Below are positions 1 to 64,000 of a stretch of DNA of 64,000 nucleotides, piece by piece (position 1 is the stretch's first letter; each line of letters opens with the position of its first letter). This stretch comes from Owenia fusiformis (taxonomy: Eukaryota; Annelida; Polychaeta; Sabellida; Oweniidae), in NCBI GenBank assembly GCA_903813345.2, contig CAIIXF020000005.1, positions 11,661,375 through 11,725,374 of the forward strand, read 5' to 3'. Below the pieces are notes generated by a model, which had not been told where the DNA came from, made no database searches, and worked only from the letters and a program-made list of their open reading frames with translations. The translations under genes and the position numbers were made by a program.

Positions 1-88
1 GAAATACATCAATCTGAGGCAACATTTGAGCTCAATAACTAATGGTCATGTTTTCTTGTGTCTGTGCCCTAGACTGAAAATGCTATAC

Positions 89-3000
89 CTGTACATCCGC
101 AAGTCTCGACCATTCAGGTTTAAGGTAGAAGATGATACCATTAGTAGACCCTGGCAGAGTGACACCACGCACTAATAGTATGCATAGCACCACATATGGG
201 AACGTGGCAGTGAAGTACACAACCTACGACAGAATCAACAGACTTAATCTTTGAATTTCCATCTTGTTTACTTATATGGTAAGAAGAATGATGGTCAGTT
301 ATTTAATGTTAAAAAAATTGAGTGAAAGTGACTTTCATGTTCAATGAATAAATGACTGCATTTTTTTCTTGTTAAATTATCGTTTCAGTTTGTCGTCTAT
401 TTTCAAATTTTCAAAAGTTCACTCACTAAAATTCCCTGGATTATTCCATGACAAACAAGACGTAGTATTTTGACAAAGTTTTGGGATAGTCAATATTTAG
501 CAGCGGCTACCATGTAACATAATTTGAAGAATTACCTTCCCAGTCCACTTGACACCCTTCCATACACAGAAATAGCAGCCCACCCAGCAGAAGAGGAGGG
601 CGAGAGCTAACTGCCACACAATACCATTGGGCTGGTCAACACCAGGGGAGATCTGCAGAATTTGATTCCTGAAATAAGTCAAGATTTAGATTGTTTGATA
701 GCATTTATGGTGATATGAAAAAGGATATATGATATGAATGGGCTAATCGACATCATCAATGAAACATGATTGTTTTTTGGGAGTTCTCAAACTGGAGTTA
801 CAGTTTCAAGCTGAAACTAAAAGAGGGAGGACTTTGTATGCTTATTACTTCTTCATTGTCTAAAGCAATTGATAAGAAGAACACAATGGTCAATTATTTC
901 ATGTTAGTTAAAGTGAAAATTAAAAGTAAACATGAGTTATATTTTAAGAATCCAATTTCAGTGACACATCACCCAGAATTCTAATGCAGAGGATACTCAC
1001 TCCCAGAATTCCACAACAGGATCTACAGGTGTAAAGTTAGCTGGCCATGTGTGGTTCAGACATCTTGCACTAATGTTAACTGCTCCTACTGCAAGGCCTG
1101 TTGAATTGAGAGCGCCCTCTGGCTCACTGTAACTCAATGCTGCGGTAATGTTAGTGCCATTCAAGGCTTTAAGCCCACTGCATTCTGGGTCATCTAAGAA
1201 TGACACACGACATCTATAATCAGAAAAAATAACTTGAATTTAACTTAATATGTTTTCAAATAGTCATGGTTCAGTTTCTACAAATGGGCCATACATAGCA
1301 AATAGAATCTGGCCTATTTATTACAGAATTATTTTAATATTTATCACAAATCTAAATTGGTAATGTAAGCTTAAAGGATAAAAACTATAAAATAATTCTA
1401 CTCTGTTAAAAATTAAAAATATTTAACTCCACTCCAATATTCATTAACCAGAGGTTGAGATTTCCTTTAGAGTTTAAAGTGCATATTATTGGGGAGTATA
1501 AATACTAAAAGCAAAACCAGTGTATGCAATATGTTCTACAATCCTAATTGAAATATTTAACCCCCTATGATGTCCTAAAATGAAGCAGTTATAGAACAAG
1601 GCACTAATATGACAAAATATCACTACTTTAGTTATTACAACTAGTTAACAAGGCATTAACATGCAAAATGTCACCACCTGCTATTTGTTACAGATGCCAA
1701 CCACCAACAAACGCTGTTTACAAAAAAGTTGTGACATATTAAAATGATTTTGGAATGAAGAATAATCTAGGAATTTGAATAAAATAAAGCCAATAAAGGA
1801 TACATTGTGAGAATGTTAAAAAATAAGAATGACAACTGAGTGACATGGATAAATAAACATGTTAACCTAACGTTTAGAAACAAAAACATTACTCCTTGTG
1901 TCTGATTGTCGATTTAACAGCAAATGACCTTGATAAGAATACTGAATCAGTATAAATCATTGGCTACTAATTGACACAGATTTCAACAAACGACAAAGTG
2001 TGACTTGAATGAACTTTGAGTTCTCTAGTTGCAATGGAAATTTCCAAATGTAATTCAACAAAATAATTTGTTTTTATGCCAATTTTATGTCATTTGTTAG
2101 GTGTCAAAGATAGGGCACCTTTTTATTAAAGAATATTTAAAAGCACTTTTTTATGACAAGATTAAATGTTTCATATCAGGTGATATTTATATTTAACGAG
2201 GCTATATAATTTTATTTCACTTTTTATGTAATTTTTGGAACATGAATACCGTCCTAGTATTAATAGTTACATGCTACATCCTAGAGATGTAGTGCCCTTC
2301 CAACAGTGTTGGTAATCTAAGCCAAACATGTATTGTTAACCCCTCCCCCTCTTTCACTGGATAAAAAGATAACTCTAATAAGGGATCGACGGGGGGGGGG
2401 GGGGGGGGAGTAAGACATCACTTCTTAATTTAAACTAAATTGAAAAATTGATTATTCCTACATGATAGTCCAGTTTGAAAGTCATTTAAGGTCATGAATA
2501 TTTACACCAAATTTATGGGGCCATATCTGAATCTCATTATTCAAAGCAGTACAAAATCTAATATTTCACACCTATTATAATGCCAGCGCCAAACGAACCC
2601 CCTCTCTGGCTATACCCATGCTCATTTGACTTGAATTTTGTTTATGATTTATTATTGCAAAGTACATCCATATAGTCATATCAGGTCTACAAGCCTTGAG
2701 TGGCAAAAATGTCCATTTTCAAAACAATGTCAAGTTTATAAACAAACTAAGAAGGACATTAACATTTAACACTTGAAGGATTGTAAATACAAGCTACAGA
2801 TAAAATATGATGCATTTTGAATCTCAATAAAGATGTACATGAAGAATTTTTTGTATATGAAACTTTAAATGATAATGAAATGTGAATGAATTTATGTTGT
2901 TTACATAAAAGTTTTAAAGTCAAAAGTGTTTTCAATATCAAAATATAAGTCATTGCATAGTTTAAATAATTTCTTCTTTTTGCTTACATGATTTAAAGTT

Positions 3001-6000
3001 TATACTGAAATGGGCTTGTTATGTTTCCTTCAATTGAAGTTTAATTTCAAAAGCATGAATCAATCAAAAGATAGCATGAAATATTCATGTTTCCCCCTTT
3101 GGAAGTCATGTTTTTATTGAAAGAATTCAAAGCACATGAAATTGGCCCCATTTAGATGTCACCGGATTATTTCTCAATGTCTGGTACTTTTCAGGAATGT
3201 CATTTTAGTGCACGGAATTAATGACTTCTGTCAATGTGTATCAGATCAGTCTGAGGTTAGAAGGCCAATATATGATTGAGGCTGCAAGAGTAAAAATATT
3301 TTTTCTAGCAATTAAAAAAGTCCCTATTCCTGGGTCGGCAACCTTTAGTTCACAACAGTACTGGGTGTCCAATTCCCAACTCCCCCTCCCTCTCGCAAAC
3401 TTTTGAATGGAGCATTAATGAAGAATAAGAGAGGTGAGAGCATATTTCAAGTCTGAAAAAATTTTCCTTGGTTGCGCAGAAAATATTTTGGACCCAAAAA
3501 TAAATATCTTTGGACCCAATTTTTTAAGGGCCTAGCCCAGATCCATCAATGAATACAAATTACCTGTCAGTATTCCATGGATTATTACAATGGGACCATG
3601 GTAAGACTGGAGCAAAGGCCATCACCATGTAGTAAACATCCCATGCTAGAATCACTATGTAGTAAATGTTCAGATAGAACACAATAACAGTGGTGGCTAT
3701 TCCAATACCTGAAACGAAAAATGTCACATCATTTTATTTGCATTAAAAATCTTTAATAATTGTATTGTATTGAATAACAGAGAGCAAATTACAGGCTTGA
3801 CTTTGTGTGGTGAAATAAATACAGTTGTAGAGATGTCACGGAACAACAAAAATCACAACGGTTCGGTTTGGAACACTTTGGATCAGAACAACTTTGGAAG
3901 AGTTCGCAGTGGTGGATCCAGAAATTAACAAGAGGGGGGCCCAATTTTGATTCTGGAAAAAATTTCCATTGAAGAGTTTTGAAAAATTAAGGCCTATTTT
4001 TTGATAAATTAGCCCAAATAAGACCCAAGAAGACCAAACTATGCTCAAAAAGGCCCATTTTTAGGCCCTACAAAATGTTGGGGCTCAAAAACTTTTTTCT
4101 GAACCCGGGTGGGCAGGCACCCCGGATCCGCCACTGGTTCGGAACAGAGTGACAGCGTGTATAGATTATAATAAATTAATCGTCTAGGTTTATTTGATAA
4201 ATAAACCTCCGTGACACCTCTAGCAAAAACCTAGATTATCCAAATGGAACCAAAAGTACTCAGATTAGCAGGTGTTCTCATTTCTAATATGTGAATCAAT
4301 AACAAAAATTGGAGCCAAGAAAGAGTGTAGTAAGAAATGTTCAGATAAGAAAGATGTTCATATATTACAGGTTTTACTACATTTCTGTTTGGTCAGAAAT
4401 GTAGTGAATTATTAATCAAATCAATGCTATCCATTAGCTGACCAATATATTCTTTACCAGCACATATATGTATTTTATCATTGCCAACTTTCCAAAATAC
4501 TCAAAATGCCAGTTTAAAGGCAAAAAAGCTGTAACTCTCATCCTAAATGACCCCATTCTTAAAAAACTGTTAATGATATATAACTTAGACAATCAATCAA
4601 CAGATTGGGACATCAACATTTTTCTGTTATTATTAAAGTGCATATCCAAGTTGATTGATTGTGTAAGATAAATATCATGAATTAAAATAATTTGGATTCT
4701 TAAACATGAGAATTACATCTATTGACCACTGTTATAACGCTGAATTAAGTAGAAATATAGGGATTTCACTGAAATCATCAATGAACTATTTTTATTTTTA
4801 GACAAAATATGTGAAATAAGAAGTAATGTATGTTAAATATTCTGAAAAGTGTTTTATGCATCTCGACTCATCAAGGTATTTTCCAAAAAGAGGCAAATAA
4901 AGCTGAATATGATAATGTTTGAAAATGTTGCTCTCATTTCTGAATCTACCTTTGATATGTCCTGAAGACTTGAGGGCCACTTCGACTCAATTGGCAGTTT
5001 GGCATAACTCTTGTTCTAGATCATAATAAAAGACATGTAATATAACACATGTATCATTTTATGGTCAAGTTGGATAAATATCCTGGCAAAATCCATGATT
5101 ACATCCCATTGGGGCTATCTTCTAACCAATTTTTGAAGTCCAACCTTGACAACAGAGAAATCATCCTCCGATCACAGGGCTATAAGCAGTTCGCATTTCC
5201 CGATTAAGAACTTGCAATTTGATTCGCTGTTGCAACACTGCGACAGCAATCATGTATACGCCATTGGCGCATACTGTGATCACGTGATTCAGTTTAATCG
5301 TGCGCTTCCAACTTGGTTATAGCAGGGGAAAGAAGGAGGTACGGATTCTGGACACCTGGTTAGGAGGATGCAGAGAAGTTTGTTAGAGATGGATGTAAAG
5401 AGCTTGTTATAATGTTCTTGCAGGGTGTTGATGTGAGATTTTGCGCTAACGGAACATTTAATAAATGGTAACATTGACCATCAATAATATCTACTTCACA
5501 TGGGACAATACCTCAAGCCTGGCAAGGGATACTTTCAAAATACTCAATAGTAAGATATATCAAAATGTTTTGATTCAACTGCTGGTAATGCTAGGTAATA
5601 CCAATATTTAGATTTCACATGCAATGATTCAACTGCTTGTTATACCAGGGGCCAGAAGCAGTTATGTGCCAGTTCTCATTAGATTGTTGAAAGCCCTGCA
5701 TGATAATGGGCAACATAAGGTTTGATGTAAGATGAAGAAACAACAGTCAATGGGAGTCCATACAATCTGACACCTCATTACTTGTTGATTTAAGAGTCCA
5801 ATTTAGGCTTTCAATTCCAAATTGGCTTATGGAGTCATTTGAGTACAGCTTCTAATTCGTTTTACTTTGTTCATTCTGCAAATATTTTCTTAAAAAATCA
5901 GAATCATATATCTTAATCAAGGGAATGTTAGAATGGCTTTTGCATCATCAAACAAAGCAGTGACATGGAAAATGTCACCACCTGCCATTTGATACAGGCG

Positions 6001-9000
6001 CCCAATGTTGAAAACCTACTGCTGTCCACAAAAAGTTGGAGACTATGACATTATGAGTGTTATTATGATTCCCACTTGTTTAAGACTATTTCTTCCCTAA
6101 TGCCATGGTCACATTTGCTCCAAGGCACCGTAGTAAAAATCGGAGCAAATGTGACCACGGCATAACTAGAGCTCAAAATAGTAACTTCCGACCTCAGGCA
6201 AAATCTATTGACTGGACCTTTGGTCATTATATTCTGTTGAATTAACATCATAACATCCCATTTAACTTGATGACAAAGAATATAAATATCATTCAATTGT
6301 CATGCTGGGCATTTCTAACTAAAAGAACAATCTTTTATTCCCATCAATCACAACAGCAAAATCAATATGTTTTCAACCCCCCAGGTCACAATATCCCAAA
6401 GATAAGCAAAGTACCTCCTTGTAGAAACATCTTGTTGACATTGTAGCCTTAGCAAAAACAACTTAATAAAAATAGGTATGCATTATTATGAGTATGTATG
6501 TACTAAACAAAGGTTCCGGTTTCTGGGCTGAGGGGGAAGGATGCTATAGGGCGAGATGAATTAAAAATCAACATGTTTTCAGTGAACTTTTGTTCTAAAG
6601 CCATAAATACAGAATTTGAAGGGTTGATGAGCGATCTGGCAGCTACCAAGGAGATATGATGCTGATGTTACTTTGGGGCATCAAATGGTTTCAGTCAAAA
6701 CAACAAACAAATCAAATAATGAAATATGGATTCTTAAAGCCTTTGATCAGCAAGATAACATCCTGGTTTACAGAATGCAAGTACTGTACATGTACAATAT
6801 ACATCTATTATTACATGGAGCCAAATAAAATATTTTGTGCTTCATATATATAAACCCATCTATGTAAAAAAGAGACCTTTACTTATTGATCACCCCTCGT
6901 ATATATAGCAAAGGTATACATAATGTAAAGATCCAGACCTGGAATTCTGTCAATCCCAAATCAAACATCAGAAATAAGCATCCAATAATACGCTATCTAT
7001 CAGTATTTTCTGAAGATTCAATAATTGTTACAAAGTATTAAAGATGAGTATGATAACTGTCTTAAAAAATGTTATTAAAGAAAACAATTTATGTTCTACT
7101 TCAAACCTTATCTTATCTTAGGTACACCTTGTAAATAAAATTTACATAGCATGTATTATGACATTCAAATCTGAAATCTCAAAGTCAAAGAATACGTAAG
7201 TTTTTAACTTTTTAAGGTCACCTTGGTTAATGACAATTTTATGACAAAAATGATATCATGTTTAATTTCCATGACACACTACAATTACTGTATTCTTTAT
7301 AAAGGGCATCTCAAAAAAGAATGACATTGCAATTACATCCCTCCTTCTTACATCTCCTTGAATCTACTGACTGAGATAAAGTTTGTGTAGAAAAAGGTAT
7401 AAAACTAGAAAATTTCATGGAAAATACACAGTGACTAGGAATGGAATGAGCCAAAAATCATTTTAAAATTGAACCTATTTTTGTGAAGGTCACTTTCTAG
7501 ATCTGATTCTGCCTTCAATTAGTGACAATTTTAAACAGTCATGGTCATGCTGGTTAGTTTGACAGTTTGCCACTTACCACATCTCATTTTTTACAATAAA
7601 GCAGAAATTGCCCCAGTGACCATAATGTTTAATTATTTCATTTCATTTCTTATGAAAAGATTCTTTAACTTCATTGAGGTGGGACCTATCTTTAAGTTTG
7701 GAGTTTCAAACTGTTACAGATCACACAAGCAAGAAGTGTAAAGGACGTGTAGTGTAAACGATAAATATTTGATCATCTCAAACTTATATTTGGCTTAATA
7801 TAAGATGTAATTTAAATCTTAATCTGAATGCTTAGAATTATTGACCATCTTAAGCCATATGTACACATCTAAGAAACAATTACCCATTTGCTCTCTTCTA
7901 GAGGCTTGGAGAAAAAAATTATGAAACAAATTTTATATAAACTTTGACACATGTGATTTCAATGAAAGCATCGTTTCAAGTCATACTTTCTCATCGAGAG
8001 AAAATCTTCTATGGCTTCACTGTATTTTCAAGCTATGACTTTCTCCCCAGTCTCGCAGATCTCTCTCTCTCTCTTATTCCCCACTCACCCATGTTAAGAG
8101 AAATGAAAGGGAGGAGAGGGAGAGAACCACATGCAAGACTGCTTATGTATGGAATATAGATCTCTAGTAACCCCCCCCCATTCACCTGCACAAATGTTAA
8201 TACAGTAAGCAATCTTTCATTTTTTAATTAATACCAAAACAAAAAGAATTTATACCATAGCATAATCATAATGGTACAGATACTGGAGTTAAACATTGTT
8301 TTTCATACAATTATATGATCCTTTGAAGAACTCTACATTGCTGATCTGGGTTCACCTGTTGGTAGACTAGACAGGCATTCCTGCCATCACTGACAAAGCA
8401 CAATCTATTTCTATCTGCCTCAGAATGGGGCTCACAAAGGTGCAACTTTGATTCTTATCATACATTCTTTATAAATTTTGGTGAAGAAATCACTGACATC
8501 CTTTTGTATAATTTCAAATAAATTACTATTAATATCTTTTTTACATAATTTAGACCATTTCTGTTATTTAAGACCAAACATTCATTTTTGTTTGTTAGAA
8601 AAACATCTTATCACATTTATGCTTTCCCCTAGGTGCACCTTGTATTTTGTAAACGCATATGATGGATTAGCACATAAAGAGTGATTTATGACCATTGAAG
8701 CCAGAAGGTATATGCACTGTATCTTTCTAAATATGATTAGGAAATTCTTTCTTATTGACCATATTAGGTAATGCCAGGGATTTATCAAGTAGGACTCCTC
8801 AGATGGTTTATTCCATACTGTTAAACCAGTGTATTCCTACAATCATACAGGTATGTAATACCTTGATGGATCAAGATGGTTTTATTCAGGATTGTAGTCT
8901 AGCTACAAGCCCTACACACCTCCCCACAAGTGATGTGTTGGTAAAGTATATGAGTATTGGATTTTGAAAATATGCTTGCACCCACCTGAAAATCCATTTT

Positions 9001-12000
9001 CACCCACTTAAAAATGAGACAAATTATGAAAAATTGGCAAATTTTGACCAATTTTAGTCTGAATTGTGAAAATGAGATTTTGCACCCACTCGACTAAAAA
9101 TCCTGAGGAGATCACTGATGAGGGACAACAACAAGGTCCATAGTCTTGAACCAAGACTATCAGGAATGAATGCTTGAAACTCAACATGCTATGTACTATA
9201 AATGTGTTTGCTTCAATGCATGTCCCCAATAAACATCAATCAAATTCGATGAAAGAGCACAAAGGGCAACATTATAATTAGAATATATACTTACCATAGA
9301 ACAATGGGACCAGCTTCCATACTCCCAGGCCGCCTTGGGCCATGAACTGTCCCAGGGAGATCTCCAGAAAGAAGACAGGCACCCCACCACATATCAGGCA
9401 GATGGCATAGGGAATGAGAAATGCTCCTGAAAATACAAAAACACCTTATTAAATACATGTGTTCATAATGAAAAATAAGTGATGTAACACAGGTCTGAAA
9501 TTGAGCTTGTTCCTTAACTTTGTTGAACAGATAGCAATAATCAATGTAAACGGATTGAAAAAGTTACTTGGTAACAGCATGGAGCTAACAGAGACCAAAG
9601 GAGATATTCTATTTGTACATGTTTTTGTATGACAGGCCATGTTGTATTGCCTATAGTGTCAGAGTCTAGTACATAATCATTAATGTAGTTGAATATCTCT
9701 TTGAAAGAAAATAATCAAATATAAGAAAGTGTTTCCCGATGTTCGTATTCTGAGGGTCTCAAAGCTCATAGCCGTATTTTCACTAAAATTGCAACATGTT
9801 GCATATGATCACAAATTGAATATTTGAAACCCAAAAATATGTGAGGTAGCTTTATCCAGATTCAACATCCTTTCCATTTCATGCCCAATTGAATTAAACA
9901 TAAAAAGCAGTTTGAATGAATGGTGCATTACTAAATAAATTGTTTGGCTCTGTAATCACTAATTGGTTAATGAAAAAAAACACAGCCTATATAATTTTTG
10001 CCATTTAAAAGCCCCATGAAAGTATGCTACAATAACTATATATCCCAGAGGTAGATATCATGGAAAGACAACATCAGATTTTCATCAAAATTTTAAGAGA
10101 CTAGAAACTAACAACAAGGCACAAACCATTGATTTGTTGCTTTATAATATTCTTTCTGAGGCATACAGAATATCTCAGGGCAAGAACAAACTTTTTGCAA
10201 GGGTAGACAGATATATTGACTCATTGACTGGCATTCATCCAAGACTTACCTTGAAATAACAACAATTGACATGAATTGACATAACAACCCACTGACTTAC
10301 AACATAAGCTCATATAAGGTAACTCCAGGAAAATATAAACATTTAATAACAGTATAGTGTGGTAATAAATGGTATCAATTACATAACAATTTCCTTTAAT
10401 GCCATTTGCCCAACTGAACCTCAAAAAGCAGGTGTGTGACTCAGACAACTATACTGGCTCTGTAATCACTAATTGATTAATTAGATGAACAACAAAAAAC
10501 AGCTTATGTAATTTTTGCCATTTAAAGTCCCATTAAGTATGCAAAACATGAGACAGATTCTTCACTAAGATTAATGTATGAGTTATTTGTAAGGGTTGAA
10601 GACAACTGAACATAAGGCTCATTTATCATCTTTAGTCTTCTCACACTCCAGTACCCTGCGTGCAGAGTCTAGTTAAACTACACTCTGCCTAGTAGAGACC
10701 ATATTACAGTTTAGTAGCCCCGCCTCCACGACGGGTACCGGTGACAGTTTGGGTATATCACTTTTGACCTACGCGCTGACCTTCCACCAATCAGCGATCT
10801 TGAAGAAACATACGCCAAATGTTCTAATTAAATATGCGCATGTCATTGGTCAACTCCGGGCTCAACGATTACGTCAGAAGGAATGACCATATAAAGAACG
10901 TCGGTCAAATTTGGCCGATGAACACTGATTGGCGCGGTGAGTTCAGAGGTTTATTTTAGTTTGAAAGAGTGAAGACGAAGCTCTCTTTTAAGAAGTGAAG
11001 TCAAACGAAGGCAAAGGGTAGCACTCCAGGCACACTCCTAGTCTAACAACATTTAGAGTAAAAAATGGGAGAGATCTATAAATCTATAGATAGACCTGTT
11101 ACTTAAGGTTTAAATAATATCACTTGGTCACAATGGGAATTAATATTGTCCATCTCTATCAATGTTCCAAGTCTAATAAGTAAGGCTGATTCCTGGGGGA
11201 AAAAGGTCCTCACCAATATTTTAATAATAATTAGACAGTACATATTAGTGCAAGATTCATTTGTTTCCTCAAAATATAGTTTCACAATTTCGTCTTAGGA
11301 TTTCAATATTGCGTTATATGCCTTTCTAAAAGCCACAGGCAGTTAGCTTTATGCATAAGAGAGCTATATTTAGGAGCTATTATTATAAGGAATTTGTGGT
11401 TGACCTTCATTTTGACAAAGTACCACATCCTGTAGCCAGAAAAAGAGGAGGGAAACCCCAGAACTTAGGAGATGACAGACATACTTATGTCTCTTGCTTA
11501 TAACTTAGTTTGTTCAAAATGACTAGTTTCCCAATACAACATGTTGATGTGATGTTTTAATTGATGTTAGCAGATTCCTTACACGTTTCTTAATCTTGAT
11601 GTGAAATAACAAACTATGAAGTTGGTTAACACACCAGATATTAACATAATATTATTTGAAGGGTAGTTAGAAAATTTTGATACCGCCGTTGAATGACGTC
11701 ATTTGTCTGTCAATTTGACCAATCAGCGAATGCTGTCATCTCAATACATATTACATTATAGATGGATGACACCTCTGAATCCTGCCCCCCCCCCCCCCTC
11801 TTAGCCAGAAGGGCTTCCTTGAATATTAGAACAAAGAGACGAATTTCTGTATTACTGATATCACTTTAGCTGAGATTAATGCAGAAGGTCAGTTATCTCA
11901 ACCTTCCCTGAAAAGCAATATTCTGTAAATAGTTAATTTCAAGATAGAACAGCAACAAGTGAGATGACATTACACACATCATAGTGTTTAAATAAGCAGA

Positions 12001-15000
12001 CATAATATTTGTATACAGCTGGTGGAAATTTCCATAACTAAAGCCAGGGAGCATGGATAATTAATAAATACTACAAACAATAAAATAAATAAGAACATAA
12101 TCAGAATAATGGACAAAAGAAAAATGAAACAATCATATGAGAAGGGTATTCAAAGAATCTCTGTTTCCTATCTCTTAGTCAGGCTAAACTTGGCAAGGGA
12201 TGTAATAGGAAAATAATAGGAAAATATCCCCAAAATGTTGAATGTCTACATTTTACATTCCTAAAAAAGAAAGCAAAACAGATGGCCAGAATTCAGAGAA
12301 TAGCTCAGTATCATCCAGAGGCTAGCTCAGTTTTGTAAACCTTCTTATAATTCACATGAGAAGTGAAACTTTTATGAAGGGCAATCCTCTTTTTTTACTT
12401 CACATTGCATTAGCATATTGATGGCTCGATAATTTATTCAACATCATTATATTCATATGAATTTTTACTATTAGTTCAATACTGTTCACTTTCAAGTAGA
12501 TGGTTAAATCAAGTTGAGTGTCAGATAATAATATATTTTAATACAGTATCTAATGCATAATTCAAAACCCAACCTTCATCATTAATCAAACCAAATAATG
12601 AGATAAGATTTACACGCAATTTACATGTTAAGAGATCAACAGGTAAAAGATGATGACTTGAAAGTTATTATCTGATACATTAATAAGATCAGCATAAAAT
12701 TTCAACACGGGTATCATGGTTTGTGAGGTTTTGGAGCAATAACCATCGTCGGTCCCACGCTCCATCACTACGTTCTATCCTGTGGCTTCATATGACAAAC
12801 TTGAGACCCAAGTAATATGTGGCGTCTCATTAGTAGAAATGCTTTGCGGAGTGCGCGGGATAGTTCACGGGCAAAATTTCAAACCCGATTATCATCATCG
12901 TGGAGCCCTTCCTATGGATAATGATATTCAAGACAGCGCATCAGCTGGGGTTTGTTTATTTAGTGTATAACCAATAATTTGCAGTGAATCAAGGTGAGGA
13001 TAGGTCCAAAGCTTGATGAAGCAAGATGAAGGATAACTTGATATTCCCAAATAAGTATTCTGAATAGATCTGAATATTTGTGCCATTTTTCCAACAGCCT
13101 AACTCTATAAGATAAGCTAAAATTGGGAAATAGGTCAGACTAAATCAGAGCATCTTGCTTGCTGCAAAACAAAAAGATGTGCATTTTTTCTGAGGACATG
13201 TGCCATATTGTCTCAGACTTGCCTTGCCCTGAAATGCCTAGTTTACTCTTAGGATTTAAGACTGAAGTATTTACATATTAGGACAAAGAAACTTTCATGG
13301 GAAATGCAATCCTTAGATGAGATGCTAAACCTAAGTCAATATTGCGAATTGGTCCATAAGTTTGATTAAGAGGTTTATAATAGTATATCTACATATCATA
13401 AAAGGATATATTGTAGTGCCTTAGTATGCTGCTGATTGTATTTTCTTCAAGTATTATTAAAACAGACTGCAGTGCTTGCTCAATAGACCTTGGCACATGA
13501 TGTATGATTATTCTTAACACCTCTAAAATCCTGGATCTAATCAGGCCCATACCCAGCTTTTGCCAAGGGGGGGGGGCTCATTTTGGTACAAAATCGCTGC
13601 ATGATTTTGAAAGAATTTTTTGGCTGGGGGGATGATTCCCCTGGTTTCAGGCCTGTAATCAACAAATATACAAAATATGTTTAAATGAAATATTATACTC
13701 AAATTGAATAACAACCCAAAACCATTATAATCAGAAACGTGCATTAATTTTTTGATCGATGTTTACGGATATTTGCTACAACATATTTAGGTAAATGTTA
13801 AAGGTATATGACCAGAACAAAAACATACCCATTACTCAAACAGGAATCATGATCCTTAGAGTTGAACCATTTGATCTTGACAGGGGGACTTGGCTCATAC
13901 TTCTTCAACAAGGAATTTCATACAATTTTTTCCGATCAAAGCCTAACCTATTTTTCTGTTTTACCATGCAGCAAAAGGATGTTTCAAGGATAGTATATTT
14001 TTGCTTCAAAATTCATTCTAATGATATTTTTTTCTATTGACTGAAGATTGACTGGGTAATATCTAACCTCGAAATTCACACTAAAATGACATACTTCAAA
14101 TGGTCCATCCCAAACACAGAAGTGCATACCTGAAGTTCATACTTCAAACTGCTACAGCTCCAATGTAACAACTTACACACTTCTTGCTACAATATCCTAT
14201 TTAGTTTTGTTAAAAAAAGTAAATTTGATTTATCTTTTCTGAATGTGATTTCTGATCAATTTGAGAATTCTGATCTGTATGATTATGTAATGCTACACAG
14301 GCCCATAGCCAGGATTTGCCAAGGGGGGGGGGGGTTCAGTTTTCAAAAATTTCCAGGGGGGTTCACATTTGACAATTTTGGCCCAAATATGGATAAAATC
14401 ACTTGAGAAGTGCTCAAAATGGTGGAAAACTGCATGATTTGAAAGAACCCCCTCCCTGGCTAGGGGCCTGGCTACATGAATTTGATATTTTGAAAGAAGC
14501 CGGGGAATGATTGAAAATTGAATACATCAATTTTAGAGTAATTATATGCATTAGTGTCAAATCTAATAAGCCACCGCCCTCCAAGAACTGAGGATTGCAA
14601 CTGGATGTATTAGTCTTTCACCAGCACCTATGACAGATATTAGATGAATCAAAATTAGGGACATTATATTTGATTAATCTGAAACCCATCCTCCAAAGCA
14701 GGTGTCCAGAATCCGTACCTCCTTCTTCCCCCTGCTATAACCAATTTGGACGCGTCCGATTTAACTGAATCACGTGATCTAATTATGCGCAATGACTTAT
14801 ACATGATTTCTGTCGCAGTGTTGCGACAGCCAATCAGATTGCGAGTTCTTAATCGGGGAAATGGTAACTGTTTATCGCAGGGGGTAAAAAGAAAGAATAT
14901 GTTCTGGATCTTTGAAGCCCTGTGATCGGAGGATGTCTGAAACCCAGTAAATGATACCAAGTCAGACTGTCAGAGTAAAAATCCATGGGTGAGAGCTGCT

Positions 15001-18000
15001 GAGAGGGTAAAAATATGTGTGTAGTTTGATCCCGGAGTTTAGAATAAATATGTATCAAACTAACTATATGTTGTTGTTGTTCGAACTTAAGAATAAGATC
15101 CGGGACTATACTTAGAAGATTTAAAATCATAGAACACCTGTGATTTGCTTAGCGGAGCCTGTAAATCATAATTACATTTAATTTGACTGTACAACTTTTA
15201 TGCCTTCATAGACAAAGTTGAATGAGATGTTAAAATACAATATTTCATTATGCACTGTTTTCAGAGCACATAAAACAGATGCTAGGCACTTGTATATCAT
15301 TCATTTTTATAATATTCCCATGTGTTTGTTCAATATAAAACTATTGATCTGGACTATTTCATAATTATAGTATTTTAATCATTCAATTACAAATCAGCCT
15401 ATATCCACCCCTTCTTCACATTACATTATTGATTTACCATTAACACAAATATTAACTATCAAACACATAAACACATTAACATCTGAATGTTTTATGTTGC
15501 AGATCAACACAACATGAAACAATATATTTCCTTTAAATATACGAGCTCATAATAGCTCATAACCAGAAGCAATATTTATTTCCTTTCTAAATATATATTT
15601 CAGCAACTTTTCATTAATTGTCAGCGACTTAGCTTGTTTTATATAATTTCTTGTGAAGCCAATTCTGATTTATTACTCCTGCCCTTAGCCTTTATAAAAT
15701 ATGTCTTTTTCATCTCAAAAGTACATGATTCCAATTTTCATTGTTTTGGTCGCAAGTCTACCAGCAATGTCTGTCTGTCTAGCTGTTTACAAATAAAATG
15801 AATTGCATGTGGTAAGTAGAAATTTAATTTAGTTATTCAGTGTGAAGTAAGTTTCTTCCAGTGAATAATTCAGCAAACAGTACATTATAAAGATTTAAAC
15901 TTCTTTATAAATATGTCAGCTTTCCATCCAGCTTGTCGTTCTTTAAGCCAGATTTATCATTTTGAAGAAGTATTTGCATTTTAAATCTTAACAACAATTG
16001 CACCATTTGAGAAGTAATAGTGATGCAAAGGTTCAAAGGTAGTATCTATCAATTTTACCCGAATGTCAATTTTTAAATTTTCTGATGGCCCATTACCTCA
16101 TTCTGATTTATCAGAGTCCCTCTTTACCTAACGCTTTTGAGAGACTCTGATATATCATGAGGCAGAACATGTTCCTAGCCAGTGCATTCTCCAAGTAAAT
16201 CAGTGTATATGGAGGAATAAATTAGTGCCTAAGAATACACCGGGCCTGTTTTCCCCTTTGTAAACTTTAATTCAATGAATTCATTATGTGGAAAACTTTT
16301 ATTTGTCTTGATGGTTCTTGTTTTTATATTGAAAGTTAATAACTATGATAATGTTGGCATACTTCTTTTTTTTATTGTTTTCCAATTTAGAATTTTAAAC
16401 AATAATTATCATGAAAATGTCAAGACTTGGATTATTTGGGAGGGAATTGTGTTTGGTCACACTCATTAGGCTTTGTCTGATTATGTAATCATGCAACTGC
16501 AGGTAATTCCTTCCCATGATACTCATGATCAATAGAACTCTGTAAATAATTTAATTGGTCCGTACATTTTAGGGCTAAAGGAAACATTTATTACAGTCAG
16601 TAACCCACAGTCTGAACTATTCCAAAAGGATAGTAAAGGCTGTGGATCCCACAATGCATTACCTTATTTAAGTGAATGGTTTCATACAACTCTTGGACAT
16701 TATAATGAGCATTTATCGATTTTTCAATAGACTGTCAAATCATTGTAATACTCAATCAATCAATCCATATCCTCGGGTAGATATCATTTTTATCACTGAA
16801 ATGGCAAATAAGCAGGTGTCTTTATCTAACACAGATTCTTGATTACACCCAAGGGCCCCTAAAATAACAATTTTATGCAAAAGGGAAAAAAGCACACTTC
16901 TTCACAAAAGTAAGTAATTTGATCTCTGACTTGATTTTACTATTTTTATGTTTGGATTTAATACTGTAATTACCTAGGCATCATTGGTGGCAACAGCTGG
17001 GCAAAACAGCAGACTGATTTTGGACCCATCCAAAAAATAGTAACTTGTTTTTAGCACTGAAAGGCCTCCTTCCAACTACTCATTAAAATATCGTAAGTTG
17101 TGGAAAATCCCCCAAAATATTACAAAATTTGTGTTTCACTTGAATTTTTCAAAAGCTGAAAAATCAAGTCTTCACTTAGAAAATTATAATTTACCCCCAC
17201 CCCCATTAGGAATACATAATCAATTATATGGTTCCCAAAGTTTTACCTCCAAGAAAGTTCTTAAAAATCCATCTGGTACTACTTGTCATTTTCAATATTA
17301 TCATTTATGAAAGGAAAATGAAAGCATGTGAATACAAGAACACAAATGTGTACAAAATGTCCCCACCAAGTGGTGATCCCATGAAATGGTTATCCTGAAA
17401 ATGAGTAGACAAGACTTTACCAACACAATTTGAGGACGGAAAATCCAAAGTGGCCACCTTAAAATTTACCCAGAATGCCAAAAATTTAGTCAGTTCTAGA
17501 TTTTCATAGTAAGAACCACCCCTGAAAATTTGAAATTGATCCGTCACACAGTTAACCAGAAAACATGTAAACAAGACTTTACAGACAAGATTTCAGGATG
17601 GAAAATCCAAAATGGCTGCCTTGACATTTACCAAGAATGTCAAAAAACTAATCTGTTTGTAGATTTTCATACTAAGAATCATCCCTGAAAATATGAAATT
17701 GATCTACCAAACGGTTTACCTGAAAACGGGTAGACAAGACTTTACAGACAAGATTTTAGGACAGAAAATCCAAAATGGCTGCCTTAACATTTACGCAGAA
17801 TGCAAAAAAAGTAATCAGATGTAGATTTTCATACAAAGAATCATCCCTGAAAATTTGAAATTGATCTATCAAACCGTTCACCTAAAAACGCGTAGACAAG
17901 ACTTTACAGGCAAGATTTTAAGACGGAAAATCCAAAATGGCCGCCTTGACATTTACCGAGAATGCCAAAAAACTAATGAGATCTAGATTTTTATACTAAG

Positions 18001-19110
18001 AATCATCCCTGAAAATTTGAAATTGATCCACCAAACGGTTCACCTGAAAACGCGCAGACAAGACTTCACAGACAAGATTTTAGGACCGAAAAATCCAAAA
18101 TGGCCGACAATAAAAAAGTCCTTATGAGTTTTTGCTGATTTCTTTTTACAAAATTATCACATATAGCTACTGTTAACAATAAAGTAGGCTTTTACAGCAA
18201 AGTACATCTGAAATTATTTATAAAGCTACTAAATAGTTAAAGTATGAAAACTCAAAAACACCATTCAATATGATACAAAGTATTATCGCGCGCTAACTTT
18301 TCTTAAGACATTCAAAATGGCTGACATGACTGAGCTAGCAGGTCCAAAACCTAATCAGATCTAGAATGAAGTGAGCTGAACAAGATGTTAAAGTTTTAAA
18401 AGCAACTGTGAAGCAGTTTTTCTTAAAGTTTGCAGACAAGGATTTTAGCATTTGACTTCAAAATGGCCGACAGGAAGTAGGTTTCGAGTTAAATTTTTTT
18501 CATCCACATCTATAGGCACTCATAAGTTATTCCTGAAAATTAGAAGGTGATACCTGTAGCGGTTTTAGAGAAAACTGCCGGACGTACGGACGGACGGACG
18601 GACGGACAGACAGACAACCAGACAGACAGACAGACGGACGGACGGACGCGCCTAGGACGACAATATGGCCCCACACTATGTGGTGGGGACATAATAAAAG
18701 TAAAGGTAGTTTTGTATTCAAATAATGAGGAAAGTGGAAATAATATTATATTTTATTTATATTTAATGTAACTGTTTGCTCAAAAGGCATTCAAGAATTA
18801 TTTTCAGTTCATTATGACTAACATTAGATATAAAAGAAGATTTTCACTAGCACTTATAATATCTAAATATATCTAATAAATAATCTTACTTACCTCCTCC
18901 ATTTTTATAACAAAGATAAGGAAACCTCCATACATTTCCAAGGCCTACAGCAAAGCCAACGCAAGACAGGATAAAGTCAATTTTTCTCCCCCATTGCTCC
19001 CTCTCTGGCTCATCTCCACTTTTTTCCAAGTCTTCTTCGAGTATCACTGGTTTCGTTTCACCATTTTGAACAGGTTTCTCATTGACAAAATCATATTTAT
19101 TTTTTGTCAT
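89..19110 (-). CDS. SLC6 family Na+/Cl- dependent transporter, creatine/GABA/taurine group (5' part)
   Basis: This is a plasma-membrane symporter of the SLC6 (neurotransmitter:sodium symporter) family. Six coding exons are read on the minus strand: 19110-18894, 9426-9295, 3708-3564, 1213-1001, 668-536 and 223-89. Phases agree throughout and give 325 codons; later TM helices lie beyond base 1. Exon 1 carries an acidic cytosolic N-terminus and TM1 with [18 protein letters not shown], the ion and substrate binding signature. Exon 2 gives [11 protein letters not shown], exon 3 TM3 with [11 protein letters not shown], exon 4 extracellular loop 2, and exons 5-6 TM4-5 with [11 protein letters not shown] and [12 protein letters not shown]. 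From memory of the family, the TM1 and TM5 wording resembles SLC6A8/SLC6A6, while GGLGVWKL and the TM3 leucine (Cys in the vertebrate creatine transporter) resemble GABA transporters. The substrate is therefore unresolved. The start is the first ATG ahead of the conserved block. Confidence 0.93.
1001..1213 (-). other. SLC6 exon 4: heavily glycosylated extracellular loop 2
   Basis: This 71-codon exon encodes almost only the large extracellular loop between TM3 and TM4. It has six N-X-S/T sequons (NGT, NIT, NST, NIS, NHT, NFT) in about 50 residues. Cysteines at its start and in PECSG are candidates for the EL2 disulfide together with the CNNPWNT cysteine of exon 3. It ends in VVEFWE, the usual entry to TM4 in this family. 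Confidence 0.85.
1214..3563 (-). other. SLC6 intron 3: AT-rich, with one MITE-end copy and a G18 run
   Basis: No coding signal was found. At 1649-1736 there is a partial copy of the ATGTCACCACC element family. At 2391-2408 there is an uninterrupted run of 18 G. The rest is AT-rich with no recognisable feature. Confidence 0.6.
2391..2408 (+). repeat. poly-G tract (18 G)
   Basis: This is an uninterrupted homopolymer of 18 G inside SLC6 intron 3. Shorter G or C runs recur at about 8170, 11786, 13569, 14324, 23907, 24791, 24850, 41389 and 59618, several of them inside transposon copies. Confidence 0.95.
3907..4136. mobile_element. short non-autonomous DNA transposon with CAGTGG termini
   Basis: The element starts CAGTGGTGGATCC and ends GGATCCGCCACTG, a 13-bp terminal inverted repeat with one mismatch. 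It is flanked on both sides by the pentamer GTTCG (3902-3906 and 4137-4141), which looks like a target-site duplication. The CAGNG start is typical of hAT-like termini, though classical hATs make 8-bp duplications. There is no ORF. Confidence 0.75.
5140..5370 (-). repeat. interspersed repeat with E-box and GTCGCA hairpin, copy 1
   Basis: This copy is related, in opposite orientation, to sequence near 14690-14960. Both share CCTCCGATCACAGGGCT, CGATTAAGAACT, a CAACACTGCGACAG stretch, ATCACGTGATTCAGTT, GGTTATAGCAGGGG and GGAGGTACGGATTCTGGACA in the same order. That shared order marks a dispersed repeat family. It has no coding potential. Confidence 0.8.
5950..6065. mobile_element. MITE of the ATGTCACCACC family
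   Basis: The copy contains GACATGGAAAATGTCACCACC followed by the short internal block seen in other copies (ATTTGATACAG, then CCACAAAAAGTTGGAGAC). See the entry at 40051 for the full-length member. Confidence 0.65.
10780..10940 (+). promoter_or_regulatory. promoter-like island inside SLC6 intron 1, antisense to SLC6
   Basis: In a GC-richer patch the plus strand shows CCAAT (10787-10791), an inverted CCAAT (ATTGG, 10845-10849), a cAMP-response-like TTACGTCA (10869-10876) and a TATA box TATAAAG (10890-10896). About 30 bp further is a second ATTGG overlapping TTGGCGCG. Order and spacing resemble a Pol II core promoter firing rightward. No ORF follows, so it may drive a non-coding RNA, belong to a transposon or act as an enhancer. 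Confidence 0.4.
13542..13655. mobile_element. short CAGGCC-terminus element, copy 1
   Basis: The element begins CAGGCCCATACCCAGC and ends GGTTTCAGGCCTG, giving inverted CAGGCC termini. The tetramer TAAT flanks both ends. Its interior has the same G-run and GCATGATTTTGAAAGAA block as the copy at 14298-14470. Confidence 0.65.
14298..14470. mobile_element. short CAGGCC-terminus element, copy 2
   Basis: The element starts CAGGCCCATAGCCAGG and ends CCTGGCTAGGGGCCTG, a 16-bp inverted repeat with one mismatch. The hexamer GCTACA flanks both ends (14292-14297 and 14471-14476), consistent with a target duplication. It is 173 bp long with no ORF. Confidence 0.75.
14690..14960 (+). repeat. interspersed repeat with E-box and GTCGCA hairpin, copy 2
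   Basis: This is the inverted relative of the repeat at 5140-5370. It contains TGTCGCA-GTGT-TGCGACA, which can fold into a 7-bp stem, an inverted CCAAT context (AGCCAATCAG) and a CACGTG E-box. A 98-codon open frame on the minus strand runs through it, but it resembles no known protein and is not kept in the other copy. Confidence 0.75.
17357..18692. mobile_element. 1.3-kb element: five 162-bp tandem units between ATGTCCCCACC termini
   Basis: The left end ATGTCCCCACC (17357-17367) is matched by GGTGGGGACAT at the right end (18682-18692), an 11-bp perfect inverted repeat. Inside are about five diverged units of roughly 162 bp, each with AGACAAGACTTTACAGACA, AAAATCCAAAATGGC and a CCCTGAAAATTTGAAATTGA block. 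Degraded copies follow, then a GGAC/GACA tetranucleotide run at 18590-18650. The ORFs across the tetranucleotide run are low-complexity artefacts. The termini differ by one base from the ATGTCACCACC family, so the two may be related. Confidence 0.8.
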
Positions 19111-21611
19111 TGTAACACGTTTCTAGTTTGTGAATAGAAATTATCTTTTGTTTTTAAACTGTATCTAATTTGTTCTCTAATGATTGTCAAAACTGAAGTG
19201 AATTTAAAACACTTCAAGTTAAATCCAAAATTGTTAGATCACATACAAATCCACCCCTTGAATTTGTATCTGCTGTTTGAAACACACGTGTTTGTTCTGC
19301 ACAAGTATAGGTATATCTGAAAAGTAAACAACACAAAAATTATTTACATAAATGCAAATGATCCTTGTTATTGTTGTTTATTTGTGCTTCATCAATATGG
19401 ATGCAGTGATAAACAGCTCTTTAGTTTTATAACGATTAACCTTCCAACAATGATACTTAAAGGGACAAAGTGCGTAAATGAAGTCTCATTTTTGATCTTC
19501 ATAGTATTTCCAATGGATTAATAAACACCTGATCTTTCATATGACACCAAAAAAAGCTCAAACAGACCTCATCAGAGTTGACACTAGCTCATGAAAATAT
19601 TTTTGATCTATCAATTTATGTATGTCAAGTTTTTAGCAATGCCATAGATAGATGGCATTGTTGTTTGCATTAATTATCCATTCAGTTTTGACAGGATTTT
19701 CAAGCATACACCATCTTTTAATCCAAAAGTTATTCAAAACATACACTTTGTGAAAAGTGGTAATTCACTTTTTTCAATCTCTGAACTTCAAATGCTGTTT
19801 TCTATGCGAGTAATTTCACTTCAGTATTATCCCAAATTAAAGTTTTTATCATATTTGATTGACTGTGTGAGTGACATGTCTCAAATAATATTTTGTCCCT
19901 TTTCCTTCAAAAATAGGCGCATTGCCTGTTTAAGTTAATGTTTTCACAATACTTCAATGCAGCATCATTAACCTTTTCTCAAGTTGTCAAGATTAATTGT
20001 CTATATAATATATCCACTTTCCAGTTCATAGAAAATAAATCATGTTAAACTGGACTGACGGAAATGTTCCCTGTTGAAATTTCCCATGTAAATCCTGTAG
20101 CCCTTTCACTGATTGATTGGCTGCTTGGTTGGATCAGGTGTTGAAGCCATGTGACACCCAATGTAAGGGAAGCCACATCAATTATAATATCTGACTGTCT
20201 CCCTTATGAGAAGCCACTCAGTTCAATGCCAGTCTGACATGATACATATAAACCAACAGGTTGATTTTCCCTTGATTTTATATGAAAGGGCTGGTCATGT
20301 AAAAGCAGAAATAGAAAATATCATGAAGGGAAAATAGAAATTGATAGATTAAGGATGATCTAATTTCCACTGTAATTAGAGCATAACTATCATCTATGGG
20401 ATTCTTGTTACATGTAGCAAGGATTAGCACCGATATTGTAAATAGCTTAAAAATTACAAGAGGTGAATTTTCAACAAGGATACTGTATTCGTCTATAATT
20501 TGGCAATTAAATGGTCCCCAAAAACCCCAGGAATATGTCATGTTTTTCATTCTATGCACTTTCGGTTGTAAGAAAGATATTAAGATGGCTGGGCTGTTTA
20601 AATTTATAGAAACAACAAAAAATATTGAGGAAATTTATATAAACAAGAAATATTGAAGAAATTGTTCATCAACAACACTAACAATGAGTATCTTGAATTG
20701 GCCCAATAGGCCCAAAAACAGAAAATCACTGAATTAAGTAGCGCCACATTAAAGACAAATACAGTATATGCAATGTAACTATTGCATGAACTTGGCACTT
20801 GTTTTAATTTTGGATACATCTGCAATTTAAATCTTCATCAATAACAAGTCTACAACATGTGTTATAATCCAATAGAATTCTGAAATATTTTCTAAAAATC
20901 TGCCTAATTAAATTATACAAAAATAAATACTTCAAAATTAAACCAATTTACAGTTATTTTAGGGACTTCAGTTTCCTTTTTGGAGACTTTCCTTTTAATC
21001 CTTATTGTATACACAAGCATGTTCAGTTATTTGAAAATAGTATGTTTATATTGTGATTTTTCTGTTGAATTATGCCTTACAACATGTTTTTATTTAACCT
21101 ATGCACAGGAAGTTTGTCTTTACATTGATTGAAGGTTTGGGATCAATGCAACAACAGAGGATAGGTAAACAAAGGAGATATGAAAGTAAATAGATCAGAT
21201 TTGTTTTTTTGAAATAGAACATCACTCAAAAGGACCTGACTGATCATTATCTCACTTTGTGGCTTTGAAATGATACTGAGCCACAAACATGTCTTATCTT
21301 TCTCTCCACATCCTTTAAAATCTTTAAAACACAACATATTGATTGTGAATTCATGTTTTATTGATTTTCTTTAAAAATTGGCATTATGTCAAGTTCTGTT
21401 TTAAAGCCATACTCATTCTGAAGTGATTCTAATAGCATAGTAAGAGAAAATTGCCTCTTGGGTAAAATGGACTGTGGGATGTAGTAATTTGATATACTGA
21501 TGATTTACTATCTTAGTAATGAAGGATGCCATAGCCATATAATGTATACTAGTATATATCCAGAAATATGTAGCACATACAAGCAGCATGAACCTTGGCT
21601 ACACAGAGAGA

Positions 21612-21695
21612 AGTCTAGCTACAAGCCTCTGTGACCCCCCTCTACTTGACTAAACACCTTCTCACACAGTGTGCAAGGGCTATTGTAGCTAGACT
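21612..21695. mobile_element. small hairpin MITE with AGTCTAGCTACAA ends
   Basis: AGTCTAGCTACAA at the left is mirrored by TTGTAGCTAGACT at the right, about 84 bp overall. The same end sequence, TAGTCTAGCTACAAGCCC, occurs at about 8896-8913, so the family is dispersed. Confidence 0.65.
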
Positions 21696-21763
21696 ATGCA
21701 GAGAAGTTTTCTTAACTATGATACACTTCTACCAGAATACTACAGAATAAAATATGGCAGCCC

Positions 21764-21979
21764 AGGGTATGACAGGGTGTGTATACTTGCTAGTCTACCG
21801 GGCCATGATAAGGCTAGGTTAATAGGTTTTTCCAAGTACTATGGTAGTCGTAAATGTTCAAAATATATGCAAGGGTATGACAGGGTGTGTATACTTGCTA
21901 GTCTACCGGGCCATGATAAGGCTAGGTTAATAGGTTTTTCCAAGTACTATGGTAGTCGTAAATGTTCAAAATATATGCA
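21764..21979 (+). repeat. perfect tandem duplication of 108 bp, open in one frame
   Basis: Two adjacent 108-bp copies, the second starting at 21872, are identical base for base. Because 108 is divisible by three, an ATG frame at 21696-22004 (102 codons) stays open and encodes a repeated 36-residue block that begins GYDRVCILASLPGHDK. I do not recognise it. It may be a chance frame over a recent duplication. Confidence 0.85.
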
Positions 21980-22908
21980 ATTAAATATCAAGGATGGTAA
22001 ATAAGGTCAATGATCTGCTATTCTATTATCGAGTATGAACATTGGTTGAAAAAAGATCCTATTAATATGAGCACATTATTTCATCCCATCCTTAGAACAA
22101 GTACAGATGCATGAACAGATAGAAGAGTTCTCTTGAAAAGAACCCCCCTCGAATTTCTGGTAAATAAGAGAGTTTTGTGTATTTTTTTCAGGATAACTGT
22201 ACATGTACTTTCTGTTCCAGTGTCTGTTAGAGCAAGCATGTTACTGATTTTAACCTAAAACAATCAATAAATTTTGGCACATAGGGGTATAAATCTGAAA
22301 ATAAGCTGAGGAACCTCAAATGATTATGAAGCCTGTCCACTTCCAAAAGCATTTTTTTCCAAAATGACTCTTTTTCTAAAAATCAGCTTCTGAAATTATT
22401 CTCATTTAAACATGAAGACAGAGAACTAAGAGTACTAAGGCTAGCATCATTTCAAATGGACATGATCTTGCATAGACCTAGGCCTAATTTCTAAAATCAA
22501 AGTCATGATGACCTGAAGGGAGGTAGACTATATAGCAGTTAGATATACTGCACTTAAATGAGCCAATGTATACTTTCAATGTCCTATTTAGAAAGAATAT
22601 GCAATATAATTTCTCAGAACCTAATATTAAAAGAAAACCTCTGATGAATAACCCTAGGTGAATAACATTGCAGCTTTGTTGTAAAACCACGTGGTTTGCG
22701 TTTCATTGGTTGTATTTGCGCAGAAAATTTTCCAGGGAAATTTTTGCTCACATAATCCCATTTTTCTCTAAGAAAAGCATTTTGAATGAAATCTTTTTTA
22801 TCGCAAATAATGCACAGACTATTCACACATACACACAGGCTAAAATTAATACAATGAACATCACAGTTAAGCTAAAATTTAACAGAAAAATATAAATGTG
22901 CTACTCAC

Positions 22909-23000
22909 CTTCATTCATTGACTGAAATCCGCGCTAGAAACTATTTCTGAGGGAACCAATCAGAACCGGGCACCATCTAGGTCAAATAATTTGTAAACAA
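22909..23000 (-). promoter_or_regulatory. candidate SLC6 5' UTR exon and promoter
   Basis: On the minus strand a good donor (AAG followed by GTGAGT) ends at 22909, downstream of a GC-richer patch with an inverted CCAAT (CTGATTGGTTCC). A plausible acceptor lies just upstream of the SLC6 start codon (CACAAACTAG near 19130). These would make a non-coding first exon. This is inference from splice signals only. Confidence 0.35.
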
Positions 23001-26000
23001 AACAATGTTTACACTGGACGAAAGTATTATTACAGGCTCTCTATTACCGGGAATAAGGCCACAAATTTGAGTGTTTGTGCATGGGAGATAATTATCCACA
23101 TTTGAATTTGATTTCTCCCCGGGATTTCTCCTGATGAAATATTTAATGCGATTTTCAATGTATTTGTGAGATTATTTAATACCTTCATAGCTAAATATAT
23201 ACTTAATTGATACATGAGTTAGGTATAGCCATGGATATTGAAGATAAGGATTGGATCAGTTATATGAAATTCAAATTGTGCTTATATTAGTACATATTAG
23301 ATGAACCCAAAATAATGTCAGGATCTGTCAAATGAGGTACAGTAGCTCTTTTAAAGGCATAATGATATTATATAGGGACCTTTGGGACCCCAGGCTGTTA
23401 AAAAAATACAACTCATCTTACTCATGCTGTTGACTGGGAACCTAAATGTTTAAACAAGGCATTAACATGCAAAATGTCACCACCTGACATTTGTTACAGA
23501 CACCGAGCACCTGACGCCAAATGCCATTACAAAAAAAATTGGAGACCATAACAATATGTCACCACTTTTGGTGGTGACATTATAGACTGAAAAACATAAA
23601 ATTCAAACACATGTTATACAGTATTATAATTTTCATTTATTGTGCACATATGTGCACAATGTGCACATATTTATCATTTACACTTCCTATTTACATTTAT
23701 ATATAATTTTTACATCTACAGTACAGTACTAAACACCAACATGTGCTTTCTAAAAATTATCAAAATGAAATCATGTGCAATTCATTCCAGAGATGTTTTT
23801 AGATTCAGGATAATACCAAATCATATACATGTACATTGTGTCATCTAGCATGAGGCCTACCCCCCTACCTCCCTAACCTACACATAATGCTACAAATGTA
23901 ATGAAAGGGGGGGGGGGCTAGAGACTTGATTCATGACTAAGTTGAAAGTGCAGAATATATATAAGACACCTATGGCTTCTGCAGTGCGTATGCCTCAGAA
24001 GTAAAGTGAAAAGTGCCGCCAAGTGTCACATTGTTTTAACATTAATCGAAATGCAGAGAAAACAGAGAACCATGTTCCACAACTTCCACTCACAGACAAT
24101 AATATTTACATACACTTGTTCAAAAGGTACATATTATTCAATGAATTATCAGCCTTATCACTTAAGAATATTGTACAAGTATTTGAGTGTATTTCAAAAG
24201 CCCTCATGTATTATTATCAACTGTTACTCGTTACTTGTTTACCCATAGACTGAAAACAACATGGGTGGCATAAAAACAGATAAATGTAGCAGATGATGTC
24301 TATCCAGATTTAGCCATATCCTTACATCAAGGATAAATTTTGTCTACCCCCATCCTTTAATGTAGTATTTAATGTACCATTCGTATAACAGGTAGAAATG
24401 ATGCCATCCAAAATCTTAATGTGAGATTTGTGAAGCCACAACTTAATTTGGATAATGCGAGTGAACAACATTTCAATAAAATCAACATTGACTAAGATTG
24501 CGATGACTTTTCAACATAAGTGCACATATTTCAACATGACCCTATCTTCATATTATAATCACACTTTGATTACTCAAAGGGCAGACGCAATACTTGACAA
24601 CTGAACCCATTCAGTACTATTTCAGTACTACTAGTCTTCAACTATACAGGCCATGTTTGATAAATGTCCAGTAAAGGGTTCAATCTTAGGAGGGTGAGAG
24701 GTTTTTTCAGTTGCATGTCCACTAAAGAATAAATAAATGAGGTAACAAACACTTTTCTCTAGTCTTGTATCAATCCCTTGTAAACCCCAGCCCCCCCCCC
24801 TCAGCCTCTACTTACATACATACCTTTAAGGAATGGAAATAGAATAATGGGGGGGGGGTGAGGTAATAATTCAAGTACTACTAGTACTGCAATCATAATA
24901 TTTGTTGCTATTCATAATATTGTAGCACAATGCATACAGTTGGTTGGTGTCAGCTATGAAATAATCATAGGCAAAGATCGAAAGAAATAATTTTTAAATA
25001 AAGATGGCATGGTAATCGATCTGTGTTTATTTATAAAGATAATACTGGATTCTGTTGGTGCTGCCATCTTTATATCGGCCCAGAACCTATGGAAATAATG
25101 AATATTACCAATAATGACTTGTAAAAACCAACTGCAAATTCAGAATCAAGTATTAACATCTTTACATAGATACATACAGGTAGCTATACAAGTACATTAA
25201 TTACAATAATTTCAAAGGGTCAATAGGCTGTCATTTAAATCAAATTTGATTTTATTATCAGCTGCTTCTTGTATACATTCTCATCTTCACTCAAATGTTT
25301 GTTTTTTGTATGAAACTGTAGTCTTACATCAAAGCTTTGAACCCTCCCTCTTTTCTACTTATAGATGGGGGTCCAAAGAGCTTGAGACAAGACTAATGAC
25401 GATTTTTTGAAGTGATCACTTTAAGGCCAAGGCTCCCCTATTAAGCACACATATTTTTGCAATAAATGTTCATTTAAAAAGTGACTAACCTTTGGAGTTA
25501 TAATTGTATTTCATTTACTACTATAAATCACTTTTTCAAATGTACAACAACTCTTATATACGACTGTCTCATTTATCAACCTCTGTGGCCTATGTATCTA
25601 TCTGCTTGATTTGTAAAAAATATTAAACAGTTACTAACATTTTAATATTGCACATTTTGAACTCATCAACATTTATTTATACATTGGTACAACAACAAAG
25701 TGTGTGTGAAATTGTATGCGTAAACTATGTGATTAAAGCCTATAGGACAAAACTACCTGGCTATGGCCCCTACCATGTATGTTATAGAATTATTAATTAT
25801 TACAGTTGGACTGCAGATAGGAACACACACTGGCCATTCATAGAAAATGACAAATTCAAAAATTCTATATGAAAATGTCTGCTTCGTTGTTGTACCTTTG
25901 TATAATATAAATAAAATATTTAATATTATGAAAGCGAAGATGAACTACATTGAGAATATTAGGTACATGTATTAAGAGTCTCCAAGAGGGTTTTACCTTT

Positions 26001-26672
26001 CCAAGACAGATAGCATATTTTCTCAAAATTGCACATCCTGCTTTCATACTTTGTACTCCTATTTGACTCTACCATTGAACAACAATGCCAGTTTCAAGAT
26101 ATATTACATGCACATAAGTAGAATTCCTAGATCTCACAATTACATCATTAAGGCTGAAGCATGACAATTGCTTGTCCATATGATATGAACCTTACAACCT
26201 GCACAAGCATGTATGCCAATGACTTTTTTAAGTTGCATTAAAAGATCTGAAAAATCTGCTTTATAATAGAAGTTTTAATGTTCCACCCATAAAGGAAATG
26301 GAGGTAAAAGTTACAATTAAACATGTATGAGACACCAATGTCCAAACTATAAATATGATTGAATATGTACAGACTTGCAGTCAATTAGTCCATATGGACA
26401 ACATTTCTAATCATTATTAGCGAGAGAATAAAAGGTGTCGATTTTTATCATTCTCATGTCCACATATTGGCCTGATACAAATACATGTAGCTTAAATTTT
26501 GACTTCATAAATATGGTAAAAATTTCCCTGATCAATTCTAATATGAGTAAATTTTCAGGTGAGAATGATTTGATATTCAGTGCAGAACTCATACATGTAT
26601 AATTGGAATTCTCTATGATATTACCTAGATGCATGTGATATTATTTTTCACAATAATCACAGAACATTTGAT
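23001..26672. other. intergenic, no gene recognised
   Basis: The interval lies between the SLC6 upstream region and the ATP6AP1 stop codon. It holds the MITE at 23455-23578 and G or C runs near 23907, 24791 and 24850. The ATP6AP1 3' UTR should occupy its right end; a minus-strand AATAAA occurs near 25675, but I cannot tell whether it is used. Confidence 0.5.
23455..23578. mobile_element. compact complete MITE of the ATGTCACCACC family
   Basis: This 124-bp copy runs from AAGGCATTAACATGCAAAAT to the hairpin end ATGTCACCACTTTTGGTGGTGACAT written as two arms. It has the two termini of the 0.57-kb member at 40051 with nearly all of the interior missing. Confidence 0.75.
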
Positions 26673-29600
26673 CTATTCTGATACATTTACTGTTATAGTT
26701 TTGCCCTTGGGGTCGTCAAATCTGTCCATCGTATCCAGCCTCATTATCATGGCTAAACCGAAGGTTAAGATCGAGATGAGTATGAGAGACGTTATGAGCC
26801 CCATCCAAATACCAATGCTGAAGAAACCATCACAGTCATCGGGGTATGAGAACTTGCTATCTTTGTCAGTCATAAATGGTTCCACCTGAAAATACACCAA
26901 GTTTTGATTATCAATCATGCCGATTTTTTTTGTTATTCACAACTTTTTTGAATCTGTTTAATCTCAAATATATGGCCATATCACAAATACTAAAGCTGTC
27001 AGGGAACAAAAATAGAAAATGACAGAAATATTATTATATTTTTAGACAGGACATTTGGGATAGGATGAGACATAAAATAACATCACATTTAATATATTTG
27101 TATACTCTGTTTGAGGATATCAAAAGCCATATAAACATGTAGTATGTTCCAATCACTGACCAATATCTTTAGGTCCATGGAACTTATGGAAGCTGTCCTG
27201 GAGTTGACAATTTTGGGAAACCACAACTTTCTCTGATGAAATTTTGACAACTTCTAGTTTATATGGTACATTATAGATGGCAGCTCCTCCTTAGTAATTT
27301 TAAAAACCCTGTTCAGGTTGGGGGAGGGATTACTGTCATGCCATATTCAAGAATATAAAGAGATTTTAACATTTTTTAAAAGATAATATGGATTTTTAGA
27401 TAACTAACTTTTGGCACATTGCTTGGAAATCCAACGATTTTGCTGGGCTCGTAGCTAGTAAATGAAAGATTTTTTGATTTTTGAATTCTAAAGATATTGA
27501 GAGTAATTGAAAACATTTTCTTGTAATTTTAAAGATTTTCTTGAAAGTTTAAAGATTTTGCTAGTAATTCAAAAGATTTTCTTGGAATTTTAGAGATTTT
27601 ACTTGTTATTTTGTCACACATTATACATACTGTAGCTCTGATCGTAATTTGTATTGTGAATACAATTGATGAATCTCTTGAGAGTATCAACGGACTTTAG
27701 AAAAAAAGATAAGATAAAAACATACAACAATTGCAACCTAGAATGACCCATATGTTTATTTCTGAAAGTAAGTATAGAGGGCAGCACCTCCTTGGCATAT
27801 TCATAGCTGTATTACAAAATTTTGACCACTTTGTTGCCAACAATTGACAAACAAACCCAGAATATAGAACAAGTTATTGAATGATATGAAATCAAAAACT
27901 AAGGGGAGGGGTATTCATAAAGGGGAAGAATATCAACCGATATCTGATCTCTTAAACAACACCTTTTAAATAAATGAGTTGGGGGAAGGTCTTATTTTGC
28001 TTTATTTCCCTGGGAGTACAATCCTTTTCAGCGTGTATATAATTTACCTGAAGTCCCTGGAAAACAACATCGGCCTTGGTTGTCCCCTCTGTCTGATTGA
28101 TGCCCCTTGGATTGGTACAATGGTAGGAGAACTTTGTGGCAGCCTTCAGGATCTTCCCAGCATCTGTCATCTTTGCTCCATCACTTGTGAAGCCACCTCC
28201 AGCATAGTTTAATGTCATATTGGATGTCCAGCCATTGAAGCCACCTTTGAATGTGAACTCCATCTCTAAGGTTGTAAATGTAGGGGCAGCATTAAAGGCC
28301 AGCTTTATCCTGGAAATGAAATAACATTACATTACATCATCAGGGAAACTTTATGAGGCAAACTTTATAAGGCAAACTTTATGGGGCAAACTTCACGAGG
28401 CAAATTGAATGGGACAAACCACTCAATTTGTGAAAATCATATGCCTATAATTTGTGCAACTACTGTAACTTGCCTTCCAATTTGTGCAAGTTTCTTGTTT
28501 TACAAATTGTGCAAGTTTCTTGTTCAACATTTTATGCAACTTTATGTTTTACAATATGTGCAACTTTCTTGTTAATATTTTGTGCAACTTACTTTTCTAG
28601 ACTATGTGCAACTTACTTGTTTTACAATATGTGCAACTTACTTGTTTTCTGTGTCGGTACATGTTCCCGTAACTGAAGCAGGTGGCAACATATTGGCTGT
28701 GAGAACCTGCACAACTTTAGGGTTCTGCGTCCACACTGATATTGTGATGTTTTTTGCAAATACTGTGATACAAGCTGGACCAGATTCACTTTTCTTAACT
28801 GTAGCCAGGAAGTATTTGGCAGGGTCAGTTTGGAGAAGATGACGGCCACCAAAAGCCTCTCTTTCACTGCGCACCTAAAACATTCAAATCATATGTAAAA
28901 TAAAATTTTTGTTTTGCACTTACAGGTTATATAAGTTATATATATATGTGCATGTAAATAGCCAGAGGAAATCAAAAATACAATAATTCAGTATTTTGTA
29001 TTCGTGCAGGATCTTTACAATGTTGAAGGACTAATAATAAAGAAGACATATTCTGACACCAATATAGTTTAAGATACTTGTTCTCGGACAAGAAGTTACA
29101 TTTCTGTCACTTTCTGTACATACAGTAGATTGGACAAGCTATTCCTGAAATTCAATAAATTCAGAATGTAAGATATTATACAAACTTACATTAAATTCAG
29201 GGTGGGTTGCATTTTAGCTCACTCGATCAGTGTATGTGAAAAAAAAGAATTTTAATCAAATTCCTTTACTGGCACTGCATCAATATTTCGAGATGCAACA
29301 TAGAATATAATACCCACCTTGGAAGAATCCTTGGCAGTGTAGATTGCTGTAAATGCCTTGTTAGACAGCTGTTTCATGGTCTTCCCAATGATGATATCTG
29401 AAAAACACACATTTAGGCAAGATTCTGAATAGACATTCTTTATCTCCATACAAGGCAAAATTTCATTTGAGCACAAGCATAAAAACTACAAAGCTAAAAA
29501 CAGAAAATGTTCAATAATCAATAATCAATATCATACTCCCATGCAGATATCAAATGGGGCGTACACAGCTCTCCATATTAACCACACACAGTAAATACAT

Positions 29601-32600
29601 AAAATAAATACATGGCATTTTGTTATAATTAGAAAGCACTGTCTGGGATTCTCAAAATAGCATTATTAGATCTGACTTAAGCAGCACTTGCTGTCGATCC
29701 TAAAGCGCTGGTTTTAATGAGCTCAACTGGTGCGAAAATTCAATGTAAAATTCAACGAATGCTATTTTGATCTGGTAGCTGGATTTTTATCAACCAGTAT
29801 TCCAAAAAGCTGGATCAAAGGATATCTAGGTCAAAGAATGTGGATGAAGCTCTATGTTAAAGAAGGAAAATCAAACTATTGAGATATCATAAGACACTCA
29901 CCATTCTGCTTCAAGGCTTCACTTGCAGACTTGCCCGGAGAACGACTACCCGGCAACTGAACTATGTACATATTATTGCCCTTTTCTAGGTGGGAAATAC
30001 CGTCCTTCACCTCATGGATGTTGCCAGGGAATCTCTGCCTGATGGCTGTTAAAGCTGATTCAGGATTGGCTACTTTAGCTAGGTGGGTTGAGGAGTATTT
30101 CTCCATGGAATTCTACAAAACAATATGGATACAGTATGTTACATGGCCAGATGATATCCCTTTCAAAATAAACCTCCAGTCAGACATGAGCCAGACAGAA
30201 TGGCAAGATTATCCAAGGCATTAATGTTATCACTTGCCTTTTGTTACAGAATCGAATCACCTACCGCCAAACACCAAGCACCATCCACAAAAAAGTTGAA
30301 GACTTAAAAAATATGTCTTGTCACCCGTTTTGGTGGTGACATAATTAAGGCTATATGGTAGAAGAAAAGTGCAATCTTAAATCCCAGTATTTTGGAGTTC
30401 AATGAATAAGGCCATCCAAATCACCTTGATTATTTATCTCACTCCGGCTTTATTACCCGAGCATTCAGAAGCATGTTTCAATTCCATATTAAAGGCTGAG
30501 ATAGGAATTACCCATCAGCAATAGGCCCATTTTGACCAATGAGAACTCCTGATTTAATGTAACTGAGTGAGACAGTATGGCTGAATGGCTGGCCCTCTAC
30601 TTACCTTTACATTATGGAATGTGTCCCCAGTGCCTGCCTCATTATATGCATCTCCATATAAACTGAAGTCTTCTATACTGAGCTGAAAGTAAAATAACAA
30701 TATTTATCCCAATACTTGGATCACCTCTGCTGGGGGCACCTTCCAGATAACAATCGGATATAGTCGGAGCATGGGCAAAGTACCATTGCGTAGCCCCTGA
30801 AATCCGAGGAAGGGAGACTACTGATGATGTATCTTGGTAGCCAGTATAGATGAGCACTATGTGTTTTTATTTATGAAAGTTTTAGTTTAGAAAGGTGTTA
30901 CTTCAACAACAATCAATAAACTTTATTTCTTCATAGCTATCATTGTATTTTCAAAAGGAAGGGGCCTACAACAACAATGCCAGAAAATACATGGACTATA
31001 ATTGAACTTAAAATGTTTATAATCTTGTATGTTACAATTATGCTTTGAATAACAGAATAACACATAGAATCAATATATTGTTTACCTTGTCTTGCATGAA
31101 TACAACTAGATTTTGTTCTTTCTCTTGTATTAGTTGTTCTAAGTATTGTTTAGTGAAGTCCTCTGCATTTATTGAGTGGCCAGCTAATGCTGTTGGAATA
31201 GCTTGCATTGATCTGAAACAGTAATATCGGAGATGGAATGCTGTTTTGAAATACAAGGTGACACAAAAAGGTGCCACCCACATCATATTAAATGACTTTT
31301 TGTCTCTATGATTCCTGGCTTTCTTTTTTGCAAAGTAAAACTAAACTTCATGGAGCAACTCCACAAGAAGTTTCAGATGACTAGCTCAACTGGATACACT
31401 TTCATGAGCATTATAAGATTTTCTCTAAATGTCAGGCACACCTGGATTCTATAGGTAAAGTTATTGACAACCATAACATATTCCCCTACAAAAATGGCCC
31501 TAATCTTTCTTGTGACCTCTATCTTCGGGTGTTCTATGGTTTGAAGGTTTGTTACATACAAATGATCCTTCAAGTACCCCCAGAGATAAAAATCTTGAGG
31601 GGTTTATGTCAATAACTTTGCCAGTAGAATCCAGAAGTGTGCCTGCAATGGAATGGATGACATTTAGATCACATCTTGTAACCATCATAAAAGTCAACAT
31701 AATTGATCTTGTCATCTGAAACGTCTTGTAGAGTTGCTCCATAAAGTCTAGTTTGAATGTGCAAAAGAAGAGATCAGGAATCATATAGACAAAAAATTCA
31801 TTTATGATCATATATAGTTTTATATTGACAGGGACTTGGTAAGTGTGGTTGTAACGAGACACAGGGTACAAAATAGACAAATTGAAAAAGATCTCTGCAT
31901 GTGCAATTCCAATGGATGAACTTCCATTGGAGAGAATAGTAAGATTTTTTATTTTCATAATTTTCACCAACAAAGAGGTTGATTTGTGTCCAGGTGTTAA
32001 AAATGTAATAAAACTGTTTTGGTAAATCTAGATTATATTTATGCCACTTTACCATTACTCCCATAAATGTGGGGTTGATTTTTCAAATCAAAATCTACCC
32101 TACACATTTATATAGAGGTACTTTACCGTATGAAGGCCACCATTTACAATGGTGAACCACCTACACTTCCAAAAGTTTATATTAGGGATATAAGGTCAGC
32201 CCATGTCTGTTTTTGTGGGGCACTGTCACATGGGGCATATAGGTGTAACATGTTTATAAATGTAAACAATATTGGGCTGATGGTATTCGGGTTATTGCCA
32301 GACATATGTAAGTATGCAGATAAGTACATAATGGTAAGAGCCGTTCTCTATATCCCCCTGAACTTTGTTCGACGGACTCCAAGATATTCCCCTTTTGTGT
32401 AGAGTACATGGCGGCAATGTGGTCAATGTAAGCAATTGTCGGACAAATTACTGCATCCACTGAGTGTATGACAATTACCTACAAGGACAACATTGCCTCT
32501 ATGTTCTCTAAAGGAAACAGGTCAATAATTTCTCCAATCTCTAGATTTCAAAATTTCAATTTTTTTCATTTTGATATGTGTTATTTTGAAAGTGAGCATA

Positions 32601-32882
32601 TACAGAGTGTTCTTGTCTAACATTCTCTAATAATCTTAGAGAACTGATCTAATGATCATGAATCAAGATTTTTGAAAAGGGGTGTACTTTCAGTCGAAGA
32701 GTAATCAGACATTATGCCAATATTTGAGAGTCAAATCGAGATCAATATAGAATTTTTTGATGATAATAAATTCCTTCTTACTTTTGGTTGCTCCATATCA
32801 GGACTGGAATGTGGTTAGAGGCCACAATAAGGCCAATTTGTAACGAAATGAAAAAGAAAATCGATTTTCTTCCGTCCGCCAT
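26673..32882 (-). CDS. ATP6AP1: V-type proton ATPase accessory subunit S1 (Ac45)
   Basis: Ac45 is a type I membrane glycoprotein bound to the V-ATPase Vo sector that guides assembly and targeting of the pump in the secretory and lysosomal system. Eight exons join in phase: 32882-32782, 31212-31086, 30682-30605, 30112-29902, 29397-29318, 28874-28642, 28309-28048 and 26885-26673, giving 434 aa (the human protein is somewhat longer, about 470). The N-terminus has a hydrophobic signal peptide (SIFFFISLQIGLIVAS) followed by HIPVLIWSNQK. The luminal part has sequons KNITIS, SNMTLN and INQTEG. The last exon has a TM helix (GIWMGLITSLILISILTFGL) and the diagnostic tail LDTMDRFDDPKGKTI, which I recognise from Ac45. 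The start codon lies 90 bp from that of RPS23 in a head-to-head arrangement. The exon 6 donor sits in a minisatellite. Confidence 0.96.
27450..27605 (-). repeat. degenerate AAAGATTTTCTTG tandem repeat in ATP6AP1 intron 7
   Basis: About six imperfect units built on AAAGATTTTCTTGTAATTTT run in tandem. The array is low complexity and non-coding. Confidence 0.6.
28343..28412. repeat. short GGCAAACTTTAT tandem repeat in ATP6AP1 intron 6
   Basis: Four imperfect units of about 17 bp (GAGGCAAACTTTATAA and variants) lie near the acceptor of ATP6AP1 exon 7, at the far end of the same intron as the donor-derived array at 28440-28648. Confidence 0.7.
28440..28648 (-). repeat. minisatellite that begins on the ATP6AP1 exon 6 splice donor
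   Basis: Read on the minus strand, exon 6 ends AAAACAA and the intron starts GTAAGTTGCACATATTGT. The next units repeat ACAAGTAAGTTGCACATA with GTAAGT again at 28616 and 28592, a spacing of 24-25 bp from the true donor at 28641. Further units decay to ACAAGAAAGTTGCAC and ACAAGAAACTTGCAC. About seven units are visible. The first overlaps the exon by at least seven bases. Confidence 0.85.
30214..30346. mobile_element. compact MITE of the ATGTCACCACC family in ATP6AP1 intron 3
   Basis: The copy starts GCATTAATGTTATCAC and ends TTTTGGTGGTGACAT, with an internal TTTGTTACAG and CCACAAAAAAGTTGAAGAC shared with the copies at 1649, 5950 and 23455. Confidence 0.7.
31213..32781 (-). other. ATP6AP1 intron 1, non-coding with a possible old repeat
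   Basis: A 157-codon minus-strand open frame (31500-31973) and a 90-codon plus-strand frame (32130-32402) lie here, but neither shows a domain I recognise or any splice linkage. The string CACCAACAAAGAGGTTGATT near 31968 recurs with one difference near 40002, pointing to a dispersed repeat. Confidence 0.5.
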
Positions 32883-32972
32883 TTTGACTTTTCGATCATG
32901 TGACTCGGCGAAATCCCGAAAATCCTCGTAAAATGTCACGTGTACGTTCTTTTTTCTCGCACAGAATTCATC
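32875..32972. promoter_or_regulatory. 90-bp bidirectional promoter of ATP6AP1 and RPS23 with two E-boxes
   Basis: The two start codons are separated by 90 bp, so both promoters must share this DNA. It holds TCATGTGAC (32896-32904), an M-box-type E-box, and GTCACGTG (32935-32942), eight of the ten bases of the CLEAR palindrome bound by TFEB/TFE3/MITF. The minus strand reads CAAAATGGCGGA (32886-32875) over the ATP6AP1 ATG, close to the YY1/TISU consensus. The plus strand has TTCTTTTTTCTC (32947-32958) just before the RPS23 ATG, a probable 5' TOP tract. No TATA box is seen. Confidence 0.8.
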
Positions 32973-39644
<6,672 letters not shown>

Positions 39645-40050
39645 ACACTTCTAATTACCTGTAGCAGCCAACTTGTATAAATAAATACCGTAACAAGATT
39701 TAAGTTTTATGTTTTTTGAGCCTGTAGGGGCCATTTCAGTAGACATTCAAGTAAACATTGCCCTATTTTGCAAGATCCATGATGTAAGAGGTATCAGGTT
39801 CTAGAAAGGTCCAAAAATTATTGACAAAAACTGATCTGTTGCAACTTCTGTGACACGGGTTTGCTATAATGTTCTAATGTATAGGTGGTGCTGGTTGAGT
39901 TAACAGTCATGTAGATAAAGTGAATATAACTAATCAAAAATCTCATTGGTTGACATGCTCAATATCTTGAATATACATGTGATGTCACTGGTCCCCCTTT
40001 CACCAACAAAGATGTTGATTTGTATCCAAATATCTTACCTGTATGTTATT

Positions 40051-40619
40051 ATGTCACCACCAAGAAGTGGTGATATATTGTCATGGTCTCCGTTATTATG
40101 TGGCAGAGGTTGGCGATTGGGGGATGGCAGTTGGTGTCTGTAACAAATTCTTAAAACTTCCAATAAGTTTCAAATACTGTTTCGATAGACTTCAATTTTG
40201 TTCCAAATCATCTACAAGTTTTCAGAAGTTCAAATCTGACTTAACATTTAAGATTTGACCTTCAATGACCTTCAATTTTCAAGGTCAAAAATTTTTTCAA
40301 CTTGCTTCAAATTGACCAATTTTTTTTCAAAATCATCTAGTTCTCAGAAGTTCAAATCTGACTTTCGATTTGAGATTTCACCTTCAATGACCTTTTCAGG
40401 GTCAAAAAAGGTATTTTTAATTTGCTTCAAATTGACCAATTTTTTTCCAAAAGAGTTCTTAGAAATTCAAATCTGAATCATCGTGAGATATCACGGCTTT
40501 CTCTCAGTGTCCTTCTATAACTATTCTTGTGCATAGCAGAGATGGTCTGAGTATCAGAATGAATCTGAATTAAGATTGAACTAGCAACTAGGTGGTGACA
40601 TTTTGTCATGATAATGCCT
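40051..40619. mobile_element. full-length ATGTCACCACC element (about 0.57 kb)
   Basis: The left end ATGTCACCACCAAGAAGTGG is itself a hairpin, and the right end runs GGTGGTGACATTTTGTCATG then ATAATGCCTT. The interior has repeated AAGTTCAAATCTGACTT and TTCAATGACCTT blocks. Other copies are at 1649, 5950, 23455, 30214, 57354 and 60270. They share the ends but differ in how much interior remains, as expected for internally deleted MITEs. Confidence 0.78.
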
Positions 40620-41036
40620 TATTAAAGAATTTATTAAAGATAGACTATATTTTCTAGCTCTGTGCCAAATTACAATCTGCAACTTGACATTGGTTTAAAT
40701 TGAGAAAACAAAAAAACTCATAACCAGGAAGTTTATCCATTTTGTTACATTGGCATTGCATCAAAGTAACAAGTTGTGGAACAGTGATTGTGTTGCGTTA
40801 ACACCCTGGTTGCTAAAGCAAGGGGTCTCTCACTTGATTATTAGAGCCCCTGAATGTATATTCTTGTGACTGATTCGCTTCTCAGTAACTAGATTTTACT
40901 ATTACATAATGGTTAAATATTTGAATACATATCAAGCTCCTTATTTGTGAAAATGATGTAAAATTTCCTCCAGCAGAAGTTCATCCATTTTGTTGTTAAT
41001 ATGTAACATCTTTTTAATCAGGGACCAGTGACTGTA

Positions 41037-41340
41037 TCACAAGATTCAAGATTTTATTGTGTTTCAAACCAAACACTTGGTTTCCTCACAAAATCAATTA
41101 CAAGACATTTACATATAATTATACAGTTAAAAAACAACATGCATTGTTTCACAAATACTATCATACAATCTAATTCTTTCCTTTTTCAAATAGCTCCCGA
41201 CGCTGATTAAAAAGTTTATTTATAAAATGTATCAATTCGTTAACAATTTCAAAATCATCAGAAGTCATTAAAAAGTTATATTTTTCTTCATCCGACATAT
41301 TATCAAATGTGTCAATAAAACTTAGTTTATTAAAAACTAT
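41037..41340 (-). mobile_element. 5'-truncated non-LTR retrotransposon tail
   Basis: The minus strand encodes a fragment containing NMSDEEKYNFLMTSDDFEIV and then INKLFNQRRELF before a stop. This is the style of the C-terminus of reverse-transcriptase ORFs in invertebrate LINEs. A short 3' UTR follows with GAGGAAACC, TTTGGTTTGAAACACAATAA and an ATCTTGAATCTTG tail. The retained 3' end and missing 5' part fit aborted target-primed insertion. Confidence 0.7.
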
Positions 41341-41343
41341 ATC

Positions 41344-41379
41344 TAGTGAGTGGGAGGGGGATGAACTCTTGTTCCTGTG
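41344..41379 (+). repeat. 36-bp direct repeat, copy 1 (upstream of LRR exon 1)
   Basis: This 36-base sequence, starting TAGTGAGTGGGAGGGGGATG, is repeated without change at 42496-42531. The two copies bracket the first exon and proximal promoter of the LRR gene. Confidence 0.9.
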
Positions 41380-41736
41380 CCTGGGAACCCCCCCCCCCCT
41401 CCTTACTGTACTTCAAAATAACAGGGAACTCCAGAGGAGGAACAATTAGAATTTCCGCTTGAACCTTAGACTAGGCATTATACAGGTGTTGTATCTTATT
41501 AAATTGCTCATTGCTCACACACTCCATTCATTGATTTCGTTTTCTTTTTACCTGAAAAGTTTGAAATTTAGAGAGTACAATGTGATTTCCGGTTGAACTT
41601 CCGGGTTAATTTTTATTTCGAAATTTTATAAGATTTACTAATATATGTGACTTACACATGAACAAGAGTTGCGAAATAAGTTCACTAATTATTTTTGTAT
41701 TAGATCCTTCAAATTCTGAATAAAAGATTGGTAATT

Positions 41737-44700
41737 ATGCCGCAGAAAATCTGTGCACCGGACCTTCAAAATATTTGTTTGAGAAATATTGCTCAAAACA
41801 TGGACAAACATTGGGCAGCTGACTATAAAGACAATTTCCACAACCAAATGGACGTGTTGCATCTAGTAGGACCATTTGAATATTTCAGTAAGTGCATGGT
41901 GCTTCAAGTTCCTGCAGGCCTGGGAACACTGTTCTAACCACAGGCCCAGGAAGATTTAAATCTCCCCCCCAGTCACTGGATCGCTAATGTTACTCGAGTC
42001 TCTAGCTTACAGCTAGACGAAACTTCATTGATTTCGTATGTACTGTGCTACACGCACCTACACGCACCTAGAACTCATTTTTAATAAATTTTATAAATAT
42101 TTTTAAGAATATTAATCATATTTAGGATGAAGCGTTGCTTGTCTGGATTTAGATATTTCAAAATTTCATTTCGGAGTTTCAACACATGGTGAAATTTTCT
42201 CGCTGTAGCTAAAAATGGCTTCCGGTTCTGGACGTGAATAACATTTGAAATTATTCTCGCTTAAAGAAATCAAATACTAGTATAACAATAGATTCAGACG
42301 GGGATGTGAGCTGGTGTTCTTCAAATCTATACATCAAGGTATATTTCATATTATTATGCCATATTTACTGTGCGTGTGACACAATGATTTACAATATTTA
42401 TAATACTAAGGCAGCTCAATCTTCCTCCTCAAAGCCGGAATATAGAGAAGGCTTTGGACCGAAGTAACGCTAATGTCTTTTTTCTAAGTAATACATAGTG
42501 AGTGGGAGGGGGATGAACTCTTGTTCCTGTGTCTGTGGTCCTAATATGAGTGACTTACAAACGTTGAACACCTTTTTCAAATTGTGGACACCTTGGTCCA
42601 AATCTAAACACCTTGGTCCAACATCTCAAAATTTTTGTTACAAAAATAGGCAAAAATTATATTCGTTTTTTTTATTTTCTGCAAGTCTCATCTAACATAT
42701 CATGCATTATAACTGTAAAATGAGTGAATTACTTTCTAGCATCAGCATTGATCCAGAAGTTGATTGATGTGATGATCGCCACAAAGACGTTACGTCATCA
42801 TCACTTCCAGCTATTGATACATGCCAGGATTGAGAAGGTCGACCTATCAAAGTGTACCATAGGAACGCTGGATAAAGCTGTGAAGATCATTGGTCAGAGA
42901 TGTGATGTGAGTTACTAACTTTCTGAGCTTAAATCCATTGAGTTATTAATTTAAACTAAAGATGCGCTTTATGTACAGCATGAGCACTTAAGCATGAGGC
43001 CACTTAACATATTATGATAAGAATAAGTTCCACACTGGAAAAGTTGTACAACTCCCATCAGATGATATCAGATTAGTAATATGCTCAACTAAATGGACTA
43101 TATTGAAAAACTATTAAAAATATGTCTCGAGTTTCATAATGTATTTGCAGATGGCTGACCTGTTACTTATTCTCAGTAGGGCCCAGTAATGGCCACCTTA
43201 TAGTTCTAGTTTATTGAATGTTCACTCTTTCTTTTTTGATATTTTAGAAATTGAAAGTGTTGAACCTAGCCAACAGATCAAACGTATCAGCCAAGACCTT
43301 AGTACAGGTCATCCCAGAGATGTTTAACCTAGTCACATTAAACCTAGAAGGAACAAAAGCCAATGATCAACTGCTTCAATTTATTGCAAAGAATCTGAAG
43401 AGCATCCAAGATCTAAATGTTCTAGGCTGTCCTGTCACAGATACTGGTAGGTTATTTCAAGGAACCATTTTTGATTTTCCATTTTCAATTTGGGTATTTC
43501 ACAAGTACCAAAATGGGAAAGCAGAAGTCTTTTTGACCAGACTGTAATTTCCAATTGTTAATGAATTTGGTTCTGTTTTGAATGTAGATATTTACAAAGT
43601 TTTGCACAATACATCGTTCAATATCAAAATAATAATAATGTGTATCAATCAAATGTTGCTATTTCATTTCCCCAATTTTTTCAACAGTTCAGAGAGTGTG
43701 GTGCTGGCTTAAATAACATAATTAAAATGAAATTAGACATAATGACACTAAATGATCTGTTTGTTTCATGTTGTAGGCATTATCAATCTCTGCATGGACT
43801 TCACAAACGAGAACCCGAAGTGCAGCTTGTTAAGGAAACTTATTCTCAGTAGTGGTCACTTGACTAGGAAATCGGCAATTATTGCCCTGGGGCACTTACC
43901 TAGTCTCGAATACCTCCATCACCCAAGCATTATGGAAGCCCTCACTATTATACATGGGGACGCATTTGTATCCGGGGCACCCATAGCCGTTGAGGACACA
44001 CACAAAATCCGGAATCTGACCCTCTCAGGGCTTGATTCAATCACTTCAACATTGACTGAGAAATGTTTTGATATTGCTGCCACATATTGTCCAAATGTTA
44101 CAGAAGTTGTGTTTCACCATGAGATTACGAACAACATGATGTCACATCTGTCCAGGTTTAAGTATTTGAACTCGTTAGAGCTGGCAGGGTCAAATGAAGA
44201 TGACCCCAGTACAGTTAATTTTGAAGATGGACTTCTACCATTATTGTGTAATATCGGGAAGCAGCTCGTCAAGTTGAATGTTGTTGATATGAATAAGTTT
44301 GACCTTGATGCCCTTGGTCATTTCTGTCCCAACTTACGAGTGTTTCACTACACTACGATGGAGCTTCCAACTGTAGAGTTTTCCGAACATTTCTTGGCTA
44401 AATGTTTGAACAATAATATTAAAACTCCACACAAGCCTTTTTGTTACCTTAACCAGTTACAAATTGTCATCATGATGAAAAATTGTGAAAATCTATCAGA
44501 GGCAAAATTCATCCGTCTTTTCAACAACTGCCAAAATCTCCAGGATTTGCACTTATCTGGTTTACCATCATTCACTGATGCTATATTTGACACAATTTTG
44601 GATTTGACAGAAAACTTGAAAAATGTTAATACACTGCAATTGTATGAATGTGATAACATATCGGATGTTCCAATATGGCGTGTAGTCCAGAGTGATAGTA

Positions 44701-44855
44701 TGTTGAAAACATTGTACATTAACCATTGTAATCATTTTACAAGACAAATCTACACATCAATGCTTCAGTATATCAAGACATCATGTCTAGATTTGAAATT
44801 GACTTGCATGGAATGGAAGGGTGTCTTGAATGAAGGTGGTCACTTAGTTATGTAA
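41737..44855 (+). CDS. leucine-rich-repeat protein with N-terminal BC-box-like motif
   Basis: Four exons join in phase: 41737-41887, 42740-42906, 43248-43446 and 43777-44855, giving 531 aa. The N-terminus DLQNICLRNIAQNMDKHW fits the Elongin-BC box spacing L-x3-C-x3-(A/I/L/V), though the residue before Leu is Asp rather than S/T/P. From about residue 70 on, irregular leucine-rich repeats follow, such as KVLNLANRSNVS, LVTLNLEGTKAND, IQDLNVLGCPVTD, LQDLHLSGLPSFTD and NVNTLQLYECDNISD, of the cysteine-containing F-box/AMN1 type. By family logic such proteins serve as substrate receptors of cullin-2 ubiquitin ligases, but that is inference; I cannot give an orthologue name. AATAAA signals are at 45313-45322. 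No TM or signal peptide is seen. Confidence 0.85.
42496..42531 (+). repeat. 36-bp direct repeat, copy 2 (LRR intron 1)
   Basis: This is identical to 41344-41379 and lies in intron 1 of the LRR gene, 1152 bp further on. Confidence 0.9.
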
Positions 44856-47800
44856 AACTGAGAACATTTTGTTTGTTATAAAAATTGTTGCAATGGGTAA
44901 GGCCAGTAGAAACTGAATTTCACCCTCTGTTACAAAGATTGTTTCTCTCAAATTGGATGTTAAAACGGGCCTCACGAAATTTCTGAAACATGATTTGACT
45001 TACTTAAATTATCAGTGACATTGAGATAAGAAGATTTGGATGCAATTTTCTCATCTGTTACTTTAGTTTTGTTATACACTCTGGGTTATATTAAGAAAAT
45101 GACTAGAATCTCCCCAATGGAGAACATTGCACTGTTGCAGCATAAAAACTTTATATAAAACTATAGTGTTTATTCCCAGAACACTTTAACATGCACAAAA
45201 GATGCTTAGAGTCATCTTTTCATATGTATGTAAGTTGAATCATTTGGTTTCAGTAATTGTAGTATTAAAAGCATATATATTTTTGGTGCCCTCTACTTAT
45301 TATAATGTAAGTAATAAATAAAGCCCATGGACACATTAACTGGGAAATGGTTTTGCTAAAAAATCTATTAAATCAACTTTTAATTACAAGCATTGACTAA
45401 GTATTGCAACATTGTTTTTAATTGCTTATTTTTACACTCGTGGTGAGCCAACATATTGTCTGACTTAAGCTCATATCCATCTTATGGTGGTCCACATTTG
45501 AAATTTACACCATTGGGCCAGAATTGTTTTTCTTATTTTGGAGAAATCAGCCTATTATCATAAAACATAAGGAATTGCCACGTGAGCCCATCAAAATTCT
45601 GCCATTTGTACGAAGTAGTCATTTTATTTTATCTCTTGAAAACTTAGTGCAGAACAAAACTTGCTGCAAGTGTGTAATCAGTCTATCGTTACTTATTTTA
45701 CCCAAGTTAGCATTATTTATTGTACTGTATGAACGAGTAAAACGGCTTTGTATAAACAAACTGGTATACATGTTTTAATGCCATCCGAAAAGAAATATAC
45801 TCAAACAAAAGTGTTTTCATCCTTGCATACACTGGGATTGTCATCCATATTATCGTACTAGAATAGTACTATGGTGGAAAATATTTATATATTGTTTGAG
45901 AAAGACTTTGGCGTATCAAGTGGAATCATAATTATATTTTCTCATAGTTTGACAAATGTGATCACATATATATCCTACCTTTTTTTACACTGCATATATT
46001 CCTTTCAGAACCCTGAGCAGGGGTGTCGCCATAATTGTAAATAAATTGAGCAAATTGAGGCTAAAGGAGGTCTAATACTACTATCCATGGCAAGGGGGAT
46101 TTGCTCCCAGAGTTCAACATTGATATTCTGTCCCATATATGGGCATGTCATGATACAAAATTCGAATCCAAACAGCTGGCATTTTGTTCACTGCAACATT
46201 TGAATCATGAATTTTGGTCTTATTTTCTAACAAAAAAACTCAAGAAAAGATTGAGATATAAGTTTGAATCTTTTGAACTGTTTATTTTGAATTCATAGCC
46301 AGTTATAATTTCAGAAAATGACGACATTTATATGTCTTTATTGTTGGAAAATATCAAGTTTCGATCCTGGGAGCCAATCCTCCTTGTGTCCTTGGACTTC
46401 ATTTCAACAATTTAAGTTGAGAAAATGTCTGAAAAACAGATTTGTAGAAAACAGATTTGTAGAATTTGCAAATGTGCACTCATTAGGGCCTGTGCAGTAT
46501 TTGGCATGATTATGGTAAATACAGAATCATTTTATATATCATCTAGTCACAAAATGTTAATGATTGAGTGCTGAAAGTAGCTAGCTTAAAGCCTCTAATT
46601 TATTTATCTTTATGGACCCTTAGAACAAATAGTTAATGAACGACTCATCCGCATCGAAACAATTCACTCCCATGGGGTTTCTAGACAGTATCTATCTAAT
46701 TAGATAGATATTACACGATCAAATAGCTGATATGTTGAGTCTTTTCTCAGTCATTGATAGAAAGCATTGTTTTCTATGCATTATTTCATGGTAATGCAGT
46801 GCTATAAAAATGATGTAGCATGATTGTTAGGAAAAACTTTAATTACTTGGGATGACTGAATTGCAAAGATAAATAAGGGATCCTCTGAACACAAGCTCCA
46901 GACATCCAATATGTTCCTTCATTCTTCATAGGGACATACTAGATGATGTCTTGAGTCCTGCGTGTGGAGGATGTTCGGATCTGATTGTGCAAATGTACCT
47001 CTGTTCCCTGACTTGTATTACTTTTGAAAATCAGTTTCCCAATTTCATTCCCAATATTATGTAATTTTACATTATAGACATTGTGAATTTTGTATAATTT
47101 ATTTATTTACATTTCATAAGCTTTATACAACAATAAAACAAATTGCAATTATTTATAGATTCTATTTTGTTGCCATTTATTAATTCAATAATTCTAATAA
47201 TATTATCATGCTGACAGACTGGCCAAATTACATTATGTCCATCTGGAAATAGACATAAACAATCTATGGCAAAATGAAAATTTTCCAAAAAATCATTGGT
47301 TCTTTTTCAGTAAATGCAATCACAATGCGAAAATTGTCTTTTCATGAACTTATAACTTATATCTGCATAACATCTGTTTTGTTGTTGACAACTTCATGAA
47401 TGTCCTAGGCGATGGCTGTTTGTTGTTTTCATTGGTTGCTATGACAATGTCCACTGTATCCACATATTTACAACATTTTTCTTCCTGAAAAAATATGAGA
47501 ATAAGATATTTTCTATGCACCTATTGTAAGTCTGAACAGAATCTAAATATCTTCATTTGATCTCAAATAATTGTTCAACTACTCTGAAGCCAAGAGTCTT
47601 GAACTATTATTGACATCCTCTGAATACCACAATATACAATTTTGATGCTGGTGAAATCATAATTACCCCAGTAGTAGTTGGAGTAGATTGTTTAGAAACT
47701 CAAATTTTTCTTCTGCTTTTTTCTAGAAACTCAGATTTTGTCTTGCTTCTCCAAGTGCACTTACCTGGTTGCCATGACTAGTTGAAAGCTATGACAACAA

Positions 47801-47870
47801 CCTATGTCTGACTTGGTATACCCATGGTCTAGTTGCTATAACTAGTCTATGACTGAGGCTACAGACAAAA
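44856..47870. other. 3' UTR of the LRR gene and intergenic DNA
   Basis: The first 0.5 kb is probably LRR 3' UTR. After that I see no gene: frames at 45524-45778 and 46101-46298 have no recognisable content. A minus-strand AATAAA cluster near 47097-47110 could end a spliced TOMM6 3' UTR. Confidence 0.5.
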
Positions 47871-47879
47871 TATATGACT

Positions 47880-48562
47880 GACTATACATACCAGGTTGGC
47901 ATGAGTAGAGTCAACGTCTGGTTAAGTAAGTAAACATACCTGGGTTGCTATGACCACAGCCAACCTCTGGTTAAGTTAACATACCTGATTCCTATGACTA
48001 CAGTCAACCTCTGGTTAAGAATACATACCTGGTTGCTATGACTACAGTTAACCTCCGATTAAGTTAACATACCTGATTGCTATGACTACAGCCAACCTCC
48101 GGTTAAGTTAATATACCTGGTTGCTATGATCTCAGTCAACCTCTGGTTAAGTAAACATACCTGGTTGCTATGGAATTTTCAGTCAAACTACGGTTAAGTT
48201 AACATACCCGATTGCTATGACTACAGCCAACCTCAGGTTAAGTTAACATACCTGATTGCTATGACTACAGCCAACCTCCGGTTAAGTTAACATACCTGAT
48301 TGCTATGACAACAGTCAACCTCCGGTTAAGTTAACATACCTGATGCAATGATTACAGCTAACCTCCGGTTAAGTTAACATACCTGATTGCTATGACAACA
48401 GTCAACCTCCGGTTAAGTTAACATACCTGATGCAATGATTACAGCTAACCTCCGGTTAAGTTAACATACCTGATGCAATGATTACAGCTAACCTCTGATT
48501 AAGTTACATACCTGATTGCTATGACTACAGTCAACCTCTGGCTAAGAATACATACCTGGTTG
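47880..48562 (-). repeat. minisatellite that begins on the TOMM6 exon 2 donor (42-44 bp units)
   Basis: On the minus strand each unit reads approximately TAGTCATAGCAATCAG, then GTATGTTAACTTAACC and GGAGGTTGGCTG. The TOMM6 exon ends CAGTCATAGCAACCAG followed by GTATGT, so the first unit covers the end of the coding exon including its stop codon. Donor-like CAGGTATG recurs at spacings of 44, 42, 43 and 44 bp for the first units (plus-strand positions 48551, 48507, 48465, 48422, 48378). About fifteen units are seen, more diverged toward 47880. Confidence 0.88.
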
Positions 48563-51246
48563 CTATGACTGAGGAGCAGGAATGGCCTCTGCTGCTGCAA
48601 GTTCCCGTACAAGAAGAACGCCACCAGCAAAGAAGGCTAGACTTTTCACAACTGACCTGCAAAATATAACAATATGAGGTCAAGATTAGAAATAAACAAA
48701 GTCCTACTGCAACTACAGTACAGGGTATTAGGCCAGTGTACCTGATAAGATGATGAGTACCAACGTATCTGCATTCACATTTACATACCCCCATAAATGT
48801 TGGATATTTCTGTCTTCTTTTTTTGCGATTTTATAATCCAGTAAATTTCACGAGAAAAATATGAAGGCCATACATATATGCTGGGCTATATTATGCAATT
48901 GAAATTCCAGAATAGAATACAATACAATATAAACCCAACATTTAAAAAATAGATCTATCATCATCATCATGTTTAGGAGGGTAAGGTCAGTCCTGCTAGT
49001 TTTATTATTTACATGAATTCTTATGGGCAGTTTTCAATTTCTTTGGTGTTTTATTTCCCAAAGACGGTAGTGTATGTAATTTAATGTGACAGTTGCACTA
49101 AAATTATATTATATTATATGGGCAAAAATACTAGTGTAGTGTGAACTGGTCATCCTAGGTCTCTTGTGATCTTCTACATGTCTGGGTAGTAGTAGGCGTC
49201 GACCTTTGCTTTGAAATCATCTAATGTTAGGGCTGTAACTACATTCTCTGGGAGGTTGTTACAGTTGTCTATGGTACACTGACTGAAGAACCCTTGTCTC
49301 AAGGCAAGGTTTCATCTGGATTTGTAGAATATTTGGCTGTGGCCTCTTGTGTTGGTGTGACTTGGGGTAAAGAAGTGGGATGGTTCTGTCTTGTGTATGT
49401 CATTCATTATTTTAAATATTTGAATTAAGTCTCCTCTTTTCCTCCTATATGTCATCGGAAATAGATGTAGCTGCTTTAATCATTCTTCATAAGATAGGTC
49501 AGTCATGCCAGTGATGAGTTTGGTAGCTCGCCTTTGTATTTTCTCAATCTTTTTAATGTCCAATTGGTTCACAACTTACTCATTTTAAAATTAAAAGGAA
49601 ACTCCCTGGTTGGCCCATGTTATGTACCCCCTAGGAAGTCCCTTTGTTGAAATATCCTGGAACGACTGTCAGGCTACCGCATTGACATTGCCCCTCTTTA
49701 CCAGTAGTGCAGGCTTATTGTTGCTGTGATTTTATGATTCTTTGTTTATTTATAGCTAGACATGGGCGTAGCGCACGGTACGCTGGGTACGCACAGGCTT
49801 AGACTTAGATTTAGATCATGAATGGTCCAAGCCTGTTCCATAGAAGGAGACCCTATCTGTTGCAAGACTTAGCCTGGCGTAACCGTCACCATGTTATTCA
49901 GTGTTTTTTAAGTAGCGCAAGGATCCTGCCATGACCGTGGTAATGTTATCGTGAAAGCCTAGTATAACCGCGACAATGCTGTATTATATTAAAATGCCTG
50001 CCATGACCGTGGTAGTGTAATCGTGTAAGCCTGGCGCGACCGTAACCTTTATATGACATTAATGACCTTCAGGTTTCGCCCGTTGCAGTTGGTATTTTTT
50101 ATGGATAAATCTTATTAATTGATCATTATAGAAAGTATATGCTTTCGAATCGAAGCTCCTTGAATGAGAGTAGAGATATAGTTTGTTTGCAAATTATTAA
50201 TGAGTAAAAATTATGTTTTCGTTGTGAAATTAATACACATTTTTAGTAAGGCTAGTCCTTATTTACATATTTAAGGTAGTAAAACACGAAGAAAAATTGT
50301 CATTACGGTGTTCTCATGCTACTTTAAATACAACCACGGTCATGAGAGGCCTTGCAACTATTGTCACGGTCATATCGGGCTTTAGTTTAACCTTACCACG
50401 GTCATGACAGGCTTTAACATTCTGACGATCATGACAGGCCTTTCAATCATTATGACGGTCATATAATATATACGGCAATATAACATAACAATGTCACGGT
50501 CATGGCAGGCTTTACAAGCATTGTCACGGCTACATCAGGCCTAACATTACCACAGTCATGACAGGCCTTGCGGCCATTGTCACGGTCATACTGGGCTTTA
50601 ACATTACCATGGTCATGACAGGCCTTGCAATATAATATAGCATTGTCACGGTCATGACAGGCCTTGCAAGCATTGTCACGGTCATATCAGGCTAACATTA
50701 CCACGGTCATGACAGGCCTTGCAATATAATACAGTGTTGTCACGGTTATACCAGGCTTACAAAATAACACTGCCACGGTCATGGCAGGATCCTTGCGCTA
50801 CTTAAAAAACACCGAATAACATGGTGACGGTTACACCAGGCGTTAGTCTTGCAATAGATAGCATGTGCATAGAAGAGAAGCCCACTTCGGGGAGGCCTTC
50901 GTAAAGGTGATTGATGAAACTACACCGAGGCATTGTGGGTCTGTGAGGCATTGAATTGAAACTCTTCCAAACTTAAAACCAAGCAAACAAAGGCAAATTT
51001 AGCCAAATATAGTTCGAGATTTAAGCTTAGCGTGTAGTAGATCTCTATTATCGCCCACTTGAGAAATTTATTTTTTTGTCCGTCGTGTAACTCCAAGCAT
51101 ATTCACACCATACTCATTAAACTGCTACATTATAATCTCTAAAACATTTCAATTAGCTTGATTGTAAAGTAAGCTTACCAGCGCAATGGATCATTGTATA
51201 AACTCTTCATAAAAGCTATCGCTTTATTTGGAGCTTTTCCTGCCAT
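48563..51246 (-). CDS. TOMM6: TOM complex small subunit Tom6
   Basis: Tom6 is a tiny tail-anchored subunit of the outer-membrane TOM translocase that stabilises Tom40. Two coding exons, 51246-51179 and 48656-48563, join in phase at a Trp codon and encode 53 aa. The N-terminal cytosolic part ends MKSLYNDPLRW. The membrane segment is SLAFFAGGVLLVREL and the tail AEAIPAPQS. It aligns by eye with the human TOMM6 pattern (LGLFAAGVWLARNL, then MAPQPG). The human protein is somewhat longer, with extra N-terminal residues. The intron is 2.5 kb with a LINE fragment and a foldback. A donor 7 bases past the stop suggests a spliced 3' UTR. HAL diverges 1.1 kb away. Confidence 0.82.
49120..49565 (-). pseudogene. 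CR1/L2-like LINE reverse-transcriptase C-terminus, decayed
   Basis: The minus strand reads KKIEKIQRRATKLITGM, then HLFPMTYRRKRGDLIQIFKI, QIFYKSR and NLALRQGFFSQ, the pattern at the end of CR1/Jockey-type reverse-transcriptase ORFs. Two in-frame TGA codons break it, one after YEE where Trp or Arg is usual and one after YKSR. A TATAATATAAT-type 3' tail follows near 49110. It lies in the TOMM6 intron in the same orientation as the gene. Confidence 0.8.
49853..50861. mobile_element. 1-kb foldback with 200-bp arms in the TOMM6 intron
   Basis: The left arm (49853-50060) starts CTATCTGTTGCAAGACT and includes GTAGCGCAAGGATCCTGCCA. The right arm (about 50655-50861) is its close reverse complement, ending AGTCTTGCAATAGATAG. 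The interior, mainly on the right, repeats CACGGTCATGACAGGCCTT-like units spaced by about 25-60 bp. There is no ORF. An RNA copy could form a long hairpin. Confidence 0.85.
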
Positions 51247-52351
51247 TTTTTCTGTGTAAAGTGCTGACCCCTGGCGGAAAATTATCCAGTGCCAATAAGA
51301 GTGAGTACAAGTTTGTATAAGCGGGAATCTCAGTTTACTAGTTTTAAACTCAGGCTTAACAAAGTTTCCATAACAATAGAGATTGTACAGCAAATCATTT
51401 GCACTGATATCCTTCCTAAATTGGTCGACCTAGATCAAGACGTGACACTTTTGAAAAAATCATCCTTGATTTTGAAATGGAAATTGAACCAATTTTATTT
51501 GAACTTTTAGTTGACTGTTTCTTATTCAGTTGACCCCTTACTTTTAGCATAGGCCTACTTGTCCGATTATGATGACTACAGAGAGCATGCTGCAAGGAAG
51601 ACTCCAGGTAATCAACTTCACCCAATAGATGCCAAATACCCAAATACCATCTCCCCCGCCCCACTGGTGGATCCATTGCGCCCGTGCCTCCCCCTCGGTA
51701 TGATACAGTGCATCAAAATCAAAATTGCCAGCATAGTATTTGATAGACACGAATATAATATTGATTCTTGTCGACACAAGGTGTAGATGTAAACTTCCAG
51801 CTGCTGTTTTAAACACGAAACTCTGAAGCTGAACCGTCACAGGTATCTGAAGTAATTGAAAAAATAAAATCGGTAAAAAAATGTTGCCTCCGATTGATAT
51901 ATATTCAAAATCGAATTATTTAAATAGTTTAAGGCTATAAATATGGTCAGTCTTTTACACATTTTCTTCAAAACCTGTTTTGAGGCCACCTCTGGAAAAC
52001 ACCAACCGGTTGGTGGGGTCGGTCTTTTTCGTAAATCCAACACATTATGTTTTGCCAATATGTTAACATAAACATATACATTTGCCTTCCCTTCCTGATA
52101 ATTTCAACTTGATTCCCTCATGATAATTAAAACGTCACCAATTGCACTTATTGAACAGCCCTCGTATATCAAGTGTGCTTTTACAATTAATCAATAATTT
52201 ACAAATCCAAAGCACTTAAATTGATTATTGATTTATTGACAGATTTATTGATATTCTCAAGATTATGATATTATTGCGATTAACAACAGACAAGTGAATT
52301 CTATAAACTCTATAACAAAGACATAATATGAAATCTTCCAAATTGAAAGGG
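51247..52351. promoter_or_regulatory. divergent intergenic region of TOMM6 and HAL
   Basis: The 1.1-kb gap between the two start codons must contain both promoters. No clear TATA or CCAAT arrangement was found. Open frames here (for example 51544-51840 on the minus strand) show no family motif. Confidence 0.5.
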
Positions 52352-55300
52352 ATGAAATTATCGGTGCGAGTAAGAGGGGAGTGGTTTGCAATACCATGCA
52401 ATAAGGGTCAGGAGACCATAAAGTATGAAAATCATTATGCCATAAGTATATAAAAGAATATAACATAATATATATAATCTTTTACTTATTCAGACATAAA
52501 TAATAAAAAATATTTATCTTTTCTTCAGAGTTATAACTAAGCTAAGAGATATTTGGCATAACTGAACAAATTTATGAAAATAAAAAAATTACTGTGTGGA
52601 AGAGATATATGTACTGTATTTCAAAATATTGGAAACAGCTTTTTTCTATAGGAATTAATTTTGTTGATTTTGCATTTTATATCCTGCATTATTTTTATCT
52701 TATAGTTGTTTGTTTTATTGAATGTTTACTGAAAAAAGTAATCAAAAGATTTTTTAGCCTCAAAATTACAATTATACATTATTTGTAACATAGAAATGTT
52801 TGGAACTGGTCAAAGAATTTTCAAGATTTTAAAGACATTAATTTGGTTTGGTGCCTTAATGTAGAGTTTATCATGTGTTTACAGTACATTATATGTCACA
52901 TGTATAGTTTGCCATAAGTCACAAGTACCACCAAGTACATTACATCATGTTACATGGAAATTACATCAAATTCTACTTATTTTCAGTATATCATAGGCTA
53001 CATCAGGAGTATATCATATGTACATATGTATATCATATGTACATGTGACATATGCCAGAACATCATATGTCACATAAACATATTATTTCCTCTTTACAGT
53101 ATATGTCACATGTAAAGAACACCATGTCACATATACTGTATGTACTGTATCATATGTCACATGTACATTGCATTATATGTCTAATATACAGTAAATCCTA
53201 CATGTAAAGTACACCATATGCCCCATGTTTCAGATGGCTGGGAGAGCAATCATTACAGAGATACAACAAATCAAAAGCAGCCCATGAACATATCTTACAC
53301 ACCAAAGACCCCATCGCTGAGATACGCAAAACTCGTGGTGGCGCAATACTCGATGGGGATGATATAATCAGAGATATTCTAGATGACAATGATTTTGTCT
53401 CAGTTGGTAAGTAATATTCAGCAGACTTTCCTTCATTTGCTTGTTTGTTTGCTTTTTTGTTGTTTTGATATCTATTTCATGGTTTATACCAGGAAAGGCT
53501 CAAATGTAGCCCTGTAACACAAGAGCATTCGAGAATGTCAACACCGAAACCTTTTACTGGTAATGGAAGTTGCATAACAATAGAACTGCAAGATAAAAGT
53601 TGTAGAGCTTGAGCTTACTGTCTTGACATTTACTTTAAGGACCAATCAAGGTCCCATTGTTCACAATAGTTGATTTTACCAAGAATTTTTGGACCCGTAA
53701 CAGAATATCCATATTGAATAAATTAGTGAATTCTGTATTGCAGTACTGAAGAGTGACAAATCCAGTCCTATAACTGGACCTGTAGAGATCCCATATGTTC
53801 CAGAACAAGTGTATCCTTTAAGATAGAACAGTGGTCAGTGGCTTCAAGGACCAAGTTAGCTTACGGTCGACCAACTTCATTACAATGTAATGTTGTTAAA
53901 AACCAATTCATTCCTTAAAGCAGGTGTTTGAAATACTCAAACTTCAATTTGACATATAGATTTGTGAATAATACATTTTTCTATTCATACCATATAGAAT
54001 ATTTTGGTATTTTGAGGTCAAGGTCATGAGAAGAGTTAAGGTCATCTCATAGGTCAGTGTTCAATTTTAGCATCCCTAGAAGCTCTATGCTGGTACTAAG
54101 TACATAAAGGTCACATTAAGATATAGATATTCTATATTTGTGCTATATATATAGTATATAGAGGTCATTAAAGGTCAAGGTCATGATTAAAGGTTAAGGT
54201 TAATCTCAAATGTTACTTTGATACATCATTCAGTTATTTTCATACATTTCTTTATCAGACCAGGAAGATTTAAAGCTCCACTTGACGTAAGTTTAATATG
54301 ATTACACACATACAGTAAAACTTGATTCAGCCAGAACCAGTTTGAAGTATTACATTCCGCAGATTTTTACATTTATGGGTTCTGGTAACATGAGATTTAA
54401 AAAAATAAATGAAGCGGAAAATATATTCAATTTCAATTCAGTTTCACTTGAGAGAGGTGTTCACTTTCACAGGTTTTACTGTATATGTATTAGTTTATTG
54501 AAGCCAAAATTTGCAAAAGTTTTCAAAATGTTAAAAAGATATTGTGAATTATTCATACTCAAGTATGCACATATTATAGTAATACTCGCCATAGAAAGAC
54601 TTCAATGAAATTAATTTGTTCAATTACTGTTGTGAAATGAGTAGTTGTTTTGGTTTTGATCTGATAGGTTTCATCCCTAATTCAAAGCTCAGATGACACA
54701 TTAACATTTGATCATCAAGAGCGCTGCCAGAATCTAATGTATGTAGTAAAAGGTGAGGCAGTATAGGTATGACAATACAGGTGAGGCAATATAGGTAAGG
54801 CAATATAGGTAAGGCAATACAGGTGAGGCAGTAAGGCAATACAGGTGAGGTAATATAGGTAAGGCAATACAGGTGAGGCAGTAAGGCAATACAGGTGAGG
54901 CAATATAGGTAAGGCAATATAGGTAAGGCAATACAGGTAAGTCAATACAGGTGAGGCAGTAAGGCAATACAGGTGAGGTAATATAGGTAAGGCAATACAG
55001 GTGAGGCAGTAAGGCAATACAGGTGAGGCAATATAGGCAAGGCAATACAGGTGAGACAAATTCAATAATATCAGCATTATCACTTATCTCCGTTTGTACT
55101 TTATTTTCCTCCAGTATTTGTCACTTGATGGATTCTCTCTCACTACGGATGATTTGGTTCTGCTTGGAAAAGGGCGATATAAAATACAGGTACGTTTATC
55201 ACTTTTATGGTACTTGAAATATGTTCTTGTCTAATGCTAATGGGTGTGTGGGGTTGTGATTGGATGGCACAAGAAATCTTGTCATCAAGATAGGAAGTAA

Positions 55301-58300
55301 ACCATTTATCTGTTAAACTTGGATCATTTAGAGATGCATAAGTGTACTTGTGACCAGAACTTATTGTAGAGAAAGTGGAACTGAGATTAAATGACATGCA
55401 TTTGTGATATAAGATTTGTGATTTTAGATTAATCTTATGTCTCAAAGGTGAAATTGAGGAAAATTGATCCAAGTAAAGTTTATCAAATGTGATTATGTGT
55501 CCATAATTTTATTTGTGTATTGATCAAAAATCTAAAATGCTGATGTTCCTCTTTTTTGTAGCTGGAGAAAGAAGTTGCTGAAAGAGTCGTGAAAGGTCGA
55601 AAGTTGCTTGAGGATATTGTAGCTGAAAATAAAGGTGTGGGTACTTTGTAATGTAACTTCCATTTATACCCGCCATAGAATGTATATACTTTCAAATCAG
55701 AAATTACAAAACTCAGTTGAAAACCAAAAAGTGAAGAAATTCCATTTCAATATTTGATTGGAATAATTGTGATTTTGAACTATGTATTCTTATCATTATT
55801 TGTGAATGTGTATATTTCGGTTTATTTCCTTTGGAGCAATTATTTCATGAAAATTACATTTAAATTAAGGCTGAAAGTTTCAATTAGTCTATTTCTGATG
55901 TCTGGATAAGTATTCATAGTGCCAGAAGGGGACTGATCAAAATGTATTCAAATCATCCCTAGAAAAGTACATTTAGTCATGAGAAAGCAAATCCCCAGTA
56001 TCTCAAAACCTGAACTTTAAAAAGAAACTGTATCTATCAACTCCTACACTGAAGTTGATAATCATGAATAATAACTAAGAGAGCTCACACTGTATTTTCT
56101 CTATTTCAGTTGTTTATGGCATCACTACAGGATTTGGAAAGTTTGCCAATACAGTTATACCAAATGAAAAACTAATGTGAGTACATTTATTAAATGAAGC
56201 TTATTCTATTCCTCATGGATGATAATTGCTATTACAACCACAGGCTGTTGCAGCCATATTGATGTGAGAGGATGCTCTCCGGGGGGAATTCTGCCACAGC
56301 CCTGTGAGCTGTGACAATAGGGAGTGATTCAATAGGTACTATATGTTATAAGGGAGATTGAATTACTGCTAAAATGAAAGGCAGCAGAAGAGGGATCTAT
56401 TTTACTTTCAAAATGAGGGATGGACACAAAGTTGTAGAGAGTACATATCATGATTCTTTAGTTATATTTGGGTTTAAGTGTGTTTGTGTTCTTACAAAGT
56501 TGCCTTTTGTGAAGTATGATAATAAAGAGTTACGTTAGACCTGTTTTGAAGAATGCAATTGTGAAACTTGTAAAATTTGGTCCCCTGGGAAAGATGACAG
56601 TAATCCCCAGATATAATAATAGTATTACTGATTCAAGTTCTCCCTTTGTAACCTCTCTTATAAAGTGTGAGTGTGCATGATGTGAAGATGTTCACAGGTT
56701 AAAGGTCAATGAATCCTAAACCAGAAAATTTATTATTTTGCACCTCTTTGTTAAGGTAGTCCTGCAGTAATTATCTTCAGTTTCATTATTCAAAATATTT
56801 CAATTTTGAACTATATATTCTGCCAATATCCATTTATAATAAATATTCAAATTAATAATTTATTATTTTGCACCTCTTTATTAAGGTAGTCCTGCAGTAA
56901 TTATCTTCAGTTTCATTAATCAAAATATTTCAATTTTGAACTATATATATTCTGCCAATATCCATTTACAATAAATATTGAAATACAGTAAGTATTCAAA
57001 TAAAAATGTGAAAAATATTTACTATTGGCAATTATAATCAGACATCAGACGATAAGATAAAAATTGTCATCCTGTGAATTGACCTAATATGCGCAGTCAG
57101 TAGGCCAATGTGTCATTTACATTCTAGAAAATTTGAACTTTGAATATGATTCTGTTGCTTCATAATCTCCTGTCTATAAACTTTAATTATGAGCTGTCAT
57201 ATTAGTCTGCTTTATGGCATTATCATAAAATATTATAATGTACTCAACTTCATTCATGAAATTTAAGAGAGATCATTCATTTGTTCAATGCATAAAAGTA
57301 TACTATGGAGTTTACATTAAGGCTATATTTTCCTCAAAATGAATTCTCTCATTATGTCACCACCAAAATGTGGTGACATATTGTTATGGTCTCCGTTTTT
57401 TTCTGACAATGGTTGGCGATCGGTGGTTGGCGGTTGGCAGCAAAATCATCTTCAAGTTCTCTGTTCAAATCTGACTTTAGATTTGAGATTTGGCCTTCAA
57501 TGATCTTCTCAAGGTCAAAAACTCATAATATTGTGAGCAACTTGGTGGTAACATTTTGTCATGTTAATGCTTTGATTTCATTATACTCCTCATTTGTACA
57601 TCCAATCTAAATATGATGATAAGGATGCAAATGACACGCAATTCATATTTCATATCTCACTGGTATCAATCTTGCATGGTGAATCAAAAAAATAAACTCC
57701 AGAAAGACATACCCCAGGGACATACCATCCAAGTGTTGATAATATGATTCCAGAGAGCTCCAGGAGAATCTTATCAGGTCTCATAGTGCTGGAGTTGGTC
57801 CTCCACTTCCTCCTGACAGGGTACGCATGCTGTTGGCTCTCAGGATCAATGTCCTTGCTAAAGGTTTCAGTGGCATCTCTCTGAAAGTCCTCAACCAATA
57901 TGTGGATGCCTTCAATGGTGAGTAATGGTGTTCAACCCGTTGTAGTGGTCTAGACTGTTAGCTTTTAACTCATTAATCAATTTAAAATGCTGAAAATACT
58001 TTTTTGTCTTATTTGTGTCTTAGGTAGTCTCCTCTGTAACATTGATCATGAATTCATTTGTCTGATTGATCCAAAACTGATTCTTTTTCAAAGGAAATAA
58101 TATCTTAGTTGGATGACAATTTTGGTGGACACGTTGACTTGATATTCTTTTGCAATATGTTGACTATCACTTGACAAACAAATAAACAAACAAACAAGCA
58201 AACAAACAAAATGCCTTGTTTTACTACAAGTAATTATATGTATCATCTCAGCATCCCATGTTTTATATCATTTCAGCAAACTGCTTACCCTGGGTACCCG

Positions 58301-61300
58301 AGAAGGGCACAGTGGGTGCCAGTGGGGACCTGGCCCCCCTGTCCCATTTAGCTCTAGGCATGATGGGAGAGGGCAAGATGTGGTCTGCAGAGAGCGGTTG
58401 GGGAGAAGCCAGATATGTAAGCATCCATGTTACTAGCTTCACAGATTTATTACAGATTAGATTGTCATTTCTACAGCTACAAGTTACATTTCTTTAGCTA
58501 CAAATGAGAGTGCGCAAGTGATGTAGATAAGTACTCATGTAGTCATCAAATCGTCTCGCCAAGGTGTTATAGAATTCGTCTCGATTAGGCGTTCAGATTT
58601 CGGGAAGTATTTCACGAGTCTGCGATTTGCAAATTTGTATTGTTATTGGTTAGTTATTACACAGCGAATCCTGATGTCAAATGTATTATTTTTCTCACAA
58701 ACAGTGTCAAATGTATGTACAAATGATTGTTCCATGTATTATTTGTTTTTAGTTGAATGAATATGAGTAATAAATCTAATTCAAAATTAAACAAAATCTA
58801 AACAAAATGTTTTAGAGTTTATTTTCTAATTTCATTATTTAATCAGTCCGTTGAACCAGAAAAAATTGCCATGTCAGTGAAAATCAAAATTATAAATGTT
58901 GACGAGAGCAAATATATTTCCAATTGGATTTCCATCATCACACTATATACCTAGCGTATCTAGGTCATTGTAGGGTGAACAGCATTGAAAACAGGACTAA
59001 AAATTGACTGTAGGACATGATGCAATGATAAAATTTTCTTGTTTATTTTTTTATGAAAAATCACGAATCTTATTCGGTCTCAGACTTAAAATCATGCAAA
59101 CTACTGTGTACAGTCCATAAATTTAATTAAACGTTAAAGGCTTTTGATTTAAAAGCAGGAGTCCTCAAAATCTAATTAATTGGAATGAGGAAACTTCCCA
59201 ATTTGTCATTTGTTTTATTTTTTGTTTACAGGTTCTTGAGGCACATGGACTACAGCCAATAAAGCTTGGGCCTAAAGAGGTAAATATTCTTAGTTAGTTT
59301 AACATTAGTTGTAGTTAAAGGTGAAACTTTATTTCAGCTTTTATTCTTCTTGAAACGTGGTGCATCTTAAAAATCTATAAGTGGGACTCCCTTTATAGAA
59401 GCTTTGAACTAAATTAACACTTCTTAATGCTAAAATTGATAGTTTAATCATACATTTTAAGAAAATAGGTATGTCAAAGAAGGTGTTTAAGCCAAATATT
59501 GACCTGATAGCTCAGAAAAAAAAAAAAAAATCGAATTTTCTCTCTATAGTCCTTGTTGCCCCTTTAACTCATTTAATAGCAACATATATGAATTTATGAT
59601 TAATTGTGGATCAGTCTGGGGGGGGGTAGCAAAATAATTACTTGATGAACTGAATTTAAGATAATCAATGTATCATAGATTTTTTCATAATACATGTATT
59701 TATAGATTCTTTTGTATCAGAGAATGAGTGTTTCTCACAATTTTTGGGTCATTCATTAGGGAGATATCAAGTTTATTCATTGTTTGAGAGATAGTTTAAT
59801 AAAAGAGGATGTGTACCAGAGCCTTGACAAACACTGCAGTTTTGAAATTGTTTCAACTTTGAACAAGTTATGAATTTTGTTTATCTGCATGTCAAGTAGT
59901 GTATCATTCATTTGCTCTGCTATTGCTTTACACCATGGTGTGTATGAGTGTATCTACTACATAATACCATGGTATTCTTGAAAGTCCTTGTTCAACCTAT
60001 TTTTGGGTGTTTATTAATAATATGGACAACTGATGGATAAATGACTGATAAAAGTAGCAAGTTCAGTGCCTTTTAATCTTATTTATTTCACTTCTAATTT
60101 TATCTTATGAATATTTATAATTTTTAACTATTTAAAGGTCCCATGTAAAGTTTGTATCATTTCTTATAAAGTGGACTAATTTTCAAATACACTGTATGTG
60201 AATTTTCAACCATTTACCAAGAAATAACTTCTTACATTACATTATTGAACACAATGTGAAACATTATTTTCACCTTTAATGGCCTACTCGAGGTCAAAAA
60301 GGTCTTTTTTCAACTTGCTTCAAACTGACCAAATTTTTTCAAATCATCTATAGGATCTCTGATATTCAAATCTGATTTTTAGATTTAAGACTTGACCTTC
60401 ACTTACCTTCTCAAGGTAAAAAGGTAAAAAAAATCATCTACAAGTTCTCAAAAGTTCAATCTGGCTTAAGATTGAACTCATAATATTGTGAGCAACTAGT
60501 TGGTGACATTTTGTCATGTTAATGCCTTATATTATGATGTCCTGCAGGTAGCACATTCTTTTGAGTCTATCTCTCTATCAGTCTTTTCTTATAATCACAA
60601 ACTTGATAAATACCATAAAATTGTCCTATACATAATATTGCATACAGGGCCTTTAAAGGTATCAAAATTGTATATTCTTATTAAGTCTAATAAAAAACAA
60701 CACTTCAGTAGAACATTAAAGTACAAAGATATTAACTTGTTTTGTGGACCCAAGGACTTGTTAATGATGCAAATGTTATTTTTGATTATTAGTTTGTCAT
60801 TGATACAATCTTAAAGGACATCTTCGTTCTTGGAGTGACCTAGGAGGTGTGTCTGTACTATGTTAACTCTTTCATACCAAGAGTGACTGGAAACCTGTCA
60901 CAGAAATACTGCTCTAATTGTAATAGAATTTATTTGATCTATACAAAATATGTTTTAATATGTGCCTGTAGGTCCACTTTACCAGTTTTATCAGAATACA
61001 CACCAGACTTACCATTTTAAGCTTTTGAAATTCAAAATCTGGAAAAAAGAAAAATGCTCTGGTACCCAAATGGTTAAAGGACATCTCTGTTCCTCAAGGT
61101 CATATTGGAGGTGTGTTTATTACATCAATACCTGTCCTAAGCAAAATATCAGGAGACTCATTTAGTATTCACAATTAGGGAAAGAAAGATGCCAGGAATC
61201 TGCCAGGAATAAAGAAAACATCCATGCAAACTTTCAGTTGTATAGAAATGCAAGAATCTTAGACAATTCATTTACATTTGAGAGAGAAATATGACACACA

Positions 61301-63489
61301 AATATGATCTCATATTTTAATCAAGGACTGTTTATACTAATATTGTGTACTTGAAGAAATATTGATTATTGTGACATTCTTGAAATTATGATACGATATG
61401 AGTTGACAAATTATCCACAGATAACCTTTACTATCAGATTTTATCCGAAATGTAGTTCAAATTTCACTTTTATTATTCCAGAATGATATTTCTTATCCAT
61501 GGAGTTTCATGATTTGTTGAAACAAAGATTTTCAAAAATCATACCCCATATCAAAAACCTTTCAGTGCATAGCACTAACATATTTGAATTTTTTATTTCT
61601 CTAGGGATATATCCCATACCATGAACCTTCCAGCGCATAACATTCATATATTTTTATTTTTAACATTTACTTCCAGGGCCTGGCTCTCATCAATGGTACC
61701 CAGCTCATAGCATCTCTAGGAGCTGAAGGTGACTTTTATATTATTTTATTATTTTAAATAAGCATTGACATTCTTTAAGGGAATTAGAAAGAGTAGAGAG
61801 AGTTAAGTGTTGGAAGGTTTTCATAAAGAATGCAGTGTTTTCCTTAGAATACTCATTTTATTTTCAGAAAACTTAAGTTATTGGCGATTTAAGATTCAGA
61901 TAAAAATTCAAAATAAATGATACTTGTACAAATTATGCACAGATGTTGTTGCTTATTATGTGAAAAATGAGAGCCCGGGATGAGAGCATATTTATCAGAA
62001 TATATGGATCAGCCCTTGTATGACATATTTCTGGGTGTATCATCATTTTTATGTTCATGAAAACTTTTTGTTAATGATCATTATGAAAATGCATGCAACA
62101 CCACAACTACTATATGTGTAAATATTGTACCTAATACCCTATCATTGGTTGGTGGATACTATAGTACATGTGCATATATGACTTGTTTACTTTAACTTGA
62201 CTCTTTGGAAGATATATGGTTTTGTTTATTGACTCAATTTATCTTGGTCTGAAATTTAAAATTAATTAAAAATATTAAGTTTCCATGACATGATATTTGA
62301 ACTTAAACTTCGGTCAATTAAAAGAGTCTTGAAAATGTTCGATCGATTGCTTTTACAATGGTTAAACAATGTCTTGAGTTTTTTGCTCGGGGCCTTTAAT
62401 ATATTTTATATATTTTCGAATATTGGTCCCAGTTTCTTGAAAATGATGACGAAACTGTTGCAAATAAGGTACATGTTACATGTAATGATCATTTTAAAAA
62501 TAATACCTATAATATATATTTGAATAAACAGTATGAAAAATTACAAAATTTTATAATGTTCACATCGAATGATATTCACATTACGATATATTCCCATTAC
62601 ATAAAAATGTAGAAATGTGATCACTCAAGTTTCACTTGAGAGAGGAATTTGCATGTGCATATTTTAATGCACATTGTTTGAAAAAATTCTATTTTCACTT
62701 CAAAATTCGGCTTCAAAATATTCCAAGGCTAATAAGAAACTTTAATTTTTTAAAAGGAGGGAAAGTATCGCAACAGATTTTGGACAGTCATATGTTGGAG
62801 TTGGGTTATTTTCTGAGGATTTAAACAGCTGCATATGTTAGGCCAATGCATTACCTCCAGGAAAAGACTATTTATTTACTTGTACATATTGCTTGTAATT
62901 TTGTAACCACTATTGATCTGATTCTGCCTTTAAACAAGTGTTGCATGGAATAAAATACAAATGCAGTAAACAAAACAAAATAAGTAAATAACATGTAAAA
63001 GACTTTAAACATTTTTCAGCACTGGAAAGGGCAAATGCAATCTGTAGGCAAGCTGACATTATTGCAGCTTTAACTCTAGAGGTGTTAAAAGGAACAACAA
63101 AAGCATTTGACAGTGGTGAGTTTCATATTTTAACAATCAAACTTTAATAGAGAAAACCACCAAATGTCTCCCACACCTACCATGGCTGTAATTCAATACG
63201 TACAAGATGAAATATCAGCCCCTTTTGGAAAGGCTATTGGTGAATAAAATACAAACTGATTGATGCAACATCTTTCAATCAGCACTGTACATAGAGTACA
63301 TACAGATACATATAATTGAAGTATTATGTTGTAGATATTCATGCAGCAAGGCCCCATAAAGGCCAGATAGCTGTTGCCCAAAGATTCCGGGCTGTTCTAC
63401 ACTCTGATCAGCACCCCTCTGAGATTGCTAACAGCCACAGGTTCTGTAACAGAGTACAAGATGCCTACACTTTGAGGTGCTGTCCACAG
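52352..63489 (+). CDS. HAL: histidine ammonia-lyase (5' two thirds, 13 exons)
   Basis: HAL deaminates L-histidine to trans-urocanate, the first step of histidine breakdown, in the cytosol. Exons are 52352-52422, 53234-53406, 53744-53810, 54259-54286 (28 nt), 55115-55189, 55562-55634, 56110-56176, 57754-57917, 58277-58416, 59232-59279, 61677-61728, 63020-63115 and 63335-63489. Phases agree and give 403 codons; the remainder is off the right edge. The N-terminus [16 protein letters not shown] matches the animal HAL leader. [17 protein letters not shown] carries the MIO-forming Ala254-Ser255-Gly256. [49 protein letters not shown] and [13 protein letters not shown] are the expected active-site segments. 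Nothing is broken in the visible part. The ATG was chosen because the leader motif starts there and phase 2 fits exon 2. Confidence 0.96.
52880..53215. repeat. ATATGTCACATGTA-rich tandem array in HAL intron 1
   Basis: Variants of ATATGTCACATGTA, GTACATATG and ACAGTATATGTC recur many times right up to the exon 2 acceptor. The array is rich in short palindromes such as CATATG and ACATGT. It is non-coding. Confidence 0.75.
54008..54205 (+). repeat. AGGTCA half-site cluster in HAL intron 3
   Basis: The string GAGGTCAAGGTCATGA near 54015 and AGGTCATTAAAGGTCAAGG near 54162 give several AGGTCA hexamers, including direct repeats with 0 and 4 bases between them, plus TCAAGGTCA. Similar AAGGTCA strings occur in the MITE interiors, so a repeat origin is likely. 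Confidence 0.55.
54765..55056 (+). repeat. 14-bp minisatellite of donor-like units in HAL intron 4
   Basis: Units of GGCAATATAGGTAA and GGCAATACAGGTGA alternate with an 8-bp short unit GGCAGTAA, forming a higher-order pattern. On the sense strand there are about eighteen AGGTRAG motifs, roughly eleven as CAGGTRAG, each close to the ideal 5' splice site. The array ends about 60 bp before exon 5. Minus-strand frames through it ([17 protein letters not shown]) are repeat artefacts. Confidence 0.9.
56727..56984 (+). repeat. tandem duplication of about 130 bp in HAL intron 7
   Basis: TATTATTTTGCACCTCTTTG at 56731 recurs as TATTATTTTGCACCTCTTTA at 56861. The following TTAAGGTAGTCCTGCAGTAA and TTCAATTTTGAACTATATAT blocks are in the same order with few changes. 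Confidence 0.9.
57354..57575. mobile_element. ATGTCACCACC element, medium-length copy
   Basis: The left end ATGTCACCACCAAAATGTGG forms a hairpin with GTGGTGACAT. The right end reads GGTGGTAACATTTTGTCATG then TTAATGC. The interior is shortened relative to 40051-40619 but keeps TTCAAATCTGACTTTAGATT. Confidence 0.75.
58165..58212 (+). repeat. (AAAC)n simple repeat in HAL intron 8
   Basis: The sequence ACAAACAAATAAACAAACAA and its continuation is a tetranucleotide microsatellite with a few interruptions. Confidence 0.9.
59280..63019. other. HAL introns 10 and 11, mostly unremarkable
   Basis: Apart from exon 11 (61677-61728), a partial ATGTCACCACC element with the AGGTCAAAAAGGTC interior (about 60270-60530), an A-run near 59516 and a G-run near 59618, I see nothing recognisable here. 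Confidence 0.55.
60270..60530. mobile_element. ATGTCACCACC element, 3' part only
   Basis: The copy has TTTTTCAACTTGCTTCAAAC and the right end TTGGTGACATTTTGTCATGT then TAATGCCTTA of the 40051 member. The left hairpin end is missing or too diverged to see. Confidence 0.65.
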
Positions 63490-64000
63490 GTTCGCTTATG
63501 TCTAATAATTTTTCTTGTTTTGTGTAGAGAAAGTTTCAGCTTGAAATTAGTTACCCGCCATTTTGTCTCTTGATCGACCCTATTCAATCGTTTTGGCTTA
63601 CATGGTGAGCCTTTAGAATTGTCCACTCATCTGTCCATCCACTACAATCATTATCCATTAACAATTCTCAGACAAAACTGCCATTTATCTGAACCACCAC
63701 ATACACATTGTATGAGGGTTGATACTGTTGTTCAGTGCCATTGGGCCTGGCTTTTACTTTTGCCTTGTTTTGGAGAAATTGGCAATTTTCACCATGTGAG
63801 CTCAACCAACCTCCGGGGGTTTCACTCCAATATACCTCTAAAGACCCCTTTTTTGGGGATTTTTTCCATGTCAATTTCCTCTAAAGATTGAAAGTTTCCA
63901 TGTATACTACCTCTCAGACTTATAAAAGGGAGTAAATTTCCTGAAATATTGGTATATTAACTACAAAATCTATGTTTTGGGTGATTTGTCCCAGACTTTG

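Follow-up and report, generated by a model that had tools for sequence, protein, structure and literature searches.

The TOMM6 gene carries a minisatellite that begins at one of its own exon-intron junctions. In the window (the whole stretch of 64,000 nucleotides that was analysed), the tail of TOMM6 coding exon 2, stop codon included, is the first of 15 copies of a segment spanning the junction, most of which keep an intact splice donor. Arrays of this type also lie at the ends of apparent exons elsewhere in the genome. The sequence evidence points to a tolerated minisatellite that was probably born at the junction, of the kind described in amphioxus as a mirage, with the exon-proximal donor in use.

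The TOMM6 gene and its predicted transcript

TOMM6 lies on the minus strand. Coding exon 1 (51179..51246) opens with an ATG at 51246-51244. Coding exon 2 (48556..48656), placed like the first from the sequence, directly follows TTTTGCAG and contains the stop codon TAG at 48565-48563. The coding parts join in phase to give a conceptual protein of 53 amino acids, MAGKAPNKAIAFMKSLYNDPLRWSVVKSLAFFAGGVLLVRELAAAEAIPAPQS. A Pfam search assigned no family to this product. Comparison with the PDB matched it to TOM6, a subunit of the mitochondrial import receptor (9etm chain G, E = 1.1e-4), and the gene name given in the sequence-only reading therefore holds.

At 48556 exon 2 ends in ...CCTCAGTCATAGCAACCAG; GTATGT comes next, and the stop codon lies 7 nt upstream of the donor. 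A 3'-UTR intron of ~1.07 kb, extending from 48556 to ~47485, is plausible. The best-scoring candidate 3' splice site in a scan occupies 47485..47507 on the minus strand (TTTTTTCAG, pyrimidines 16/20), and the putative 3'-UTR exon beyond it (47090..47484, minus strand) has AATAAA at 47181 and 47107. The scan of the TOMM6 strand found no A(A/T)TAAA from 48556 to 47485.

Intron 1 of the gene has repeats of a different sort. At 49872-50841, inverted repeats of 154 nt (arms 49872-50025 and 50688-50841, 88% complementary) enclose short tandem repeats of the CACGGTCATGACAGGCC type, an arrangement reminiscent of a non-autonomous DNA element enclosing a minisatellite. The minus strand at 49177-49520 looks like the 3' end of a broken non-LTR retroelement reading frame, ...ENVVTALTLDDFKAKVDAYYYPDM.

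Structure of the TOMM6 array

The minisatellite occupies 47927..48570 on the minus strand. Tandem Repeats Finder (TRF) and decomposition resolve it into the exon-tail copy and 14 units of 42-47 bp, bounded by AG|GTAT or, in one case, GG|GTAT. TRF reports a period of 44, 14.6 copies, 86% matches and a score of 865 for the array; on the 683 bases from 47880 to 48562 the score is 849, against 52 for the best of 200 Markov resamplings. The 15 junction copies run from 48558 down to 47940. Copy 1 is the exon tail itself, TCAGTCATAGCAACCAG|GTATGT, with the TAG at 48565-48563 inside it, and the repeated segment consists of ~15 nt of exon tail, stop codon included, and ~30 nt of intron. Thus the array has swallowed the stop codon, as had been proposed. 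The proposed count of about fifteen units, with the exon end as the first, also stands; the proposed unit length of 42-44 bp was too narrow.

The splice signal is repeated with few changes. As expected from the earlier claim that most units keep a donor, exact CAGGTATGT is present in 13 of the 15 junction copies, the other two reading CGGGTATGT and CAGGTATAT. The junction is AG|GT in 14/15 copies and GG|GT in 1/15. All 14 units between junctions begin with GT, and 13 of them finish with AG and one with GG. The sequence CATAGCAA occurs 11 times in the array.

Beyond its distal end two eroded copies could be aligned, both on the minus strand. The nearer (47886..47921; local alignment score 32) ends in ...CCTGGTATGT. 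The outermost (47753..47780; score 31) reads TAGTCATGGCAACCAG|GTAAGTGCACTT and has the consensus donor CAG|GTAAGT (CAGGTAAGT). The maximum local score among 30 resampled regions of 1.3 kb was 23. The outer copies of the array are thus worn, and the inner ones more alike.

A mobile element or imported satellite that landed at the junction by chance is hardly conceivable as the source of the array. The genome searched, one assembly of 498.3 Mb in 525 contigs, gave a single match to the whole TOMM6 array, the array itself, in a DNA search that skips very common words; the array is therefore not a dispersed mobile sequence. In addition, the end of the host exon itself is part of the units, and unit sequences vary among genes. 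Nothing in the data favoured such an origin. Mobile origin was rejected on the single genomic match and on the derivation of the units from the host exon.

Two other searches concerned the same DNA. An Rfam search of the window returned no matches at gathering thresholds. The motif TTGCTATGAC was considered as an RFX X-box and dropped; the two array sites that fit are the only two on the window's plus strand.

How the array may have arisen and been tolerated

In the preferred reading, a segment across the TOMM6 exon-intron junction would first have been duplicated in tandem, and slippage or unequal exchange, as known from other minisatellites, would then have enlarged the array and homogenised its copies. 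The spliceosome would pick the exon-proximal donor at 48556 and join it to ~47485. If it does, the whole array leaves with the 3'-UTR intron and the mRNA is unchanged. In vertebrates, an exon junction at least ~50-55 nt past the stop codon leads to nonsense-mediated decay, a rule that may not hold for this animal. Along the TOMM6 array the distances from stop codon to donor are 7, 51, 93 and 136 nt and onward. A stop codon 7 nt before the donor makes the exon junction harmless. Use of an inner donor would merely lengthen the 3' UTR, yet would place the junction 51, 93, 136 or more nt past the stop, with possible decay. Arrays could therefore be tolerated here and at other junctions for as long as the first donor wins.

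The form of the units allows a different reading, which is improbable on balance: they may be dual-specific AG|GT sites, and stretches of whole units could be removed as introns, as in recursive splicing or in UBC. Nearly all TOMM6 units have the form GT...AG (all 14 at the start, 13/14 at the end), so wrong donor choices would erase themselves. In some units of arrays elsewhere the AG follows a pyrimidine tract (locus L068: TTCATTTTTCAG|GTAAGT), and dual-specific sites in tandem repeats are documented for human genes in the accessible part of one study (PMC10809524). Against this, a good pyrimidine tract is missing ahead of the CAG in the TOMM6 unit, and an intron made of one unit, 14-54 nt, would be short.

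Other repeats in the window

A second donor-anchored array lies in the same window, in a gene assigned to histidine ammonia-lyase (HAL), and here the sequence-only reading, which had pointed to a second gene with an unrelated unit, was right. The assignment of the exon at 54668..54752 (plus strand) is based on its open frame and its position, with Lyase_aromatic exons downstream on the same strand (57746-57919, 58267-58389 and 63331-63492). The translation of the exon next after the array presumably resembles HAL as well. From the donor of the first exon, 14-bp units of the GTGAGGCAATACAG type, identified by TRF, decomposition and the sequence itself, extend over 54753..55059 (plus strand) and fill most of the 362-nt intron 54753-55114. 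They are unrelated to the TOMM6 unit.

Elsewhere in the window, two identical tandem copies of 108 bp (TRF, 100% matches) at 21764-21980 lie in frame within an open frame of 103 amino acids; this duplication is either very recent or a matter of assembly. Arrays of 14-bp and 25-bp units at 28342-28648 are in the intron immediately 5' of an ATP6AP1-like exon (VAS1_LD, E 6e-4, under the family cut-off). They stop ~35 nt short of the acceptor and do not span the junction.

Donor-motif arrays across the genome

The genome was searched for arrays with a pattern of three donor 9-mers separated by 15-45 nt, with reversed motifs as controls. The pattern of three CAGGTATGT gave 203 matches in the whole genome against 43 for the reversed motif, and that of three CAGGTAAGT gave 139 against 50. 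Single occurrences number 6953 against 3341 reversed for CAGGTATGT, and 4020 against 4455 reversed for CAGGTAAGT. From these two sets of counts, array matches per single occurrence exceed those of the reversed motif 2.3x for CAGGTATGT and 3.1x for CAGGTAAGT. As a separate observation, CAGGTATGT is about twice as common genome-wide as its reversed control and CAGGTAAGT is not commoner than its own; donors in this genome may favour GTATGT. GC makes up 34% of the window and 35% of the fetched loci.

Among the matches listed, roughly the first hundred from each search, there are 19 arrays, 9 with CAGGTATGT and 10 with CAGGTAAGT, when clusters within a few kb are counted as one. The upstream flank was read for all 19, and 16 were judged by eye to lie at an exon end (7/9 and 9/10, respectively). 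Fifteen of these 16 begin exactly at the exon end and repeat its last bases. The CAGGTATGT arrays at exon ends are those of TOMM6 and of loci L001, L009, L010, L011, L013 and L014. Pfam gave tRNA-synt_2d for L011, which we take to be FARS2, and THF_DHG_CYH for L013, presumably MTHFD1; the genes at L001 and L009 are presumably liprin-like and ATP7-like. The CAGGTAAGT arrays at exon ends are in L067, L068, L069, L070, L071, L072, L073, L074 and L075, where Pfam gave NIF for L067, B56 for L074, the Il2rg model for L071 and, under the curated cut-off, a kringle for L070. Pfam supported six of the 16 scanned array peptides at E <= 1e-3. In L073 a diverged first copy precedes the array by ~90 nt, and none of 500 shuffles reached its alignment score.

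In all 15 exact arrays, at least one unit repeats the exon end for 8-49 bases beyond the CAG. This recurrence exceeds the 99% null in 14/15 (L010 equals the null, and L009, L013, L068 and L070 are only slightly above it), with the value taken as the best of at most seven inner units and compared with a null of single positions; for L001, L010 and L071 some random positions landed inside the array and raised the null. Three of the 19 listed arrays have no recognisable exon end: no exon is visible at L012 and L076, and the array of L015 begins ~90 nt after a TBC-like-looking exon. These three count against the reading of the arrays as junction-born. An array in the SLC25A12-like locus L053, considered as a further case, starts ~30 nt past the donor, does not resemble it and was excluded from the count.

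In L072 (~1199-1260) a 54-bp unit covers almost all of a 62-nt exon. Its length is divisible by three, and the use of inner donors, or the inclusion of entire units, could therefore add repeated coding sequence.

Duplications of acceptor type were seen at mitochondrial-carrier loci, for which 30 of 125 family matches were fetched. One carrier gene, on contig C4, has them in successive introns. In L025 (2792-2916) a two-copy duplication crosses the acceptor of a clear exon. In the next intron (L066, 80-1400) a 65-bp unit with TTATATTCCAG|GCTCAAAGC is present in ~20 copies, the first copy being in frame after the preceding exon, whose far end was not located.

Frequency of arrays at real donors

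It is tempting to regard junctions as mutational hotspots at which active donors, through transcription, R-loops, U1 binding or AG|GT itself, start tandem duplications more often than other sites. This is a possibility, held tentatively and judged rather unlikely; the 2.3x and 3.1x excess of array matches per occurrence over the reversed motifs speaks for it. As controls, each 9-mer contributed 20 sites at which it occurs singly, all within the first 4 Mb of contig C1 and each read with 400 nt upstream. By eye, 14/40 clearly end a real exon (L083, L086, L088, L090, L091, L092, L094, L100, L103, L105 and L109-L112) and up to 21/40 do so if doubtful cases are added. Compared with 16/19 for the arrays, this gives a Fisher p of 0.0006-0.023, on calls that were unblinded and with more upstream sequence displayed for the array loci than for the single sites; the unequal display and the open calls weigh against the hotspot. 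For the motifs taken separately, p is 0.007-0.10 (CAGGTAAGT) and 0.05-0.23 (CAGGTATGT). Under a Pfam-only criterion (E <= 1e-3) the proportions are 6/19 arrays and 7/40 single sites, p 0.31. Peptides were scanned for 16/19 arrays and 24/40 single sites, and among these alone the proportions are 6/16 and 7/24, p 0.73. Both Pfam comparisons likewise tell against a hotspot. A codon-usage classifier for exon ends, which had little training sequence, did not separate known exons and was left unused. As the excess by eye comes from unblinded calls and the Pfam-only p is 0.31, the data only suggest that arrays are in excess at real donors.

Rate estimates based on the by-eye donor share and a guessed genome coverage, with the share of the genome behind the arrays listed put at 46% and 75%, favour the hotspot. 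They place the array rate at donors 4.8-9.9x above that at non-donor copies of the same 9-mers (p 0.00001-0.005) and 2.1-3.1x above that of the reversed motif TGTATGGAC (p 0.010-0.10). For CAGGTA(A/T)GT donors, the fraction bearing such an array comes to an estimated 0.5-0.8%, with the by-eye share and the guessed coverage again as inputs.

The same 9-mers form arrays away from donors too, as does the reversed motif. Judged by eye, the units of the reversed-motif control arrays cross a junction in 0/8 cases (L017 and L020 without their far flank), which is what a non-donor motif should give; the arrays of L016 and L020 start or end at most 100 nt from an apparent junction. In sequence that was not picked for its arrays, the baseline coverage by arrays with at least three copies and a period of 10-100 is 2.3% (the window), 1.2% (21 carrier loci, partly overlapping, outside which the long C4 array lies) and 3.0% (the 40 single-site loci). 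A hotspot is made less likely by this coverage of 1.2-3.0%, which predicts hits on junctions regardless, by the occurrence of acceptor-type duplications and by the chance that genes are just richer in minisatellites. Of the earlier proposal that a mechanism acting at donors, rather than a mobile sequence, made the arrays, the exclusion of a mobile sequence is upheld by the single genomic match; specificity for donors is not established.

Conservation of the repeated donors

In TOMM6, conservation is higher in the donor columns than elsewhere in the unit (mean 0.985 vs 0.856, exon copy included), and only 2 of 44 windows, the splice-site window itself counted, are as high. This raises the possibility that the array is a functional donor cluster under selection, for example raising U1 occupancy or tuning TOMM6 output through junction position and decay. 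The 13/15 exact donors and the stepwise passage of the inner donors across the decay threshold are consistent with it, as are the columns themselves. Because selection on donors would give the same result, the better-kept TOMM6 columns were counted against the preferred reading.

The column test was applied to seven arrays: TOMM6, HAL, the carrier acceptor array and L001, L009, L011 and L014, the last four found by their donor motif and so not free of bias. The splice-site mean exceeds that of the rest of the unit in TOMM6 and, slightly, in L001, L009, L014 and the acceptor array, and falls below it in HAL and L011 (FARS2). Windows as high as the splice site number 12/52 in L014 and 18/65 in the acceptor array, and are at 11/23 or commoner in the others. 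General selection on splice-site columns was rejected, the window being exceptional in one array of seven, TOMM6. A functional cluster is made highly improbable by the ordinary window in the six other arrays and by the lower conservation of the splice site in HAL and FARS2.

Among 14 coding arrays, splicing from the next exact donor would shift the frame or add a stop in nine and would do neither in five. Five of 14 is close to one third, the in-frame share that an unconstrained unit length, like that of intronic sequence, would give. The column and frame tests together fit passive intronic arrays spliced from the exon-proximal donor, with a reservation for TOMM6.

Comparison with known systems

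The junction minisatellites previously known to us came from a few genes of amphioxus and a single human one. The human interferon-induced gene IFI6 reportedly has a minisatellite of 12-bp units at an exon end that supplies multiple splice donors, and use of more than one of them is said to be proven. Like it, the TOMM6 array consists of tandem units containing a splice donor; the TOMM6 units are longer, and their donors are known from sequence alone.

The amphioxus mirages, in the accessible portions of the two papers on them, are minisatellite-like duplications of exon-intron boundaries in Adh3, BflGb6, BflGb9, TnC and PGBD5 (PMC3087553, PMC3902484). RT-PCR suggested that splicing was undisturbed (PMC3087553, accessible portion). 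According to the same portions, they share with the arrays described here tandem repeats across a real boundary, at donors and acceptors, AG/GT signals in many units, gene-specific unit lengths, and cluster edges that escape homogenisation (PMC3087553, PMC3902484). The TOMM6 units span a boundary predicted from the gene structure, with the exon tail (~15 nt) joined to the head of the intron, and the AG/GT signals are kept (14/15 AG|GT, 13 of them exact CAGGTATGT). Unlike the mirages, the TOMM6 unit contains a stop codon and its predicted intron is in the 3' UTR, and more than 12 genes were found in a single survey. Mirages have so far come from cephalochordates, a matter of host and not of structure. 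Amphioxus has 19 chromosomes and a higher GC content; the genome here, with 12 chromosome-size contigs of 31.9-62.2 Mb, eight further contigs of known length between 50 kb and 0.66 Mb, and a GC content of 35% in the fetched loci, does not look like that of amphioxus. A search for the GFP family gave no match, a weak indication because the controls were silent too, and COX1 likewise had no match.

Tandem-repeat arrays of AG|GT sites can act as dual-specific splice sites, for example in UBC, as the accessible part of that report describes (PMC10809524). Like those repeats, the TOMM6 units are bounded by AG|GT (GG|GT at one junction), and whole units are potential introns. The UBC units, as far as this part of the report goes, are coding monomers for which splicing was shown (PMC10809524), whereas the units here are mostly intronic and their splicing is predicted. 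Intron gain through tandem genomic duplication is reported to involve, likewise, a local duplication at a gene's splice signals (PMC4974935), with a new intron as the outcome; here an existing intron was extended. Earthworm metallothionein has intronic minisatellites, none of which is seen to span a junction in the available part of the paper (PMC12783039).

Significance

To our knowledge, with the subscription literature thinly covered, three things are new here: the likely phylum (annelid), how many genes are involved, and a stop codon swallowed by the array. A broader idea would make junctions hotspots of minisatellite birth, linked to splicing or transcription and affecting ~0.5% of donors (arrays with at least three perfect donors), with the arrays spliced out whole or stepwise and feeding new introns. 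Units flanked by AG|GT would let an array be removed whichever donor is picked and so shield it from selection. This combination is doubtful and is offered as a conjecture. Arrays at splice junctions recur in more than 12 genes of an animal that is apparently outside the chordates, often enough to be counted, and the question of whether such junctions are mutational hotspots can thereby be put to the test. The choice of one donor among fifteen near-identical ones and the role that such arrays may have as seeds of new introns become testable as well.
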